From: Coriobacteriia bacterium
Lineage (GTDB): Bacteria > Actinomycetota > Coriobacteriia > Coriobacteriales > Eggerthellaceae
DNA: 64,000 nt
Assembly: GCA_030530215.1 (NCBI GenBank)
Contig: JAUMVJ010000002.1
Span: forward strand, 124,001 to 188,000
Direction of reading: 5' to 3'
Part shown: positions 1 to 64,000 of the stretch, piece by piece
How the letters are laid out: each line of letters opens with the position of its first letter
Numbering within the stretch: position 1 is the stretch's first letter
Notes under the pieces: model-generated
The model's database searches: none
Told to the model about the DNA's origin: nothing
The model's input: the letters and a program-made list of their open reading frames with translations, nothing else
Position numbers and translations under genes: made by a program

Positions 1-495
1 GCCGAGCACGATGCTCTGACTGATCTTCTTAACCACGGCTCATACGATCGTTTGCTTGGTTTGTACGAGAAGAAGGGCGCCCATTTTGCTCTCATCCTGT
101 GCGACGTCGATACCTTTAAGCAGGTTAACGATACGTATGGCCATGAGGTGGGCGACCAGATTTTGAAGCGCGTGGCCAGCATGCTCAAGGCTACTTTCCG
201 CACCATCGACCATGTATGCCGCATCGGCGGCGATGAGTTCGCGGTCATCATGGTCGAGATGACGAGCGATTTGAGCTACACCATCGAGGAAAAGATCGCT
301 GCGTTGAACAACCAGTTGCTTCAGCCTACCGAAAGCCTTCCAGGGGTTTCTTTGAGCGTCGGCGTGGCCTTTTCCGATAGGGAGAATCCGGGGGCTGGCA
401 TATACCAGGACGCCGACAAGGCCCTGTATCGCACCAAGGAAAACGGGCGTTGCGGCGTGAACTTCTACGGTGACGGCGAGCAGTCGGCCCAGTAA
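1..495 (+). CDS. Diguanylate cyclase GGDEF domain, C-terminal part (5' end outside window)
   Basis: The reading frame is open from base 1, so the start and any sensory domain lie upstream of the window. The visible part is a complete GGDEF domain, which condenses two GTP into cyclic di-GMP. It begins with the DxLTxLxN-like entry (DALTDLLNH), has the metal-binding stretch CDVDTFKQVND, and carries an intact GGDEF active site around bases 226-240. Five residues before that is RTID, the RxxD product-inhibition I-site, so feedback inhibition by c-di-GMP is expected. The gene ends 134 bases before the next one. Catalytic competence is inferred from the intact motifs; the signal sensed cannot be judged. 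Confidence 0.9.
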   Translation, partial: AEHDALTDLLNHGSYDRLLGLYEKKGAHFALILCDVDTFKQVNDTYGHEVGDQILKRVASMLKATFRTIDHVCRIGGDEFAVIMVEMTSDLSYTIEEKIAALNNQLLQPTESLPGVSLSVGVAFSDRENPGAGIYQDADKALYRTKENGRCGVNFYGDGEQSAQ

Positions 496-629
496 GCAAT
501 GAATTGGCGCTAAATGTTGCCGATACAGGTTTTATGAGCTGCGACAAAAGGCGACAGGTTGTAAAATTTCCGAAAAAGACCAAAGGTTGAATCGAAACAT
601 AACGTGTGTGTTCGAAAGGGCGTAAAGGC

Positions 630-1583
630 ATGATTTCTCAGCGTAAAATCGGCATTATCGGTCTTGGGCACGTGGGTGCCCATGTGGCAAACAGCCTTCT
701 TCTGCAGGGCATTGCGGACGAGTTGTACCTGTGCGCGCTCAACGACCAGAAAGTGATCTCTGAGGCTCAGGACCTGCACGATTCTTTGAGTTTTTGCCCT
801 TACAACACTCAGATCATCAACGTGGGCGATCGCTACGAGGATCTTGCCCAGTGCAACATCATCATCAATGCCGCCGGCAACGTTGCCGCGGTTGCCGAAA
901 GCCGCGATGGCGAGCTTACCGCCTCTACCGATTCGGCCCGCACCTTCGTTGACCGCATTTTGGACGCTGGCTTCGATGGCATCATCATCAATGTTTCCAA
1001 TCCTAACGACGTTGTTTGCACGGCCATCTGGCACCTTACTGGCTACGACCCCAAAAAGATCATCGGCACCGGCTGCGGCCTTGATACCGCTCGCCTGCGC
1101 TCCGAGATTTCCAAGGTCACTGGCGTCAGCCCTAAGTCGATCGGCGCCTACATGATCGGCGAGCATGGCTTCACCCAGGTCGCCGCGTGGGGTATCGCCG
1201 CCATTGCCGGTAAGCCCATCCATGATCTTGCCAAAGAAGACCCTGAGCGCTACGACTTCGATACCGCCGAGGTGGAGGATCGCGCTCGCAAGGGCGGCTA
1301 CGTCACCTATGCCGGCAAGGGCTGCACCGAGTACGCTATTGCCAACTGCACCGCCCGCCTGTGCGCCGCCATCCTTCACAACGAGCATGCGGTTATCTCT
1401 GTTTCCACGCTTATGTGCGGTCAATATGGCGAGGAGGGTGTCTACGCCTCTTTGCCCTGCGTTATCGGCGCCGATGGCGTCGAGCAAGTTTTGGCCCCCA
1501 AGCTCACTCTTGCTGAAGAGCACGGCTTCCATCGCAGCTGTGATCACATCCGCGACAACATCTCCAAGCTTCCCTGGTGGTAG
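630..1583 (+). CDS. L-2-hydroxyacid dehydrogenase, lactate/hydroxyisocaproate (hicDH) type
   Basis: NAD-dependent 2-ketoacid/2-hydroxyacid oxidoreductase of the lactate/malate dehydrogenase family. The N-terminus has the Rossmann motif GLGHVG (about residues 11-16), the central part has NVSNPND, and the catalytic His179 sits in IGEHG. The substrate loop carries an Arg in ESRDGEL, as in lactate and hydroxyisocaproate dehydrogenases. I chose ATG 630, preceded by AAAGGG at a good distance, over the upstream GTG at 606. It ends 33 bases before the histidine kinase, so co-transcription is likely. It could supply 2-hydroxy acids to the CoA-transferase/dehydratase operon starting at 11755; that link is inference. 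The sequence does not separate lactate from branched or aromatic substrates. Confidence 0.82.
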   Translation: MISQRKIGIIGLGHVGAHVANSLLLQGIADELYLCALNDQKVISEAQDLHDSLSFCPYNTQIINVGDRYEDLAQCNIIINAAGNVAAVAESRDGELTASTDSARTFVDRILDAGFDGIIINVSNPNDVVCTAIWHLTGYDPKKIIGTGCGLDTARLRSEISKVTGVSPKSIGAYMIGEHGFTQVAAWGIAAIAGKPIHDLAKEDPERYDFDTAEVEDRARKGGYVTYAGKGCTEYAIANCTARLCAAILHNEHAVISVSTLMCGQYGEEGVYASLPCVIGADGVEQVLAPKLTLAEEHGFHRSCDHIRDNISKLPWW

Positions 1584-1616
1584 TAAGCGAAGGCGCTAGA
1601 AGAAGTAGGACGACCA

Positions 1617-4538
1617 ATGGCTGATTTCCGCGAAAAACATCCCGTTCCTTGTCCGGAGGATTCAGGCGCTGGCACCTTTGTGGGCGCGGCGCAAAACGAA
1701 TTCGCTGATATGTCCGAGATAATCGCCGCTGTCGAAATGGGAATCTGGCATATCGAGCTCGTGGAAGGGGAGGCCCCGAAGCTTCTGTCGAACGCCACCA
1801 TGCTCAAGCTTTTGGGCTTGGCCGATAAGGCGGATAGCGTGTCGCCTGCGGGAGCCTATGAATTTTGGTACTCCCGTATTAAGCCCGAAGCGGTTGAGTC
1901 GGTTGCGGCAAGCGTCGCAAAGATGTGCACCGGCGAGCGCGACGAGAACACCTATCTTTGGATCCATCCCGAATTGGGTGAGCGCTACGTTCGCTGCGGC
2001 GGCACTGCCTACGAGGTGCCCGGCGGCTACGTGCTGCGCGGTTATCATTACGACGTCGATGACATCGTCCGCGACCAGCAAAAGCAGGAAAAGCGTCTTC
2101 AGAAGAGCCTTCTTGTGGAAAAAGCCCACTCCGAGGTCATTTCGGCGCTCTCCACCATATACACCACCATCTTCAACGCCAACCTCATCACACACGAATA
2201 CGAGATCATCAACAGCGTCAGGCTTATGAAGGAAACGATCCCGCGCAAGGGTGATTTCGAGGAGGTCAAAGAGCAAATCCTCGCCGCTTTCATGGCCCCT
2301 GACATGATTGACGACATGCGTGAATTTCTTGATATAGGAACGCTCTCCGATCGCCTGCGCGAGTCCAACACCATCGTGTGCGAGTACCGCAACCCGGAGA
2401 ATCGCTGGTTCCAGGCGCGTTTCATCGTGAAGAGCCGCCTTGACACCGGTGAGGTGCGCGATGTTCTCTACGTTGCGTGCGACTTCACCGAAGAAAAACT
2501 TCACGATCTCGAGCAGCAAGCGCAGCTCAGGGAAACCTTGGCCGCAAAGGAAGACAAGATTCAGGTTATCGGCGCGTTCTCTTCTATCTACAAGGAGTTC
2601 TGCGTTCTTAATCTTGAAACGAAACAGTTCCATATCGAGGCCGGCGAGTACTGGGAGCGTCAGCGTAAGAAGATCGAGGGCTCCTTCGACGACCTTATTG
2701 GCATGATGTTCGCGCATAATCTCTCGCCGGAGTACGCTGACGATCCGGATGCGCATGCTTATTTCGATTTGAACAGCTTAGGGGAGCGCCTGAAAGATCG
2801 CGACGTCATCTCCCGCGAATTCAAGGACATCTACGGAGCTTGGTTTGCGATCGTCTTCATCGTGAAGGAGCGTGCTGAGGACGGCAGGGTTGTCGAAGTT
2901 CTGTTTGCCGCGCAAGACGTCGACGACCAAAAGCGCAAGGAGCTTGAGCAGGAAGCCGCGCTTAAGGACGCTCTTATGGTGGCGCGCCATGCGAGCCGCG
3001 CAAAGTCGTCGTTCTTAAGCAATATGAGCCACGATATCCGCACTCCCTTGAATGCCATCATCGGCTTTACCGCCCTGGCGCAAACCCATATCGACGAAAC
3101 CGAGCAGGTGCAGGATTACCTAGGCAAAATCCACACTTCAAGCGAGCATTTGCTTTCCCTCATCAATGAGATTTTGGATATGAGCCGCATCGAAAGCGGC
3201 GCGGTTAAGCTTGAAGAGGGCGTGGTGCACATGCCCGAGGTGCTGCATGACCTGCGCATTCTTATCCAGGGCCAGATTGCCGCTAAGCGCCAGCACCTCT
3301 ACATCGACACCCAGGATGTTATGGATGAAGACGTGGTAACCGACAAACTGCGTCTGAACCAGATTTTGATAAACATCGTGAGCAACGCGATTAAGTACAC
3401 CCCCAACGATGGTGACATCATCATCCGTATTGCCGAAAAGCCGAGCTCCCTTAAGGGATATGTTACCTACGTGTTCGATGTCAAGGACAACGGCATTGGC
3501 ATGTCGTCTGAGTTCGTCGACCATATTTTCGATGACTTCGCCCGCGAGAACACCTCCACGGTAAGCGGAATCCAGGGTACGGGCCTGGGCATGTCCATCA
3601 CTAAGAACATCATTGATTTGATGAATGGATCGATCGAGGTTAAAAGCGAGCTGGGCAAAGGCTCTGAGTTCGTGGTGACCCTTGATTTCAAGGTGGCCAG
3701 CCAGCCAGTGGTCTACCGTCCGCGCGTTGAGCTTTTGGGTGCTAAGGTTTTGGTGGTCGACGACGACATCAACACCTGCCAGAGTGTGAGCAAGATGCTG
3801 CGCGAGATTCAGATGCGTCCGCAATGGACAACCTCCGGCAAAGAGGCGATTGTTCGCGCTCAGGAGGCGGCCGACATCAAGGATGAGTACAAGGCTTACA
3901 TTATTGATTATCTGATGCCCGACATGAACGGCATCGAAACCGTCAGGCGCATTCGCCGGGTCATCGGCGACGAGGCGCCCATCATCGTTTTAACGGCATA
4001 TGATTGGACGAGCTTCGAGGATGAAGCGCGCGAGGCCGGCGTTACGGCCTTCGTGGAAAAACCTTTGTTCATGTCGGAACTTAAGGCGGTTTTGTCTGAG
4101 CCTGTTGAGCTTGCGCCGGGCAGCGAGCAAGACGCCTTACTGTCCTGCGACTTCAGCGGCAAGCGCATCCTTCTTGCAGAGGACAACGATCTTAACCGTG
4201 AGATTGCCGCGGCCATCCTGGAGGATTTTGGCTTCGAGGTCGATGCCGCCCGCGATGGCGTTGAAGCGATTGAACTGTTGGCCGACAGCGCTCCTGACCG
4301 CTACGACTTGATTTTGATGGACATTCAGATGCCCCGGATGGACGGTTATGCCGCCGCCCGCGAGATTCGCTCTTGGCAAGGCTCCCCTAAGGCCAGCATT
4401 CCCATTGTGGCCATGACGGCAAACGCCTTCGAGGAGGATAGGCAGCTCGCGCTGGCGGCAGGCATGAACGACCACATCGCCAAGCCAATCGATCCAAAGG
4501 TCGTCGCTGAAACCCTGAGCAGGGTTTTCGTTGGATAG
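1617..4538 (+). CDS. Hybrid sensor histidine kinase with two receiver domains
   Basis: A 973-residue hybrid kinase without obvious membrane segments, so probably cytosolic. The first ~440 residues contain PAS-like repeats with EYRNPENRWFQARF and REFKDIYGAWFAIVF-type segments. A HisKA domain follows with the phospho-acceptor His472 in SHDIRTPLN, then the ATPase with N-box (NIVSNAIKYTP), DNGIGM and GTGLGMSI. Two receivers follow: the first starts KVLVVDDD with phospho-acceptor Asp764 (IIDYLMPDMNG); the second starts RILLAEDND with Asp902 (LMDIQMPRMDG). There is no DNA-binding output, so the receivers probably pass phosphate to another protein or act in self-control. It lies close behind the hydroxyacid dehydrogenase gene and 249 bases before hydA. 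The signal is unknown. Confidence 0.93.
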   Translation: MADFREKHPVPCPEDSGAGTFVGAAQNEFADMSEIIAAVEMGIWHIELVEGEAPKLLSNATMLKLLGLADKADSVSPAGAYEFWYSRIKPEAVESVAASVAKMCTGERDENTYLWIHPELGERYVRCGGTAYEVPGGYVLRGYHYDVDDIVRDQQKQEKRLQKSLLVEKAHSEVISALSTIYTTIFNANLITHEYEIINSVRLMKETIPRKGDFEEVKEQILAAFMAPDMIDDMREFLDIGTLSDRLRESNTIVCEYRNPENRWFQARFIVKSRLDTGEVRDVLYVACDFTEEKLHDLEQQAQLRETLAAKEDKIQVIGAFSSIYKEFCVLNLETKQFHIEAGEYWERQRKKIEGSFDDLIGMMFAHNLSPEYADDPDAHAYFDLNSLGERLKDRDVISREFKDIYGAWFAIVFIVKERAEDGRVVEVLFAAQDVDDQKRKELEQEAALKDALMVARHASRAKSSFLSNMSHDIRTPLNAIIGFTALAQTHIDETEQVQDYLGKIHTSSEHLLSLINEILDMSRIESGAVKLEEGVVHMPEVLHDLRILIQGQIAAKRQHLYIDTQDVMDEDVVTDKLRLNQILINIVSNAIKYTPNDGDIIIRIAEKPSSLKGYVTYVFDVKDNGIGMSSEFVDHIFDDFARENTSTVSGIQGTGLGMSITKNIIDLMNGSIEVKSELGKGSEFVVTLDFKVASQPVVYRPRVELLGAKVLVVDDDINTCQSVSKMLREIQMRPQWTTSGKEAIVRAQEAADIKDEYKAYIIDYLMPDMNGIETVRRIRRVIGDEAPIIVLTAYDWTSFEDEAREAGVTAFVEKPLFMSELKAVLSEPVELAPGSEQDALLSCDFSGKRILLAEDNDLNREIAAAILEDFGFEVDAARDGVEAIELLADSAPDRYDLILMDIQMPRMDGYAAAREIRSWQGSPKASIPIVAMTANAFEEDRQLALAAGMNDHIAKPIDPKVVAETLSRVFVG

Positions 4539-4787
4539 CTTTTCAGGCTTTCTGCCAAAAACGTAATTCCTTGAAGCGGAGCCCGAGGGCGATTTTGTGC
4601 ATTGATCGCGCTTGGGCAGCCGCTTTGCCATTTTTAGCTTTCGCCGCTCGTTTCAGATACTAAAACCCTCTTTTGCGCAAGGTGGGCTACCATATGCATA
4701 TTCACATTTCTCTGTGCTGTCAGATTGCGTGCCTGCGTATGCACGATTTTTTGTAGGTTTCACGCAACCGAAGAGGAAGGGTCTGCC

Positions 4788-6506
4788 ATGCCTAGCGTAA
4801 GCATCGACGGTATCGTCGTGGAGGCACCGGAGGGTGCCACGATTCTTGATGCCGCAAAACTTGCCGGCGTTGATATTCCGACGCTGTGCTTTATGCCCAA
4901 GATCAACGAAATCGGCGGCTGCCGTGTTTGCGTGGTCGAGGTTGAGGGTCAGGACAACCTGGCCGCTGCCTGCAATTCGTCCGTGTTCGAGGGCATGAAG
5001 GTGCGCACCTCGACCCCGCGCGTCATCGAGACGCGCCGCATCAACGTTGAGTCCATTCTTTCCAGCCATCGCAGCGAGTGCACCACCTGCAAGCGTAGCG
5101 GCACCTGCGCGCTTCAGTCTTTGGCGGCCGACGTGTGCGCTGAGGAAAGCTTCCAGCCTGCAAACTTCGATTTCGAGGAATGGGATAAGGATTTCCCTTT
5201 GCAGCGTGACGAAAGCAAATGCATTCGCTGCATGCGTTGCGTGGCCGAATGCGCAAGCGTTCAACATTGCTCCGTTTGGGAGGCCGACCCTCTGTATGCC
5301 TATCGCGGTATCCGCGTTGCGGGCAACACGAGCATCGACAAGGCTGGCTGCGCTTTGTGCGGCCAGTGCATCACCCATTGCCCGACCGGCGCTTTGACTG
5401 AGCGCGACGATACGCGCAAAGTTCTGAGCGCTCTGGCCGACCCCAATCTGGTGACGGTTGTCCAGGTGGCGCCCGCCATTCGTTCTGCTTGGGGCGAGGG
5501 CGTGGGCCTAACGCGCGAGGAAGCCACGCAGGGCCGCATGGTTTCTGCTTTGCGTGCGCTTGGCTTCGATCATGTTTACGACACCGATTTTGCTGCCGAC
5601 CTTACCATCATGGAGGAAGGCAACGAGTTCATCGAATGGGTGAAGGAAGGCAAGCCTCGCCCCATGTTCACCAGCTGCTGTCCAGGTTGGGTGCGCTTCG
5701 CTAAGTTGCATTATCCCCAGTTCGTGGGTCAGCTTTCTTCCAGCAAGGCACCTCATCAGATGCTCGGCGCCACCGCCAAGGCTTTGCTTTCCGATAAGGC
5801 TGCCGAAGAGGGCAAGCGCGTGTTCGTCGTGTCGGTGATGCCTTGCGTTGCCAAGAAGTACGAGGCCGCAGTGCCTCAGCTTTCAACCGAGGCAGGCCAG
5901 GACGTCGATGCTGTTTTGACCACGCGTGAGTTCGATCGTATGCTGCGCATGTTCAACGTCGACTGCGCTTCCTTGCCCGAAACCAAGTTCGACGATCCTC
6001 TGGGAACCTCCACCGGTGCCGGCACCATTTTCGGTCGTACGGGTGGCGTTATGGAAGCTGCTCTTCGCTCCGCCGCCTTCCTTCTTACCGGAGAGAACCC
6101 CGACTTCTCCACCTGCAACACCACGGCGGCCACGTCCGAGAAGCCTTGGGTCGAAAAGCAACTCGATATTGCCGATTTGCATCTGAGTATCGCGATTGCG
6201 AGCGGCCTGGAGAACACGGCGACCTTGCTCGACGCCTTGGATTCCGGCGAGGCGAGCTACGACTTCGTCGAGATTATGGCATGCCCTGGTGGGTGCGTCG
6301 GCGGCGGCGGTCAGCCCATTTCCTTCAACGAGGAGCTTGCGGCCGAGCGTGCTGGTGTCCTGAATTCGCTTGATGGCGCTGATGTTCTGCGCTACTCGCA
6401 TGAGAATCCCGACATTGCGGCAATTTATGAGCGTCTGTACGACCACCCCTTGTCCGAGAAGGCCGAGGAGCTCCTGCATACCGATCAGGAAGCCTGGGAA
6501 ATCTAG
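4788..6506 (+). CDS. hydA: [FeFe] hydrogenase, monomeric clostridial (CpI-like) type
   Basis: Catalyses reversible proton reduction / H2 oxidation with ferredoxin-like electron carriers, probably in the cytosol. Domain order: N-terminal [2Fe-2S] ferredoxin fold (CRVC motif), the His-ligated cluster motif HRSECTTCKRSGTC, two [4Fe-4S] motifs (CIRCMRCVAEC and CALCGQCITHC), then the H-cluster domain. All three signatures are intact: TSCCPGW with Cys297/298, MPCVAKKYE with Cys353, and MACPGGCVGGGGQP with Cys499 and Cys503. ATG 4788 is preceded by AGAGGAAGG; the 21 residues upstream in the frame do not belong to the ferredoxin fold. The TAG stop abuts hydE directly. Maturation genes E, G and F follow on the same strand, so this is a self-contained hydrogenase locus. 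Electron partner and bias (evolving or uptake) cannot be read from sequence. Confidence 0.96.
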   Translation: MPSVSIDGIVVEAPEGATILDAAKLAGVDIPTLCFMPKINEIGGCRVCVVEVEGQDNLAAACNSSVFEGMKVRTSTPRVIETRRINVESILSSHRSECTTCKRSGTCALQSLAADVCAEESFQPANFDFEEWDKDFPLQRDESKCIRCMRCVAECASVQHCSVWEADPLYAYRGIRVAGNTSIDKAGCALCGQCITHCPTGALTERDDTRKVLSALADPNLVTVVQVAPAIRSAWGEGVGLTREEATQGRMVSALRALGFDHVYDTDFAADLTIMEEGNEFIEWVKEGKPRPMFTSCCPGWVRFAKLHYPQFVGQLSSSKAPHQMLGATAKALLSDKAAEEGKRVFVVSVMPCVAKKYEAAVPQLSTEAGQDVDAVLTTREFDRMLRMFNVDCASLPETKFDDPLGTSTGAGTIFGRTGGVMEAALRSAAFLLTGENPDFSTCNTTAATSEKPWVEKQLDIADLHLSIAIASGLENTATLLDALDSGEASYDFVEIMACPGGCVGGGGQPISFNEELAAERAGVLNSLDGADVLRYSHENPDIAAIYERLYDHPLSEKAEELLHTDQEAWEI

Positions 6507-7595
6507 GTGCCCGAAGAGCAAGATACCGGCGACTTCATGCGTCTGCTTGACAAGCTTGCGGGCACGCATGCCCTTGAGCTTGAGGAATACGAGCTGCTGC
6601 TCGATTGCCTGTCGCCGGAATCTGCCCGGGCTCTCGCGCAGCGCGCCGTTGCGCAGCGCAAGCAGGTTTATGGCAACGCGGTGTTCACGCGCGGTCTTAT
6701 CGAGGTCTCTAGCTACTGCAAGAACGATTGCCTGTACTGCGGCATTCGGAAGTCCAATTCCGGTGCGCGCAGGTACCGTTTAACGGCGGAAGAGATTGTG
6801 TCCTGTGCGGATGCGGGCTACGAGCTGGGTTTTCGCACCTTTGTGCTGCAGGGCGGGGAAGACCCATTCTTCACCGACAAGGTGCTCTCTGAGCTTGTAT
6901 CCCGCATCCGCGAGGCGCATCCCGATTGCGCTATCACCTTGTCGTTCGGAGAGCGGAGCCGCAAAAGCTATGAGCTGCTGTACCGGGCTGGAGCCGAGCG
7001 CTACTTGCTCAGGCACGAGACGGCCTCCCCTGATTTGTATCGTCGTTGGCATCCCGAGTCTATGAGTTTCGACAATCGCATGCGCTGCCTGGGCGACTTG
7101 CGCGAAATCGGCTATGCCGTTGGGGTGGGCTTCATCGTTGGGGCGCCTTTTCAGGCGAACGCCGATTTGGCCCGCGATCTGAAGTTCATCGAGCGCTTTG
7201 GACCCGACATGTGCGGCATCGGGCCGTTTGTTCCACACCATGCCACGCCCTTTGCGGGCTTTGCCGCGGGCACCGTGGAACTTACTTGTTATCTGCTATC
7301 GGCCATCCGCCTTATCGCGCCGAATGTTCTTTTGCCTGCGACCACCGCCCTTGGCACTATTGCGCCGGACGGTAGGGAACAGGGAATCTTGGCTGGCGCC
7401 AACGTGGTTATGCCCAACCTCTCGCCTGTTGTGCATCGCAGGGATTACGACCTCTACGACGGCAAGATCTGCACCGGCGAGGAAGCTGCCGAGTGCCGCG
7501 GGTGCCTAGGCGCCCGGATGCTCTCGGTGGGTTATGAGCTTGCAATCGACCGAGGAGATAAGGCGCCCCTGCCTGCTGATTTCAAGTCCGTATGA
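6507..7595 (+). CDS. hydE: [FeFe] hydrogenase maturase HydE, radical SAM
   Basis: Radical SAM enzyme that takes part in building the dithiomethylamine-bearing diiron subcluster of the H-cluster. The SAM-cluster motif CxxxCxxC is Cys71, Cys75 and Cys78 (CKNDCLYCG), followed by the GGEDP stretch typical of the HydE/PylB/BioB-like barrel. The frame is immediately adjacent to and in phase with the hydA stop: GTG 6507 follows the TAG with no spacer. ATG 6537 is an alternative start, but neither has a strong Shine-Dalgarno; GGGA lies just before the stop of hydA and suits GTG 6507. Translational coupling with hydA is likely. Identity is supported by its place between hydA and hydG. Confidence 0.92.
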   Translation: MPEEQDTGDFMRLLDKLAGTHALELEEYELLLDCLSPESARALAQRAVAQRKQVYGNAVFTRGLIEVSSYCKNDCLYCGIRKSNSGARRYRLTAEEIVSCADAGYELGFRTFVLQGGEDPFFTDKVLSELVSRIREAHPDCAITLSFGERSRKSYELLYRAGAERYLLRHETASPDLYRRWHPESMSFDNRMRCLGDLREIGYAVGVGFIVGAPFQANADLARDLKFIERFGPDMCGIGPFVPHHATPFAGFAAGTVELTCYLLSAIRLIAPNVLLPATTALGTIAPDGREQGILAGANVVMPNLSPVVHRRDYDLYDGKICTGEEAAECRGCLGARMLSVGYELAIDRGDKAPLPADFKSV

Positions 7596-7648
7596 AATTA
7601 AAGCGTTTAGTAAAGCTTAAGTAAGTATTAGTTAGGAAGCGTATTCTT

Positions 7649-9100
7649 ATGGGTATTGTTTATGATCCGAAATCCTTATGTGCTGATGAATTCATCAATG
7701 ACCAGGAGATTTTGGAGACCTTGGCCTATGCCGACGCCCATAAGGACGATATCGAGCTGTGCTATCGCATCTTGGATAAGTGCAAGCCGCATCTGTTTCC
7801 CGTAACCGAGCACGGAGCCATGATCACTCATCGCGAGGCGAGCGTCTTGCTTGCTTGCGAGGACGCGGGTGTGAACGCCGAGATAAGGCGTTTGGCGCAC
7901 GACATCAAGCAGGCTTACTACGGCAACCGCATTGTTTTGTTTGCGCCCTTGTACCTGTCCAACTACTGCGTTAACGGCTGCCTATACTGCCCCTACCACG
8001 CTAAGAATCGTGAGATTCCTCGTCATAAGCTCACGCAAGAGGAAATCAAGGCCGAGGTAATCGCGTTGCAGGACATGGGGCATAAGCGCTTGGCCATCGA
8101 GGCGGGCGAGGACCCCAAGCGCAACCCTATCGAGTACATTCTGGAATCGATGCATACCATCTATTCCATCAAGCACAAGAACGGTGCGATCAGGCGCGTC
8201 AACGTGAACATCGCCGCCACCACGGTGGACGAATATCGCATGCTCAAAGAAGCTGAGATTGGCACCTACATTTTGTTCCAGGAAACCTACAACAAGGAAA
8301 GCTATAAAAAGCTTCATCCCACCGGCCCCAAGAGCGACTACAACTGGCATACCGAGGCGATGGATCGCGCGATGGAAGGCGGCATCGACGATGTTGGCCT
8401 GGGTGTGCTTTTCGGCTTAGAGAGCTATCGGTACGAGTTTGCAGGTCTTATCATGCATGCCGAGCATCTGGAGGCAGCGCATGGGGTTGGCCCCCACACC
8501 ATCAGCGTGCCGCGCGTGAAGCCCGCGATGGACATCGACCCGGATGTCTTCGACAACGGTATCCCCGACGAGATGTTCGAGAAGATCATCGCGCTTATCC
8601 GAATCACCGTCCCTTACACGGGCATGATCATCTCGACGCGTGAGAATCAGGCGGTGCGCGAGAGCGCCCTGAAGTATGGCATCAGTCAGATTTCGGGCGG
8701 CAGCCGCACGAGCGTGGGCGGCTACACTGAGCCTTTGCGCCCACACGATACCGAACAGTTCGATGTGAGCGATCAGCGAAGTTTGGACGAGGTTATTTCA
8801 TGGCTGATCGACCAAAAGCACATCCCCAGCTTCTGCACCGCTTGTTACCGTGCAGGGCGTACGGGCGATAGGTTCATGAGCTTCTGTAAGAGCGGGCAGA
8901 TTTTGAATTACTGCCACCCCAACGCCTTGGTCACCTTGGCGGAGTACCTGAGTGATTATGCCAGCCCTGCTACCGCGCAAAAGGGTTTTGCCCTAATGGA
9001 AGGGGAGCTGGCCAAGATCAAGGACGACAAGCGTCGTGCCCAGTGCGCGTCGGCCATTCAGGCAATCAGGCATGAGGGCTTGCGCGACTACCGTTTCTAG
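7649..9100 (+). CDS. hydG: [FeFe] hydrogenase maturase HydG, tyrosine lyase
   Basis: Radical SAM tyrosine lyase that makes the CO and cyanide ligands of the H-cluster from tyrosine. The N-terminal SAM-cluster motif is Cys107-x3-Cys111-x2-Cys114 (CVNGCLYC) in a ThiH-like barrel. The C-terminus holds the second, HydG-specific cluster motif: CTACYRAGRTGDRFMSFC followed by NYCHPNAL. Length 483 residues is normal. It lies 53 bases behind hydE and 119 bases before hydF; the space before hydF holds no gene. The pair of cluster motifs separates HydG from the related thiamine enzyme ThiH. Confidence 0.95.
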   Translation: MGIVYDPKSLCADEFINDQEILETLAYADAHKDDIELCYRILDKCKPHLFPVTEHGAMITHREASVLLACEDAGVNAEIRRLAHDIKQAYYGNRIVLFAPLYLSNYCVNGCLYCPYHAKNREIPRHKLTQEEIKAEVIALQDMGHKRLAIEAGEDPKRNPIEYILESMHTIYSIKHKNGAIRRVNVNIAATTVDEYRMLKEAEIGTYILFQETYNKESYKKLHPTGPKSDYNWHTEAMDRAMEGGIDDVGLGVLFGLESYRYEFAGLIMHAEHLEAAHGVGPHTISVPRVKPAMDIDPDVFDNGIPDEMFEKIIALIRITVPYTGMIISTRENQAVRESALKYGISQISGGSRTSVGGYTEPLRPHDTEQFDVSDQRSLDEVISWLIDQKHIPSFCTACYRAGRTGDRFMSFCKSGQILNYCHPNALVTLAEYLSDYASPATAQKGFALMEGELAKIKDDKRRAQCASAIQAIRHEGLRDYRF

Positions 9101-9219
9101 GGTGCAGGTTGCATCTTTAAAGTGGGCTGGGGCTTTACGAATGAGACCTCAGCCGCTGTAACGAGGTTTGCGCGTATGCGCAGTATGTCGTGCAAAGAGC
9201 TAGGGAAAGGCTTTGAGTT

Positions 9220-10449
9220 ATGAGTTTGAACGAGACGCCATCGGGCGAACGAGTGCGGATAGGTTTCTTTGGTTTGCGCAATGCGGGCAAGTCGAGCCTG
9301 GTCAATGCGGTATGCAACCAGGAGGTCGCCCTGGTGAGCGACGTTGCCGGCACCACCACCGACCCGGTTATGAAGGCCATGGAAATCTTGCCTCTGGGCC
9401 CTGTTTCCATCGTGGACACGCCGGGCATCGACGACACGGGCGAGCTGGGAGAGCAGCGTGTGCGCCGCACCCGCGACGCCCTGCGTAACTGCGACATGGC
9501 CGTGCTTGTAAGCGATGCTTCGCGTGGCCTTGCAAAGGCCGAGCGCGAGCTCGTGGACATTTTCGCCAAGCAGGAGGTGCCCTGCATCCTTGCCTTGAAC
9601 AAGGCCGATTTGCTTGAAGAGGGTGCCGCTTGCGAGCTTTCATGCGACGACGAAGAAGCTGAGGCCAAGGCCGAAGATGGCGACCTTGCACGCATCCTCG
9701 TGAGCGCCAAGACCGGGCAGGGGATTGCCGAGCTTAAGGAGCTAATGGCGAAAATCGGATTAACCGTGGAGCCCGAGAAGCTTTTGATCCGCGATTTGCT
9801 TGAGCCTGGCGATGTGGTGGTGCTAGTGACTCCCATCGATTCATCGGCACCTAAGGGCCGCATGATCTTGCCCCAGCAGATGGTGCTGCGCGATGTGCTT
9901 GATGCTCATGCCACCGCTTTGGTGTGTCAGCCTGAGGAGCTGGCACAAACGCTTGATGCGCTTCCGCGCGTTCGCTTGGTGGTCACCGACTCTCAGGCGT
10001 TCGAGTTCGTTTCGAAGGTGACGCCCGAAAACATCGAGCTCACGTCCTTTTCCATCTTGATGGCGCGCTACAAGGGCGAGCTTGACCTGCTGGTTCGCGG
10101 GGCGGCGGCAATCGGCGCGCTTACCGATGAGAGCCGCGTGCTCATCAGCGAAGGTTGCACCCATCATCGTCAATGCGAGGATATCGGCACGGTTAAATTG
10201 CCGGCTTGGATTCGCGAGCGCACGGGGGCAAACCCCAGTTTCGACTTCACCTCAGGGCGCGCGTTTCCCGATGATGTTTCGTCTTATGATCTGGTTATCC
10301 ACTGCGGCGCTTGCATGCTCAACGCCAAGGAAATGCACTGGCGCATGGGCGTAGCTCAATCGTGCGGCGTGCCCATGGTCAACTACGGCGTCGCCATCGC
10401 CTTCATGAAGGGCATCCTGTCGCGCAGCCTTAGGCCGCTGGGGCTGTGA
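9220..10449 (+). CDS. hydF: [FeFe] hydrogenase maturase HydF, GTPase scaffold
   Basis: GTP-binding scaffold on which the diiron subcluster is assembled before transfer to HydA. The N-terminal G domain has the P-loop GLRNAGKSS, switch regions with VAGTTTDPV, DTPGIDD and NKAD. The C-terminal domain contains the iron-sulfur cluster residues in the pattern EGCTHHRQCEDIG ... VIHCGACMLN, diagnostic for HydF rather than for Era/MnmE GTPases. ATG 9220 has GGGAAAGG nine bases upstream. It is the last gene of the hyd cluster; the 230 bases downstream, facing the convergent tetR gene, contain only a 7-bp hairpin at 10454-10471 without a T tract. Confidence 0.95.
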   Translation: MSLNETPSGERVRIGFFGLRNAGKSSLVNAVCNQEVALVSDVAGTTTDPVMKAMEILPLGPVSIVDTPGIDDTGELGEQRVRRTRDALRNCDMAVLVSDASRGLAKAERELVDIFAKQEVPCILALNKADLLEEGAACELSCDDEEAEAKAEDGDLARILVSAKTGQGIAELKELMAKIGLTVEPEKLLIRDLLEPGDVVVLVTPIDSSAPKGRMILPQQMVLRDVLDAHATALVCQPEELAQTLDALPRVRLVVTDSQAFEFVSKVTPENIELTSFSILMARYKGELDLLVRGAAAIGALTDESRVLISEGCTHHRQCEDIGTVKLPAWIRERTGANPSFDFTSGRAFPDDVSSYDLVIHCGACMLNAKEMHWRMGVAQSCGVPMVNYGVAIAFMKGILSRSLRPLGL

Positions 10450-10679
10450 AAGTGAGAGCTTGTGAGCTCTCGAAGGAAGCCTAGGCGAACCATGCTCAAG
10501 AGAGCCTAAAGGCCTGCGAGCGCCCGCGGGTTGAAAATCACAGATTCGGACCCTAGCCAGCGTTCGCGGCGCTGCAAGGCATTCGCGCGTTATCTGCGGG
10601 TGCGCCTGCTTTCTGCATGATGGACTCGCTTTGCCCCTTTGCGCAACGCGCGGCTGAGCCCCGTGCTGAGCGCTGCCGA

Positions 10680-11396
10680 TTAGCGGTAGGGCGGGCTCCA
10701 GCGATAGAAATCTGCCAGGTTGTTCTTTTCAAGACCGCTTGGGTTGCGCTCTATTGAGGCGCGTATACCCTCGAAGGTTGAATTCCAGTAGGCGTATTTT
10801 TCCGGCTCTTCCAGGACCTCGCGGAACTCCGGCTGCAGGCAGGTCATGGTTTGGACGATGATCTGGCTGGCGTAGGAGCGAGCCAGGTACTCGCGCACCG
10901 TTTCGTTCATCGGACGTCCGCTTAGAATGAAATCGATGTCCTTTTTGGCGGCGGCCGACCAAAGCCCGCATAGCCAATCGGTGAACTCTGTTTCGCCGGG
11001 GGTGAAAACCTTGCGATAGAAGGGTATGTCGCGGGACAAGCAATGCATGAGGGCGTTGAAGAACTTGGTCTTATCGAGGGTGCGCGCACCGGTTTCCTCG
11101 TGCGTCCAATAAGCCAGGCGTTCAATGCTGCCGTCTTTGAGCTCGCAGTCCGAGTACACGAGCAGGCCCGAGGGGAGCTCGTGTTCGAGGGCGCGGTTAA
11201 GCTCCCATCTGAATATCCAATAGGCAACGTCGAGTTTCGAACCGTAGTAGTAATAGAAAGTGTTGCGGTTGATGCCGAGCTTATCGATAAGCTCGGCGAT
11301 GCGGACTTTGGAGAGCGATTTTTCGATTGTCATCCGCTTAAACTCGTCGGCTATTTGCCTGCGCATGTTTCCCTTCACGGCAAATCCCCTCGCCAT
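10680..11396 (-). CDS. TetR-family transcriptional regulator, divergent from the CoA-transferase operon
   Basis: A 238-residue TetR-type regulator. The N-terminal helix-turn-helix is visible as KVRIAELIDKLGINRNTFYYYYGSK, ending in the usual FYYYYGSKxDL-like signature. The C-terminal ligand domain resembles the TetR_C_7 / DhaS-like type and gives no ligand clue. It is transcribed away from the CoA-transferase gene across a 358-base region rich in palindromes (three TGAAC-N2-GTTCA copies and one GTCTAG-N6-CTAGAC), which strongly suggests that it regulates itself and the operon. A second TetR of the same general type at 37832-38416 has the same divergent arrangement. ATG 11396 is used; ATG 11366 is possible. 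Confidence 0.85.
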   Translation of the reverse strand: MARGFAVKGNMRRQIADEFKRMTIEKSLSKVRIAELIDKLGINRNTFYYYYGSKLDVAYWIFRWELNRALEHELPSGLLVYSDCELKDGSIERLAYWTHEETGARTLDKTKFFNALMHCLSRDIPFYRKVFTPGETEFTDWLCGLWSAAAKKDIDFILSGRPMNETVREYLARSYASQIIVQTMTCLQPEFREVLEEPEKYAYWNSTFEGIRASIERNPSGLEKNNLADFYRWSPPYR

Positions 11397-11505
11397 ATTC
11401 TTCTAATCCCCGCTTTTTGCAATAATAAGTTTTCCCTGCATAAAAGCGCAATTGTCTGTATTTTCGTGAATTCGAATCTACAACAATCTTTTCAATGAAC
11501 GTAAA

Positions 11506-11517
11506 TGAACGCGTTCA
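11506..11517. promoter_or_regulatory. Operator-like palindrome TGAAC-GC-GTTCA, copy 1
   Basis: Perfect 12-bp palindrome. The same arms recur at 11574 and 11644, and upstream of two other anaerobic operons (38506 and 49696). The N2 centre differs between copies (GC, AA, TT, AT, CC), so arms and spacing are conserved while the middle is free, as expected for a dimeric repressor site. The bound protein is not known; a TetR product is the obvious candidate. Confidence 0.6.
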
Positions 11518-11529
11518 AAATCCGAAACC

Positions 11530-11547
11530 GTCTAGTAATTTCTAGAC
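11530..11547. promoter_or_regulatory. Operator-like inverted repeat GTCTAG-N6-CTAGAC
   Basis: Perfect 6+6 inverted repeat with a 6-base centre, lying between the first two TGAAC palindromes in the divergent region. It was not noticed elsewhere in the window, so it could be the private operator of the adjacent TetR, leaving the TGAAC sites to a global regulator. Function inferred from symmetry and position only. Confidence 0.45.
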
Positions 11548-11573
11548 AAAATTAGATTATGTCTGGTTTTTTA

Positions 11574-11585
11574 TGAACAAGTTCA
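11574..11585. promoter_or_regulatory. Operator-like palindrome TGAAC-AA-GTTCA, copy 2
   Basis: Second copy of the motif in the tetR/CoA-transferase control region, 68 bases after the first start to start. Its centre AA makes it the reverse complement of copy 3. Confidence 0.6.
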
Positions 11586-11643
11586 GGTTTTGACCGTTTG
11601 TGATCTTCTCCAGGGGCGGCAAACTTCAGATGTGGCCAAGTTA

Positions 11644-11655
11644 TGAACTTGTTCA
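11644..11655. promoter_or_regulatory. Operator-like palindrome TGAAC-TT-GTTCA, copy 3
   Basis: Third copy of the motif, 70 bases after copy 2 and 100 bases before the CoA-transferase start. The nearly equal spacing of the three sites (about 6.5 helical turns) would suit looping or cooperative binding. Confidence 0.6.
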
Positions 11656-11754
11656 CGAATTGGTAAGGGCAGCTCAGGCAAACCGATGAGCTGTTAAGGG
11701 CCCTTAGGCGCAAGGGGAACGACAAGCGCCCAGGGCAAGACTTTAGGAGGAACA

Positions 11755-12996
11755 ATGGCAAACGAGCAGAGGCCTCTCGAGGGCGTCAAGGTCGTCGAGA
11801 TGGCAACCTTCATCGCTGTTCCCGCAGTCGGTCGTATCCTGGCCGACATGGGTGCAGAGGTAGTGAAGATCGAGTCCGCCAAGGGCGACAACCTTCGCTT
11901 CACCGCTCCCAACGAGGGTCGTCCTTCCGACCCCCACGAGGACACCAACTTCGACCTGGAGAACGCAAACAAGAAGGGCATCGTTCTGGACCTTCGCAGC
12001 CCCAAGGGCAAGGAAGTCCTGTTCAAGCTGCTTGACGATGCAGATGTCTTCCTGACCAACTGGCGCCCCGGCGCTCTTGCACGCCAGAATCTCACCTACG
12101 ATGACCTGAAGGAAAAGTATCCCAAGCTGGTTTACGGCAGCCTCACCGGCTACGGCGAGAAGGGTCCCGATAAGGATCTTCCCGGCTTCGACTACACTTC
12201 CTTCTTCGCACGCTCCGGCTGGTCCGGCTCCCTGTATCAGAAGGGCACCGTGCCTTCCAACCTGATCCCCGCTCTGGGCGATCATCAGGGCGCACTTGCT
12301 CTGACTGCTGGTGTTCTGGGTGCTCTTTATCGTGCTTCCAAGACCGGCCGCGGCGAGTACGTTACCACCAACCTGCTGCACACCGGCATCTGGGTTCAGT
12401 CCTTCCAGATTCAGGGCGCTCAGTACGGCACCGAGTTCAACGGCGTCATGTATCCCTTCGATCGTCGCGAGAATCCGCTGCCTTATCAGCCTGCTGTTAA
12501 GACCAAGGACGATCGCTTCCTGCAGGTCATGGGCCCCAACTTCAACATCTACTGGCCGCTCATCATGCGCGCCATCGGCCGTGAGGACGTGCTTGAGGAT
12601 CCCATCATGTCCGACCAGAAGAAGATTCAGGACTCCGGTCGCCTGGGCGAGGCCTACGACATCGTTCAGGAAGGCTTCCAGCAGAAGACCGCAGAAGAGT
12701 GGATCCCCATTTTGAAGGAGCTCGACATTCCTTACGCTCTGTGCGCTACCTATCAGGAAGTTTCCAAGGACGAGCAGGCCTGGGCAAACGACGTCTTCTA
12801 CGAGATGGATTACCCCCGCGGCCCCAAGGCATTGGTCCGCACCCCCATCACCATGGCAACCACCCCGCTGCCCGACTACAACAAGGCACCTTTGCTGGGT
12901 GAGAACACCGTCGAGGTTCTTTCCGGCTTGGGCTACTCCGAGTCTGAGATCCAGGCATTGGTCGACGAGAAGATCGCCGGCGTCTGGAGCGAGTAA
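11755..12996 (+). CDS. CaiB/BaiF-family (class III) CoA-transferase, FldA/HadA-like
   Basis: Moves CoA from an acyl-CoA to a carboxylic acid, probably a 2-hydroxy acid, forming the substrate for the dehydratase encoded next. The 413-residue protein has the family N-terminus (PLEGVKVVEMATFIAVPAVGRILADMGAEVVKIE), NxxPG-like NWRPGAL, and the likely catalytic Asp146 in PGFDYTSFF, followed by SGxSG-type loops. Class III transferases form an enzyme-bound Asp-CoA anhydride. It opens the operon behind a strong AGGAGG. Its closest functional models by context are phenyllactate and 2-hydroxyisocaproate CoA-transferases of reductive Stickland pathways; carnitine-type CaiB is less likely because a radical dehydratase follows. 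The substrate is inferred, not shown. Confidence 0.88.
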   Translation: MANEQRPLEGVKVVEMATFIAVPAVGRILADMGAEVVKIESAKGDNLRFTAPNEGRPSDPHEDTNFDLENANKKGIVLDLRSPKGKEVLFKLLDDADVFLTNWRPGALARQNLTYDDLKEKYPKLVYGSLTGYGEKGPDKDLPGFDYTSFFARSGWSGSLYQKGTVPSNLIPALGDHQGALALTAGVLGALYRASKTGRGEYVTTNLLHTGIWVQSFQIQGAQYGTEFNGVMYPFDRRENPLPYQPAVKTKDDRFLQVMGPNFNIYWPLIMRAIGREDVLEDPIMSDQKKIQDSGRLGEAYDIVQEGFQQKTAEEWIPILKELDIPYALCATYQEVSKDEQAWANDVFYEMDYPRGPKALVRTPITMATTPLPDYNKAPLLGENTVEVLSGLGYSESEIQALVDEKIAGVWSE

Positions 12997-13009
12997 CTCC
13001 TTCAAAACT

Positions 13010-13068
13010 GGGCGAACGAGGCGCTCCCGCTGCACGCATAGCCCCTTGCGGGGGCGCCCCCGTTGCCC
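13010..13068 (+). other. Long imperfect hairpin between CoA-transferase and dehydratase genes
   Basis: Arms 13020-13030 and 13048-13058 pair over 11 bp (one G-U) around a 17-nt loop, and the outer bases 13010-13018 and 13061-13068 extend the stem with small interruptions. No T tract follows, so it does not look like a standard terminator. It is the first of several inverted repeats between genes of this operon. Confidence 0.55.
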
Positions 13069-13100
13069 GATTCACACTCTCAAAGAAAGAAGGGAAACTT

Positions 13101-14330
13101 ATGACTACTGAACAGACAGCCGAGAAGCTCCCTGCCGGCAAGGTTTTGGCCCACATCGTCGACGACGTGTATCGTGAGGCCGCCGAGGCCAAAGAGCGCG
13201 GCGAGATGATTGGTTGGTGCGCATCCAACTTCCCCCAGGAGATTCCTACCACCTTGGGCCTGCACACGGTTTACCCCGAGAGCCAGGCAGCGGCAATTTC
13301 TGCAAAGGGCGGCTCCCTGCCTCTGCTGGAGCATGCCGAAGGCGAACTCGGTTTCTCAAACGACCTGTGCGCTTATGCACGTATTTCCATGGCCTACGCC
13401 GACACGGGCAAGTGCCCCAACGGCGAGATGGACATGCCCCTGCCCGACTTCGTTCTGTGCTGCAACAACATCTGCACCTGCATGATGAGCTGGTACGAGA
13501 ATCTGGGCCGCAAGCTCAACATCCCCGTCATCATGATCGATGTCCCTTACTGCGACAGCTACGACGTCGACCAGAAGCGCATCGACTACGTTAAGGGCCA
13601 GTTCATCGACGCCATCCATCAGCTGGAAGAGATCACCGGCAAGAAGTGGGACGACAAGAAGTTCGAGGAAGTTTGCGCTTACTCCAACCGCACCGGCGAA
13701 GCATGGCTCGAGGCTACCACCTACATGGGCTACAAGCCTTCCCCTCTGAATGGCTTCGAGCTGTTCAACCACATGGCGGTTGCAACCATGGCACGTGGCC
13801 ACGAGGGCGCCGCCGAGGCAATGGAGCAGCTCTGCGAGGAGTATCGCCAGAACGTTGCCGAGGGCAAGTCCAACTTCCGCGCCGAAGAGCAGCACCGCAT
13901 CATGTTCGAGGGCATCGCATGCTGGCCTTACCTGCGCGCTACCTCGAAGCCGCTGAAGGATTCCGGCACCAACGTGACCGCTTGTGTTTACGGCCCCTCC
14001 TTCGCCTTCACCTATCGCAACCTCGACGAGCTCGCTGAAGCCTACTGCGGTGTTCCCAACGCGATCAACCTTGAGCGCGCAACCGAGCTTCGCAAGCAGC
14101 TTTGCGTCGACGGTAAGGTCGATGGCGGCATCGTTCACATCAACCGTTCCTGCAAGATGTGGTCCGGCATCGCCCCTGAGATGGGCCGCCGCATCTCCGC
14201 CGACCTCAACATCCCCATCGTCACCTTCGATGGCGACCAGTCCGACCCTCGCAATTTCTCCGAGGAGCAGTACAAGACCCGTATCGAGGGCCTGGTCGAG
14301 ATCATGGACAGCAAGAAGGAAGGGAAGTAA
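13101..14330 (+). CDS. 2-hydroxyacyl-CoA dehydratase, first subunit (FldB/HadB/HgdA-like)
   Basis: One of two iron-sulfur subunits of a ketyl-radical 2-hydroxyacyl-CoA dehydratase, which removes water from a 2-hydroxyacyl-CoA after one-electron activation. The 409-residue protein contains the dehydratase family features: MIGWCASNFPQEIPTTLG near residue 40, the Cys-rich CCNNICTCMMSWYEN, and FEGIACWPYLR. The Cys residues in these blocks are candidate [4Fe-4S] ligands. It is 104 bases behind the CoA-transferase and its TAA stop is followed after three bases by the second subunit. The activator is encoded at 18481. Lactoyl-, aryllactyl- and branched hydroxyacyl-CoA are all possible substrates. 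Confidence 0.88.
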   Translation: MTTEQTAEKLPAGKVLAHIVDDVYREAAEAKERGEMIGWCASNFPQEIPTTLGLHTVYPESQAAAISAKGGSLPLLEHAEGELGFSNDLCAYARISMAYADTGKCPNGEMDMPLPDFVLCCNNICTCMMSWYENLGRKLNIPVIMIDVPYCDSYDVDQKRIDYVKGQFIDAIHQLEEITGKKWDDKKFEEVCAYSNRTGEAWLEATTYMGYKPSPLNGFELFNHMAVATMARGHEGAAEAMEQLCEEYRQNVAEGKSNFRAEEQHRIMFEGIACWPYLRATSKPLKDSGTNVTACVYGPSFAFTYRNLDELAEAYCGVPNAINLERATELRKQLCVDGKVDGGIVHINRSCKMWSGIAPEMGRRISADLNIPIVTFDGDQSDPRNFSEEQYKTRIEGLVEIMDSKKEGK

Positions 14331-14333
14331 GCC

Positions 14334-15458
14334 ATGTCTGCACTCGAAACCCAACTCGCCGCATTCGCCGAGGCGGCAAACAATCCCAGCGCAGTGCTTG
14401 ACGAGCATATCGCCGCAGGCAAGCGCGTGATCGGCGTCGGACCTTACTACATCCCCGAAGAGCTCGTTCATGCAGCAGGCGCCGTTCCCTTCGGCGTATG
14501 GGGCCGCGTTGGAACTGCCAAGGAAGCCAAGAAGTACTTCCCTCCGTTCTACTGCTCCATCTGTCAGATGACGCTTGAGATGGGCATGGAGGGCACCCTG
14601 TCGAAGCTTTCCGCCCTGATGACCACTGGCTTGTGCGACACCCTGCGCGCCGCTTCTCAGAACTTCAAGGTAGGCATACAGATTCCTCAGATCTACGTCT
14701 CGCAGCCTCAGAACCGCACCTGCGCTAGCGGCCGTCAGTATGCCGTGACCTCTTACATCGAGACCAAGCGTAAGGTCGAGGAGGCAGCCGGTCAGGTTAT
14801 CACCGACGAGGCGCTGTCCGCATCCATCAAGCTCTTCAACGAGTGGCGTCATGCAATACGCGAGTTCGTGAAGCTTGCTGGCACCCACGCTGGTGAGGTC
14901 TCCGTTGCCAACCGTCTGGCCGTCATCAATGCCGGTTACTACCTGGAAAAGGAAAAGCACCTGGCAATGGTCAAGGAGCTCAACGCAGCCCTGGCTGCCC
15001 TGCCCGAGTCGACCGACGGCAAGAAGAAGGTCGTTCTTTCCGGTATCTACGAGGACATCCCCGCAATCACCGAGATCCTTGAGTCCAACGGCTACGCAGT
15101 CGTCGCTGACGACCTCGCTAAGGAATCCCGTGCCTTCGCTATGGAAGTTTCCGAGTCGGGCGATCCTCTGGAGGCCCTGGCTGATGGCTATTGCAGCCTT
15201 TCCGGCGACTCCGTCCTCTACGACCCCAAGAAACTCCATGTTTCCAAGGTCGTCGATCTGGTGAAGGAATCCGGTGCAGCTGGCGTGATCCTGCTTCTGG
15301 CTAAGTTCTGCGATCCCGAGGAGTTTGAGGCACCTGTCCTCGTCAAAGCTCTTAAGGCCGAAGGCGTTCCTGTGGTCACCGTCGAGGTTGATCAGCAGAC
15401 CGAGTCCTACGAGCAGGCCCGCACTCAGCTCGAGACCTTCGCCGAGCTTCTCGGCTAA
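14334..15458 (+). CDS. 2-hydroxyacyl-CoA dehydratase, second subunit (FldC/HadC/HgdB-like)
   Basis: Second iron-sulfur subunit of the dehydratase; the two subunits are homologous and form a heterodimer. The 374-residue chain shows GVGPYYIPEELVHAAGAVPFGVWG, FPPFYCSICQ and the C-terminal block LLAKFCDPEEFEAP, whose Cys residues are the likely cluster ligands. It starts three bases after the stop of the first subunit, so translation is coupled. It is followed by 162 non-coding bases with three hairpins and then the MFS transporter gene. Confidence 0.88.
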   Translation: MSALETQLAAFAEAANNPSAVLDEHIAAGKRVIGVGPYYIPEELVHAAGAVPFGVWGRVGTAKEAKKYFPPFYCSICQMTLEMGMEGTLSKLSALMTTGLCDTLRAASQNFKVGIQIPQIYVSQPQNRTCASGRQYAVTSYIETKRKVEEAAGQVITDEALSASIKLFNEWRHAIREFVKLAGTHAGEVSVANRLAVINAGYYLEKEKHLAMVKELNAALAALPESTDGKKKVVLSGIYEDIPAITEILESNGYAVVADDLAKESRAFAMEVSESGDPLEALADGYCSLSGDSVLYDPKKLHVSKVVDLVKESGAAGVILLLAKFCDPEEFEAPVLVKALKAEGVPVVTVEVDQQTESYEQARTQLETFAELLG

Positions 15459-15491
15459 TCAAGTGGGGGAGGGCTCAACACCACGGGCCCT

Positions 15492-15512
15492 CCGCCCCGA
15501 CCCTCGGGGCGG
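15492..15512 (+). other. Short GC-rich hairpin after the dehydratase genes
   Basis: Perfect 9-bp stem CCGCCCCGA / TCGGGGCGG with a 3-nt loop, 34 bases behind the dehydratase stop. It lacks a following T tract. It could act as an mRNA 3' stabiliser or partial terminator. Confidence 0.5.
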
Positions 15513-15530
15513 CGTAACCCCTGAAAGAAA

Positions 15531-15577
15531 AGTCGCATTCAAGTGCGACATTGGAAACCCAGCACTTGAATGCGACT
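15531..15577 (+). other. Perfect 16-bp inverted repeat with 15-nt loop
   Basis: Arms 15531-15546 (AGTCGCATTCAAGTGC) and 15562-15577 are exact reverse complements around a 15-nt loop. The left arm can instead fold on itself with the start of the loop (GTCGCA-TTCAAG-TGCGAC, 15532-15549), so two exclusive structures are possible. It lies between the dehydratase and transporter genes. Confidence 0.65.
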
Positions 15578-15585
15578 CTTAAGAG

Positions 15586-15602
15586 GGCTGATAAAATCAG
15601 CC
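15586..15602 (+). other. 7-bp hairpin just before the MFS ribosome-binding site
   Basis: GGCTGAT-AAA-ATCAGCC is a perfect stem ending a few bases before the GAGAAAGGA that serves ATG 15621. It could influence access to that site. Confidence 0.45.
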
Positions 15603-15620
15603 TTGAGAAAGGACATTATC

Positions 15621-16916
15621 ATGTCTTCCGCAAACACACAGAAAAAAGGTGGATTCCACTACGCCTTCATGATCGTGGCGGCATGCATCGTATTCACCTG
15701 CATCCCCTGCGCCCTCACCTTGAGCTGCGCTGGCATCTACTTCACCCCTGTTAGCACCTATTTCGGAGTTCCCAAAGCCTCTTTCACCCTGTACTTCACC
15801 ATCCTGAACCTGGCCATGATGATCACCTTGCCCATTGCCGGTAAGTTGATGAGCAAGATGGACATGCGCGTTATCTTGACGGTCTGCGCCATCATTGACG
15901 GCTTGGCCATGGTTGCCATGTCCTTCTTCACCGAGGTTTGGATGTTCTACGTATCCGGCGTGTTCCTGGGCATCGGCACCGCACCTTTGCTCTACCTGGC
16001 AACTCCTAGCCTCATCAACGCTTGGTGCTACAAGAAGGTCGGCTTCTTCATCGGCTTGGCCATGGCCTTCACCGGCATCGGCGGCGTTATCTTCAACCCC
16101 ATCGGAACCGCGCTCATCAACATGGGCCCCGAGGGTTGGCGCACCGGCTACCTGGTGTTCGGCATCCTGATCCTGGTTCTGACCACTCCCTTCACTGCGT
16201 TTGTCATTCGCTCCAATCCCGCCGATAAGGGTCTTAAGCCCTACGGCATCGAGGAAGCACTTGAGAACGCCGATGGCGACACCGACGCTGTTATGACCGG
16301 CGTTTCCGCCAACAAGGCCATGAAGACCGGCGCTTTCGTCTGCATCGCAGCCTTCGCCTTCTTCATCACCTTGAACCAGACGGTTTACCAGTTCATGCCT
16401 TCCTACTGCACCTCCTTCGCTGAGTCCGCACCTGCTGTTGCTGCTCTGTCCGGCGTAGTGGCCTCCGCTTGTATGGCTGGCCAGGCTATTGGCAAGGTTG
16501 TCCTGGGCGTCGTCAACGACAAGAACGCTCACGCTGGCTTGTTCTTGGGCCTTGGTTGCGGCTTCGTGGCGGTTGCCCTGATGTGGTTCTTGCCCACGAT
16601 CGGCTTCGTGATGCTTATTGCAGCGTTCATCTTTGGTTTCGTGTATGCCTGCACCAACGTCGAGGCTCCTCTGCTCACCCGCTCGGTCTTCGGCTCTCGT
16701 GACTACACCAACATCTGGTCCCGCGTTTCCATGGCCGGCACCCTGGGCGGCGTTATCGCACCTACCCTGTTCGGCATCCTGGTCGACCTCCCCGGCGGCT
16801 TCAACATCATGTTCGCGGTTTCCGTCTGCTGTATGATCGCCTGCCTCCTCTGCGGCCTGTATGCACTTGGTCGTCGCGGCAAGCTCGACATGACCACGGG
16901 CGACAGCGAGCAGTAA
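15621..16916 (+). CDS. Major facilitator superfamily transporter (OFA-like carrier)
   Basis: A 431-residue inner-membrane carrier with about 12 predicted hydrophobic segments in two halves. The region AGKLMSKMDMRVIL after the second segment corresponds to the MFS motif between segments 2 and 3. The general appearance (two six-helix halves with a charged central loop around residues 200-230) recalls oxalate/formate-type antiporters. ATG 15621 follows GAGAAAGGA; the in-frame ATG at 15570 lies inside an inverted repeat and was rejected. Its place between the dehydratase and acyl-CoA dehydrogenase genes suggests that it imports the hydroxy or enoic acid or exports the reduced acid. Substrate unknown. 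Confidence 0.85.
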   Translation: MSSANTQKKGGFHYAFMIVAACIVFTCIPCALTLSCAGIYFTPVSTYFGVPKASFTLYFTILNLAMMITLPIAGKLMSKMDMRVILTVCAIIDGLAMVAMSFFTEVWMFYVSGVFLGIGTAPLLYLATPSLINAWCYKKVGFFIGLAMAFTGIGGVIFNPIGTALINMGPEGWRTGYLVFGILILVLTTPFTAFVIRSNPADKGLKPYGIEEALENADGDTDAVMTGVSANKAMKTGAFVCIAAFAFFITLNQTVYQFMPSYCTSFAESAPAVAALSGVVASACMAGQAIGKVVLGVVNDKNAHAGLFLGLGCGFVAVALMWFLPTIGFVMLIAAFIFGFVYACTNVEAPLLTRSVFGSRDYTNIWSRVSMAGTLGGVIAPTLFGILVDLPGGFNIMFAVSVCCMIACLLCGLYALGRRGKLDMTTGDSEQ

Positions 16917-17015
16917 GCACTTCGATTACCCATCGCCGCTGCACGGGCACCCTCCCTCCTTTTCGTTTGCTCGCGCAGATTGGCTAGCCCCTTAGTGGAT
17001 TCCCATAAACATATT

Positions 17016-17056
17016 CGGGTAAGGCAGGACCCCTCCCTCATTGCCTGCCTTACCCG
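17016..17056 (+). other. Perfect 13-bp inverted repeat with 15-nt loop
   Basis: CGGGTAAGGCAGG (17016-17028) pairs with 17044-17056. The loop (17029-17043) contains ACCCCTCCC. No T tract follows, so simple Rho-independent termination is unlikely. It follows the MFS gene by 99 bases. Confidence 0.6.
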
Positions 17057-17151
17057 ATGGGATCCCATTCAAAGGCTTTTCGGCGGCCTTCTTTGAAACG
17101 CCGGGCTTGGACCGGATGGCAAATCTTCTTCCAATTCACGGATCTGCTTTT

Positions 17152-17196
17152 AGCGACTGATCAGCTGCTTTAAACCCTCCTAGCTGATCAATCGCT
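17152..17196 (+). other. 15-bp inverted repeat with 15-nt loop in the leader of the acyl-CoA dehydrogenase gene
   Basis: AGCGACTGATCAGCT (17152-17166) pairs with 17182-17196 with one mismatch. The 15-nt loop ends in CCCTCCT, which could pair with an AGGA-type ribosome site such as the one at 17223-17232. It ends 42 bases before ATG 17239, so it probably lies in the 5' leader. Confidence 0.6.
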
Positions 17197-17238
17197 GAAA
17201 ACAGCACCCAGAGCAATTCATCTAGGAAAGGAACGAAA

Positions 17239-18396
17239 ATGGATTTCTCTCTTACCGACGAGCAAGAGCTCCTTATCGATAGCATTAAAGAGTTCTGCGC
17301 GCGTAATCTTGACGAGGACAAGATTCGCGACATGTATGCGAACTTCGGCATGAGCGATGAGCTTATCAAGGCTTACCTTGAGGCTGGTTTCGGCCTGATG
17401 GGCATCCCCGAGGAGCTCGGCGGCATCCCTTGCGATCGTGTCACCTTGGGCGTTTTGACCGAGGAGTTCGCACATTACGCAGGTTGCGTGACCCCCTTCC
17501 TCAACAACACGCTTGCCATGTGCGACATGATCGACTTCGGTAGCCCTGAGCAGGTCACTTTCTGCATGGACCACTACCTTGAAACCGGCAAGCCCATCTT
17601 CTCGCTTGGCTTCTCCGAGCCCGGCGCTGGCTCCGATAACTCCTCGATGTCCGCCACTGCTCGCAAGCAGGCTGACGGCACCTACAAGCTGAACGGCCAG
17701 AAGACCTGGGTCACCCAGGGCGATGTTTTCCCTTACATCCTGGTAGTTGCCAAGGACGAGGATCCCGCTCCCGAGAACAGCAAGATGTCTATGTGGCTGG
17801 TCCCCTTGGAGTCCGAGGGTCTTTCCACCGCTCCCTTGCATAAAATCGGCCAGCAGATCATGCCCTTCTGCGAGGTCTACTTCGACGACGTGACCCTGAC
17901 CGAGGACATGCGCGTCGGCAACCCCGGCGAGGGCTTTGTCAACCTGATGAAGAACTTCGAGATGGAGCGCTCGCTCATCGTTGCTCAGTGCCTCGGTTGC
18001 GCACAGGCTGCAATGGACGATGCCGCAGCATATGTCAACGAGCGCATTACTTTTGGCAAGCCCTTGAAGAGCTATCAGCTCATCCAGGAGAAGCTCACCG
18101 AGATGGAGATCTCGCTGCAGAACACCCGCAATATGCTCTACCACACTCTGTGGAAGATGGATCAGGGCGAAAGTGTTCGTATTGATTCTGCTCTTCTTAA
18201 GCGCTACGGAACCCGCGCCTGCACCCAGGTAGCTTCCGAGTCCATGCAGATTTTCGGTGGTCTTGGCTACACCGAGGACATGCGCCAGGGCCGCATCTGG
18301 TCCGACCTGCGCGGCATGGAGATTGCCGGCGGCACCAGCGAGATCATGGTTCACATCGCCGGTCGTCAGCTCGCCAAGAAGTACGCAAAGAAGTAG
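17239..18396 (+). CDS. Acyl-CoA dehydrogenase family protein (probable enoyl-CoA reductase), paralogue 1
   Basis: FAD-dependent enzyme that interconverts acyl-CoA and 2-enoyl-CoA; in this operon it probably reduces the enoyl-CoA made by the dehydratase. The 385-residue protein has the usual three domains, with FSEPGAGSD (FAD/substrate loop), RITFGKPL and the C-terminal QIFGGLGYTED. The catalytic Glu of the short/medium-chain class (in YEGTSEI) is replaced by Gly (IAGGTSEI). Glu243 in the helix FEMERSLIVAQ occupies the position of the base in isovaleryl-CoA dehydrogenase and may replace it. No etfAB genes are present in the window. Operon start is unclear because of the hairpins upstream. Confidence 0.88.
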   Translation: MDFSLTDEQELLIDSIKEFCARNLDEDKIRDMYANFGMSDELIKAYLEAGFGLMGIPEELGGIPCDRVTLGVLTEEFAHYAGCVTPFLNNTLAMCDMIDFGSPEQVTFCMDHYLETGKPIFSLGFSEPGAGSDNSSMSATARKQADGTYKLNGQKTWVTQGDVFPYILVVAKDEDPAPENSKMSMWLVPLESEGLSTAPLHKIGQQIMPFCEVYFDDVTLTEDMRVGNPGEGFVNLMKNFEMERSLIVAQCLGCAQAAMDDAAAYVNERITFGKPLKSYQLIQEKLTEMEISLQNTRNMLYHTLWKMDQGESVRIDSALLKRYGTRACTQVASESMQIFGGLGYTEDMRQGRIWSDLRGMEIAGGTSEIMVHIAGRQLAKKYAKK

Positions 18397-18480
18397 GCCT
18401 TGATTGTCTGAGCCGATCAGGCAAGTACGGCGGATTCGGGTGAGAAGCCCTTAGGGCACCTTAGAGGGAGTGAAAGCAAA

Positions 18481-19269
18481 ATGGTAGGCAATCGTTACTT
18501 GGGGATCGATGTCGGTTCAACGGCTTCGAAGGTTGTCATCATCGATGAGAACGCCGAGATCGTGGGCAAAGGACTTTCTGCATCCGGGGCTGGCACGCCT
18601 GGCCCCAAACTTGCCCTCGAGGCGGCGCTGGCCGAGGCTGGCGTTGCGCTTGAGGACATCTCCTCCTCATGCTCCACGGGATACGGACGTAACCTTCTTG
18701 AGTGGACCGACTACCAAATGTCTGAGCTCTCTTGCCACGCGAAGGGCGCAGCCAAGCTTTTCCCGGGCGTACGCACCGTTATCGATATCGGCGGGCAGGA
18801 CGCAAAGGTCCTGTCCGTCGGTGACGACGGCGTGCTCGAGAACTTCGTCATGAACGACAAATGCGCCGCAGGAACGGGCCGCTTCCTGGACGTTATGGCG
18901 GGGGTCTTCGGTTGCGATGTTTCCGACCTTGAGCGCTACGACGCAGAATCTACCGAGATTGCCGAGATCTCCAGCACCTGCACGGTTTTTGCCGAGTCCG
19001 AGGTCATTTCCAAGCTCGCCGGTGGCGTGCCCATCGCCAACATCGTAGCTGGTATCCATGCCTCCGTTGCCAGCCGTACCGCCGGTTTGGCTCGTCGCCT
19101 TGGCGTAAAGCCCAAGGTAGCAATGACGGGTGGCGTGGCTCTTAACTCCGGTTTGCGCAAACGCCTTGAGGAAAAGGTGGGATTCCCTATTAGTACGTCC
19201 GAGTTGTCCCAGTTCAACGGTGCTTTGGGAGCCGCGCTTTTCGCAAAAGACAAAAGCTCCCGCGCTTAG
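18481..19269 (+). CDS. 2-hydroxyacyl-CoA dehydratase activator (HgdC/FldI-like ATPase)
   Basis: Homodimeric iron-sulfur ATPase (archerase) of the ASKHA fold that injects one electron into the dehydratase at the cost of ATP. The N-terminus has the phosphate loop GIDVGSTASKVVI and the second phosphate motif DIGGQDAKV. Cys128 (NDKCAAGTGRF) and Cys167 (SSTCTVFAESE) match the two Cys per subunit that hold the shared [4Fe-4S] cluster; the well-studied activator from Acidaminococcus has them at almost the same positions. It is in the same operon as the dehydratase but separated from it by the transporter and acyl-CoA dehydrogenase genes. Length 262 residues is typical. Confidence 0.94.
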   Translation: MVGNRYLGIDVGSTASKVVIIDENAEIVGKGLSASGAGTPGPKLALEAALAEAGVALEDISSSCSTGYGRNLLEWTDYQMSELSCHAKGAAKLFPGVRTVIDIGGQDAKVLSVGDDGVLENFVMNDKCAAGTGRFLDVMAGVFGCDVSDLERYDAESTEIAEISSTCTVFAESEVISKLAGGVPIANIVAGIHASVASRTAGLARRLGVKPKVAMTGGVALNSGLRKRLEEKVGFPISTSELSQFNGALGAALFAKDKSSRA

Positions 19270-19304
19270 GCGTGGGCGGTTGCTCGGAATTTGAGGTAAA
19301 TCAA

Positions 19305-20876
19305 ATGGATCATTATTCGCAACAGGTGGCAAAGCTGGCCGCGGCCGAGATCCCCAGCGCTTCTCTGATGAGCTACATCCGCGAGGTTTACTTTTCGGCT
19401 CCGTACAGGCAGCTCATCGTCGGCTCGAGCGAATCCCTTTCGTACGCCGACGCCTTTCATCGTGCCCGCGCCTATGCGTGGCACTTAACTCACGATTGCG
19501 GAATCGGCCCCGCAAGCTCGGTTTTGTTTTCTTCCCTTAATTACGTCGATTACCTGGTAGTGGTTGCGGCTATAGCGCAAACGGGCGCACGCATGATACT
19601 TGCCACGGGTTCGGCCACCGATCTTGAGATAGCGGCATCGGTGGAGGCGACACAGCCCGATTTATCGATTGTGAACAAGCCCGAGCATGTGGATGCGCTT
19701 CGTGAGGCCTTCCCGGATATGCCGGTTGAAACGATTCGCTGCACTCATCCGGGTGTGAGGTCCATCGAAAAGGTGATCAGCTACGGCTTGCGCCACGGCC
19801 TTGATGAGATAGAGGATCGTGCGGGCGACTCGCAGATCGTGCTTTTCTCTTCCGGATCGACGGGCAAGCCCAAGGCTATCGTCAACAGACTTTCCTCGTT
19901 CGCCCACAATGGCAGGGTGCTGTCGCGGACCTTCTCGATCTCGGAGGATGAAACCTGCTATCTGCCGATGCCTTTTTCGCACACCTATGGCCTGGTAGCC
20001 ATTTATGCGACCGTGATGACGGGCGCCACCGTTTCCACGCTTGTGAAGTATCGGCCCGAAAGTTCGCTTTCCAGCATCGTTTCTACTCATGCGGCAGTGT
20101 ACTTTGGGGTTCCCACCATGTTTCAGCGCGAGCTGCGCGTGAATTCCCATAACGAATGGGATCTTTCCTGCTTGCGCGCTGGTATGGTTGCCGGTGCGAG
20201 TATCCCCGAGGCTTCTCAGCGAGATTTTGAGGAGCGCTTCGGTTGTAAGCTCATCCAGTCTTACGGTATGACCGAAACCGCGGCAACCCTTACGATGAGC
20301 CGGTTCTCTTACCCGCTTGAAAGGCGCTGCAGAACCATCGGCAAACCGATCGAGGGAGCTGAGCTTTCGCTCGACCCCGACACTAACGAGATTCTGGTTA
20401 AGGCGTCCACTATGATGGACGGCATCCTTATGCCCGACGGATCGCTTAAGCTTGATCTCGATGAAAACGGCTGGTTCCATTCCGGCGATGTGGGCGCGCT
20501 CGACGCGGAAGGCGACTATTACGTTACCGGCCGCATAAAGGACATGATCATTCGCGGCGGAATAAACATTTTCCCCGCCGAGATAGAGAACGTCTATCAG
20601 GACAATCCCGAGATATCGGAAAGCTGTTTGGTCGGATATCCCGACCCTGAGCTGGGGGAGCGTACTTGCTTGTGCGTTATTATGAACGACGGAGCAAGCT
20701 CGAGCGCATCTGAGCTTCGTCTGTACGCTCGGGGCTTGGTCGAGAAATGCAAAATTCCCGATACCGTTATGAAGCTGGGCGATCTTCCGCGCTTGGCTAA
20801 CGGTAAAATCGATAAAAAAGCTTTGCGCAAGATCGTGGTCGATGCGTTCGAGGCATCGCATCGGCTTGATGGATAG
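19305..20876 (+). CDS. AMP-forming acyl-CoA synthetase / CoA ligase
   Basis: ANL-superfamily enzyme that activates a carboxylic acid with ATP and CoA. Motifs in order: the phosphate loop FSSGSTGKPKAI, YGMTETAAT, the hinge region around DGSLKLDLDENGWFHSGDVG, VTGRIKDMIIRGGINIFPAEIE, and the C-terminal catalytic Lys in NGKIDKKALRK. ATG 19305 is preceded by TTGAGG and gives a 523-residue protein; the upstream ATG at 19272 is less likely. It could prime the CoA-transferase cycle by making the first acyl-CoA. Its TAG stop is followed almost at once, in the same frame, by the next acyl-CoA dehydrogenase gene. Substrate unknown. Confidence 0.88.
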   Translation: MDHYSQQVAKLAAAEIPSASLMSYIREVYFSAPYRQLIVGSSESLSYADAFHRARAYAWHLTHDCGIGPASSVLFSSLNYVDYLVVVAAIAQTGARMILATGSATDLEIAASVEATQPDLSIVNKPEHVDALREAFPDMPVETIRCTHPGVRSIEKVISYGLRHGLDEIEDRAGDSQIVLFSSGSTGKPKAIVNRLSSFAHNGRVLSRTFSISEDETCYLPMPFSHTYGLVAIYATVMTGATVSTLVKYRPESSLSSIVSTHAAVYFGVPTMFQRELRVNSHNEWDLSCLRAGMVAGASIPEASQRDFEERFGCKLIQSYGMTETAATLTMSRFSYPLERRCRTIGKPIEGAELSLDPDTNEILVKASTMMDGILMPDGSLKLDLDENGWFHSGDVGALDAEGDYYVTGRIKDMIIRGGINIFPAEIENVYQDNPEISESCLVGYPDPELGERTCLCVIMNDGASSSASELRLYARGLVEKCKIPDTVMKLGDLPRLANGKIDKKALRKIVVDAFEASHRLDG

Positions 20877-20888
20877 GGGATGATCCAC

Positions 20889-22046
20889 ATGCAACTTACC
20901 GAGGGGCAAAGGAAGGCCATAGAGGCCGTCAACGAATTCGCCGACAAATATTTCGACGAGGAGAGCATTCGCCAGTGGTGCCATTCGATGGGCATTCCCT
21001 CCTACGTCTACGATGCGTTCTACGAGTCGCCTTTGGGCGGTTACGTCCTTTCCAAGAATGCGGGCGGCTACGACTGCCCGTTTCTTGATCGCGTCACCAT
21101 GCTCATCGAGGTCACGCGTCGTGCGGGGGCTACGCTTCCTTTTTCCAGTGACATGAATTCCTTGGCGATGTTTTCCACCTTGCGCAAGCTTTCGCAGGAA
21201 GAAATTGTTCAAGAGTACGCCTACACCGATGGCCGAATTCGCTTTTCGCAGGCCTTCACCGAGCCCAATGCGGGCACCGATGCCCAGGCAGTGCGTGCAC
21301 AGATTTCCACCGATCCTGACGGTATCTACCTCGACGGCGTTAAGACCTTCGTGAGCTGCGGGCAGTTTTCGCCCCAGACGCTCGTTCTTGCACGCGACCC
21401 GATTTACGGTCAGCGCGATGGCGGCATGTCTATGTGGCTTGTTCCCATCAATATCGAAGGAGTTTCCACCTTCCCCATCAACACGGTGGGTCAGGAGATG
21501 CTTTGCCCTGCCGCAATCAGCTTCAAGCACGTGAAGCTTAAGCCCAGTTGGCAGATTCAGACCGAGGGTAAGCTCAATTCCATGCTCAAGCGCCAATACG
21601 GTTTAGGGCGCATCCTTGTGTGCGCTTCAAGCGTCGGCTTGGCTCTTGCTGCCATGGATGACGCGGTGGCCTATGCTGCCGAGCACGAGGTCAAAGGTCG
21701 CAGGCTTAACTCCTTGCCGCAGATTCAGGAAAAGCTCACCGACATGGAGATCAAGATCCGTGCGATGCGCATGTTCGTGCGCGATGCGGCCGTTGCCGCC
21801 GACGAGCGCGGCTCCGACTTCATGCTTGAAACGGCTTTGATGAAGCGTTTCGTGCCGGGAGCAGCAACCGAAGTTGCCTCCGAGGCCTTGCAGATCTTCG
21901 GCGGAGTTGGCTACACCGATGCCACGCGCGTGAGCCGCATTTGGCAGGATTGCCGTGGCAACCAGATTGCCCAGGGTACCGATGAGGTTATGGCGGGTAT
22001 TGCTGCCAAGGGGATCACGCAACGTGCCCAAAGCCGGGAGTTCTAA
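20889..22046 (+). CDS. Acyl-CoA dehydrogenase family protein, paralogue 2
   Basis: Second acyl-CoA dehydrogenase-fold flavoprotein of the operon, about 385 residues. It keeps FTEPNAGTDAQAV, the QIFGGVGYTDATRV segment and a C-terminal arm. Both known positions of the catalytic base look non-acidic: the YEGT position reads IAQGTDEV (Gln) and the isovaleryl-type position reads GLGRILVCASS (Gly). It may be an enoyl-CoA reductase with a different proton donor, or a non-catalytic partner of paralogue 1. ATG 20889 has AGGGG ten bases upstream; ATG 20880 is the alternative. The end converges on the metallo-beta-lactamase gene 18 bases away. Confidence 0.85.
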   Translation: MQLTEGQRKAIEAVNEFADKYFDEESIRQWCHSMGIPSYVYDAFYESPLGGYVLSKNAGGYDCPFLDRVTMLIEVTRRAGATLPFSSDMNSLAMFSTLRKLSQEEIVQEYAYTDGRIRFSQAFTEPNAGTDAQAVRAQISTDPDGIYLDGVKTFVSCGQFSPQTLVLARDPIYGQRDGGMSMWLVPINIEGVSTFPINTVGQEMLCPAAISFKHVKLKPSWQIQTEGKLNSMLKRQYGLGRILVCASSVGLALAAMDDAVAYAAEHEVKGRRLNSLPQIQEKLTDMEIKIRAMRMFVRDAAVAADERGSDFMLETALMKRFVPGAATEVASEALQIFGGVGYTDATRVSRIWQDCRGNQIAQGTDEVMAGIAAKGITQRAQSREF

Positions 22047-22063
22047 AAGTTTCTTTTGTTGGT

Positions 22064-23152
22064 TTAGGAAAGCGAATAGCGCAAAACGCCCTCTGAGTCT
22101 TGCTCGCGTTTAAGTTTGTGAGTATCTGCAAGGTACTCCAGCAGCGACAAGCTCATGGCGTAGCGTCGTATGCGCATGCCGAAATCCAAGGAAGCAAAGC
22201 TGCCATGGGAGCGCTGGGCTCCTGCGGTTGTTTCGGCAACGGTGGCCGAGCCAAGGGCTTCGACTATTTGCAGGCGCTTTTCAAGGGGCTTCTTGAATTT
22301 CGCAAGCTGGTAGTCGTAGAAAGCGCAGATGCTCTCAGTTCCGTGCAGGGGCTCATGGTGAGACATGTAAACCGTTTCGAAATTCAGTTTTTTCAGTCGC
22401 TCGAAGCTCTCGAAGAAAAGCCTGAGCGAATGGTCGTTGCGGTTGAACTGCATGATCGATGGTGCCGCATCGATAACGTGGTCGCCAGCGAAAAGGACCT
22501 TGCGTTCGATATCGGCAAAGCAGATGTGTTCAAGCGAATGCCCCGGGGTTTCAAGCACCTGTAGGTGCCAGTTGCCGCAATCAAGCCCATCGCCATCCAC
22601 TAAGGCTTGAGCTTTGTCTTTGCCTTCTGCTGGAATCTCGTTGGCATATTCGAGGGTCTTTTTGATCGCTTCAGGCTGAGAGTCCCACAGCTCGGGAAGG
22701 CCAACTGCGCAAGCGAAGTCGGAGCAGAGCTCATCGGTGACCGGGCGGCTTGGCCCATGATAGATGGCGCGGCCGCCGTGCTCGCAGAAATAGCCAAGGC
22801 CTCCAACGTGATCGACGTGGAAGTGGGTGAGCGCGGCATCGGTGCTAGCCCAAGAAGCGCCTGCTTTGTTAAGCATGGCTTGCAGGTGCTCGGTGCCGGT
22901 AAGCTTAGGGTGCCCCAGGTCGATGAAAAGCCCCGACTTATTGCGGTCAAAAAGAAGGTACCGGTCGATGCGATCGGTGAAGTAGTAATCGTTCACCTTG
23001 AAGACGGCGTGAATGAGCCCTTCTTCGGGCTCTGCAAAGGAAATGAGCTCGTAGCTGGCATCTTCAAGCAAATCGTCGAAGCCGCCGATTTCCGCAGTTG
23101 AACTGCTGAAGGTGTCGGCAGTTTTGCTCGGTATGATTTCTTGATTGCCCAT
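22064..23152 (-). CDS. Metallo-beta-lactamase-fold hydrolase, tandem paralogue A
   Basis: A 362-residue MBL-fold protein. The metal motif HxHxDH is seen as THFHVDHVGG, followed by TPGHSLEH, FAGDHVID and MSHHEPLHG, so a dinuclear metal site is expected. There is no signal peptide. The C-terminal ~90 residues (LGSATVAETTAG ... EYLADTHKLK) look like a winged-helix-type tail seen in some glyoxalase II/LACTB2-like enzymes. The next gene upstream encodes a close paralogue with the same N-terminal TADTFSSS-like signature. Convergent with the dehydratase operon; a role as a CoA-thioester hydrolase for that pathway is inference only. Confidence 0.82.
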   Translation of the reverse strand: MGNQEIIPSKTADTFSSSTAEIGGFDDLLEDASYELISFAEPEEGLIHAVFKVNDYYFTDRIDRYLLFDRNKSGLFIDLGHPKLTGTEHLQAMLNKAGASWASTDAALTHFHVDHVGGLGYFCEHGGRAIYHGPSRPVTDELCSDFACAVGLPELWDSQPEAIKKTLEYANEIPAEGKDKAQALVDGDGLDCGNWHLQVLETPGHSLEHICFADIERKVLFAGDHVIDAAPSIMQFNRNDHSLRLFFESFERLKKLNFETVYMSHHEPLHGTESICAFYDYQLAKFKKPLEKRLQIVEALGSATVAETTAGAQRSHGSFASLDFGMRIRRYAMSLSLLEYLADTHKLKREQDSEGVLRYSLS

Positions 23153-23290
23153 GGATTTCGTTTCTTCAAGGATGCTCGGTTTGCTTTATTCAAGTGTATT
23201 ACTTGAGGCGCTAATTCCCGCCCTATTGCTCTAAATATCCATGTGCGAGCTTGGTTTTGCGAACCGAGCGGCCAGGGCGGCTTTATGTAC

Positions 23291-24409
23291 CTAGATGGCC
23301 TTGTAATGGATGATCCCTTCGGAATCGGTTTCTCGTGCGATGACCTTTTGGTCGGCCAGGTGCTCCAACAACGAGAAGGTCATGGCGAATCGCCTTATCT
23401 TCATGCCTTCCTCCAGCTCGTTGAAGGAGCCGTGCGATTGCTGGGCGGCCTGCGCCACTTCCATTACGGTCGCACTGCCGAGTTGATCGATGATCTTCTT
23501 ACGCTTGGCCAGGGGTTTATCGAATTTCGCGATCATGAAGTCGTAAAAATCGTTGATGTTTTCCTTGCCTCGCAAGGGCGCATGATGCGACATGTACACC
23601 GTTTCGTATTCGGCCTTTCGCAGAACCGGGAAAGTGTCGAAGAATTTGCTTAGCAGATGGTCGTTTCGGCCGAATTGCATGATAGAGGGCGCGGCGTCGA
23701 TGATGTGGTCGCCGCCGAACAGGACTTTGCGCTGCTTGTCGGCCACGCATATGTGCTCAAGGGCATGGCCGGGGGTCTCAAGCGCAGCCAAGTCCCAGCC
23801 GCCGACCGAGAAGCTGTCGCCGGTGTGCAACTCGTGGGCGTTTGTTCCTTCGGGGAAGCCGCATTTAGTGATGTATTGCAAGGTGAAATGCAGCGGATCC
23901 CATAATTCAGGCGCCTCGGTTGCCTCGGGCCAGCCAATGGCGAAGGCGAAGTCCGCGCACGCTTCATCGTCAAGAACGTGAAGCGGGCCGTGGTACACCG
24001 CGTTGCCCCCACGATTAAGGAAATACTGCATGTTTCCTACGTGGTCGGGGTGAAAATGCGTCACCGCCAAATCGGCGCTCGACCAGTCCATCTCGGCGCG
24101 CTCAAGCATAAGATCAAGGTGCTCGCTGCCGCAAAGCAAGGGGTGTCCCAGGTCGATGAACAAGGAGCGCCCGCCCGGGCCGAACAGCAGGTAGCGATCA
24201 AGCCGATCGGTGAAGTAATAGTTTTCCACGGCGAAGACGGCATGGATAAGCCCGGGAAGTGGCTTTTCGAACTCGGTCATCTTGTAGCTAACCGAGCCCA
24301 TCAGGCTGTCGAGCTCGTTCGGGTCGGCCGACGAACTGCTGAAGGTATCGGTTGTGCTTGCTGGTTCAATAGGCTCGCGTTTCGGCGCCCTTTGGTCGTA
24401 ATCGTACAT
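23291..24409 (-). CDS. Metallo-beta-lactamase-fold hydrolase, tandem paralogue B
   Basis: A 372-residue paralogue of the neighbouring MBL protein, with the same block order: TFSSSSADPNELDSL near the N-terminus, THFHPDHVGNM, TPGHALEH, FGGDHIID, MSHHAPLRG and a C-terminal EHLADQKVIARETDSEG tail. The two genes are 138 bases apart on the same strand and probably arose by tandem duplication. A good ribosome site (GAAAGGGAG) precedes ATG 24409. Substrate unknown. Confidence 0.82.
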   Translation of the reverse strand: MYDYDQRAPKREPIEPASTTDTFSSSSADPNELDSLMGSVSYKMTEFEKPLPGLIHAVFAVENYYFTDRLDRYLLFGPGGRSLFIDLGHPLLCGSEHLDLMLERAEMDWSSADLAVTHFHPDHVGNMQYFLNRGGNAVYHGPLHVLDDEACADFAFAIGWPEATEAPELWDPLHFTLQYITKCGFPEGTNAHELHTGDSFSVGGWDLAALETPGHALEHICVADKQRKVLFGGDHIIDAAPSIMQFGRNDHLLSKFFDTFPVLRKAEYETVYMSHHAPLRGKENINDFYDFMIAKFDKPLAKRKKIIDQLGSATVMEVAQAAQQSHGSFNELEEGMKIRRFAMTFSLLEHLADQKVIARETDSEGIIHYKAI

Positions 24410-24630
24410 AGCTCCCTTTCCTTTTCGCCCCTATGATAATGCTCGGCCTAATCTGCGGATAAACTGAAAAGGCTAATTGCTTTTGCGGCAGGGGAAAGGT
24501 TTCGTATAGTGGCTTGCAAGAGGGCTCTTGCCGCAGGGTTTATTGGTCTTGCTCAGGTGCTGCGTAAGCGCAGGGCCTATCGCGGTTAGGCCCCGCTTGC
24601 AGCGTTTAGACAGATCGCCTCAACGCGCGC

Positions 24631-25992
24631 TTAGCGCCATTCAGCCATAATGACATCGCCAGCCTTGGGCTCTTCGATTCCTGGGCCGTTTGGCCTCATG
24701 TAGTACATGTTTGCCGTATAGCTTTCGGGCGTTCCGGGGCGCCCGGTGATGGGGTAAGCCACAAGCCTTCCGTCGTCTGCATATTCGGCGCGCAACAGGC
24801 TGATGTTGAAGAATTCGGGTTCGCCTTCTTTGTGGGGATGATGCTCTTTAGGGCGCACCTCGCCTCCGTGCTTTGTCCCGCTTGCGTGGCGGTGCGCTTT
24901 GGGAAATTCTTTCGCTAAGACAACCGGTGTTCGCTCGACTTCGGGTTCAAGCCCCAAGAAGGCGCGCATTAGCGGGCGAAGATAGAAATTAAGCGTAAAA
25001 GAAGCGCCAGCCGAAGGACCCGAGATCCCGACAATGGGAACCTCGCTAACAATCGCGAAGCTGGAATGGTGCCCCGGACCGTGGTTGGTTTGATGACAGA
25101 TCATCTGCCCCATTTCTTCCATGACTTCGCACGACCAGTCGTCAGATCCTTTTGAAGAGCCCGCGTTAAGTACCACGATATCGGCCATGCTTACTGCTTG
25201 GCTGATGGCTTCACGAATGTCTTCTTTTGTGTCGGCCGTGATGTCGAAGGGGATGAATTGGCCGCCCCATGCCTCGCATTTTGCCTGAACAAGGATGCTA
25301 TTGGTTTCGAAGTTTTTGCCTTTTCCGGTAAAGAGCTTGGGGCGATCGGGATCAAAGGGAACGCCGGGGGCAATAAGCTCGTTGCCGGTAGGGATAAAGG
25401 CAACCCGTGGCTTTCGAATAACGGCTACATGGGCAATGTTGCCGCTGCCAATGCGTGCGGCAAGGTCGGGTGTGATCACGGTGCCCGCAGCAACCAAAAC
25501 ATCTCCGCGACGCATGCTTGAGCCTGGCGGCCGGGTGCCTGCTCCCTTTTTGGAGGGTGCGGCATCTATGGTGACGTGCTGCTCATCTTCTGATACTTGC
25601 GCGTGCTCGATCACGATGGCGGTATCAAAGCCTTCAGGCATGGCGACGCCCGTGTTTGCAAATTCCCAATCGCGTCCACGTACCCAAGCTGAAGTGTCTG
25701 GAAGTTCTCCTTCGGCTAAATCCGCAAAGTCTTCCCAGTGAAGAGCGATGGAATCCATGGCGCAAGTGAGGCTCGAGGGCATGTCGTTGCGAGCGCAAAC
25801 GTCAAAAGCGGCAACACGACCGACCGATTCAATTAGCGGCACCTGTTCGATTAGCTTGTTGCTTGCGCTATTGGTGGCACCTTTGTGGCTATTGTTCCAG
25901 CCGAAGCCGCCTGCTCGCGAGTTGAGCGCCGCAAGCGTTTGCTCCACGGCTTCTTCGCGTGTTAATTGAATATGATTGGAATGGTCTCTCAT
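24631..25992 (-). CDS. MoeA-like molybdopterin molybdotransferase paralogue
   Basis: MoeA inserts molybdenum or tungsten into adenylated molybdopterin. The 453-residue protein shows the MoeA core: AMDSIAL (the AMDGYA-like N-terminal motif), PTGNELIAPG, NSILVQA and NAGSSKGSDDW, the clostridial/actinobacterial variant of the usual GGVSxGxxD loop. It is longer than standard MoeA (about 410) and has a His-rich insert in the C-terminal domain (AHRHASGTKHGG ... KEHHPHKEG). The tungsten-type aldehyde oxidoreductase at 45648 would need such a cofactor. No Moco-riboswitch-like fold was recognised upstream. Confidence 0.8.
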   Translation of the reverse strand: MRDHSNHIQLTREEAVEQTLAALNSRAGGFGWNNSHKGATNSASNKLIEQVPLIESVGRVAAFDVCARNDMPSSLTCAMDSIALHWEDFADLAEGELPDTSAWVRGRDWEFANTGVAMPEGFDTAIVIEHAQVSEDEQHVTIDAAPSKKGAGTRPPGSSMRRGDVLVAAGTVITPDLAARIGSGNIAHVAVIRKPRVAFIPTGNELIAPGVPFDPDRPKLFTGKGKNFETNSILVQAKCEAWGGQFIPFDITADTKEDIREAISQAVSMADIVVLNAGSSKGSDDWSCEVMEEMGQMICHQTNHGPGHHSSFAIVSEVPIVGISGPSAGASFTLNFYLRPLMRAFLGLEPEVERTPVVLAKEFPKAHRHASGTKHGGEVRPKEHHPHKEGEPEFFNISLLRAEYADDGRLVAYPITGRPGTPESYTANMYYMRPNGPGIEEPKAGDVIMAEWR

Positions 25993-26260
25993 CTGCGCAT
26001 TCTCCTAAATTTAGTTCTTGCATTTGTTGCGAACGCAATTTTCCTGAAGCGCCAACGGCTTCTTTTTTTTGACCACGGCTCTACTTGTTTATTGATGCTG
26101 TTTTCTTATGTTAGAACGAAGTTCGACAATAGGTTCACCTGTTTTCGGGAAAGAGCTTTTGGCCTTGTTTGGCCATTTAACGGATGAACCCAGGCAATGC
26201 TCTGCCTGTGTTTAACCTAGAATTTAGCTTGAAAGAAATTTGATAGTAAGCAGGGGGAGC

Positions 26261-27688
26261 ATGAGTTTTTGGGGAATAAAGAAGCCTGCCGCAAGCAAGC
26301 AGCCTAAACAGAAAAAGGCGCCTGGGCAAAAACAGGGCAAGAAGGCCCAGCTTCTAAAAGATGCCCTTGTGGGTATCTGCATGTGTTGCCTGCTTGCCAC
26401 GGCCATCTCGGTGACCATGGGCTGTGCCGAGGTCGATTCTTCGGATGACTCGTCGGACGAGGCTCAAACAGAGGTCGTCGATACGTCAGGCGACGCGTCT
26501 TCGGAGCAGGCCGATGCTCAGGATGACGCCAAGGAAGCCAGCGAATCTAAGGCTAAGGCGACCACTAGCTCGTCACAGAGCAAGCAGGCAAAGTCGGAAA
26601 AACTGCTTGTTAAGTTTGTTGATGTTGGCCAAGGCGACGCGAGCCTTATCGAATTCCCCGACGGCAAAACCATGCTGATAGATACCGCAGATGGGGGGTC
26701 ATCTGAGGTCGTCTCAACCTTGAGGGCCGACAAGCGCACGAAAATCGACTACCTGGTGGCAACGCATCCCGATGCCGACCATATCGGGGGTTTGGCTTCG
26801 GTTATTACCTCGGTCAAGGTGGCCTCGGTTTGGATGCCTAAGGCAACCAGCTCAACCAAGACATATCAGAATCTTCTTGAGACGATAGATTCGCAGGGTT
26901 TAAGCATCAATACCTGCTATGCAGGCCGCAAAATCGCATCTGGCAAAAACTATACGGCCGAGCTTTTGTGGCCGGAGAAATCCGCCAAGTATTTCAACAG
27001 CAACGACTATTCAGCCGTTGTCAAACTTACCTATGGCAAGAACACGTTTTTGTTCACGGGCGACGCGCCGGTGGAAGCCGAGAGCCAATGCGTTAGCGCT
27101 TCGGTGGACGTTTTAAAGGTGTCCCACCATGGTAGTGCATCGGGCACCAACGCCAGCCTTGCAAAGAAGCTCAGCCCCAAAATCGCGGTGCTTTCGTACG
27201 GCAAGAATTCCTACGGCCATCCAACTCAAGTGGTTTTGGATGCGTTAAATTCTGTTGATGCGCAGGTGTTCGGTACTTACGTCAACGGAACCGTCACGGT
27301 TACTTCCGATGGAACGAAGGTGAAGGCCTCGGCCGAGAAAAAGGGCAAGATTGTCGCGGCTAGTAAAAATGCGGGCGCATCTTCTCAGCAGTTGAATTCC
27401 TCTGGCGCGGGTGGCGGATCGAGCGGGAAAACCTCTTCCAAGGGTTCTAGCGATTCTTCGGGCTCCAATAAGGCGAGCAGCAAATCGAGCGCAAGCTCAG
27501 CCAAAAGCAGCAGCTCAAGCTCAAGTAAATCGAGCAATTCGGATGAAACGGTCGTGATAACGCCGACGGGCTCCAAATATCACCTTGAAGGCTGTCGCAC
27601 GACGAAGCGCAGTTCGCACTTAACTAAGATGAAGAAATCGAAGGCGGAAGCTCAAGGCTACACGGCTTGTGCGGTTTGCAATCCTTAA
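26261..27688 (+). CDS. Exported ComEC-like metallo-beta-lactamase hydrolase with Ada-type C-terminal metal motif
   Basis: The N-terminus is basic and followed by a hydrophobic segment (about residues 32-54) ending in MGC at Cys55, so it is a signal anchor or lipoprotein signal. The catalytic domain is the ComEC C-terminal type: VDVGQGDASLIEFPDG, THPDADHIGGL, TGDAP and SHHGSASGTN. A Ser/Lys-rich linker follows, then a short domain YHLEGC...CAVCNP that resembles the Cys4 metal site of Ada-like modules. ComEC-type domains cleave extracellular DNA strands, so an extracellular nuclease is plausible. ATG 26261 has a GGGGGA site. The next gene is DUF3006, the usual companion. Confidence 0.85.
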   Translation: MSFWGIKKPAASKQPKQKKAPGQKQGKKAQLLKDALVGICMCCLLATAISVTMGCAEVDSSDDSSDEAQTEVVDTSGDASSEQADAQDDAKEASESKAKATTSSSQSKQAKSEKLLVKFVDVGQGDASLIEFPDGKTMLIDTADGGSSEVVSTLRADKRTKIDYLVATHPDADHIGGLASVITSVKVASVWMPKATSSTKTYQNLLETIDSQGLSINTCYAGRKIASGKNYTAELLWPEKSAKYFNSNDYSAVVKLTYGKNTFLFTGDAPVEAESQCVSASVDVLKVSHHGSASGTNASLAKKLSPKIAVLSYGKNSYGHPTQVVLDALNSVDAQVFGTYVNGTVTVTSDGTKVKASAEKKGKIVAASKNAGASSQQLNSSGAGGGSSGKTSSKGSSDSSGSNKASSKSSASSAKSSSSSSSKSSNSDETVVITPTGSKYHLEGCRTTKRSSHLTKMKKSKAEAQGYTACAVCNP

Positions 27689-27773
27689 AGCTAGACCGGC
27701 GCCACCCGACCAAACGTGGTCGGCTACATAGTTTATGAGGTCTGCAACCCTAAATCCTTCAAAGGAGGCTTAT

Positions 27774-27989
27774 ATGCAAGCGATCGTTGATCGAATCGAA
27801 GGCGATATGGCGGTGCTCGAGATAGATGGCGAGCGCTTCATCGACGTGCCTTTGAACGAGATGCCCGAAGGCTGTGCTCAAGGAGACGTGTTTGAGGGGG
27901 AGCCCGGATGCTGGAGAAAGGACGACGATGCAAAGGCGGAGCGCCTGCGCATCAACTCGAGCTTGATGGCGAAGCTGTTTAAAGATTAG
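27774..27989 (+). CDS. DUF3006-family small protein
   Basis: A 71-residue acidic protein with the DUF3006 pattern: AIVDRIEGDMAVLEIDGE ... VPLNEMPEGCAQGDVF. DUF3006 genes commonly sit next to ComEC-like MBL genes, as here. A very good AAAGGAGG precedes ATG 27774; the ATG at 27735 is too far upstream. It is probably co-transcribed with the hydrolase gene 85 bases away. Biochemical role unknown. Confidence 0.8.
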   Translation: MQAIVDRIEGDMAVLEIDGERFIDVPLNEMPEGCAQGDVFEGEPGCWRKDDDAKAERLRINSSLMAKLFKD

Positions 27990-28340
27990 CCCTGCCCGCC
28001 TGCATCGATACCTGTGTTTCTTTCGACTAAAGCAAGCAGGCGTGCCGGCTCCCTGGCTTCCTGGCCGAACGCTGTCTTTGGGCGCTAGCAGCCTGAAGGC
28101 GCAAATGCGCATCGCGTATCTTTTGGCGTTTCGCGCTGGCAACGCACGCGGATGCCGAAGCCGAAGGGGCATTGCAAAGAAGATCTTGTGGTAGAGTTTT
28201 AACTTCGGAAGAAGGCCTTCAAACCTCGTTTTCAAGAGCCCTCGATCGTTCTTCCTCATCGAGCTGGAGGGGCTTGAAGCGCCTGATCGCACGATAGCTT
28301 CGCACTGCAAGCAACATAGGCAAAACACGGCATCGAAAGA
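27990..28340. other. Intergenic region before the topoisomerase genes
   Basis: A 351-base stretch with no convincing gene. The codon pattern of its only open frame on the minus strand is poor and it overlaps DUF3006. The topoisomerase promoter should lie here, but no clear -35/-10 pair, riboswitch or hairpin with T tract was recognised. Confidence 0.5.
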
Positions 28341-30344
28341 ATGAGCATGGCAAAAAGCACGGCCTCGTATGGCAACGACAGTATTCGTCAGCTGAAGGAC
28401 GAAGAGCGCGTCAGGTTACGACCCGCGGTCATCTTCGGATCCGACGGTCTTGACGGTTGCTCCCATGCTGCGTTCGAGATCTTGTCCAACGCTGTTGACG
28501 AGGCGCGCCAGGGCTTTGGCAACCTTATTACCCTGACGGCATTTGCCGATGGCTCTATCCAGGTTGAAGATCACGGCCGCGGCTGCCCGCTCGACTGGAA
28601 CCCTAAGGAAAAGCGATTCAACTGGGAGCTGGTTTTCTGCGAGCTTTATGCCGGCGGCAAATATAACAACAACCAGGGCGGCGACTACGACTTTTCGCTG
28701 GGTACCAACGGCCTGGGATCCTGCGCTACCCAGTACGCCTCCGAATACATGGATGTCACCGTTTGGCGCGACAACACCAAATATCAGCTGCACTTCAAAA
28801 AGGGCAAGGTTGTCGGTGCTAAGAAGAAGGCCCTGCAAAGCGAGCCCTCTGGCGAGCCCGGCCGCACCGGCACCACCATTAAGTGGCGCCCCGACCTGGA
28901 GGTGTTTACCTCCATCGACATTCCTGACGAGTGGTACCGCGAGACCATGCGCCGCCAGGCGGTCGTCAATGCCAACGTCACCTTCCGTTTGCGCATTGAG
29001 GGCGTCGACGGCTTTACCGAAGAGGACTTCTGCTACCCCAAGGGCATCGAGGACTACGTTCTTGAAAAGGTGGGTACCGAGTACTTAACCGAGCCCATTT
29101 TCATTCAGGCCGACCGTCGTGGCCGCGACCGCGATGACCTGCCTGATTACAACGTGAAAATCACCGCATGCTTGTGCTTCTCGCGTAGCTTCCAGATGCA
29201 GGAGTACTACCACAACTCTTCATGGCTCGAAAACGGCGGATCACCCGAAAAGGCCGCCCGTAGCGCGCTCACCAGCGCTATCGATGCCTATATCAAGGCT
29301 CAGGGCAAGTACAACAAAAACGAATCTGCCATCAAATGGCAAGACGTTCAGGATTGCCTGGTTTTGGTTACCAACTGCTTTTCAACGCAGACCTCGTATG
29401 AGAACCAAACCAAGAAGGCCATCAACAACAAGTTCATCCAGCAGGCGATGACGGCCTTCTTCAAAGAGCGCCTGGAAACCTACCTGATTGAGAACAAGCC
29501 TGCTGCCGACAAGATCTTGGAGCAGGTGCTCATCAACAAGCGCTCGCGCGAGAACGCCGAGAAAACGCGCCAGAGCATTAAGACGAATCTGCAGCAGAAG
29601 ACCGACATGGCCAACCGCGTGCAGAAGTTCATCGATTGCCGCTCTAAAGATAAGGAACGCCGCGAAATTTACATCGTCGAGGGCGACTCCGCGGCGGGCG
29701 CTATTCGCACCTCGCGCGATGCGGAGTTCCAGGGCGTCATGCCGGTTCGCGGTAAGATCCTCAACTGCCTGAAAGAAGACTATCCACGCATCTTCAAGTC
29801 CGACATCATCATGGACTTGTTGCGTGTGCTCGGCTGCGGTGTTGAGGTCAACGACAAACGTATGAAGAACCTGGGCACCTTCGATTTGGCCAACCTCAAT
29901 TGGAGCAAGGTTATCATCTGCACCGACGCCGACGTGGACGGCTACCACATTCGCACGCTTATCCTCACCATGCTCTATCGCCTGGTGCCTACGCTCATCA
30001 ACGAGGGCTTCGTTTACATCGCCGAATCGCCCTTGTACGAGATCAACTGCAAGGAAAAGACCTACTTCGCCTACACCGAGCTTGAGAAGAACGGCATCTT
30101 GAAGGAAATTGGCGACCAGAAGTGCAGCATTAATCGCTCCAAAGGTCTTGGCGAGAACGATCCGGACATGATGTGGCTTACCACTATGAACCCGGAGACG
30201 CGCCGCCTTATCAAAGTTGAGCCCGAGAGCGTCGAGAAGATGCAGGCGATGTTCGACCTGCTTTTGGGCAACGACGACGAGGGTCGCAAGAAGCACATCG
30301 CCGAGCATGGTGGGGAATACCTCGACCAGCTCGATCTGCAGTAA
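28341..30344 (+). CDS. Type II topoisomerase ATPase subunit (ParE/GyrB-like)
   Basis: ATP-hydrolysing and strand-passage subunit of a type II topoisomerase. It has the GHKL ATPase motifs (NAVDEARQG, EDHGRGCPLD, LGTNGLGS), transducer region, and the TOPRIM motifs EGDSAAG and DADVDGYHI. At 667 residues it is close to ParE/GyrB length, yet several stretches diverge from gyrase (for example KYNNNQGGDYDFSLGT). The partner subunit gene follows 88 bases downstream. The pair is probably topoisomerase IV or a third type II enzyme; the chromosomal gyrase is not in the window, so I give no symbol. ATG 28347 is an alternative start. Confidence 0.9.
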   Translation: MSMAKSTASYGNDSIRQLKDEERVRLRPAVIFGSDGLDGCSHAAFEILSNAVDEARQGFGNLITLTAFADGSIQVEDHGRGCPLDWNPKEKRFNWELVFCELYAGGKYNNNQGGDYDFSLGTNGLGSCATQYASEYMDVTVWRDNTKYQLHFKKGKVVGAKKKALQSEPSGEPGRTGTTIKWRPDLEVFTSIDIPDEWYRETMRRQAVVNANVTFRLRIEGVDGFTEEDFCYPKGIEDYVLEKVGTEYLTEPIFIQADRRGRDRDDLPDYNVKITACLCFSRSFQMQEYYHNSSWLENGGSPEKAARSALTSAIDAYIKAQGKYNKNESAIKWQDVQDCLVLVTNCFSTQTSYENQTKKAINNKFIQQAMTAFFKERLETYLIENKPAADKILEQVLINKRSRENAEKTRQSIKTNLQQKTDMANRVQKFIDCRSKDKERREIYIVEGDSAAGAIRTSRDAEFQGVMPVRGKILNCLKEDYPRIFKSDIIMDLLRVLGCGVEVNDKRMKNLGTFDLANLNWSKVIICTDADVDGYHIRTLILTMLYRLVPTLINEGFVYIAESPLYEINCKEKTYFAYTELEKNGILKEIGDQKCSINRSKGLGENDPDMMWLTTMNPETRRLIKVEPESVEKMQAMFDLLLGNDDEGRKKHIAEHGGEYLDQLDLQ

Positions 30345-30431
30345 AGGCATAGCGGCAAGGCGCCGGCCGCCAGCGCGCGGCGCAGGCAAGCGAAAGCTCG
30401 AAGAAACGCACCAGCACACCAAGGGGAAACC

Positions 30432-32675
30432 GTGGCTAAGAAGAAAAAAGAAGTCAAAAAGAAGCGCGTGGACAATCCGAACGTCATCGGTCTGCATTCC
30501 GAGGTGACCGAGCAACCGATCACGCAGACGCTCGAGTCCAACTACATGCCTTATGCCATGAGCACCAACGTCTCGCGCGCCTTCCCCGAGATCGATGGTT
30601 TCAAGCCTTCGCATCGCAAGCTGCTCTACACCATGTACAAGATGGGTTTGCTCAACGGTGCGCGCCAGAAGAGCGCCAACATCGTTGGCCAGACCATGAA
30701 GCTCAACCCCCACGGCGACAGCGCCATTTACGAGACCATGGTGCGCCTGGCTACCGGAAATGAAGCTCTGCTTACTCCCTTCGTCGAGTCCAAGGGCAAC
30801 TTCGGCAAATACTATTCCGGCGACCTCTCTTACGCCGCCAGCCGCTACACCGAGGCGAAGCTTTCGCCTATCTGCGCCGAGATCTTTAAAGACATCGACA
30901 AAGATCCGGTGGACTTCATGGACAGCTACGATGGCGCCATGAAAGAACCGCGCCTTTTGCCCACGACTTTCCCTAACATTCTGGTTTCGGCCAACAAGGG
31001 CATCGGCGTTGCCATGGCATCCGACATCTGCGGCTTCAACCTCAACGAGGTTTGCACGGCCACGATGCATTTCCTGGACGACCCCGACTGCGACCTGCAT
31101 GAGCATTTGCCCGCGCCCGACTTTTCCACCGGCGGCGAGATCATCTATCGCCGTGAGGAAATGGAGCGCATCTACAACACGGGCACGGGTAGCTTCCAGA
31201 TTCGTTCGCGTTGGCGCTACATCCCCGAAGAGCGCATCATCGAGGTCTACGAGATTCCCTACACCACTAAGACCGACATCGTCATTGAGCGCATCATCAA
31301 ACTTTCCAAGGAAGGCAAGCTGCGCGAGATCGCCGACATCCGTGACGAAACCGACCTTTCCGGTTTGCGCATTGCCATCGATCTGAAGAGGGGAGTCGAC
31401 CCCGAGCAGCTGATGGCGAAGCTCTTCAAATCCACCACCTTGCAAGATTCCTTCTCTTGCAACTTCAACGTGCTGGTGGATGGCTACCCGCGCGTTATGG
31501 GCGTGCGCCAGATCTTGAGCGAATGGGTTGCCTGGCGTGTTGAGTCCACGCGTCGTCGCATTTCCTTCGACCTCAAGAAGAAGAGCGATCGCTTGCACTT
31601 GTTGCATGGTCTTGAGGCCATTCTGTTGGACATCGACAAAGCTATTGCGATTATTCGCAATACCAAGCTCGAGGTGGACGTTGTGCCCAACCTTATGTCC
31701 GGCTTCGGCATCGACGAGGTCCAAGCAGAGTTCGTGGCCGAGATCAAACTGCGCAACATCAACGAGGAGTACATCCTTAACCGTACGAAGGACATCGCCA
31801 AGCTCGAGGGAGACATCGCCGAGCTGCGTGACACCCTTTCAAGCGAGAAGAAGATCAAGAAGGTCATCCGCGACGAGCTTGCTGCCGTGAATAAAAAGCA
31901 TGTCACTCCACGCAAGACCGGTCTGGTTTCGCCCGAGGACATCGTCGAGGTGAGCCTTGAACCCGAGGTCGAGGAGTACCCGGTTACCGTCATGCTTTCG
32001 CGTCAGGGCTACCTGAAGAAACTAACCGATCGCGTGCTGCGCAAGGCGACGTCGCTCAAATACAAGGATGGCGACGAGGCCTTTATCGAGTTCCCTTCGT
32101 TCAACACCCATGAGCTTCTGGTGTTTACCGACCAGTGCCAGGTGTACAAGTGCAAGCTGGCTCAGTTCGAGGACACCAAATCTGCGCAGCTGGGTTCGTT
32201 CTTGGCGACCGATTTGGGCATGGCCGCCGACGAGAGCGTGATTTGGGTTATCGACCCCGAAGATTACAAGGCCGACGTTCTCTTCGTGTTCGAGGATGGG
32301 CGCGTTGCACGTGTGGCCTTGGCTGGTTACGCCACCAAGACCAACCGCAAGAAGTTGAAGAATGCCATTTACGGTGGCAGCAAACTCTTGTTCGCCACGG
32401 TACTCAAGGAAGAGCGCGATATTGCCCTGGTTTCGAGCGACCGTCGCCTGGTCAACTTCAACACCGCGCTCTTGAAGACGAAGGCAAGCACGAGCACACA
32501 GGGCGTTCGCGCCCTTGCGCCTAAGGGGAGCCGTATCGTGACCATGGTCGGCACGGCGGAAGAGTTCCTTGGCAGCGATGCCTCGGTCGAGAAGTTCCGC
32601 GCGGAGAGTCTACCTTCATCGGGCATGCCCATGAAGGACTCCGACATGAAGACCTTGTTCGATCTGGCTGATTAA
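30432..32675 (+). CDS. Type II topoisomerase cleavage subunit (ParC/GyrA-like)
   Basis: Cleavage-religation subunit. The breakage-reunion domain includes HRKLLYTMYKMG, the quinolone-region LNPHGDSAIYETMVRLA with a Ser at the usual resistance position, and the catalytic Tyr139 in AASRYTEAKLS. A long coiled-coil follows (about residues 420-490), then a C-terminal domain with weak blade repeats (VLRKATSLKYKDGDEAFIEF, HELLVFTDQCQVYKCK, DVLFVFEDGRVARV) that lacks an evident GyrA-box, pointing to a ParC-like decatenase rather than a gyrase. Start is GTG 30432 after AAGGGGA. Last gene of a two-gene operon closed by the terminator at 32748-32795. Confidence 0.9.
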   Translation: MAKKKKEVKKKRVDNPNVIGLHSEVTEQPITQTLESNYMPYAMSTNVSRAFPEIDGFKPSHRKLLYTMYKMGLLNGARQKSANIVGQTMKLNPHGDSAIYETMVRLATGNEALLTPFVESKGNFGKYYSGDLSYAASRYTEAKLSPICAEIFKDIDKDPVDFMDSYDGAMKEPRLLPTTFPNILVSANKGIGVAMASDICGFNLNEVCTATMHFLDDPDCDLHEHLPAPDFSTGGEIIYRREEMERIYNTGTGSFQIRSRWRYIPEERIIEVYEIPYTTKTDIVIERIIKLSKEGKLREIADIRDETDLSGLRIAIDLKRGVDPEQLMAKLFKSTTLQDSFSCNFNVLVDGYPRVMGVRQILSEWVAWRVESTRRRISFDLKKKSDRLHLLHGLEAILLDIDKAIAIIRNTKLEVDVVPNLMSGFGIDEVQAEFVAEIKLRNINEEYILNRTKDIAKLEGDIAELRDTLSSEKKIKKVIRDELAAVNKKHVTPRKTGLVSPEDIVEVSLEPEVEEYPVTVMLSRQGYLKKLTDRVLRKATSLKYKDGDEAFIEFPSFNTHELLVFTDQCQVYKCKLAQFEDTKSAQLGSFLATDLGMAADESVIWVIDPEDYKADVLFVFEDGRVARVALAGYATKTNRKKLKNAIYGGSKLLFATVLKEERDIALVSSDRRLVNFNTALLKTKASTSTQGVRALAPKGSRIVTMVGTAEEFLGSDASVEKFRAESLPSSGMPMKDSDMKTLFDLAD

Positions 32676-32747
32676 GCGCTCGTCTATGGGCTTGGCGGCG
32701 CCCCTGTGCGTGCCCATGGCCTTTCGCCAAAGCCCGTAAGCTCTGAG

Positions 32748-32795
32748 CCGCCCTTGAGCTTGGTTTAGCTTGGTTTAGCTTGAGGGCGGGTTTTT
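32748..32795 (+). terminator. Rho-independent terminator of the topoisomerase operon
   Basis: CCGCCCTTGAGCT pairs with AGCTTGAGGGCGG (two mismatches) and is followed by GTTTTT. The loop contains a tandem repeat of TTGGTTTAGCT. It lies between the convergent topoisomerase and kinase genes, 72 bases behind the former. Confidence 0.75.
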
Positions 32796-32800
32796 GAGGG

Positions 32801-34966
32801 CTAGCTTGTTTTCGGCTTGATTGCGCGATAGGCGCTCGCGCATTTGCTGATCGTTTGAATGACGAGCCTGGATTCCAAGGGCTTAGCAAGATGGTCGTTC
32901 ATGCCCGCTTCTTTGGCTGCAATCCTGTCTTCGGCAAAGGCGCTGGCAGTCATGGCGATGATGGGCACCTTGGCGGCATCGGGTCGCTTTGCACGGCGAA
33001 TCTCACGTGTGGCATCCAGGCCGCTCATCTTCGGCATCATGATGTCCATTAATATCGCGTCTATTTCGAACGGCTCGCTTTCAAGGAAGACCTTAACGGC
33101 TTCTTGCCCGTTGCTTGCCTTAACAACCTGCGCCCCTTCCTCGCCAAGAAGAAACTCATTGATTTCCATGTTGAGCCCATTGTCCTCGGCAACGAGGATC
33201 TTGAGTCCTTTGATAGAGGCTTCTTCCTTGGTTTCGGGCGTGGGATTATCCGCAGGCTCGGACTTGTCGATTTCGAAGGGCACGGCAACCTCGAAGGTGG
33301 TGCCGATCCCTTTTTCGCTTTCAACGCTCAGCGTGCCGCCCATGGCGTCGACGATGTTCTTGACGATGGACATGCCAAGGCCCGTGCCGCCGTATTCCGA
33401 GCGTGGCGCTTCGTTTTCCTGCGAGAAAGGATCAAACAGGTGCTGCAAAAACTCTTCCGACATGCCAATTCCGGTATCGCGGCAGATGAACTGGATGGTA
33501 ACGGTATCGCCGTTACACGAGAGTTCTCGGCAGGTGATGTAAATCTTGCCGTTTTCTTTGTTGTATTTAATGGCATTGGAAAGGACATTCGTCACAATGC
33601 GTTTGTAATGAACGGGGCTTCCGATGAGCTTGCGGTGGGGCGTGCTGCAGTTAAGCTGAACAATCTCGATGCCGTGCTTTTCTGCTTGTTTGGCGATGAC
33701 GTTGTAGGTGGTTCGCGAGACTTCGACCATGTCGAAGGGAACGTGCTCGAGCGTCACCTTTCCCGACTCGAGCTTGTTCATGTCGAGTACTTCGTTAATG
33801 ATTTCAAGAAGCACCTGTGCCGATTCTTTGATCTTCATGCGGCAGTCGTCGCGTTTTAGGATGTCGTCGCCGCAGCGCTCGGCGATATCGAGCATGTCCA
33901 TTATGCCGTTCAAGGGCGTGCGGATGTCGTGGCTCATGCGCAAAAGGAAGTCGGTTTTAGCGCGGTTCGCACGCTCGGCGTCCTGCTTGGCCGCGATGAG
34001 CTTTCGCTGATAGGCTTCTTCCTTTTCGCGCTGCTCGCGCTCCTGCTCCAAGTGTTCTTCAATGATGTCGTCGATGATGCGGAAGCCTGCGATTACCGTC
34101 CCTTCGTCGTCCATCTTGGCCACGAAGAATTGGTAGTTGCGCATGGTGCCATTGTCGAGGCTACGGTAGGTACCGGTGTATTCGTCCTGCGAGGAGAGAA
34201 CCTTGCGGAGGTTTTCCGCGCTCAGCTGCTTTTTGACGCGTTCTTTATCTTCGGGGTGTACGCGGTTGGTGATCCAGAAATCCAAGACGCTTTCGTAGGG
34301 AAAGACCCTATTTTTGAGTTCGAAGAGCTTTTCGAGATCGTAATCGTCCGAGAGCTTGAGGATCTCGGACGAGCCGTCGTTGATGTTGGCCTTGTAGACG
34401 TTGCGGTAGTTTCGCGAAAGGACATCGAAGATGGCAAGCTGTTCTTCCAACTCGCGTTGATGAGCTTCTTCAAGCTCGTGGCGCTTCCGTTCCTGCTCCA
34501 AGTGCCTGGCAACGATGTCGTCGGTGTTTTGGAATCCTGCAACGATGTAGTCGATATTTTCAGGGCGCACATACTTGAACTGGTAGTAGTGGACTTCGCC
34601 GTTTTCGAGCACGCGATAGTTGCCGCTGTATTCAGCTTCGGTTTTGAGCTCGCTTTTTACGCGTGTAAGCTCAATGGCCTCGTTCATTGCGTCTCGGTCG
34701 TCCGGATGCACGCGCTCGGAGACGTATTGCTTTTGTAGCGTACTGTAATCGTAGAGGATGTCGCTGTTCTTCTGGACGCCTGTGGTGACGTAGCCATTGA
34801 GCTTGAGGACCTTGACCTTTTCGCTTTTGGCATGGATGAGGTAGACGTTGCTGTAAGCGTTTGAGAGCGCGCCGAAGATGGCAAGCAGCTCTTTGAGCTC
34901 TTCGTCTTGCCCGGCGTCCTGCGCGATGTTTTGTGCAGCAGAGGTGTTTTGCTTGGGGTCGTTCAT
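32801..34966 (-). CDS. Hybrid sensor histidine kinase with duplicated PAS-like sensor
   Basis: A 721-residue kinase without membrane segments. Two related sensor repeats (LLAIFGALSNAYSNVYLI ... and QLAIFDVLSRNYRNVYKA ...), each with an RVHPxDxxxx segment and ending in a charged helix (HLEQERKR, HLEQEREQR), lead to HisKA with phospho-acceptor His346 (SHDIRTPLNG), the ATPase (NVLSNAIKYNK, RDTGIGM, GGTGLGMSI) and one receiver with Asp641 (LMDIMMPKMSG). It lacks a DNA-binding output. It is related in design to the kinase at 1617-4538 but has one receiver. Signal and target are unknown. Confidence 0.92.
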   Translation of the reverse strand: MNDPKQNTSAAQNIAQDAGQDEELKELLAIFGALSNAYSNVYLIHAKSEKVKVLKLNGYVTTGVQKNSDILYDYSTLQKQYVSERVHPDDRDAMNEAIELTRVKSELKTEAEYSGNYRVLENGEVHYYQFKYVRPENIDYIVAGFQNTDDIVARHLEQERKRHELEEAHQRELEEQLAIFDVLSRNYRNVYKANINDGSSEILKLSDDYDLEKLFELKNRVFPYESVLDFWITNRVHPEDKERVKKQLSAENLRKVLSSQDEYTGTYRSLDNGTMRNYQFFVAKMDDEGTVIAGFRIIDDIIEEHLEQEREQREKEEAYQRKLIAAKQDAERANRAKTDFLLRMSHDIRTPLNGIMDMLDIAERCGDDILKRDDCRMKIKESAQVLLEIINEVLDMNKLESGKVTLEHVPFDMVEVSRTTYNVIAKQAEKHGIEIVQLNCSTPHRKLIGSPVHYKRIVTNVLSNAIKYNKENGKIYITCRELSCNGDTVTIQFICRDTGIGMSEEFLQHLFDPFSQENEAPRSEYGGTGLGMSIVKNIVDAMGGTLSVESEKGIGTTFEVAVPFEIDKSEPADNPTPETKEEASIKGLKILVAEDNGLNMEINEFLLGEEGAQVVKASNGQEAVKVFLESEPFEIDAILMDIMMPKMSGLDATREIRRAKRPDAAKVPIIAMTASAFAEDRIAAKEAGMNDHLAKPLESRLVIQTISKCASAYRAIKPKTS

Positions 34967-35175
34967 GGTCGAGCACCTCTGCTTTCATATTGACATGGTC
35001 TGCGTAAATGGCAGGGCCCGTGAGCTCGGCCCCTATTCGAAGCTTGCCTGATTTGCGGCTTTTTCGCTTGGGTCATTTCGAGCTTTCAATTATAGCCCAG
35101 TTGCGTGAAGCTCAATTCCGGTATAGCGGCGCTGCAGTTGGCGGCTGTGGTCCTCCTGCCTGCTCCAAGGAGGGC

Positions 35176-35556
35176 TTAGAGCCCCATGAGGCTCGTGGTG
35201 GCGGCAAAACCGATGGCTGCAGCGCCGAGCGTGCCTAGATAGGTGGTGGCGAGGTAGGCGATGCCAGTTTTGGCACGTCCCTGCGTAAGGTGATCCACCG
35301 CTTCGCAGTTCATCGTCGAGAGGGTGGAGAAGCCCCCAAGGAAGCCCATGCTCAAAACCGCGAAGGCAAGCGCTCCCATCGCACTGGACGCGGCAAGTGC
35401 GCAGCCTGCGATAGTGCAGGCGCAGAGGTTGATAGCGAGCGTGGGCCAGGGGAACTCGCTCGCGGATTTGCGCTTCATGAAAGAAGACGCCTTATGCCTG
35501 CAAAGGGCGCCAAGGGCTCCTCCTACGCCCACAAGGACGAGGGTCAGAAGGTTCAT
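35176..35556 (-). CDS. crcB: CrcB/Fluc fluoride channel, second of pair
   Basis: Small four-helix membrane protein of the fluoride channel family, with the conserved GFLGGFSTLSTMNCE block. Start ATG 35556 overlaps the TGA of the upstream crcB gene (ATGA), which is why the longer open frame to 35619 was rejected. Paired CrcB proteins can form heterodimeric dual-topology channels; net charge bias between the two could set opposite topologies. About 126 residues, normal length. Confidence 0.9.
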   Translation of the reverse strand: MNLLTLVLVGVGGALGALCRHKASSFMKRKSASEFPWPTLAINLCACTIAGCALAASSAMGALAFAVLSMGFLGGFSTLSTMNCEAVDHLTQGRAKTGIAYLATTYLGTLGAAAIGFAATTSLMGL

Positions 35557-36002
35557 CTCTGCACCTTCTTGCGCTCGGCACGCCGCCCCAGCATGTCTGC
35601 CACCAACTTGCCCGCCCATGCGGCGGCAAGGGTTGTTACGGCGGTAGCTCCCAGGTAAAGAGCGAATGTTGGGTAGAGGCCTTGCTGCAGGAACGAAAGG
35701 CTCTCGACGGAGAACGCGGACACCGTGGTGAAGGCGCCGATTAGGCCGATGCCCATGGACTTCACGAGCGGCGTGGGAAGCATGCTTCGTTGCGCGATGT
35801 GGAGGTTGATGATCCCGAGCGTGAAGCAGCCGAAAATATTGACGGCAAGCGTTGCCGTGGGGAAGCCGCCGCCTGCGGGCAAGAGCATTTCCAGGATGTA
35901 GCGCAGGCTTGCACCGATAAAGCCCATGAGCAGCACAAGGGGTGTGAGCGAGTGGGGATTGCGCAGCGCATCCTTTAGGGCATCGGTTGTATTTCTTGGC
36001 AT
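35553..36002 (-). CDS. crcB: CrcB/Fluc fluoride channel, first of pair
   Basis: A 149-residue membrane protein with GFIGASLRYILEM, the Asn in LAVNIFGCFTLG and the channel motif GLIGAFTTVSAFSVES. It is the first gene of a two-gene crcB unit and exports fluoride passively from the cytoplasm. The 84 bases upstream were compared with the fluoride riboswitch consensus and no match was seen. The glycosylase-Vsr gene lies directly upstream on the same strand, so read-through from it is possible. Confidence 0.9.
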   Translation of the reverse strand: MPRNTTDALKDALRNPHSLTPLVLLMGFIGASLRYILEMLLPAGGGFPTATLAVNIFGCFTLGIINLHIAQRSMLPTPLVKSMGIGLIGAFTTVSAFSVESLSFLQQGLYPTFALYLGATAVTTLAAAWAGKLVADMLGRRAERKKVQR

Positions 36003-36086
36003 ACGTGTCTCCTTGGTCCTTGCTGCATTAGCTTAGCTTGGGGATCGTTGCTGTTTGCTCTCTTTTCGCTAAACGCCCTATGTTGG

Positions 36087-37160
36087 CTAAGCTTCCGCTA
36101 AGGGCTTGTCCAATTCTTCTGCAAGTTGAGGGAAGAGTTCGGCCAGGGTGGTGTCCAGTTTGTTCTTTTTCAGCTGGCACTCCCATATCACGTGGACACG
36201 CCAACCCATGGCCTCAAGCGTCGCCAGGTTTTCTGCGTCGCGCTCGATGTTGCGGGCGAATTTGGCCTCCCAGTAGTCGACGTTCTTTTTCGGCACGCTG
36301 GGCTTGCAGTGCGGGCAGCGGTGCCAGTAGCAACCGCGTACCTCGATGGCGACCTTCTTTGATGGCCAGGCGATGTCGGGATGCCCCGGTACCTTCCACT
36401 GCAGGCGGTAGCCCCCAAGCCCCGCTTCGCGCAGTTTTTGGCGTACCAGAAGCTCGGGCTTGGTGTCTTTTCGGTTGTTGCCCTGCATGCTTTTGTGCAC
36501 GGCGTAGCTTGATGCCGGTGGGGCAGGGATGCGCACGCTTGCGTACTCGACGGTGCCGGCGGGCTTTGCTGCGCGGGCGGGCGCTGCCTTTTCAAGCATG
36601 CCTTCGCTTGCTGCTTTGAGGAGCGGGGTTATTTCTTCACGCCAGCGCTTGCTTAGGCGATCAAGCTGCCAGGCGGCGTTTGCGGGGCTGGTGGACGGCA
36701 GCACGCAGGCATCAAGGCCGACTTGCCACTGCAAGTACTTTTGGTAGAGCCTCCCCGCCGTGCTTCCGTTGCAGACAACGGCGCCGATGGGCGCAGTTTC
36801 AAGGATGCGCTCGATTTGCGCAGGCACCACATTTTTAATGCTTGCGTCGCTTGATCCTTTGATGTCGCAGGATTCGATGACATCCCATAGGGCAATGCCG
36901 TGGGCAAGCAGAAGCTCCTCTTTGGCAGTGATTGATTGTTCCAAGCTTGCAGCTTTGCCTTCGAGAGGGTCGCCTTCGTTGGGCGGCACGGGAGCGTCCA
37001 GGCAGCCTGCCAGAACCTGCCAGAAGCGGTTATGCGGGTTGCCATAGTAAAAGGCGTTTTTGCGCGACTGCACTGAAGGGAACGAGCCCAAAATCAAGAT
37101 GCGAGAATTCTCGTCGAACACGGGATCGAAGCCGTGTGATATGTGCCGGTACTTTGCCAT
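36087..37160 (-). CDS. DNA-deoxyinosine glycosylase (family 6 UDG superfamily) fused to Vsr endonuclease
   Basis: Residues 1 to about 170 form a hypoxanthine/deaminated-base glycosylase: ILILGSFPSVQSR, FYYGNPHNRFW and the late motif LPSTSPANA match the family 6 deoxyinosine glycosylases. After a linker of about 45 residues, residues ~216-350 form a complete Vsr very-short-patch nuclease: RKDTKPELLVRQKL (catalytic Glu), GHPDIAWP (Asp), EVRGCYWHRC (His and zinc ligands), NIERD and WRVHVIWECQ (zinc Cys). Vsr nicks 5' of T in T:G mismatches made by 5-methylcytosine deamination. The fusion joins two deamination-repair activities in one chain. No cytosine methyltransferase is nearby. No good ribosome site precedes ATG 37160. 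Confidence 0.88.
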   Translation of the reverse strand: MAKYRHISHGFDPVFDENSRILILGSFPSVQSRKNAFYYGNPHNRFWQVLAGCLDAPVPPNEGDPLEGKAASLEQSITAKEELLLAHGIALWDVIESCDIKGSSDASIKNVVPAQIERILETAPIGAVVCNGSTAGRLYQKYLQWQVGLDACVLPSTSPANAAWQLDRLSKRWREEITPLLKAASEGMLEKAAPARAAKPAGTVEYASVRIPAPPASSYAVHKSMQGNNRKDTKPELLVRQKLREAGLGGYRLQWKVPGHPDIAWPSKKVAIEVRGCYWHRCPHCKPSVPKKNVDYWEAKFARNIERDAENLATLEAMGWRVHVIWECQLKKNKLDTTLAELFPQLAEELDKPLAEA

Positions 37161-37190
37161 ATAAACAGTATTGTTAAATAAACTATAACT

Positions 37191-37214
37191 TAAATAAGCA
37201 AAACTGCTTATTTA
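37191..37214. promoter_or_regulatory. 24-bp AT-rich palindrome upstream of the glycosylase-Vsr gene
   Basis: TAAATAAGCA and TGCTTATTTA are exact reverse complements around AAAC. It lies 31 bases before the glycosylase-Vsr start and behind the end of the Nim-like gene, so it may be an operator or a small transcript end. No T tract beyond the arm. Confidence 0.45.
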
Positions 37215-37252
37215 CTGTATTTCCAGTGCTTATGCTCGTGCCTTTGCTGCCG

Positions 37253-37732
37253 TTATTTTTCTTGGATTTGCTTGCCGGTAAGGTGCTCGATGTCCATCAC
37301 GTAGAGGAACATGCCTTTGGCGGACTGGGTGATCACCTTATCGATCTCTTCGTCGTTTGGATAGTGCTTGCGTGCCATGTGTCGCACACCTTCGCTTGCT
37401 TGCTCTAAATCGTCGACAAGGGAGCAGCGCCCGAAGGCGACGGCGCTTTGAACATAGGGCGCCCACGCCTGCGCGGCATCGATGTGCTCATTTCCGTATA
37501 CCGCGAAGCACACTTTGTCCGAGTGTTTCAGCACATCGACCTTATGACCCGCCTTGGACCCATGGAAATAGATTTTGTTCGCCTGCGCATCGTAGAGGTA
37601 GTTGATGGGGAAGGCATACGGGTAGCCGTCGTCGCCGTTAACGGCCAGCACGCCACGGCGTTCTTTGCGAAGAAGCTCCTTGGCGGCTTCCTCGGATATG
37701 GTGCGGTCTTTTCTTCTTATGGGTCTGAACAT
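37253..37732 (-). CDS. Pyridoxamine 5'-phosphate oxidase-fold flavoprotein (NimA-like)
   Basis: A 159-residue FMN-binding split-barrel protein. The N-terminus MFRPIRRKDRTISEEAAKELL followed by GVLAVNGDDGYPYAFPINYLYD and IYFHGSKAGHKVD is typical of the Nim-like group, some of which reduce nitro-compounds. ATG 37732 has AAAGGA at correct spacing, whereas ATG 37738 would sit directly on that site. It is followed downstream by nothing on the same strand until the glycosylase-Vsr gene. Substrate unknown; nitroimidazole resistance should not be assumed. Confidence 0.82.
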   Translation of the reverse strand: MFRPIRRKDRTISEEAAKELLRKERRGVLAVNGDDGYPYAFPINYLYDAQANKIYFHGSKAGHKVDVLKHSDKVCFAVYGNEHIDAAQAWAPYVQSAVAFGRCSLVDDLEQASEGVRHMARKHYPNDEEIDKVITQSAKGMFLYVMDIEHLTGKQIQEK

Positions 37733-37831
37733 GGCCATCCTTTCGTGCTTTGCGAGGGTTCATCGAGTCCACTCCGTCACGGCGGGCGGGGTTTTGCTGG
37801 CTTTTGCTTAGGACAAGAGCGGGTGCAGATT

Positions 37832-38416
37832 TTATTTGGAGCAGCTTGCTTTCGCGTTTGCCTCGTCGATGAGGCCGTAAATGCCCCGGGTTGCCACTTT
37901 GTCCATGTAGGCCATCTTCTCGGGTGGCAGGGGCATGCCGTCTTCGGCCCATTTGATGATCATGTTTCCCACGGCTTGAGAGGTGTAGCGCTCGATGAAG
38001 TCGAGTGCGTCGGGGTCGAAGGTCAGGTTGTCGCCCATGTACTTGGCGATAAGCATTTTCCAGCTGTCGAGATTGCGCTTGCGCATGTAATCGCGTAGCG
38101 AGTTTTGCCCGCGCCGCTGCACGGCTTGCGTGTAGAAGCTCCTGTCGGCATACATCTTTTCGAGGCATTGCTGCGTGATGCCCGACCAAGTTTCGTCGTG
38201 GGTGGCAATGTAGCGTTGAAGTGGCTCAATGACGTCGGTCTCGAAAGTCCAGTTTATAAGGTCGTATATATCGAGGAAATGGTTGTAGAAGGTCCCGCGG
38301 CTCATGCCGCACGCGTCGACAAGCTGCGTGACCGAGATGGTCTTGAGGTCGTGCGTGGTGGCGAGTTCCTTCAAAGCGCGTGACATTTCGCGTTTCATAA
38401 GGTCGTTTCGGCGCAT
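37832..38416 (-). CDS. TetR-family transcriptional regulator, divergent from the SDR operon
   Basis: A 194-residue regulator with the helix-turn-helix TISVTQLVDACGMSRGTFYNHFLD and a C-terminal domain of the TetR_C_7 / DhaS-like type. It diverges from the SDR gene over a 228-base region containing TGAAC-AT-GTTCA and related half-sites. The arrangement copies that of the TetR at 10680-11396; either protein could recognise the shared palindrome. The ligand may be an acyl-CoA or organic acid, which is inference from the neighbours. Confidence 0.85.
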   Translation of the reverse strand: MRRNDLMKREMSRALKELATTHDLKTISVTQLVDACGMSRGTFYNHFLDIYDLINWTFETDVIEPLQRYIATHDETWSGITQQCLEKMYADRSFYTQAVQRRGQNSLRDYMRKRNLDSWKMLIAKYMGDNLTFDPDALDFIERYTSQAVGNMIIKWAEDGMPLPPEKMAYMDKVATRGIYGLIDEANAKASCSK

Positions 38417-38481
38417 CCTCGATCCTTTTCTCGCAGGTCATTCTTAAAGGAGATTGTAAAGCTAAACAAGCGATAGGGCAC

Positions 38482-38498
38482 TGTTCGTGTGGTGAACA
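38482..38498. promoter_or_regulatory. Inverted repeat TGTTC-N7-GAACA
   Basis: The same half-site as the TGAAC palindromes but in the opposite (outward) arrangement, eight bases before the perfect palindrome at 38506. Possible accessory site. Confidence 0.4.
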
Positions 38499-38505
38499 AT
38501 CGGTA

Positions 38506-38517
38506 TGAACATGTTCA
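38506..38517. promoter_or_regulatory. Operator-like palindrome TGAAC-AT-GTTCA
   Basis: Perfect 12-bp palindrome in the tetR/SDR divergent region, same arms and spacing as the three sites at 11506-11655. A looser GAAC-N6-GTTC follows at 38563-38576. It lies 139 bases before the SDR start and 90 bases before the tetR start. Confidence 0.6.
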
Positions 38518-38644
38518 AGTTCTGCACTTCGCGGCGTGATTGAAAATCGTATTTTCCCTAATGAACAGGTAGGTTCTTACTTGTGAAAGCGTTGCGGCGC
38601 ATAGATGCCGCTTTTCGCATTGGTTTTTGTTAAGGAGGAAAACC

Positions 38645-39583
38645 ATGGAAGACTACAAGGGGAAAGTCGTCGTTATCACCGGTGGAACCACAGGCTTGGG
38701 CCATGCCCTTGCCGATATTTTGGGCGAGCGCGGCGCGCGCGTGGTGATCACGGCCCGCACCGCCTCGAAAGGTGAAGCGGTTGAAGCCGAGCTCAAGGAC
38801 AAGGGCTACGACGTCAAGTTCATTCAGCAGGACATCACCTCCGAGGAGGGATGGAAGAAGCTTGCTTTCGCCGTTAAAGGCGAATACGGCCAGGTTGATT
38901 ACCTGTTCAACAACGCGGGCGTCATGCTGCAGCCCAACGCTCTTATGAAAACCACCATCGAAGATTGGAAATGGATCGTCGATACGAACTTCTGGGGTTC
39001 GCTGTACGGCTTGCGCACATTCAGCGGGCTTATGTTCACGCAGGAGACGGGCGGCCGCATCGTGACAACGGCCTCGACCGCCGGCGTGTCGGCCTTCAGC
39101 GGATGGTCGCCCTATTCGGTGACCAAGACCGCGCTTGTGCGCTTGTGCGAGAGCTATCAGGCTGAAGCCCTTAAGTTCAACCTGGATAAGGTGAAGTACA
39201 ACGTCTCGCTGCCAGGCGTTTTCGAAAGCGAGATCGCCAATTCCACGCTTCGTCGTGGTGACAAGTATCACAACATCGCGGGCGATGGTAAGGAAATGCC
39301 CGTGTCTCAGGCCCACACCGAATCGGGCGACCGCTTGGGCATGCTCACCGCGAAGGAAGTTGCGACCATCGTGCTCGACCAAATCGACGAGGGCCGTTTC
39401 TACCTGCTTCCTCATGCCGACCTGACCGAGCGCGTGGTAACCACCGAGGCCGAGGCACTGAACAACAACGGCCAGCCTTGCGACCAGGCGGTTGTCGATT
39501 TCGCCTTCTATGCCGAAAAGCTTGCTGAACAGGGGATCACGGGCGGCGGCGACAACGTTGATCGCTTGACTATGAAGGCTTAA
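38645..39583 (+). CDS. Short-chain dehydrogenase/reductase
   Basis: NAD(P)-dependent oxidoreductase of the classical SDR fold, 312 residues, somewhat longer than the usual 250 because of a C-terminal extension. It shows the cofactor motif TGGTTGLGHALA, NNAGV, and the catalytic YSVTK preceded by the Ser-containing TTASTAG. Arg/Lys after the second strand (TARTASKG) suggests NADP preference. ATG 38645 has AAGGAGG upstream. It is followed by the interrupted acyl-CoA dehydrogenase gene after a hairpin. It may act on a hydroxyacyl compound, a steroid or a ketone; the sequence does not decide. Confidence 0.85.
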   Translation: MEDYKGKVVVITGGTTGLGHALADILGERGARVVITARTASKGEAVEAELKDKGYDVKFIQQDITSEEGWKKLAFAVKGEYGQVDYLFNNAGVMLQPNALMKTTIEDWKWIVDTNFWGSLYGLRTFSGLMFTQETGGRIVTTASTAGVSAFSGWSPYSVTKTALVRLCESYQAEALKFNLDKVKYNVSLPGVFESEIANSTLRRGDKYHNIAGDGKEMPVSQAHTESGDRLGMLTAKEVATIVLDQIDEGRFYLLPHADLTERVVTTEAEALNNNGQPCDQAVVDFAFYAEKLAEQGITGGGDNVDRLTMKA

Positions 39584-39597
39584 CGCTGAATTCAGGG

Positions 39598-39632
39598 CAG
39601 GCGCCGTCGTTCCCGACGAGGGCTGGCGCCTG
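39598..39632 (+). other. Hairpin between SDR and acyl-CoA dehydrogenase genes
   Basis: CAGGCGCC pairs with GGCGCCTG around a 19-base interior that itself contains GTCG-TTCC-CGAC. It lies directly after the SDR stop and 22 bases before ATG 39655. No T tract. It resembles the other operon-internal hairpins of the 13-17 kb region. Confidence 0.55.
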
Positions 39633-39654
39633 GATGCAACAAGGAGGATTGAAA

Positions 39655-40812
39655 ATGTCGATATTCCTAAATGATGAAATGGAATTGCTGCAGGAAAGCG
39701 CGCGCGAGTTCGCCGAGCGCTACGTGGCTCCGGCCGTTGAAGGCATGGAATCCGAGAACGAGTTTCCGCGCGAGCTGTATTTGAAGGCGGGCGAGCTGGG
39801 CTTCTTGGGCCTTATCGTACCCGAGAAAATCGGCGGTGCGGGCTTGGGCCTGACTGCCGTGGGCATCGTGACCGAGGAGATAGCCAAGGTTTCACCTGCA
39901 TTCGCCATCAGCTATTACGTTGATTCCTGCATGTCGAGCTATTTGATGGAGTCGCCAAATCGTGTTGAGCTTCTGAAGAAGTACCTGCCAGGCGTCATGA
40001 CAGGCTAGACCATCATGGGTGCGGGCATTACGCCGCCTCAGGGCTCGACGAACCTCTCCGAGTGGCCTGTGATGGCCAAGAAGGAGGGCGATGAGTGGGT
40101 GCTCAACGGCAGCAAGCTCTACGTCACTAACACTTCCAAGTCCGACCTAGTGGCGTTTTTGGGCATGACCGAAGAGCGCGAGATGCGCTGCTTCTTCGTC
40201 GAAACCAAGGACCCGGGGGTCGACGATAGGCACGTTGAGAAGAAGATCGGCCTTAACGGAAATTGCTCGGGTTCGTACTTCCTCACCGACGTGCGCGTCC
40301 CCGATTCTTATAGCTTCCCCAAGAATCCCCTCGATGGCATGGGGCCAGGCAACGCGCTCTGCGCTGCGGTTGCCCTTGGTTGCGCTGAAGCTGCGCTTGC
40401 TAAGACCATGGAGTTCGTGAAGCAGCGTACTCACGACAGTGCCCCCATCGCCGAGTGCCAGGTGGTTCGTCATCGCATTGCACGCATGTGGGGCGAGGTC
40501 GAGAAGAGCCGCGCGCTTGTTTTCGAGGCCCTGGCGATGGCCGACAAGGTGCTTGCAACTGGCGATAAGGCGCTTGGTGCTAAGGCAAAGGCGCTTATCT
40601 GCACGGCGAAATACAGCACCTGCGAAATGGCAGTTGATGTGACGAAGCAGTGCATCTGGTTGCATGGCGGTCTGGGAATCGTCGAGGAGACGGGCGTGGC
40701 TCGCTACCTGCGCGACGCCGAGACCTTGTGCATCGCCGACGGCACTCCCGACCTGCACGTTGAGAGCGTGTCTGCGATCCTTGGCATGCCGGGGGCAAGC
40801 ATCATCATTTAG
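39655..40812 (+). pseudogene. Acyl-CoA dehydrogenase family gene, paralogue 3, interrupted by an in-frame TAG
   Basis: One continuous frame of 386 codons encodes a full acyl-CoA dehydrogenase-fold protein except for a TAG at codon 118 (40006-40008), between GVMTG and TIMGAGITPP. The part before it has the N-terminal helical domain (FLNDEMELLQESAREFAERY); the part after it has SGSYFLTDVRVPDS, the substrate helices and the C-terminus with WLHGGLGIVEETG. Both parts are otherwise undamaged, with normal codon use. The YEGT base position reads IADGTPDL. ATG 39655 follows AAGGAGG. Explanations are a recent nonsense mutation, suppression or recoding of UAG, or a sequence error; ATG 40015 could restart translation but would lack a domain. 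Same operon as the SDR. Confidence 0.85.
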
Positions 40813-41113
40813 CGCCCTATCAAAGAGGCTTAGCTGGCGAAGCGGACGGTCCCTACCCGGGGTCGCCCGCTTCTTTGTAGCTTTGCCGCAGAGGGGATAG
40901 GCTCTGTGCTTTCCTCGTTTGGGTGCTCTTGGGGGGAGGTTCGTTTCATGCCTCAAGGGTGCCCAAACGAAATGTTAAAGCTTTGTGACGATGCTTTGCG
41001 CCGGTTGAATTAGTCGGATAAAGGACGATTATGAGCAGGTTGGAATATTGAAGATGCTGTGCTTGGAGGGAGTGCAGCGGGGGACTGTGAAATGGAAAGG
41101 AAAGGCAAAGCAT
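40813..41113. other. Intergenic region with terminator, before the MHS transporter gene
   Basis: A 301-base space. It contains the hairpin at 40839-40876 that probably ends the SDR/acyl-CoA dehydrogenase unit, and an unmapped promoter for the transporter. No gene or TGAAC palindrome was found. Confidence 0.5.
40839..40876 (+). terminator. Probable terminator after the acyl-CoA dehydrogenase gene
   Basis: GAAGCGG (40839-40845) pairs with CCGCTTC (40867-40873), with further GC pairing inside, followed by TTTG. The T tract is short, so strength is uncertain. Confidence 0.5.
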
Positions 41114-42496
41114 ATGTCGAACGATTCGACGGAGGCTATCCAGGGAACAGGCAGCGCGATTTCGACCTCGCTCACCGCTGCAGCAGGCGCCCCAAAGGAA
41201 GGCAAGGCGCAAACGCCCATCAAGCGCGATTCGGCGGCAGAGGTCATGGTTGCATCCATGATAGGCACTGCGATCGAGTTCTACGATAACTACTGTTACT
41301 CCATTGCGGCGGCAAGCTATTTTGGCCTTATCTTCTTCACCGACGTTGCCAAGTCCGACCCGTTTTTGGCGACCTTGCTCGCCTTTGTCACCTTCTCGGT
41401 CAGTTTCTTGGCACGTCCTTTCGGCAGCCTTTTGTTCGGCCACTTCGGCGATCGCTTGGGTCGCAAGAAGACCTTGGTCGCCGCTTTGCTGATGATGGGC
41501 ATCGCAACCTTCTGCGTTGGTCTGCTTCCCGGTTACGACGTGCTTGGTCCTGTGTCAGTTTTGCTTTTGTGCGTGTGCCGCGCCTGCCAGGGCTTGGGAC
41601 TTGCGGGTGAGTGGTCGGGCGCTGCTCTTGTGGCAACCGAGAACGCTCCTGCTAACAAGCGCGCGCTGTACGGCAGTTTCCCCAACCTGGGCGCACCCAT
41701 CGGCTTCTTCTGCGCGTACGGTGTGAACCTTTTGCTCGGTTTGACGCTCAGCCAGGAAGCGATGATTTCCTGGGGATGGCGCATCCCCTTCCTTCTTTCC
41801 TGCCTTTTGATCATCGTCGGCCTGGTGGTGCGTGCTCGCATGAGCGAGACGCCCGTTTACCAAAAGGCCGCTGCCGAAAACCGCACCACGAAGACGCCCT
41901 TGCGCGATCTGTGCCATCACTGGCGCCGCGTGATCTTGGGCACGGCGATTATGTCCATCACCTACACCTTGTTCTACGTGCTGGGCACCTGGTCGCTTTC
42001 CTACGGTGTGAGCACCCTGGGCTTCTCGCAGCAGGAGTACCTGGGCATGCAGCTGGTGTCGGTATTCTTCTTCGCGGCCTTTGTTTTGGTGGGCTGCCTT
42101 TCGGCCGATAAGTTCGGTCGTAAGCCCCTGCTTTTGGTTGGCAATGCCTGCACTTTGATCTTCTCGCTGGTGGCGCCGACGCTTCTGGGCGGCAACGACA
42201 TGGTGCTCGTCATGGTGTTTTTGTGCGTGGGCTTCTGCTGCATGGGCACGATCTTCGGCCCCTGCGGTAGTTACTTGCCCGAGTTGTTCCCCGCCAAGGT
42301 GCGCTACTCCGGCGCTGGCCTGAGCTACAACCTGGCAGCCATTGCCGGCGGCGCCTTCGCGCCTACCATCGCATCGGCCCTGGTTATGAATTTCGGCATC
42401 CAGGCACTTGGTTGGTACATGGGCGGCATGGCCTTGATCGCCCTGATCGCACTGCTCTTCTTCCGTGAGAGCAAGGATGTCGACTTCGAGCAATAG
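41114..42496 (+). CDS. MFS transporter, metabolite:H+ symporter (MHS) type
   Basis: A 460-residue inner-membrane carrier with about 12 hydrophobic segments. GTAIEFYDNYCYSIAAA at the first helix, GHFGDRLGRKKTL between helices 2 and 3, and RACQGLGLAGEWSGAALVATE are characteristic of the MHS group that takes up shikimate, proline/betaine, citrate and similar anions. ATG 41114 has GGAAAGGAAAGG upstream. It is closed by the strong terminator at 42521-42558 and therefore forms its own transcript or the end of the SDR operon. Substrate unknown; an organic acid used by the neighbouring CoA enzymes is plausible. Confidence 0.86.
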   Translation: MSNDSTEAIQGTGSAISTSLTAAAGAPKEGKAQTPIKRDSAAEVMVASMIGTAIEFYDNYCYSIAAASYFGLIFFTDVAKSDPFLATLLAFVTFSVSFLARPFGSLLFGHFGDRLGRKKTLVAALLMMGIATFCVGLLPGYDVLGPVSVLLLCVCRACQGLGLAGEWSGAALVATENAPANKRALYGSFPNLGAPIGFFCAYGVNLLLGLTLSQEAMISWGWRIPFLLSCLLIIVGLVVRARMSETPVYQKAAAENRTTKTPLRDLCHHWRRVILGTAIMSITYTLFYVLGTWSLSYGVSTLGFSQQEYLGMQLVSVFFFAAFVLVGCLSADKFGRKPLLLVGNACTLIFSLVAPTLLGGNDMVLVMVFLCVGFCCMGTIFGPCGSYLPELFPAKVRYSGAGLSYNLAAIAGGAFAPTIASALVMNFGIQALGWYMGGMALIALIALLFFRESKDVDFEQ

Positions 42497-42520
42497 ACGC
42501 GCATTCTACGAGCAAAACCA

Positions 42521-42558
42521 AACCCGGCGACTAGGTACTGCCTTGTCGCCGGGTTTTT
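42521..42558 (+). terminator. Strong Rho-independent terminator after the MHS transporter gene
   Basis: AACCCGGCGAC (42521-42531) and GTCGCCGGGTT (42545-42555) pair perfectly around a 13-nt loop and run into TTTTT. It lies 25 bases after the stop codon. Confidence 0.9.
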
Positions 42559-42715
42559 GCTTGCTGGGTATTTGTTTGGATGTTGGTAGCTGCGGGGGCT
42601 CGGATCGGTTGTCTGGCTCAGGCGGCTTGGCTCAGGTGCCCTGGTCGCGTTGCTTGGCTTTATGAGACTGCGGCACGTTCGGTGAGCGCATGGATGACCC
42701 ATTTGCCTCAAGACT

Positions 42716-43675
42716 TTAGTAGGTGTAGAAGCCCTCGCCCGAGCTCATGCCAAGCTTGCCTTCGTCGATCATTTCCTTTAGGAGCTTGGCCATGGCCTTG
42801 TAGTTGTACGGGAGCATCATCTTCTTGAAGAGTGGGTTCAAAAGGCCGGGCACGCTTTGAAACTGCAAAACGATGTTGTAGGCGGTGTTGAGTCCGACCG
42901 TGTCGATAACGCGGAAAGGCCCCTTAGGCGCGCCGGTGCCGTGCTCCCAGGCGATGTCGATGCTCTTGGGGTCGCTTACGCCGCTGGCCCATAGGTCCAG
43001 GCTACTTAAAAGCCAGGGAACGAGCATCGAGTTGAGCAGGTAGCCGTTTTTCTCTTTGCGTACGGGAAGCGCGATCATGCGAATCTGCTGGGCGAACTCC
43101 ATCATCTCGTCGAAGCACGCCGGGTCGGTGCCGTCGTGACCCATGACTTCGGCGGTGTTGTTCTTCCAGATGGAATTGGCGAAGTGCAGGGCCAGATATT
43201 TGTTGGGGCGTCCCGTGTATTTTGCGAATTGGCTGGGCAGCAGGGTAGAGGAGTTGCTGGCGATAACGGTCTTTGCGGGCAAAAGCGGGGCGAGCTTTTG
43301 GTAGAAGTCGATCTTCGCTTTGGCATCCTCGGCCATTGCCTCGATAACGAGGTCGGCGTCCTCCACGGCTTTGCCTAGGTCGAGCTCGAGCTTAAGGCTA
43401 TCGTAGGCTTTTTGGGTGCGCTCAAGGCAGGCTTGCGCGTCAAGTGCCTTGTCGCTGTCGGCGATGCCGGCGCACCAAGCGCTTGCGTCGTTCGACATAT
43501 CCTCAATGGCCTCACGGTAGGTGTCGAGCAGTTTGTCGATCTTGGGTTGGGTGCGTCCAATGCTGCCTTGGCTCCTGAGCCATATGGTGACATCGAAGCC
43601 GCAGTAAGCTGCTTGAAATGCGATTTGGCTGCCGAGTACGCCGCCGCCGGCAATGACGATTTTCTTGAAGCTCAT
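42716..43675 (-). CDS. 3-hydroxyacyl-CoA dehydrogenase
   Basis: NAD-dependent enzyme that interconverts 3-hydroxyacyl-CoA and 3-ketoacyl-CoA. The 319-residue protein has the Rossmann motif IAGGGVLGSQIA, EAMAEDAKAKIDFY, SNSSTLLPS and the catalytic His in ALHFANSIWKNN (HFxNP-like), then the C-terminal dimer domain with GFYTY at the end. The NP of the HFxNP motif is changed to NS. A good GGAGG lies before ATG 43675. It is single, convergent with the MHS transporter gene, and separated by 189 bases from the desulfurase gene upstream on the same strand. Role in the same acyl-CoA pathway is inference. Confidence 0.87.
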   Translation of the reverse strand: MSFKKIVIAGGGVLGSQIAFQAAYCGFDVTIWLRSQGSIGRTQPKIDKLLDTYREAIEDMSNDASAWCAGIADSDKALDAQACLERTQKAYDSLKLELDLGKAVEDADLVIEAMAEDAKAKIDFYQKLAPLLPAKTVIASNSSTLLPSQFAKYTGRPNKYLALHFANSIWKNNTAEVMGHDGTDPACFDEMMEFAQQIRMIALPVRKEKNGYLLNSMLVPWLLSSLDLWASGVSDPKSIDIAWEHGTGAPKGPFRVIDTVGLNTAYNIVLQFQSVPGLLNPLFKKMMLPYNYKAMAKLLKEMIDEGKLGMSSGEGFYTY

Positions 43676-43864
43676 GGTTCCTCCTGTGGTTTTGCCCGAT
43701 GGTCTTCGTCGTGTTTTTGTTGGTAAGCGCGATGTTTCGCCAGTTGATTGCAGGTTTTACCCAAGTAAAGAATACGGCGGTAGCTTTATGCTGGAGCTTG
43801 CGGCTCGGCTAACGGGCGTTTTCGTTTTGCCTTGCTGGGTCTCTGGTCGCCTCGAGTTTGGCCC

Positions 43865-45109
43865 TTACGGGAACATTCCCAATATCCTTCGACCTAGACT
43901 TTCCCTGATTCCGGAAAGCGTTCTTGCTGCTTTTTGCAGATCGTCGAAGGTGTTGTAGAGCCCAAGGCTTATCCGGCAGCTTTGCTCTACGCCGAGCCGG
44001 CGATGGAGGGGTTGCGCGCAGTGCGTGCCCGTTCGTATACAGACGCCCGCTTCGTCTAAGGCCAGCGCCACATCCGTCGGGTGCACGCCTTTTACGCTGA
44101 AGGATACGATTCCCGTGCGGTCGTTTGCGTTGCCTGGGATGCCGTGCACCTTGCAATCGGGGATTTCAGAGAAGCATCCAAGGAGGTAGCCTGTGAGCTC
44201 CTTTTCGTGGTTATGAATTGAGTTGAGCCCAATTCCGTCAAGATAATCGGCGGCGGCAGCCATGCTGATGGCGCCAACCACGTTGGGGGTTCCTGCTTCG
44301 AGCTTGCGAATGTTGTCCAGGTAGCTCGATTGGCTCTCCCATACCTCGTCTACCATGCCGCCGCCAAGCATGAACGCGCTTGTGTCGGCAATGAGATCCT
44401 GTTTTATGTACATTGCTCCGATGCCTGATAGGGCATACATTTTGTGGCCGGAAAAAGCGGCGAAGTCTACTCCTAGCGCGTGCAGGTTGAGGGGAAGGTG
44501 ACCGATGCTTTGTGCGCAGTCGAGCACGACCTTGGCGCCATATTCATGGGAAAGCTCGACGACATCTTCGATGGGGAATACCGTTCCGAGCACATTGGAT
44601 ACGTGAGCAAGCGCGACGATCTTCGTTTTCGCGCTTACCGATGCTTTGAAAGCGTCCCAGTCAAGGCGCCCATTGGCATCAAAGGGGCTTATGATCAGTC
44701 GAGCGCCTGCCTGCTTGCAGGCGTGCTGCCAGATAAGGAAGTTGCTATGATGCTCGGCCGCGGTAACGAGAACCTCGTCGCCAGGGCCAAGCATCTTTGC
44801 CGCATAGGCTTGCGCTATCGTGTTCAGGCCCTCGGTTGTTCCAGCGGTGAAGGCGATTTCCTCGGCATTTGCCCCGACGAAGGCCGCGATCCTTTCGCGT
44901 GCCTGCTCGTAGAGCTGCGTCACTTGGAGGTTTAATCCGTACTCCCCGCGCCCAGGGTTCGCCGCGCCGTTGCGATAATAGGCCTCCACGGCGCTCAGCA
45001 CCGTGGAGGGGATTTGGGTTGTTGCGGCGTTGTCTAGGTAGGCAATTTTGCTTTGGGCGAGAAAAGGGAAGTCCTCGCGGCAGATTATGCGATCCTGCAG
45101 CGTTTCCAT
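43865..45109 (-). CDS. SufS/CsdA-type cysteine desulfurase
   Basis: PLP enzyme that removes sulfur from cysteine as a protein persulfide. The 414-residue protein has YLDNAATTQIP, TAEHHSNFLIW, the PLP Lys in SGHKMY and the active-site Cys in GTHCAQP, as in the group II (SufS) class. ATG 45109 follows GAGGAATAACG, directly behind the preceding gene; the longer frame to 45145 overlaps it. Being last in the cytochrome b / ferredoxin / aldehyde oxidoreductase operon, it may provide sulfur for the tungstopterin or the iron-sulfur clusters, in the way that a desulfurase supports formate dehydrogenase. That role is inferred from position. Confidence 0.85.
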   Translation of the reverse strand: METLQDRIICREDFPFLAQSKIAYLDNAATTQIPSTVLSAVEAYYRNGAANPGRGEYGLNLQVTQLYEQARERIAAFVGANAEEIAFTAGTTEGLNTIAQAYAAKMLGPGDEVLVTAAEHHSNFLIWQHACKQAGARLIISPFDANGRLDWDAFKASVSAKTKIVALAHVSNVLGTVFPIEDVVELSHEYGAKVVLDCAQSIGHLPLNLHALGVDFAAFSGHKMYALSGIGAMYIKQDLIADTSAFMLGGGMVDEVWESQSSYLDNIRKLEAGTPNVVGAISMAAAADYLDGIGLNSIHNHEKELTGYLLGCFSEIPDCKVHGIPGNANDRTGIVSFSVKGVHPTDVALALDEAGVCIRTGTHCAQPLHRRLGVEQSCRISLGLYNTFDDLQKAARTLSGIRESLGRRILGMFP

Positions 45110-45111
45110 CG

Positions 45112-45642
45112 TTATTCCTCGGCGATAAGGGCTAATTGCATGCAACGCAAATCGATGAGCCTCGATACGATCAGAAGTACATCGTGGTACGAGCTCGCTT
45201 TCTCGAAGCGTGCCCGAAGAGCTTTCGCAAGCGAGACATCGCCTATCTTCGTTTCGATCCAGGCGACAAGACGGTCTTGGTCGGCGAAGCTCACCGATCC
45301 GCTGCCGCCCGTTTTGAAGCCAAGACCTGCCGTGCCGTAACGGAAGAACTTTGCGGCCTCGTTCAAGGCATACAGATGAAGCCAGCTTTCGCCTGCGGCG
45401 GCGTTCAGGTCCATGACGTCAAGATGGTCGCCCCAGTCAAGCTCGCGCATAAGATGACGCGCCTCGTCAGCGCTGGGAACGTCGAAACCGCCTAGGTTCG
45501 CAAGCTCCTCGGGGGAGGCCAGGGAACTTGCGCCGCCGGAGCTGCCCTTTTCCGCGGCGGTCACGATGGGCGCGGGCTTTTCAGCTTCGTTCGATTGGCA
45601 TTGGCTTTTGCTTGTAACTGCGCAGGTGACCTCGTGGATCAT
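45112..45642 (-). CDS. Unknown protein of the aldehyde oxidoreductase operon
   Basis: A 176-residue protein that I do not recognise. The first ~45 residues are low in complexity (Ser/Ala/Lys/Glu) and include two Cys (TCAVTSKSQC); the rest is predicted mostly helical, with NLGGFDVPSADEARHLMRELDWGDHLDVMDLNAA, and ends in a helix with SRLIDLRCMQLALIAEE. ATG 45642 has GGAGAG eight bases upstream; a GTG at 45651 overlapping the previous stop is the alternative. It lies between the aldehyde oxidoreductase and cysteine desulfurase genes with no spacing, so an assembly or chaperone function for the tungsten enzyme is a fair guess, nothing more. Confidence 0.7.
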   Translation of the reverse strand: MIHEVTCAVTSKSQCQSNEAEKPAPIVTAAEKGSSGGASSLASPEELANLGGFDVPSADEARHLMRELDWGDHLDVMDLNAAAGESWLHLYALNEAAKFFRYGTAGLGFKTGGSGSVSFADQDRLVAWIETKIGDVSLAKALRARFEKASSYHDVLLIVSRLIDLRCMQLALIAEE

Positions 45643-45647
45643 TGCGC

Positions 45648-47732
45648 TCACTCTCCTTTATAGATTCCTGCTTCTTCAAGGGCGTTGGCGTAGTCTGCAA
45701 GGTCGAAGGATTCAAGGGATTTACGGGTAGGCCAGCCGCCCTCTTCGTCCCAGCCTTCAAGCTTGTAGAAGCGCGTTTTCACGTCTTCGAATTTCTTGCG
45801 ATCGAGTGTGCGGCCCTTGCAGCCGTCGAACTTCCATTCTCCGTCCTCGTAAACGGTCAGCCAGTAGTCGGTGGATGTTGGGACCTCGAAGACGTAGTCG
45901 GCGAATGTCTCCATCTCGCGGGTACGGCCCTGGAGATACCAAATGGTGCGATCCATCATGAAGATCTTTCGGCCGATCTCGAGGCTTTCTTCGAAGCTCA
46001 GATCAAGTCCGGTGACAGCCTTGTACATGCGCGGCTCGAAGTCGGGCGTGGCGCCGGTGGTGTCCCAGTCGGGGTCGTTGTAGTTCAAAAGCGTCGGCCA
46101 AACGGAGTCGCACAAACCCATGGAGGAAAGCCAAAATCGTCCGTAGTGGCGCATCCAGGCCACGGTCTCGAGCTTTTCGTCACTGTAGATGCCTTCGTTG
46201 CTGTAGTTGAAGCCCATGACATCAAGGCCGGTTGATTTCGCCAGCCGTTCAACGACATCCTTAGCGGGCAGCAGGTAGTCTATCTTGGAGAGGTTGCAGA
46301 TGGTGGGCAGCCAGTGGACGTGAGCGTTAATGCCGTGCTCGTTGATGTCGCGGTCGGTGAACACCGAGCCGTAGCTCCATTCAACCTCGAGGCGCGGGTC
46401 GTAGTGCTGGTAGTAGTTCCATTGCGGATAGGGGAACAGTCCCGATTTCGTGTCTTCGTCCCAGCGGCCCCAGGTTTTGACTGCGCGCGCCGGGCCTTCG
46501 GCCATGGTGTCTCCGAGGCCTTTTCGGTAGGCGATCGAGTACAGGAACTCTTCGATGAACTCACGGCTGCCGTACTTGTCGAAGGGCAGATCGGTGTCGA
46601 TTTCCTTGCCTTTACCAAGGATGCCCATCTTGTAGAGCGCGCGCAGGTAATCGAGGAAGCCGCGGTCGAAGCCGTTGATGCCAAGCTTGTTGAGCAGGCC
46701 GGCCGCATAGAGCATGTCCTCCTTCTTGTCAGCTGTGAGGTAGTACATGGAGGCTGCGCACATGGTGCCGTTGGCAAAGCCGTCGTCGAAGTTATGACGG
46801 CAATTGCGGGTACAGCCGGGGCAGCCGTAGGGACGCGCCAGCAGATCGCGTGAGGTCCAGTGCGCGCCGCCCGAGCCGGGTTGGCGGGTGAGCGTGCCGA
46901 AGATTCGCGCGTCGTAGGTGGTTGCACCTGGGTCGGGCTGCTCGTAGGAGGGGTTGTCTACTTTGTAGACGAAGCGCTTTTGGTACTCCATGCGAAGTTC
47001 AAGCAGGGCTGCCGGATCGGCAACGGGGATGCTCTTGGTGCCGAAGAAGCTGATAGCCTTGAGTTTCTTGGAACCCCAGACCGCGCCGAGTCCGCTTTGG
47101 CCCGCCTGATGGGCGCCGTCGGTGGTGATGGTGCCGCTGCGCGCAAGGTTCTCGGATGCGGGACCGATGCAGATGACGGCAGGCTTTTGAGTTGATCGGC
47201 CTGAATCGCGTGTTGAGCCCATGTCATGCCAGGAACCATCCTCAGCGTTATCGAGGATCAAGTTCCAGATAGTTTCTTGGGTGTCGTCGGTCCATTTGCC
47301 CCATATATCGCTGGCGTCGTGGAAGACTACTTCCTCGTTTTGCACTTCAACCCAAACGGGGTCGCTTGACGCTCCGGTGATCACGGTTGCGTCGAAGCCG
47401 GCCGTTTTCATGGATTCCGCAATGCGCCCGCCTATGTTGGAGCGGGTGAACCATTCGGGGTCCGCGAACGAGCCGATGCCCTGGATCTCGACGCGCGCAG
47501 CGCCGGCGGGGACGGGGGTGCCCGACAGGGGGCTCGAGGAAATGGTTACGACATTGCCCGGATCGAAGGGGCCTATCGTCTTATCTTTGCAGTAGTCCCA
47601 GAAAAGGGCGGTTCCCATTCCGTGTCCGCCGCCGTATTTTTGGTAGGGCTCCGAATCGATGATCTCGTAGCTTTTGTCGGTAAGATTCAGGATCAAGATC
47701 TTACCCATATATCCGCCCATAGCTTTTGCCAT
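45648..47732 (-). CDS. Tungsten-type aldehyde:ferredoxin oxidoreductase family protein
   Basis: Tungsto-bis-pterin and [4Fe-4S] enzyme, typically oxidising aldehydes or reducing carboxylic acids. The 694-residue protein has the N-terminal AOR domain (GKILILNLTDKSYEIID ... YGGGHGMGTALFW) and cluster ligands Cys304, Cys307 and Cys311 (CPGCTRNC) with Cys541 (GLCDSVW) as the probable fourth. It has no signal peptide. The two upstream genes encode a Tat-type ferredoxin and a cytochrome b, so its electrons probably go to or come from the membrane rather than only soluble ferredoxin. Benzoyl-CoA reductase BamB and other AOR relatives share this fold, so the substrate is open. ATG 47732 has an AGAGGTG site. 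Confidence 0.88.
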   Translation of the reverse strand: MAKAMGGYMGKILILNLTDKSYEIIDSEPYQKYGGGHGMGTALFWDYCKDKTIGPFDPGNVVTISSSPLSGTPVPAGAARVEIQGIGSFADPEWFTRSNIGGRIAESMKTAGFDATVITGASSDPVWVEVQNEEVVFHDASDIWGKWTDDTQETIWNLILDNAEDGSWHDMGSTRDSGRSTQKPAVICIGPASENLARSGTITTDGAHQAGQSGLGAVWGSKKLKAISFFGTKSIPVADPAALLELRMEYQKRFVYKVDNPSYEQPDPGATTYDARIFGTLTRQPGSGGAHWTSRDLLARPYGCPGCTRNCRHNFDDGFANGTMCAASMYYLTADKKEDMLYAAGLLNKLGINGFDRGFLDYLRALYKMGILGKGKEIDTDLPFDKYGSREFIEEFLYSIAYRKGLGDTMAEGPARAVKTWGRWDEDTKSGLFPYPQWNYYQHYDPRLEVEWSYGSVFTDRDINEHGINAHVHWLPTICNLSKIDYLLPAKDVVERLAKSTGLDVMGFNYSNEGIYSDEKLETVAWMRHYGRFWLSSMGLCDSVWPTLLNYNDPDWDTTGATPDFEPRMYKAVTGLDLSFEESLEIGRKIFMMDRTIWYLQGRTREMETFADYVFEVPTSTDYWLTVYEDGEWKFDGCKGRTLDRKKFEDVKTRFYKLEGWDEEGGWPTRKSLESFDLADYANALEEAGIYKGE

Positions 47733-47766
47733 GGTGCACCTCTTTCTCTAAGCAGCTTTCAAGCGA

Positions 47767-48474
47767 CTACCAGGCCTCTTCGCCTTCTTTTGCGATGTTT
47801 GAGGGGTCGACCGGCACGGAAACATCCGAGGGGACCGCTCCTTCGTCATCGACGGGGAAGCCGATGATCGCCCAGTGCTCGTTGCGCAGGTTAACCTCGT
47901 AGCCGGAGTCGTCTTGCTCGGGCAGCTCGGTAGTGAATTTGATGGCGCTTACCGGGCACACCGAAACGCATGCTTGGCATCCGCCCGGGCCGCCCTCTTC
48001 TGTCATGTAGGGGGTGTTGGTGCAGAGATCGCACTTCTGGACATGCCGCTCCTCGAAGTTCCATTGCACACGTGAAGGGGTGAACAGGCACCCGGCGACG
48101 CAGCTTTCGCAGCCGATACACATGCGTTCATCGACCATGCGGACGCCGGTGTCGGGATCGACGTGCATCGCTCCCGTGGGGCAGGCCTTCACGCAGCCCG
48201 GATCGGCGCATTGCCGGCATTGCATCTGGCCGATCTCGTTGGGAAAGCACCCCAGCGGGTTCTTCTTGATCTGGATGCGCGAAAGACTGCGGTTGACGTG
48301 ACCATGATGGGCGAGTGAGCAAGCCATCATGCAGGTTTCGCAGCCTGCGCATTTTTTGGTGTCAACAAGCAGGTAGCCGCCCGAGGTCTCCACGGCGTAA
48401 ACGCCGTTGCCCATGAACCAAGCAGCCGTGCCGCTGCCTGCAAGGAGCGCTCCGATGCCAACACCGCCGAGCAT
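47767..48474 (-). CDS. Four-cluster ferredoxin subunit (HybA/DmsB-like), main body of an interrupted gene
   Basis: Electron-transfer subunit with four [4Fe-4S] motifs: CAGCETCMMACSLAH, CRQCADPGCVKACP, CIGCESCVAGC and CDLC with CQACVSVCP, like the ferredoxin partners of molybdo- or tungsto-enzymes. The ATG at 48474 begins inside a Tat signal: the codons before it read AVSRRHFLA and continue into MLGGVGIGALLAG. The frame stays open back to a TAG at 48559-48561 and no usable start codon lies between. The proper start is probably ATG 48594 (next entry). Beginning at 48474 would give a protein without the twin arginines, thus not exported. It lies between the cytochrome b and aldehyde oxidoreductase genes. 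Confidence 0.88.
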   Translation of the reverse strand: MLGGVGIGALLAGSGTAAWFMGNGVYAVETSGGYLLVDTKKCAGCETCMMACSLAHHGHVNRSLSRIQIKKNPLGCFPNEIGQMQCRQCADPGCVKACPTGAMHVDPDTGVRMVDERMCIGCESCVAGCLFTPSRVQWNFEERHVQKCDLCTNTPYMTEEGGPGGCQACVSVCPVSAIKFTTELPEQDDSGYEVNLRNEHWAIIGFPVDDEGAVPSDVSVPVDPSNIAKEGEEAW

Positions 48475-48594
48475 TGCCAGGAAATGGCGGCGCGAAACGG
48501 CGCCTTTGGCTTTCTCGCCGCTGCCCTTATCCGGGGTTTGCTGGTGGTTATTTTGGAGCTATGTCTGATCGTTGACTTCAGTTGTTGTTTCCAT
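48475..48594 (-). pseudogene. N-terminal part of the Tat ferredoxin gene with in-frame TAG at codon 12
   Basis: ATG 48594 lies two bases after the TAA of the cytochrome b gene and has AAGGGGG upstream, the usual coupled-operon layout. Translation reads METTTEVNDQT, then TAG (48559-48561), then LQNNHQQTPDKG ... AVSRRHFLA, flowing in the same frame into the ferredoxin body. The twin-arginine SRRxFL motif is therefore encoded but separated from its start by one UAG codon. Gln (CAG) is the simplest original codon. It may be a true mutation, a suppressed or recoded codon, or an error in the sequence. Confidence 0.8.
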
Positions 48595-48596
48595 GT

Positions 48597-49397
48597 TTAC
48601 GCCCCCTTCTGGGTGCCTGCTTGGTCGCCGGCGCTCTTGGCGTTTGCCTGCTTCTTCTCTAACTCTTCAACCCAGGCGGCATGTTCTTCCTTGGCGTGAT
48701 CGAAAGGAACGGTGCCATGCAGCATCGAGGGGAAGGTCTTCCAAGAGGAAGGGATGACAACGGCGAAAAAGACATGGGCCAAAAGGAACAGGAGCATGAG
48801 CACTGCGCATAGGTCGTGCGCCCAGTTGGCCACGAGCATGACCTCGCCGGGGATCGAAACCCAGCGGGCGAGGGTTTTTATGATGCCCGTTATCGCCATG
48901 GCGGCGGCGATGCCGACGGCTGCAAGGAAGGCCATGCGCTCGCTCTCAAAGTACTTTTCCTCGCGAGGATAAGTGAAGCGCTTGAAGCCCATGAGCGAGC
49001 CGTAGTGGTTGATGGTGTAGACGAACGCGCGCTTTGTCGGAAGATGCTCGTGCAGGCGATACGCGGAAATGATCGTGTTGCCTACCCAATAGAAGGTGCC
49101 GAACAGGAAGAGGCAGGCAAACACATAGTGCACGTTGAACCAGGGCACTGATCCTTCGCCGCCACCCACGAACGAGGGCGTGATGCGTGTTCCTAAAAGG
49201 AAGCCCGAAATCAGCAACAACACGGTTCCGATGGCGTGGCTCCAGTGCGCAACGCGTGCGGGGATGTCGTGCCTTAATATGCGATCGCCCCTGATTTCAG
49301 GGTCTTGCCGTCGGCTGAGCCCTGACATCAGGAATCCAAGGAACGGCATGATGAATATCAACAACGCTCCATGGTTGAACAAGATGGTTTCTGTCAT
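48597..49397 (-). CDS. Membrane cytochrome b subunit (formate dehydrogenase gamma / b561-like)
   Basis: A 266-residue integral membrane protein with about five hydrophobic segments. Candidate haem-ligating His residues are in RVAHWSHAIG, FNVHYVFA and WAHDLCAVLMLLFLLAHVFF, as in di-haem b subunits of formate dehydrogenase and Ni-Fe hydrogenase. It would link the ferredoxin/aldehyde oxidoreductase pair to the quinone pool. It is the first gene of the operon, with GAGGAGGAAC before ATG 49397 and a palindrome-rich 342-base region upstream. The C-terminal ~35 residues are charged and cytosolic (EELEKKQANAKS). Confidence 0.85.
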   Translation of the reverse strand: MTETILFNHGALLIFIMPFLGFLMSGLSRRQDPEIRGDRILRHDIPARVAHWSHAIGTVLLLISGFLLGTRITPSFVGGGEGSVPWFNVHYVFACLFLFGTFYWVGNTIISAYRLHEHLPTKRAFVYTINHYGSLMGFKRFTYPREEKYFESERMAFLAAVGIAAAMAITGIIKTLARWVSIPGEVMLVANWAHDLCAVLMLLFLLAHVFFAVVIPSSWKTFPSMLHGTVPFDHAKEEHAAWVEELEKKQANAKSAGDQAGTQKGA

Positions 49398-49441
49398 TTG
49401 TTCCTCCTCATCATCGATGAGGAAAAACTAGCATTTATCAT

Positions 49442-49463
49442 CTGAACAGGTAAAACTGCTCAG
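49442..49463. promoter_or_regulatory. Imperfect inverted repeat CTGAACAG-N6-CTGCTCAG
   Basis: Two 8-base arms with one mismatch, 45 bases upstream of the cytochrome b start on the minus strand, so close to where RNA polymerase would bind. Shares the TGAAC half-site. Confidence 0.4.
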
Positions 49464-49506
49464 AATGAAGAGATTAAGGCGTGATTTGCGTAGATTTGCT
49501 TGCGCC

Positions 49507-49527
49507 AACTGTTCATTATGAACAGTT
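49507..49527. promoter_or_regulatory. Perfect palindrome AACTGTTCAT-T-ATGAACAGTT
   Basis: Two exact 10-bp arms around a single T. It is the most extended operator-like element in the window and contains the TGAAC half-site in outward arrangement (GTTCAT / ATGAAC). It lies 110 bases before the cytochrome b start, a position fitting an activator or a repressor. Confidence 0.65.
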
Positions 49528-49695
49528 GAAGGCGTAGTGCATCAGATGCCTGGCTGCGATGGGCGTTTAAGTGTTCATCGCAGGGAGGAAAAGAACATTT
49601 ACCGGCAAAGAAAAAAGCGTTTTCTGCTTTTCGTGAAATTGAAAATAGGCTAAATAAATCGAAATCGGTGAAAATTCAGGCCGGAAAACGCACTG

Positions 49696-49707
49696 TGAAC
49701 CCGTTCA
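49696..49707. promoter_or_regulatory. Operator-like palindrome TGAAC-CC-GTTCA
   Basis: Same arms and spacing as the sites at 11506, 11574, 11644 and 38506. It lies just behind the end of the Fic-like gene and about 300 bases before the cytochrome b start. Confidence 0.55.
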
Positions 49708-49739
49708 AACCTTTCAGCTGTCTTTTTCATTTCGAGTTT

Positions 49740-51026
49740 TCACGCGTGATAAGTTGAGCGGAACTTCAAAAAAGATTTTGAGGCAACGTAGGCATGTGCT
49801 TTGCCTTGATGTTTGAAATCCAAAAAGCCCGATTCCTGCAAGCCGATAAGGTCGCGGCGTGACGTTGCATACGAGATTCCGTGCACAAGCCGATGGCTTT
49901 CGACGGTGAAGGTATGCCCTGGTTCAGCGAAGGCCTTGGCCAATATGGTCCGTTGTCGAGCGTTGATGCGCCCGTCCTCCCGGCAGACCTCTTCAAGGGC
50001 GCATTGGGCTTGCGCGAGCTTTTCGGCTAGAGCTGCTGCATCGTTCGCCGTTCGTTCCAGGCACAGCAGGCCTACGGTGGAAAGAAGGGATCGGTCTCCT
50101 ACGATATGGCGCATGGTATGTCGGCACTCGTCGAACGAGTAGGGGGAATCGTTCAAGAATTGGCCACGTTTCCAGGCGCAATAAGTTTCCGAGAAGGGCA
50201 AAACCGCCAAGGCGTCAAAACCGTCTTTTAAAAATATGAGACGGCGCAAAAGCGAAGAGAGAGGCGCGTACGCCACTCCGCCTGCGCGAACCAGGCGCAG
50301 GGTTTCGCTCACGATGAGCGCCCGAAGGACGGGGAGGTCTTCGCTGTGGGGCTCTCCCTCTTGAGCATATTCAAGCGCACGAAGGGCTGTGGCTTCAGCC
50401 GAGTCGGTTTGATATTTGCTTCCGCAATCGACGCCCAGTTTTTTCGCATATTCATCTAACGAGGCGCTCGAGACCCCTTCGGTTAGGAGCTCGCGAAGGT
50501 CAGCAAGCAAGCTGCGTTCGAGCGGGCGATCGGTGAATTCGTCGAGTTTGCCCTCGAGCGCGATGGTGTTGGCTGCGATTCGCTCCAGGCCGTCGAGCGT
50601 TGTATTTTCCGAGGCGCTTTTGGGCGCAAGGATTTCTTCCGGGGTGATGCCAGATCGGTCGAAGGAAGCGCGAAGCTCGCGCAGCCATAGGTCGTGCGCA
50701 AGCCCATCGGACACTGATTCCTTGATTGCCCGATCGAGGGTTGATCCAGGTCTGCCCAGCTGGTCGAGTTCCAGCGAAAGTCTCTCGAGTTCGTAGGTGC
50801 GCCTATACCAGACCAGGTCGCCATCGAATCCTTCGAACAGGTGAACGCCCTGACAACGCCCCAACGACTCCATGACACGCCAGCAATCGTAGGCGCTCAA
50901 GCCCGTAGGTAGGGGATGTGCCAGGAACTGCTCCCAGGTTAGCGCACGACGTTGTGCGGAGCGCAAAAGGTCGCGGAAGTTCTTGTCTTTGAAAAGAACA
51001 GGTATTTCCACAGCTTCTTTTTTCAT
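49740..51026 (-). CDS. Fic-like protein with degenerate active site and C-terminal winged helix
   Basis: A 428-residue protein that looks like a Fic-domain protein by layout. An [ST]xxxEG inhibitory-helix-type motif is present (NTIALEG), and SSLLRRLIFLKDGFDALAVLPFSETY matches the region after the Fic active loop. The active motif HPFxxGNGR itself is absent; the place reads VRAGGVAYAPL. The C-terminus is a winged helix (INARQRTILAKAFAEPGHTF ... SYATSRRDLIGLQESGFLDFKHQGKAHAYV) as in many Fic proteins. It could be a DNA-binding regulator derived from Fic. The frame extends to 51161, but that would begin in the terminator of the preceding gene; ATG 51026 is preferred. Confidence 0.5.
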   Translation of the reverse strand: MKKEAVEIPVLFKDKNFRDLLRSAQRRALTWEQFLAHPLPTGLSAYDCWRVMESLGRCQGVHLFEGFDGDLVWYRRTYELERLSLELDQLGRPGSTLDRAIKESVSDGLAHDLWLRELRASFDRSGITPEEILAPKSASENTTLDGLERIAANTIALEGKLDEFTDRPLERSLLADLRELLTEGVSSASLDEYAKKLGVDCGSKYQTDSAEATALRALEYAQEGEPHSEDLPVLRALIVSETLRLVRAGGVAYAPLSSLLRRLIFLKDGFDALAVLPFSETYCAWKRGQFLNDSPYSFDECRHTMRHIVGDRSLLSTVGLLCLERTANDAAALAEKLAQAQCALEEVCREDGRINARQRTILAKAFAEPGHTFTVESHRLVHGISYATSRRDLIGLQESGFLDFKHQGKAHAYVASKSFLKFRSTYHA

Positions 51027-51157
51027 CGTTAACGCACCGTGATCGATCAAACTCGCTTCGCTTAACGTTATAAGGCCCCGGCCTGTCCGACGAGTACTGG
51101 TTTCGATAAGCGGGTTCCGCTTTTCCGGGCGGCGACCTGCGCTCGCTTGCAAATATG

Positions 51158-51198
51158 GCAAAAGGGCCCGACTCCGGGGGTTCCGGAGTCGGGCCCTT
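51158..51198 (-). terminator. Strong terminator of the surface-protein gene
   Basis: A perfect 16-bp stem AAGGGCCCGACTCCGG / CCGGAGTCGGGCCCTT with a 5-nt loop, followed on the minus strand by further T residues (CCCTTTTGCC). It lies 66 bases behind the stop of the giant surface-protein gene. Confidence 0.88.
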
Positions 51199-51263
51199 GC
51201 GGCTTAGTTGCTGTTTAGCTCGTTCAAGCCTTGGTCGTGCTTCGATTGCGGCTAGAAGTATGG

Positions 51264-54200
51264 CTACTTGGTTTTCACTACCTTCTTTTTGCTCCAGTTG
51301 GAATAGTAGGTTTTGCCATCGACCACCTTGTAGGCGCGAACTTGCACATAGTAGTTCTTCTTGCCCTTAAGCTTGCTCACCTTTTTGGATTCGACGCTGG
51401 AGCCCTTGGCTTTCACCGTCTTCGCGTCCTTCATGGATTTATTGGTGGAGTAGCGTACCTGAACGCCGCTACGCTCGGTTTTGCCCTTCTTCCATTTGGC
51501 TTTGAATGCCTTCTTTGCCTCGGAAACCTTGAGCTTGCTTACCTTTTGAGGCTTGATGGTGTAGGTCAGGGTGACCTTGCCCGTGTACGCTGCACCATTG
51601 GCTGTGACGACTACCTGGTAGGTGCCCACCTTTTTGCCGGCTTGGACTTGCACGGTGTAGTCTAAGCCGTCTGTGAGGGTTTTTCCGCCCAAGACGACGG
51701 ACTTCACGTACGGTTTGCAGGTTTTGCCGGTGTAGGTGAAGCTCTTCTTTGAAAGTGTGACTTCGGCATCGGCGATGAAGGCGGATTCCTTGTTCCATTT
51801 TGCCACGAGCTTGATATCTCGTTTTATGCAGGTCGAGAAGTCGAAGAATTTGCCGTTGAGCTGCCAGCCGACGAAGACGTAGCCTTCACGTTTCGGGTTG
51901 GCGGGCTTTGTTACGTTTGCCGTTACTTTTACCGTTTGGGATTCAACGGCGCTGCCGCCAGCCGAATCAAAGCTTACGGTGTATTCGACGTCTCTGTAAG
52001 TAGCCTCAAGCTCAACGTCGGTATCTCCCATGATGAAGCTCGTTTTTGCTGCGCTTGCATCCTTCAGCTCGATATCGCCCGATGCGATCTTCCAGCCGTC
52101 GAACTGCTTGCCGTCAAGGGCTTCTGCGGCTACCACGGTAACCAGGTCGCCGTTTTTAGCGGTCTCGGATTTCTTCCCGTTTACGAGGAAAGTGTTCTTG
52201 TTTATCCCTTCCTCGTCTTCCCCTCCGGTGAGGGTGATGCTGTGCTCCCCGCCAAGACTGTAGCTATATTTGGCCACTTCGGTTTTACGGTTGTCTACCA
52301 AAGCATAGGCGTACAGAGAGCAGCTTTCCGTGATTTTGATGGGCTGCGGCTCCGAGCTGGATTCCGAGTTGGAGTACTCGAGGTAGTCGCTGTCTGCGGG
52401 ATCGGCAGCTCCCGGTTTTGCGAGGGCATAGAAAATCTGTACCTTAGCGGCGTTACCCCAGCTTGAGTTTGCCAAAAGTTCTACAAGCTGCATCTGCTCG
52501 GACGAGCTGTTGAGCTTGGTTTTAGGGGCGCCGATCTTGGGGAGCTTGAACGTGCGGCTGATCTTGTGCTCCGCATCGTATTTATCCTTGAACGTGCCGG
52601 TGACGGTAAAGGAATTGGATGCAATGATTCCGTCTAGGACTGAGGTGCCCCAGGTGGCTTCGGCCGTGCAAGATTCGTCGTCTTTAAGCTTGTAGTTGAT
52701 GCTGCTGGGCAGATAGCTTCTGCAATCGCTTGCTTGATCGATGGAGACGTCTGCAAGGTCGGTGGTTACGCTGTCGTAGCGTTTGTCGGGGCCGGTTTTT
52801 GCCAGCCACGAGACGGTGATGGTCTTATCGGTTTTGTCGACTTCCACCGAGTTGGCGGCAACGCCGTTGATAGTTGCAACCACTGAGCTATCCCAGGTGA
52901 ACTGCCAGCCGCTTCCGGGGAGCTTCATGCAGATGCTTCCCTTGTAAGTGGTGTCGCCCTCTACTACATCGCCGGCATCTGATTTATCGGCCTTTTGCCA
53001 GGTAAAGGAAACCTCGTTGTTGGCATCGTTGATCACGCTCTGGTTTTTGTCGGTGCGGCTACCGTCGGCAGCAATCGTTGCGCCGGCGACGATGCTTGCG
53101 CTGGCAAGCTCAGAGGGGAATTTGCCGCCGATGGTAGGAGCGGCAACCTCCAGCTTCAGCTTGGAGACGACGGGCTGGTAATTCGCTTCAAGCTCAAGGC
53201 TCTCGGCTACCTCGGAGAGCGTGACGGCGTGGGTCGACTCGTCTTCGCTTGCGTCTTTAGGAAGGTTTTCCCATCCGACGAATTCCCAGCCGCTGACGCT
53301 GGGCGCCTTAACCGTTAGGGACTGCCCGGCCTCGACGCTGTGACCAACTGAGGTCACCTGGGTCTTGGAATCGTTGATGTCGCGTCCGTTTACCTTTACG
53401 GTGTACGATCCGTCGTCCGGGCAGTCGTAGCTTGCCGTGAAGCCAATGATCAGATCCACATCGGAACTCGAGTTTCTGCTTGTTTCGAAGGAAGTGGTCA
53501 CATTGTCGACGGTGGGGGTTCCAAGTGAAGAGGAGGCCACCTCGATGGCGGCTTGGATGCTGGAGGCATCTCCCGTGAGCTTGATGCCGTAGTAATACGT
53601 TAGGAAGTTCTCGATCCTGACAACGTAGCTGACCTTCTTTTGGATAACGTTTCCGGAATCATCCTTCACCTCGGTGACTTCTTGTTTTGTTGTGCCTGCG
53701 TCGTACTCGATCCATTCAGCACTAGGCTCGATGGTGCTGCCTTCAACGTCTTCCATCTTGAGCTTGGTGACGGGAGCGTTGGCAAGGTATTCGCCGTACT
53801 TGCCACTGGTTTCGGCGGTCGAGAGAGCATCCCACGAGCTATCTTCGCCAATCGTCATGTTCAAGGAGGAAAGAGCCGCGGGGTAGTGGGCGCTAAGCGT
53901 TGCATCTTCCGTGGGCATGGTGAGGACGGTGTTGTTGCTGGTATAGATCTTGGTGGTGCCGTCCGAGGTCTTGAGCTCCCACCAGGTGGGGTTTTCTCCC
54001 TCTTCGTTGGCATAATCGCTCGTTACGAATTTAACCTCGGAGCCGGCAACGTACTTCAAGGTCTTTGTCTCGTTGTTCCCGTATTCGAGGGTGAGCGTTT
54101 TGGAGTCTGGGTAATGCGCGCGTACTGTGGCGCTGCTCTCGGGCATGGTGAAGCTAGCGGTACCGTTTTCGGGATAGAGCCTGGTGCTGCCATCGCCGCT

Positions 54201-56750
54201 GCTAAGGGTCCACCAGTCGGGATCCAATCCGCTGTCCTGGTAGTCCTGGGTTTTCAGTTCTACTTCGGTGCCGTAAGCCACGTTTTCGGAGCGAATGGGC
54301 TCATCGGATGCGCCGTAGCAAGTCAGCAGAGGCTCTACGGGCGTGCCAACAAGGTAGAGCTTGCTGTCTTTGACGGAGATGGAGTATTCGGGCTTGTCGG
54401 AGCTGAATACGCTTGTGGCTTGTTCGCCGAGATTCGTGACTATGTTGCCGTTGCTGCTTAGAAGATGCTCGCCCGTGGAGAAGCCTTCAACGCTTATGCC
54501 TATTTTGCTGCTTGTTGCCAAGGCTTCATCGTTTACGCCGCCAACTATATGCTTGTCTCCCTTAAGGTATAGATTGCTGTTTGCGCCGTCGTCGCCGGCG
54601 GTGTTGCCGGAGATTTTAATGCTGCCGCACAGCTTGAAGGAATTGGAGCTGGTGGTTTCGTTGCAATAGACGCCGCCGCCGTTACCGCTGGCTTCGTTCT
54701 GGGAGACGGTTATGCCGTTTAGAGTGAGGTTCTTCTCAAACCAGATGCCTGCACCGTTTGTGGCGGAGTTCCACCTAAGGCCGCTCTGGCTTGAGGAATT
54801 GAGATTCAGCTGGTTTAACGAATAGAGGGCACCGCCATTTCCTTTGGCCGTGTTGCTGTTGATGCCCGACGTTTCGCTGAGTTCGATTTTAGTGGAACTG
54901 TCGTTGTTGTAGATGCCGCCGCCGTTACCAGATACGCTGTTGCCTTTGATCTGGGAGTCGGCAAGCTCGATAGTGCAGCCATCGTCGTCCACGTAGATGC
55001 CGCCACCGTTACTCGCCTTGTTGTTCTGAATCGCAGAATTCGATTCGGCATGGATCGTTGCCACGTCGTTGAGGTAAAGGCCGCCGCCGTCTTCGCTTGC
55101 GGTGTTTCCTTCGATGGTGGATTCGCTAAGCGTATAACTTGTGCCGTTGTAGCAGTTGTAGACGCCGCCACCATCTTCGCTGGCGGTGTTTTCGGAGATA
55201 GAGGAATGATTCTTCAGTTCCACGACGCCGTTTTTGGCATTGTGGTAGATTCCGCCTCCGCTGCCGTACTGAACGCTGTTTTTGGAGATGCTTGAATTGT
55301 TGAGCGTGATCGTGGTGTCGTCGTCGTTCACGTAGATGCCGCCGCCATCGCAAGACGGGGTGGTGTAGCCGGAAGGATACTCTATCTGCGCTTCGTTGCC
55401 TTCGATCTTGGAACCGTTGGTAAGGTGGACCTCGGCGCAATCGTTGAGGTAGAGGCCGCCGCCGTCGCCTTCTGAGGTGTTGCCCGAGATGGAGCCGTTG
55501 TTCAGATTGATTTCGGTTCCGTTGTAATAGCTATAGATGCCGCCGCCGTTGCCGTCTTCGGCGCTGTTTCCGGAGATGGCTCCGCCGTTTTTCAGGTATA
55601 CGTAGCCACCCGAGGCGTTGTGATAGATGCCGCCGCCTTCATCGGCATAGTTGCCGTCGATCTTGCCTTTGTCGATGGTGATTTCGGTTGAGCTTGCGTC
55701 TACAAAGATGCCACCGCCGTTGTCCTTTGCGTGGTTGGAGCTGATTTGGCTGTCGGCGCCGTCGATCGAGACTTCAGCGTCAGATTTATTGATGTAGATG
55801 CCGCCGCCGTCGTCTTCGGCGGTGTTGTTGAAGATTAGGCAACGATTTGCGCGGCTGTCGCTTTCAAGGGTGATCTTGGCCCATCTTTCTGACAAAGCAA
55901 CGCCGCCGCCATCGCCGGCCGCTCTGTTTGAGTCGATGAGGCTCCCGTTTTTGAGCGAGATGCTGCAGCTCTTACCGGTGACGGCAACGCCGGCACCGTC
56001 TCGTTCGCTGTGGTTTTCCGAGATCTCGCTGTGGTTCATTATGAGTTTGGATTCGGCACCCTGCAGGGTGACGCCACCGCCATCGCCCGTTATGTTGTAA
56101 CCGGTGGCGAAGAAGCTTGTGTCCGATGTATTGCCGACAACGGTGACATCGTTGAGCTCAAGCGTGGAATAATTTCCGTCAAGAAGGATTCCGCCTGCGC
56201 CTACACCTGCGCCCCCTGTGATTAGGGCGCCCCATTCGTACTGGGATCCATGGTCGGGATCGAACTTCCAGAACAGGGAACTAACCCATTCGCCCATGTG
56301 GGCGGTCTTTTGCTCTTTTTCATTGCCGCCGTTAACGGTTAGCTTTGCGTTCTTCCTAAGGCAGATAACATCTCCCTTGGATTTTCCGTTATAGAGGTCG
56401 TCACTATCGGTTGCCGCCAAATGGCGATCAAGGACATGCCCGTGCATGTTGAGCGTGTAGTTTCTTCCCGAAGGGACAACTATGCGCATGTCTTCAGTGT
56501 TCCAGTCACCATGCATGTCGATGGTGACGTCGACGTCAAGGTCGTCCGCGTCGTCGAAAAGATCCTCAAGATCGGTGTATTCGTCGGTATGGGAGCTCCC
56601 GTTTTTCGTGTAAGTGAGCGAGCCGGAGTTGGAGTAGCTGTGTGCCGCCCAGGCAGGGGTGCTGTTCATAGAGAAGGCTGCGATGGCTGCAAGGACGACG
56701 AGCCCGAAAAAGAGCGCTCGGGCGGACGGTTTTGCGAATGCTGAATCCAT
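51264..56750 (-). CDS. Giant secreted or surface protein: right-handed beta-helix, InlB-type and Ig/Fn3-like repeats
   Basis: A 1828-residue exported protein. Residues 1-36 are a signal peptide (hydrophobic core, cleavage near PAWA-AHS). Residues ~170-760 contain roughly 20 repeats of the form GGGIYxNxxxxxIxLxxxSxIxxNxAxxxG, a parallel beta-helix as in polymorphic outer-membrane-like and pectate-lyase-like adhesins. Several modules with WWxLxxxDGxTxxY and an xAHYP end follow, then one InlB B-repeat (VSFDSAGGSAVESQ ... REGYVFVGWQLNGK). Two Ig/Fn3-like modules close the protein (SFTYTGKTCKPYVKSV; KVSKLKVSEAKKAFKAKWKKGK). There is no LPxTG sortase signal, so anchoring is unclear. An adhesin or cell-surface matrix role is inferred. 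Single-gene transcript. Confidence 0.85.
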   Translation of the reverse strand: MDSAFAKPSARALFFGLVVLAAIAAFSMNSTPAWAAHSYSNSGSLTYTKNGSSHTDEYTDLEDLFDDADDLDVDVTIDMHGDWNTEDMRIVVPSGRNYTLNMHGHVLDRHLAATDSDDLYNGKSKGDVICLRKNAKLTVNGGNEKEQKTAHMGEWVSSLFWKFDPDHGSQYEWGALITGGAGVGAGGILLDGNYSTLELNDVTVVGNTSDTSFFATGYNITGDGGGVTLQGAESKLIMNHSEISENHSERDGAGVAVTGKSCSISLKNGSLIDSNRAAGDGGGVALSERWAKITLESDSRANRCLIFNNTAEDDGGGIYINKSDAEVSIDGADSQISSNHAKDNGGGIFVDASSTEITIDKGKIDGNYADEGGGIYHNASGGYVYLKNGGAISGNSAEDGNGGGIYSYYNGTEINLNNGSISGNTSEGDGGGLYLNDCAEVHLTNGSKIEGNEAQIEYPSGYTTPSCDGGGIYVNDDDTTITLNNSSISKNSVQYGSGGGIYHNAKNGVVELKNHSSISENTASEDGGGVYNCYNGTSYTLSESTIEGNTASEDGGGLYLNDVATIHAESNSAIQNNKASNGGGIYVDDDGCTIELADSQIKGNSVSGNGGGIYNNDSSTKIELSETSGINSNTAKGNGGALYSLNQLNLNSSSQSGLRWNSATNGAGIWFEKNLTLNGITVSQNEASGNGGGVYCNETTSSNSFKLCGSIKISGNTAGDDGANSNLYLKGDKHIVGGVNDEALATSSKIGISVEGFSTGEHLLSSNGNIVTNLGEQATSVFSSDKPEYSISVKDSKLYLVGTPVEPLLTCYGASDEPIRSENVAYGTEVELKTQDYQDSGLDPDWWTLSSGDGSTRLYPENGTASFTMPESSATVRAHYPDSKTLTLEYGNNETKTLKYVAGSEVKFVTSDYANEEGENPTWWELKTSDGTTKIYTSNNTVLTMPTEDATLSAHYPAALSSLNMTIGEDSSWDALSTAETSGKYGEYLANAPVTKLKMEDVEGSTIEPSAEWIEYDAGTTKQEVTEVKDDSGNVIQKKVSYVVRIENFLTYYYGIKLTGDASSIQAAIEVASSSLGTPTVDNVTTSFETSRNSSSDVDLIIGFTASYDCPDDGSYTVKVNGRDINDSKTQVTSVGHSVEAGQSLTVKAPSVSGWEFVGWENLPKDASEDESTHAVTLSEVAESLELEANYQPVVSKLKLEVAAPTIGGKFPSELASASIVAGATIAADGSRTDKNQSVINDANNEVSFTWQKADKSDAGDVVEGDTTYKGSICMKLPGSGWQFTWDSSVVATINGVAANSVEVDKTDKTITVSWLAKTGPDKRYDSVTTDLADVSIDQASDCRSYLPSSINYKLKDDESCTAEATWGTSVLDGIIASNSFTVTGTFKDKYDAEHKISRTFKLPKIGAPKTKLNSSSEQMQLVELLANSSWGNAAKVQIFYALAKPGAADPADSDYLEYSNSESSSEPQPIKITESCSLYAYALVDNRKTEVAKYSYSLGGEHSITLTGGEDEEGINKNTFLVNGKKSETAKNGDLVTVVAAEALDGKQFDGWKIASGDIELKDASAAKTSFIMGDTDVELEATYRDVEYTVSFDSAGGSAVESQTVKVTANVTKPANPKREGYVFVGWQLNGKFFDFSTCIKRDIKLVAKWNKESAFIADAEVTLSKKSFTYTGKTCKPYVKSVVLGGKTLTDGLDYTVQVQAGKKVGTYQVVVTANGAAYTGKVTLTYTIKPQKVSKLKVSEAKKAFKAKWKKGKTERSGVQVRYSTNKSMKDAKTVKAKGSSVESKKVSKLKGKKNYYVQVRAYKVVDGKTYYSNWSKKKVVKTK

Positions 56751-56784
56751 AGTGGTCTCCAGTGGTTATTGTCTTGTCTTTAGA

Positions 56785-56806
56785 AAAATTATTCCAAAAT
56801 AATTTT
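56785..56806. promoter_or_regulatory. AT-rich palindrome AAAATTATT-CCAA-AATAATTTT in the surface-protein promoter region
   Basis: Perfect 9+9 bp inverted repeat 35 bases upstream of the surface-protein start. It may overlap the promoter -10 or be an operator; no classic -35/-10 pair was fixed. Confidence 0.4.
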
Positions 56807-56989
56807 AGCTTATGACATGTTGCCATTCGGTGACCACGGCCGCTTTGTCGGGGGGTTTGAGCTTCGCTTTCGGCTTGCCGGGCGAAGGCGCCGTTGCTCG
56901 AGCTCGCGGGCTCAAGTGAGATGTTTTTGATTTTCGTTATTACCGCCGGCGCTCAGCATGCCGTTTGGCCGCCGGTGCTGGTAGCTCGG

Positions 56990-57373
56990 TTATTGCTGCG
57001 AATAGTCGCACATCTGGCATTGCTTGGGGGCGTCGCCGCTTACTTTGCGATAGAACATGCCCGACCAATGACAAATCTCTTGCAGCACCGGTACCACGCT
57101 GGTGCCCTTCTCGGTGAGCGAGTACTCCACGCGCGGCGGGATCTCGTCGTAGCTTCGCCGCGCCACGATGCCGTCGGCGATGAGTTCTTTCAGGGAAGAG
57201 GAAAGGACTGCGTCGGATATGTTGGTCATTTCGTCTCGGATGCCGCTGTAGCGCAGCGTGCCCTTATTGCCCAACACGCAGATTATGCGCGACTTCCAAC
57301 GGCCGCCGAATACGTCAAGCCCGTACTCAAGCGGGCAACGGATGTCTTTTTCGAGTTTGCGTTTATGCGGCAT
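56990..57373 (-). CDS. HxlR-family transcriptional regulator
   Basis: A 127-residue winged-helix regulator. The HxlR signature is clear: IRCPLEYGLDVFGGRWKSRIICVLG, then LRYSGIRDEMTNISDAVLSSSLKELIADGIV and PPRVEYSLTEKG. The N-terminal Cys in RCPLEY is the residue used for redox or aldehyde sensing in several family members; a CQMC pair lies at the C-terminus. ATG 57373 follows TAGGGG. It diverges from the small ABM-like gene at 57555, which it most likely controls, a common HxlR arrangement. Confidence 0.88.
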   Translation of the reverse strand: MPHKRKLEKDIRCPLEYGLDVFGGRWKSRIICVLGNKGTLRYSGIRDEMTNISDAVLSSSLKELIADGIVARRSYDEIPPRVEYSLTEKGTSVVPVLQEICHWSGMFYRKVSGDAPKQCQMCDYSQQ

Positions 57374-57554
57374 AGCGACCCCTACTTTCCTTCTTCTACA
57401 CCCTACGGCAGAAGCATGCTGCACGCTAGTTACTATGGGGAATATTAGTGACTCATCTTTTGCCCCATATCTGGGAACTTCCGAGCCGCCCGCGTATCTT
57501 GAGCATCAGTAAGCGGGGCAGATGCCCCGAGGGCTCCGAAAAAAGGAGAGAACG

Positions 57555-57845
57555 ATGCAGGTTAAGGCATATCTTCAGGTAATCATGACCATCAATCCCG
57601 AGAACCGCCCGGCAGCAGCCAAGGTGTACAACGACTATCGCCAGCCCTTCCTGGATGAAATCGAAGGCGCACTGACCAAGGAGTGCCTCATTCGCGATGA
57701 GGACGTGCAGGTTATCCACGGCTTCGATTCTATGGAGCACGCAAAGGCATACCTTGAAACCGCGCTGTTCACCGAAAAGGTAGCTCCCGGCCTCCAGCCC
57801 ACCTGGGCCGCCGATCCGGACATCCGCTTCTACGAGGTGCTCTAA
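57555..57845 (+). CDS. Small ABM-like (dimeric alpha/beta-barrel) protein
   Basis: A 96-residue protein with the pattern of the antibiotic-biosynthesis-monooxygenase-type fold: a first strand VKAYLQVIMTINPENRPAAAKVYNDYRQPFLDE, a central strand QVIHGFDSMEHAKAYLETALF, and a final strand IRFYEVL. Related proteins are quinol monooxygenases or stress-responsive dimers. AAGGAGAG precedes ATG 57555. It is controlled probably by the divergent HxlR regulator. The hairpin at 57872-57911 may end the transcript. Function uncertain. Confidence 0.6.
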   Translation: MQVKAYLQVIMTINPENRPAAAKVYNDYRQPFLDEIEGALTKECLIRDEDVQVIHGFDSMEHAKAYLETALFTEKVAPGLQPTWAADPDIRFYEVL

Positions 57846-57871
57846 GCGAGTATTATCTCTCAAGCAAGCGA

Positions 57872-57911
57872 AAGGAACCTCGCTGGGGCTTCGGCTTCAA
57901 CGAGGTTCCTT
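57872..57911 (+). terminator. Hairpin between the ABM-like and YeiH genes
   Basis: AAGGAACCTCG (57872-57882) pairs perfectly with CGAGGTTCCTT (57901-57911) around an 18-nt loop. Few T residues follow, so termination may be partial; the YeiH start is only 25 bases further. Confidence 0.55.
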
Positions 57912-57935
57912 GTGTCATGAAAGGCTCATTCAACC

Positions 57936-58955
57936 ATGCTGAAAACGATTGTCTCCAAACCGTTTGCCGTAGCTTGTGCGCTCACCCTTGCATGCTCGGT
58001 TTTGGGGAGCCTGCTGGCGGGGCTTCCTTATTTTGCGGTTTTGGGGGCGCTGGTAATCTCGCTTATTCTTGGTATCGCATGCCAGGTGGCACGACCTGCT
58101 GTTGCATACGCCGCTCCGGGCATCGCGCTTATTTCGAACAAGTTCCTGCGTGCGGGCATTATTCTGCTTGGTTTCAAACTGAACCTTATAGCCTTGGCTC
58201 AGGCCGGGGTGAAAACCATTGCATTGGCCTGCGTGGTGGTAACGGGAACCATCATTTTGACCTATGCTCTGGGGCGTCGCTTTGGCGCAAGTAAGCACTT
58301 GGCTATTCTTGCCGCTTCGGGTACGGGCATATGCGGTGCGGCGGCGGTTATGGGCATTGCCTCGCAGCTTCCCTCCAGCAAGGAAGAAACCGCGCAGCAT
58401 GCCGAGAATAAAGTGGTTGCCGTGGCCATCGTGGCAATTCTGGGAACCCTGTTCACCCTGGTGGACATTGCGGTAGGGCCTCTGCTAGGTATGACCGCGA
58501 CGCAGTTCGGCGTGCTGGCAGGCGGTTCGTTGCACGAGATAGCCCATGCTGTAGCGGCAGGTGGCACCGGCGGGGGCGAGAGCCTGGACATCGCCATCAT
58601 CACTAAGCTTTCGCGCGTGTTATTGCTGGCTCCGGCGGCCATAATCATTGGGCTGTGGTACCGCAGGTCGGAAAAGGCGAAAGAGGGTAGCCAGGGCAAG
58701 GTGCCCATTCCTTGGTTCATGGTTGGCTTCATCGCCGCCAGCGTTATAGGAACCTTCGCCCCGCTGCCGCATGAGGCGTTGAGTGGCCTGGTGAGCGCAA
58801 GCTACCTGCTGCTCGGTATGGCTATGGCTGCCCTGGGCATGACGGTGAACTTCCGCGCGCTGCTTACCGGCGGCCGCAGTGCCTTTGCCGCGGCTCTCAT
58901 TGCGTCCGTGGTTTTGCTTGTCTTCGTTTCCGCTGTTGCGCTCTTGTTCTTCTAG
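57936..58955 (+). CDS. YeiH-family (UPF0324) putative sulfate/anion exporter
   Basis: A 339-residue membrane protein with about 9-10 hydrophobic segments. Characteristic blocks: RAGIILLGFKLNLIAL, ASGTGICGAAAVMGIAS, GGSLHEIAHAVAAGGTGGGESLD and GMAMAALGMTVNFRALLTGG. The family is described as putative sulfate or sulfite exporters, and transported substrate is not established for most members. It is on the same strand as the ABM-like gene and convergent with the mechanosensitive-channel gene 82 bases away. Confidence 0.88.
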   Translation: MLKTIVSKPFAVACALTLACSVLGSLLAGLPYFAVLGALVISLILGIACQVARPAVAYAAPGIALISNKFLRAGIILLGFKLNLIALAQAGVKTIALACVVVTGTIILTYALGRRFGASKHLAILAASGTGICGAAAVMGIASQLPSSKEETAQHAENKVVAVAIVAILGTLFTLVDIAVGPLLGMTATQFGVLAGGSLHEIAHAVAAGGTGGGESLDIAIITKLSRVLLLAPAAIIIGLWYRRSEKAKEGSQGKVPIPWFMVGFIAASVIGTFAPLPHEALSGLVSASYLLLGMAMAALGMTVNFRALLTGGRSAFAAALIASVVLLVFVSAVALLFF

Positions 58956-59037
58956 GCAAGCCTAGAAGAACTTAGACGCCACTCTTGTTGGCTCCGTCGT
59001 GCCTCTGGTATATGGCCAGATAGCTGACAGAGGTATC

Positions 59038-62000
59038 TCATTTCGCTTCCTCGTCGTTGCCAATGGTCTTGGCGGCCTGTTCCTGCTGCTCTTTGAAACG
59101 GTCGGCCTGACGAAGCTCGGCAAGGTTTTCAGCGCTGCGCATCTCGGAGGTTTGCCCGTGGGTGAACTCGAGCCGGTAGGGCGCAATGTCGTTGCGCGAA
59201 AGCACAAGCTTCATCTCGCGCTTCAAAGTGCGCTCAAGCTGGCCGCGGTCTTGCTCGTCGCAAGTTGCAACGATGCGAATGGTCATCGAGGAGTCGGTGA
59301 GATCGATAACGCCCTTGTAGAAAGGACCATCGGTGATCATGGGAACCCTCTTGCGAATCTCGGGCAGCTCTTCGGCAAGCACGTTTTCAAGATGGGGCAG
59401 CGATTCGCCGAGCGGCAAGATGATGTCGACGTTGGCGTAGGAGTCGAGCTTGGTCTTGTTCAAGACGTTCGAAATTCCGCTGTTGCGCAAAACCAGCACG
59501 TCGCCGCTGCCGTTCTTGATCTTTGTTGTGCGCACGCCGATTTCCATTACTGTGCCGGTTTGGCCGCCGACGGCGATGATGTCGCCCACGCGGAATTCGC
59601 CCTCGAAGATGATGAACAGTCCGTTCAGGATATCGGTGACAAGATCCTTTGCGCCAAAGCTCAAGGCAAGGGTAATGATGCCGGCGCTTGCGAGTAGGGT
59701 TGTCGTGTCGACGCCCAGAACTCCAAGGCACCAATACAGCATGAAGATGACCGTACCGTATTTAACGATGCTCGACAGCAGGCGACATATGGTCTCGCCA
59801 TGCGCTCCCAAAACATCGGAAAGCAAGCGCAAAAGCCAGCGCAAGATGGCAGCTACGGTAAGCGCGACGCAGGCGTACATGACGGAGGCAGTGGCGGCAA
59901 ATACGTTGAGCCCGCGCTCCCAGCTGCCCGCAAGGATGTAGCTGATCACCGAGTTCTCGGGGAAGATGCTGTCTTTGAACACCACGGCGAAGCACACGAT
60001 AAACGCGGCTGCGCCCATGAACCAGCGGATGGTCGTCCCTAGCTTTTGCTCAGGTGACTTTTCGTGCCAGTTAAGCGACTGGGTAAGCCAGCGGCTCACG
60101 GCGCTTTCGCTCTTCTTTCGGCGGCCATCGGCCATGGTCACATCTATGACACGTGCGTCCTCGTTGCGCTCGCTTGCCGGCGACGGCGCGGTTTCGACGG
60201 AGCTTTCACGCTTGCGCTCGAACGCGAGCACCAGGAATATGAAAGCGAAGCAGATCGCAGCAAGTGCGGCGGTTGCCTCGGTGAGCGGGCCTCGCTCGCT
60301 CATGAGTTCGCCTTCGTTGCCGGCGACGAAGAGGTAGTAGCCGTCAACCTCGGTGCAAGATGCAAAATACGTTTGGCCGGAAATGGTGATGTAGTCGGAA
60401 TAACCGTTTGCAAGCTGGGATTCTTTGATTCCAACTTCTGTTGCCTGCTTGCCCTGAACGTTGCTGTCGGGATAATAGGCTACTTCGCCACTGCTTTTGT
60501 CGACGGCGAACGCGAAGCCCTCAGAGCCAACCTTGACGCCGTCGAGCACGCGGTCGATCTTCACGCTTGCGAGCAGGTTCTCAAGGCGCATGGGACGCAC
60601 GGCAATTTGCACAAGGCCGTTGGCGTAACCGTCGGAGTCGTGCGTTGCCACGCCGATGAACTGTTGTGCTTCGCCGGTTGTATCGTTGGTGGTTACCGGC
60701 TGCACGAGTTCTTCTTTTCCGCCAAGCAAAGCCCTGAAGGCGTAGGAGCTGTCGTTGGGGTCGGTTGAGAGGCTATAGCTCTTCTGGGGCGTGCTTGCCG
60801 AAATAAGGTCGCCGTTTCCGTCAAGCACGTAGATGGCGGCAATCTGGAGTACATCGGCAAGTTCGCTCAACTTTTTCTTTGTAGCTAGCGAGGAATTCTT
60901 GTCGATGATGTAGGCGGCGGCGCGGCACTTGGAAAGGTAGCGCTCGCTGTATTGATCGCGCAGCGCGTCCGCTCGATCGTCCGCGCGTTGCAGCGTTTCG
61001 CTGATCTGGCTTGCTCTTTCGCTGTTCGTTACCGATTGGCTCGAGAGGGCGAAGAGTGTTTGCATGTAGAAGCTCACGCCGATGACCACAAGGAAGCCGA
61101 TGAGCGATAGGGCGAAAGCTTTTTTCCCGATGGAGCGGTTGTATCGGTAGGCGCCAAGCGTTCTGCCTTGCTGCTGCGTGGGGTCCTTTTCGTCGTCCCT
61201 GATGACATAGACGCCGTAAAGGGCTACGGCCACCATGACCGCAAGGAAAGCGAAGAGGATGACGCCAACGGTGATGGTCCTGCTGGTGGCAAGATCGCTT
61301 TCAGGAACGGCAAACACGTAATAGGCGTCATCGATTTGCGAAACGCCGCAATATAGCTTCTCGCCGCCGATGGTTGCCCAGAAGTGGTTTCCATCGGAAA
61401 GGTCGCCCGCGTCGATGCCGGAGTCGATCGCGTCGCAGCCGATGAGATCTGAGTTCGGGTGATAGTTTATGAGATAGTCCTGCGCCGAGATTTCCATGAC
61501 AAAGCCGTGGCCAAGAACCGACACGTTCTTCAGAACGCTCTCGCTCGAGCCCGTTTCCTCGATGAGTTCCCTTAGCTCGGTGGGGGATTGCTCGATGATG
61601 ACCATGGTGTTGTCATCGATCTTTGCGGCGTAGTATCGATCAAGCCAGTTTTGATCGGTAAGCTCGATTTCCACGGCATCCGAGGCGCCGCCCTTTTTAA
61701 GGCATTTTTTCAGACTGTTGAAGCGCTGGTGGGTGAAGTCGGCTTTCGTGTCTTTCGCCTGCGCGATGATCTTGCCCTCGCGCGAGACGATCATGACGTT
61801 GTCGACTTCGAGGAGCTTTTGGTATTTCTTCATCTTCGAATTCGTCGACTTGAAGCCGGCGTTGTTGTTCGCCATGAAGGCCACGGTTTCGGCCTTGCTC
61901 TGGTAGATGGCGTCGAAGGTCTGCGTGTTCTGCTCGGTTTCATCGCTTGCATCTTTTAGGAGCTGCGGCAAGTTTTCCGCCTGCTGCGCGATTTCTTCGT

Positions 62001-62061
62001 CGCAGCGATCGAGGGTGAGCTGCTCCTGCATGCTGGAGAGTAGGAATCCCATTGCCAGCAT
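59038..62061 (-). CDS. Sensor-fused MscS-type mechanosensitive channel, two extracytoplasmic Cache-like domains
   Basis: A protein of about 1007 residues (more with its probable true start). Two extracytoplasmic sensor regions of Cache type (first ~10-260, second ~340-590), each bounded by membrane helices (VILFAFLAVMVAVALYGVYV; ALSLIGFLVVIGVSFYM; ALAAICFAFIFLVLAF), lead to an MscS channel: several helices, then the pore helix region ASAGIITLALSFGAKDLVTDILNGLFIIFEGEFRVGDII and the beta domain GTVMEIGVRTTKI. This predicts a channel gated or tuned by an extracellular ligand. The frame continues upstream with KKKTLLLVAAVIVC, but ATG 62119 that should open it is one base out of frame at an A6 run (62099-62104). 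A substrate-binding protein gene is directly upstream. Confidence 0.85.
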   Translation of the reverse strand: MLAMGFLLSSMQEQLTLDRCDEEIAQQAENLPQLLKDASDETEQNTQTFDAIYQSKAETVAFMANNNAGFKSTNSKMKKYQKLLEVDNVMIVSREGKIIAQAKDTKADFTHQRFNSLKKCLKKGGASDAVEIELTDQNWLDRYYAAKIDDNTMVIIEQSPTELRELIEETGSSESVLKNVSVLGHGFVMEISAQDYLINYHPNSDLIGCDAIDSGIDAGDLSDGNHFWATIGGEKLYCGVSQIDDAYYVFAVPESDLATSRTITVGVILFAFLAVMVAVALYGVYVIRDDEKDPTQQQGRTLGAYRYNRSIGKKAFALSLIGFLVVIGVSFYMQTLFALSSQSVTNSERASQISETLQRADDRADALRDQYSERYLSKCRAAAYIIDKNSSLATKKKLSELADVLQIAAIYVLDGNGDLISASTPQKSYSLSTDPNDSSYAFRALLGGKEELVQPVTTNDTTGEAQQFIGVATHDSDGYANGLVQIAVRPMRLENLLASVKIDRVLDGVKVGSEGFAFAVDKSSGEVAYYPDSNVQGKQATEVGIKESQLANGYSDYITISGQTYFASCTEVDGYYLFVAGNEGELMSERGPLTEATAALAAICFAFIFLVLAFERKRESSVETAPSPASERNEDARVIDVTMADGRRKKSESAVSRWLTQSLNWHEKSPEQKLGTTIRWFMGAAAFIVCFAVVFKDSIFPENSVISYILAGSWERGLNVFAATASVMYACVALTVAAILRWLLRLLSDVLGAHGETICRLLSSIVKYGTVIFMLYWCLGVLGVDTTTLLASAGIITLALSFGAKDLVTDILNGLFIIFEGEFRVGDIIAVGGQTGTVMEIGVRTTKIKNGSGDVLVLRNSGISNVLNKTKLDSYANVDIILPLGESLPHLENVLAEELPEIRKRVPMITDGPFYKGVIDLTDSSMTIRIVATCDEQDRGQLERTLKREMKLVLSRNDIAPYRLEFTHGQTSEMRSAENLAELRQADRFKEQQEQAAKTIGNDEEAK

Positions 62062-62125
62062 GCAGACGATGACGGCGGCAACAAGCAGAAGAGTCTTCTT
62101 TTTTCAATCTGGTGGACATATTTTC

Positions 62126-62980
62126 CTAGCTCCATTTTTCAATGAGATTGGCAATGGTTTTGTCGTCGAGCATGTTCGAGATTGCATCTTTCACGGGTTG
62201 GGAAAGATCCGAATCTTTGTTGGTTGCTACGGCGTAGTGCTGCGGGTCTATCGAGAAATCCTTTACGAGCATACGATCGTCGTTGGTATACGCTTTCGCA
62301 ATCGCGCCATCGCAGGCCATCGCGTCGACTTTCCCGGATTCCAGGGCATCTGAGAGTTCTTTATAGCTTTCGAATTGAAGGAGGGTCCAGGTGTCGAACA
62401 CGACGTGCGTGTTGTCCTTGTTCGCCTTTACCTTTTTGCCTTCGGAAAAGCCTTTATCAATGAGGTATTGCGCAAGCTGGGGGGCGGTGTTTGCGCCCGA
62501 TACCGTGCCGAAGGTTGCACCGAAAAGCTTTTTCGTGCTGCTTATGAGCGAGCTTTTCTCGACCATGAGAATGATGGAATCGTCGTAATACGCATCGGAG
62601 AAGTCGAAGTTCTCCTTTCGCGAATCGGAAACCGAATAGCAAGCGATAAGGCAGTCAACCTCGCCGTTTAGCAGGGTTTCCTTGCGCGTTTCGGGGGTGA
62701 CTTGGGTATAGACGACATCTTTGTAGCCGAGGCGTTTTGCAAGCTCTTCGGCGATGTCTATCTCGAGCCCGTAGTATTTGTTGTTCTTTTCGTTGTACGA
62801 ACCGAAGCCTGCCACGTCGCCGCGTACGCCAATGCGCAGGGTGCCCGTGCTTTGCTGCTGGCTGCTGGAACAGCCCGTAAGCGAAGTGAGGACAATCGCC
62901 GCTGCGGCAGTCGCCCCAAGGGAAATGGCCTCGCGACGAGAAAAATACATTGGTGCAGGCATGGCTTTGTCCTTATCCAT
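62126..62980 (-). CDS. Extracellular solute-binding protein, family 3 (amino-acid type), lipoprotein
   Basis: A 284-residue exported protein. The N-terminus has a twin-arginine-like SRREAISLG followed by a hydrophobic stretch and the lipobox SLTGC. The mature part is the family 3 amino-acid or polar-compound binding fold: LRIGVRGDVAGFGSYNEKNNKYYGLEIDIAEELAKRLG, VDCLIACYSVSDSRKENFDFSDAYYDD and a closing DDKTIANLIEKWS. No ABC permease or ATPase is nearby. Its stop is six bases before the ATG of the sensor-MscS gene (coupled), so it may present a ligand to the Cache domains rather than serve uptake. That coupling is inference. Confidence 0.87.
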   Translation of the reverse strand: MDKDKAMPAPMYFSRREAISLGATAAAAIVLTSLTGCSSSQQQSTGTLRIGVRGDVAGFGSYNEKNNKYYGLEIDIAEELAKRLGYKDVVYTQVTPETRKETLLNGEVDCLIACYSVSDSRKENFDFSDAYYDDSIILMVEKSSLISSTKKLFGATFGTVSGANTAPQLAQYLIDKGFSEGKKVKANKDNTHVVFDTWTLLQFESYKELSDALESGKVDAMACDGAIAKAYTNDDRMLVKDFSIDPQHYAVATNKDSDLSQPVKDAISNMLDDKTIANLIEKWS

Positions 62981-63187
62981 TTAAAGGTAATGCTGGAAAA
63001 TTATAGTATAGCCAGATTTCTTCGTGCGAGTCCTGCTTTTGCAGGAGCAAGTCTACGCTTAAGGGCGCGATGTGGGCGGCTTGCACGTTCTCCACTGCAC
63101 ACGTTGCTTATCGAGCTTTTGCGCGTGGAAAAGCAGTGCTTCTGCTTGCATGCCGTCGTCAGCTGATTGCTAGGTCGTATCATTCTC

Positions 63188-64000
63188 ATGTGTACGCTGG
63201 GTTCGCTGAAAGGGCTTGAGGCTGTGGTTAAGACGGATGTCGATCTTCAAGATGAAAGTGCACGCTACGAGTCCATGCACGCGCCCAATCCCAAGGTGGA
63301 AGACCCGTTTCCCGTTCTTGTTCTGGATGTGCACGACGGCGTGAGCACTCCGCCGCGTCTTGGCTTTAAGAGAGTCCATTGGCACGATGACTTGCAGTTT
63401 TTGGTTGTTACCCAAGGTTGTGTCACTGTTGACTGCGCTGGCGAGCATTTTCTTTGCCGCGAGGGGCACGGGGCGTTCTTCAACTCTGGCGTTCCGCATC
63501 GCGTTGTGAACATGAGGGGCTCTGCATACATGAGCTTCGTCTTCCCGGATAAACTGCTCAGGTTTTTCCCGGGGAGTGACATGGCTGTTTTTGGTGTGGG
63601 CCCGTTCGTTGGCGCCCAAGCCCAGGCGACCATGCATTTCGATTTGTCTGCTCCCTGGCATGGGGAGCTTGTTGAGCAGCTCATGCTCGCTCGGGACATT
63701 CTTGCATGCGACGGCACCTCTGGAATTGAGCGCTACAAGGCTTGTGTCCATCTGCTTATGGCTTGGTCGGTCTACATCTCGAATGTGAAGCAGAGCCTGC
63801 CTTCGCGTGCTGAGCGTGCAAGCGATGAGCGTATGAAAGCCTTCATGGCTTTTATCGAGGAAAACTACGGGCGTGACATCAGCTTGGAGGACATCGCCTG
63901 CGCGGGTAATGTGAGCAAGGCCGAATGCGCGCGTTGTTTTAAGAGGCTTGTTCAAACAACGCCGTATGCGTATCTGCTTAACTACAGAATCTATAAAGCG
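63188..64000 (+). CDS. AraC-family transcriptional regulator with cupin domain (3' end outside window)
   Basis: Open from ATG 63188 to the end of the window, 271 codons. The N-terminal half is a cupin-type sensor (VHWHDDLQFLVVTQGCVTVDC, REGHGAFFNSGVPHRVVNM). The C-terminal half shows the first AraC helix-turn-helix (FIEENYGRDISLEDIACAGNVSKAECARCFKRLVQTTPYAYLLNYRI). The second helix-turn-helix is cut off by the window end. It is divergent from the substrate-binding protein gene, with 207 non-coding bases between them that contain a small hairpin TCCTGC-TTTT-GCAGGA (63031-63046). The ligand and target are unknown. Confidence 0.85.
   Translation, partial: MCTLGSLKGLEAVVKTDVDLQDESARYESMHAPNPKVEDPFPVLVLDVHDGVSTPPRLGFKRVHWHDDLQFLVVTQGCVTVDCAGEHFLCREGHGAFFNSGVPHRVVNMRGSAYMSFVFPDKLLRFFPGSDMAVFGVGPFVGAQAQATMHFDLSAPWHGELVEQLMLARDILACDGTSGIERYKACVHLLMAWSVYISNVKQSLPSRAERASDERMKAFMAFIEENYGRDISLEDIACAGNVSKAECARCFKRLVQTTPYAYLLNYRIYKA

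Follow-up and report, generated by a model that had tools for sequence, protein, structure and literature searches.

A DNA glycosylase–Vsr endonuclease fusion in Coriobacteriia as a candidate two-enzyme protein of mutation avoidance

A family 6 hypoxanthine (deoxyinosine) DNA glycosylase (HDG) and a Vsr endonuclease are joined in one chain of 357 residues in a gut bacterium of the class Coriobacteriia, a combination of known enzymes in a new variant arrangement. The gene lies on the minus strand at positions 36087–37160 of the window (the whole 64,000-nt stretch of DNA that was analysed) as a single open frame with an ATG start at 37160. The one chain, the intact domains, the conserved residues, purifying selection, recurrence of the fusion and the absence of MutS and MutL from sampled relatives are directly seen; we infer the two enzyme activities, the relaxed demand on sequence context and whatever advantage the tether may bring. 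Our preferred reading of the sequence, to which we assign a probability of roughly 0.55, is that this is an inherited two-enzyme protein on a flexible tether that would work in mutation avoidance, with HDG acting on deaminated adenine and Vsr on T:G mismatches in relaxed context.

As expected from its family, the HDG half would flip out and excise hypoxanthine, which arises when adenine is deaminated, and the resulting abasic site would pass to the AP endonuclease of the cell. At T:G mismatches, the Vsr half would nick on the 5′ side of the T, after which DNA polymerase and ligase would replace a short patch. The two activities most likely operate in parallel on different lesions of deamination or replication, and not one after the other at the same lesion, and as tethered enzymes they would share DNA binding, dosage or location.

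The preliminary description of this DNA had recognized a single chain with a family 6 glycosylase and a complete Vsr domain, and both points hold: the exact open frame was recovered, and each half is identified by profile matches and by its predicted fold. Residues 10–173 (36642–37133, minus strand) match the TIGR04274 DNA-deoxyinosine glycosylase profile over its full length with 122.4 bits (cut-off 80), and also PF03167 with 39.8 bits (cut-off 24.3). The modeled structure of this half matches the HDG-like 2l3f (Z 17.2), with MUG and TDG at Z 12–14, and has the UDG-superfamily fold. The motifs GSFPS (residues 25–29), YYGNPHNRFW (38–47) and LPSTSPANA (154–162) are present, and we take GSFPS and PSTSPANA to be motifs 1 and 2 of the family 6 HDGs. 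Hypoxanthine is described as the predominant substrate of family 6 (PMC10776899), and the HDG half would be expected to excise it.

The Vsr domain spans residues 222–329 (36174–36497, minus strand). Residues 223–281 match the PF03852 Vsr profile with 47.4 bits (cut-off 27), and the whole domain scores 95.8 bits against TIGR00632, slightly below a cut-off of 97.85 that is passed by two of the three other fusion members scanned. In the model, this half matches the E. coli Vsr structures 1cw0 (Z 12.4) and 1vsr (Z 11.9). When 85 Vsr domains were aligned with the E. coli enzyme, the active site and wedge fell at 36231–36461 on the minus strand; the wedge residues (M14, W68 and W86) and the zinc-site residues are assigned the roles they have in the E. 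coli structure. The catalytic residues listed for Vsr are E25, D51, H69 and D97 (PMC12907096), and these four, together with the three wedge residues, are kept in all 85 domains, the window's included. With E. coli numbers in brackets, the window protein has E236 (E25), D262 (D51), C277 (C66), Y278/W279 (F67/W68), H280 (H69), C285 (C73), W297 (W86) and D308 (D97).

Variation is evident next to this conserved set, where E273–V274–R275 stands in place of F62–T63–H64 of E. coli Vsr. Position 64 is mostly Asn among the 85 domains and the usual 62/64 pair is F/N or F/H; Glu62 and Arg64 occur only together, in eight domains including that of the window (codons 36342–36344 and 36336–36338), so that the two positions change as a pair from the more usual Phe and Asn. 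The window thus carries Arg275 where a His64 might be sought, but we do not treat His64 as defining Vsr because functional Vsr enzymes with another residue there are known (PMC12907096). Functional Neisseria enzymes are without it, and V.NgoAXIII nicks T:G whatever the surrounding sequence (PMC12907096, PMC6116569). The broader mismatch range suggested in the preliminary description, and with it a window Vsr relaxed in sequence context, is plausible by analogy with V.NgoAXIII insofar as His64 is replaced in both; the comparison is an analogy and not a test because the window has Arg at this position and V.NgoAXIII has Asp. The E273/R275 pair in the active site could also lower activity.

In the AlphaFold2 model (mean pLDDT 80), the two folded domains are separated by a disordered linker at residues 197–232 (36465–36572, minus strand; pLDDT <50), which extends into the beginning of the region matched by the Vsr profile. 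No Shine–Dalgarno-like sequence precedes the in-frame ATG or GTG codons of the window's linker region, and a scan for internal starts in another fusion member gave one match, weak and badly spaced. A separate Vsr made from a start within the linker was set aside but is still conceivable, and the annotated start of the window gene has no obvious Shine–Dalgarno sequence either. Scans of the locus for promoters and terminators returned no match above chance. An origin from a phage or plasmid was considered and set aside: none of the phage or plasmid records matches the protein over 80% of its length, and viral contigs gave no confirmed relatives.

The genes around the fusion are a pyridoxamine-phosphate-oxidase-like (PNPOx-like) flavoprotein gene upstream on the same strand (37253–37738, minus strand; PF12900), a TetR gene and tandem CrcB fluoride channel genes downstream, again on the same strand (35176–36002, minus strand; PF02537). 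We regard them as context and not as part of the proposed device. None of the adjoining genes encodes a C5 methyltransferase, as had been noted earlier. A PNPOx-like gene also adjoins Vsr at several other loci (among L157, L158, L253, L262, L263, L270 and L278) and is fused to it in genome G040.

The same HDG–Vsr order is found in nine genomes, the window's included, which represent five genera and two families. Four of these proteins have no third domain (the window genome, G014, G029 and G341) and five carry a GIY-YIG domain as well (G055, G056, G095, G096 and G097), the last being split over contigs with the glycosylase at the end of one and Vsr–GIY-YIG at the start of another. The GIY-YIG nuclease domain lies behind HDG–Vsr, giving a three-enzyme protein (L102, L103, L104, L107 and L108). 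An assembly error that joined two genes, which the preliminary description itself named as grounds for refutation, is excluded in practice because eight other genomes carry the same fusion. Elsewhere in the phylum, no HDG–Vsr fusion was found among the 296 genomes sampled, and matches outside the class cover only one half or the other. No GIY-YIG match was found elsewhere in the window genome, a result that is uninformative given that UvrC should match too and the assembly is incomplete. In the open-access literature searched we found no description of a Vsr fusion, or of Vsr in Coriobacteriia, so the other ground it named, many described proteins of this architecture, was not encountered there, and the architecture appears to be undescribed in that literature.

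Both halves are under purifying selection. Between genera, dN/dS is well below 1 for each (dN 0.15–0.27, dS 0.63–2.9), with dS near saturation. The linker is not conserved in length and ranges from 24 to 128 residues across the fusion proteins. In trees of the separate halves, the fused proteins fall together to one side of a branch, supported at 78/95 for Vsr and 72/81 for HDG, both below the strict threshold; an HDG tree built earlier from a different set of sequences required two changes. These placements are consistent with one fusion event. The HDG half clusters with HDGs of Coriobacteriaceae (99/94) and the Vsr half with Vsrs that come chiefly from the Eggerthellaceae, to which the window belongs (97/95). 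The gene may therefore be chimeric, combining a resident Vsr with an HDG that was acquired or retained differently. Although G341 is from a different family, its fusion is nested within the other fused proteins, with the HDG half grouping with those of G014 and G029 (100/95), and this nesting suggests transfer.

MutS scored above cut-off in none of 60 genomes of the family and none of 119 genomes of the class, MutL (PF01119) was found in none of the 119, the window's own assembly being incomplete, and the family sample yielded short partial matches to NucS but no full-length copy. These absences agree with a published survey in which every coriobacterium analysed was without NucS and without MutS–MutL (PMC5290159).

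Vsr is also joined to other partners in these bacteria. Among 160 Vsr loci surveyed, 121 are solo, 26 encode MutT–Vsr, nine belong to the HDG–Vsr group and one each encodes AlkA-like–Vsr, PNPOx–Vsr, GNAT–Vsr and Vsr–YbaK; the loci were taken from sequence matches and relatives are over-counted, so these counts are not frequencies of independent events. MutT–Vsr (L075, L079, L080, L086, L090, L184–L187, L195, L196 and L202–L221) accounts for 26 of 28 loci in the family that includes Collinsella and Enorma, the exceptions (G238 and G336) both belonging to one genus, and the Vsr tree supports one origin (99/96). The Nudix half scores 90, slightly below the MutT cut-off of 97.9, and for that reason an 8-oxo-dGTP activity would be only a guess. 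A second, unrelated glycosylase–Vsr fusion links an AlkA-like HhH-GPD DNA glycosylase to Vsr (L183:2640–3866, plus strand; genome G227). Further Vsr domains are joined to a PNPOx-like flavoprotein, a GNAT acetyltransferase and a YbaK-type tRNA editing domain (L157, L160 and L161). HDG has a partner of its own in several Eggerthellaceae, where it is fused to YjeF_N, an NAD(P)H-hydrate epimerase (L140:5163–6917, minus strand; L163–L171 and L173), with no evident functional link.

The closest rivals to the tethered pair are an incidental fusion and an ordinary Vsr that serves an unlinked methyltransferase. In the former, loss of a stop codon between neighboring repair genes would have joined two domains that remain independent, and the join would have no functional meaning. 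Fusion does arise without evident meaning in this clade, as the unrelated Vsr partners and HDG–YjeF_N show, and the disordered linker of variable length fits such an origin. Because HDG and Vsr also join non-repair partners (PNPOx, GNAT, YbaK and YjeF_N), the mere fact of fusion says little for a joint function. The Vsr partners taken together are less easily explained in this way: MutT-like Nudix, AlkA-like HhH-GPD glycosylase and GIY-YIG nuclease partners support a role in mutation avoidance, and of seven partner types four are repair or nucleotide-sanitation enzymes and three are not, an outcome (four or more repair-linked) with a probability of about 3e-5 to 2e-4 if a base rate of 3–5% and independence of the seven are assumed. 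HDG–Vsr and MutT–Vsr also persist over several genera, and we consider an incidental origin possible but rather unlikely. We give still less credence to a relay on a single lesion, in which Vsr would incise the site from which HDG has removed the base. The two domains do share a chain and the abasic product of HDG needs incision, and the preliminary description had tentatively proposed that the glycosylase recognizes the damage and the nuclease processes it. That sequence of events is unsupported because the primary substrates of HDG and Vsr differ, those known for Vsr being T:G mismatches and not abasic sites, and because a disordered linker of varying length does not suggest a geometric hand-over; moreover, HDG and Vsr are separate genes in most genomes of the family.

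Ordinary very-short-patch repair would have the Vsr half guard the 5-methylcytosine sites of a distant C5 methyltransferase that was missed in the 64%-complete assembly. No PF00145 match was found in the window genome, a weak absence because the assembly is 63.6% complete. Of 296 Coriobacteriia genomes, 200 have a Vsr match, almost always a single one; Vsr and PF00145 occur together in 138, Vsr alone in 62, the methyltransferase alone in 21 and neither in 75, a class-wide association (odds ratio 7.9, p 1.7e-14) that is uncorrected for relatedness or genome size. Outside the window's order, each of the 25 genomes with Vsr carries a methyltransferase; among the nine fusion genomes, five encode such an enzyme at some locus (G341 has none); and in Caulobacter VsrA pairs with an unlinked methyltransferase (PMC12907096). 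On the other side, the association is weak inside the window's own family (p 0.097), and the 62 Vsr-positive genomes without PF00145 include single-contig ones (G050, G051, G052, G068, G101 and G136). A C5 methyltransferase lies near Vsr at five of 85 loci examined and no methyltransferase is close by at the other 80, so that the earlier statement that Vsr normally adjoins such an enzyme fails in this clade; many of the loci adjoin what we name from sequence a pyruvate:ferredoxin oxidoreductase gene. Vsr is decoupled from the methyltransferase in the window's order and, given the 25 genomes outside it, not class-wide, and "orphan" understates the case for a Vsr that in Coriobacteriia is usually a single gene. 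We hold a conventional role beside a distant methyltransferase to be doubtful for the window protein. It is improbable, finally, that the E-x-R variant has lost or changed activity and acts solely to bind DNA on behalf of the glycosylase. The replacement of F62/H64 by E273/R275, as a pair that is never mixed, would fit such a change, but every other catalytic residue and the zinc-site cysteines are kept, fusion members G055, G056 and G014 carry the usual F-V-N or F-I-H, and E-x-R resembles the general PD-(D/E)XK motif.

Under the two-enzyme reading, HDG–Vsr-type fusions would be natural examples of two tethered DNA-repair enzymes. Coriobacteriia include common gut bacteria and are reported to be without both known mismatch-repair systems (PMC5290159). 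For a share of the missing repair, a testable candidate is a Vsr that is widespread, often methyltransferase-free and repeatedly fused to enzymes of mutation avoidance. More tentatively, and as a proposal we think rather unlikely, T:G (transition) mismatches in the class could be handled by a separate route that is uncoupled from cytosine methylation and centred on a relaxed-specificity Vsr, which would repeatedly have been built into multi-enzyme mutation-avoidance proteins (HDG–Vsr, HDG–Vsr–GIY-YIG, MutT–Vsr and AlkA–Vsr).

Comparison with known systems places the protein among enzymes it resembles only in part. NucS/EndoMS of Actinobacteria and Archaea is likewise a mismatch endonuclease, one that substitutes for MutS–MutL (PMC5290159), but it belongs to another family, has no full-length copy in the sampled Eggerthellaceae and is reported absent from Coriobacteriia (PMC5290159). 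VsrA of Caulobacter crescentus is a Vsr-like gene unlinked to its methyltransferase and has H64 replaced (PMC12907096); unlike the window protein, it has a known functional methyltransferase partner, ScmA, and contains DUF559, and no fusion of it has been described. V.NgoAXIII of Neisseria gonorrhoeae is a Vsr without His64 that acts on T:G in all contexts (PMC6116569, PMC12907096), but it has Asp at position 64 where the window has Arg, is unfused and works with MutL. With E. coli Vsr (V.EcoKDcm; 1cw0, 1vsr) the window protein shares the fold, E25/D51/H69/D97, the intercalating M14/W68/W86 and the zinc-site C66, C73 and C117; it differs in having V-R for T63-H64, E for F62 and Cys for H71, and in being fused behind a glycosylase without an adjoining dcm, in a class where MutL was not found in a sample of 119 genomes. 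The glycosylase half finds its counterparts in the family 6 HDG of Methanosarcina barkeri and in M. acetivorans 2l3f, with which it shares the TIGR04274 family and the predicted fold (Z 17.2 and 31% identity to 2l3f), whereas those enzymes are single-domain proteins.
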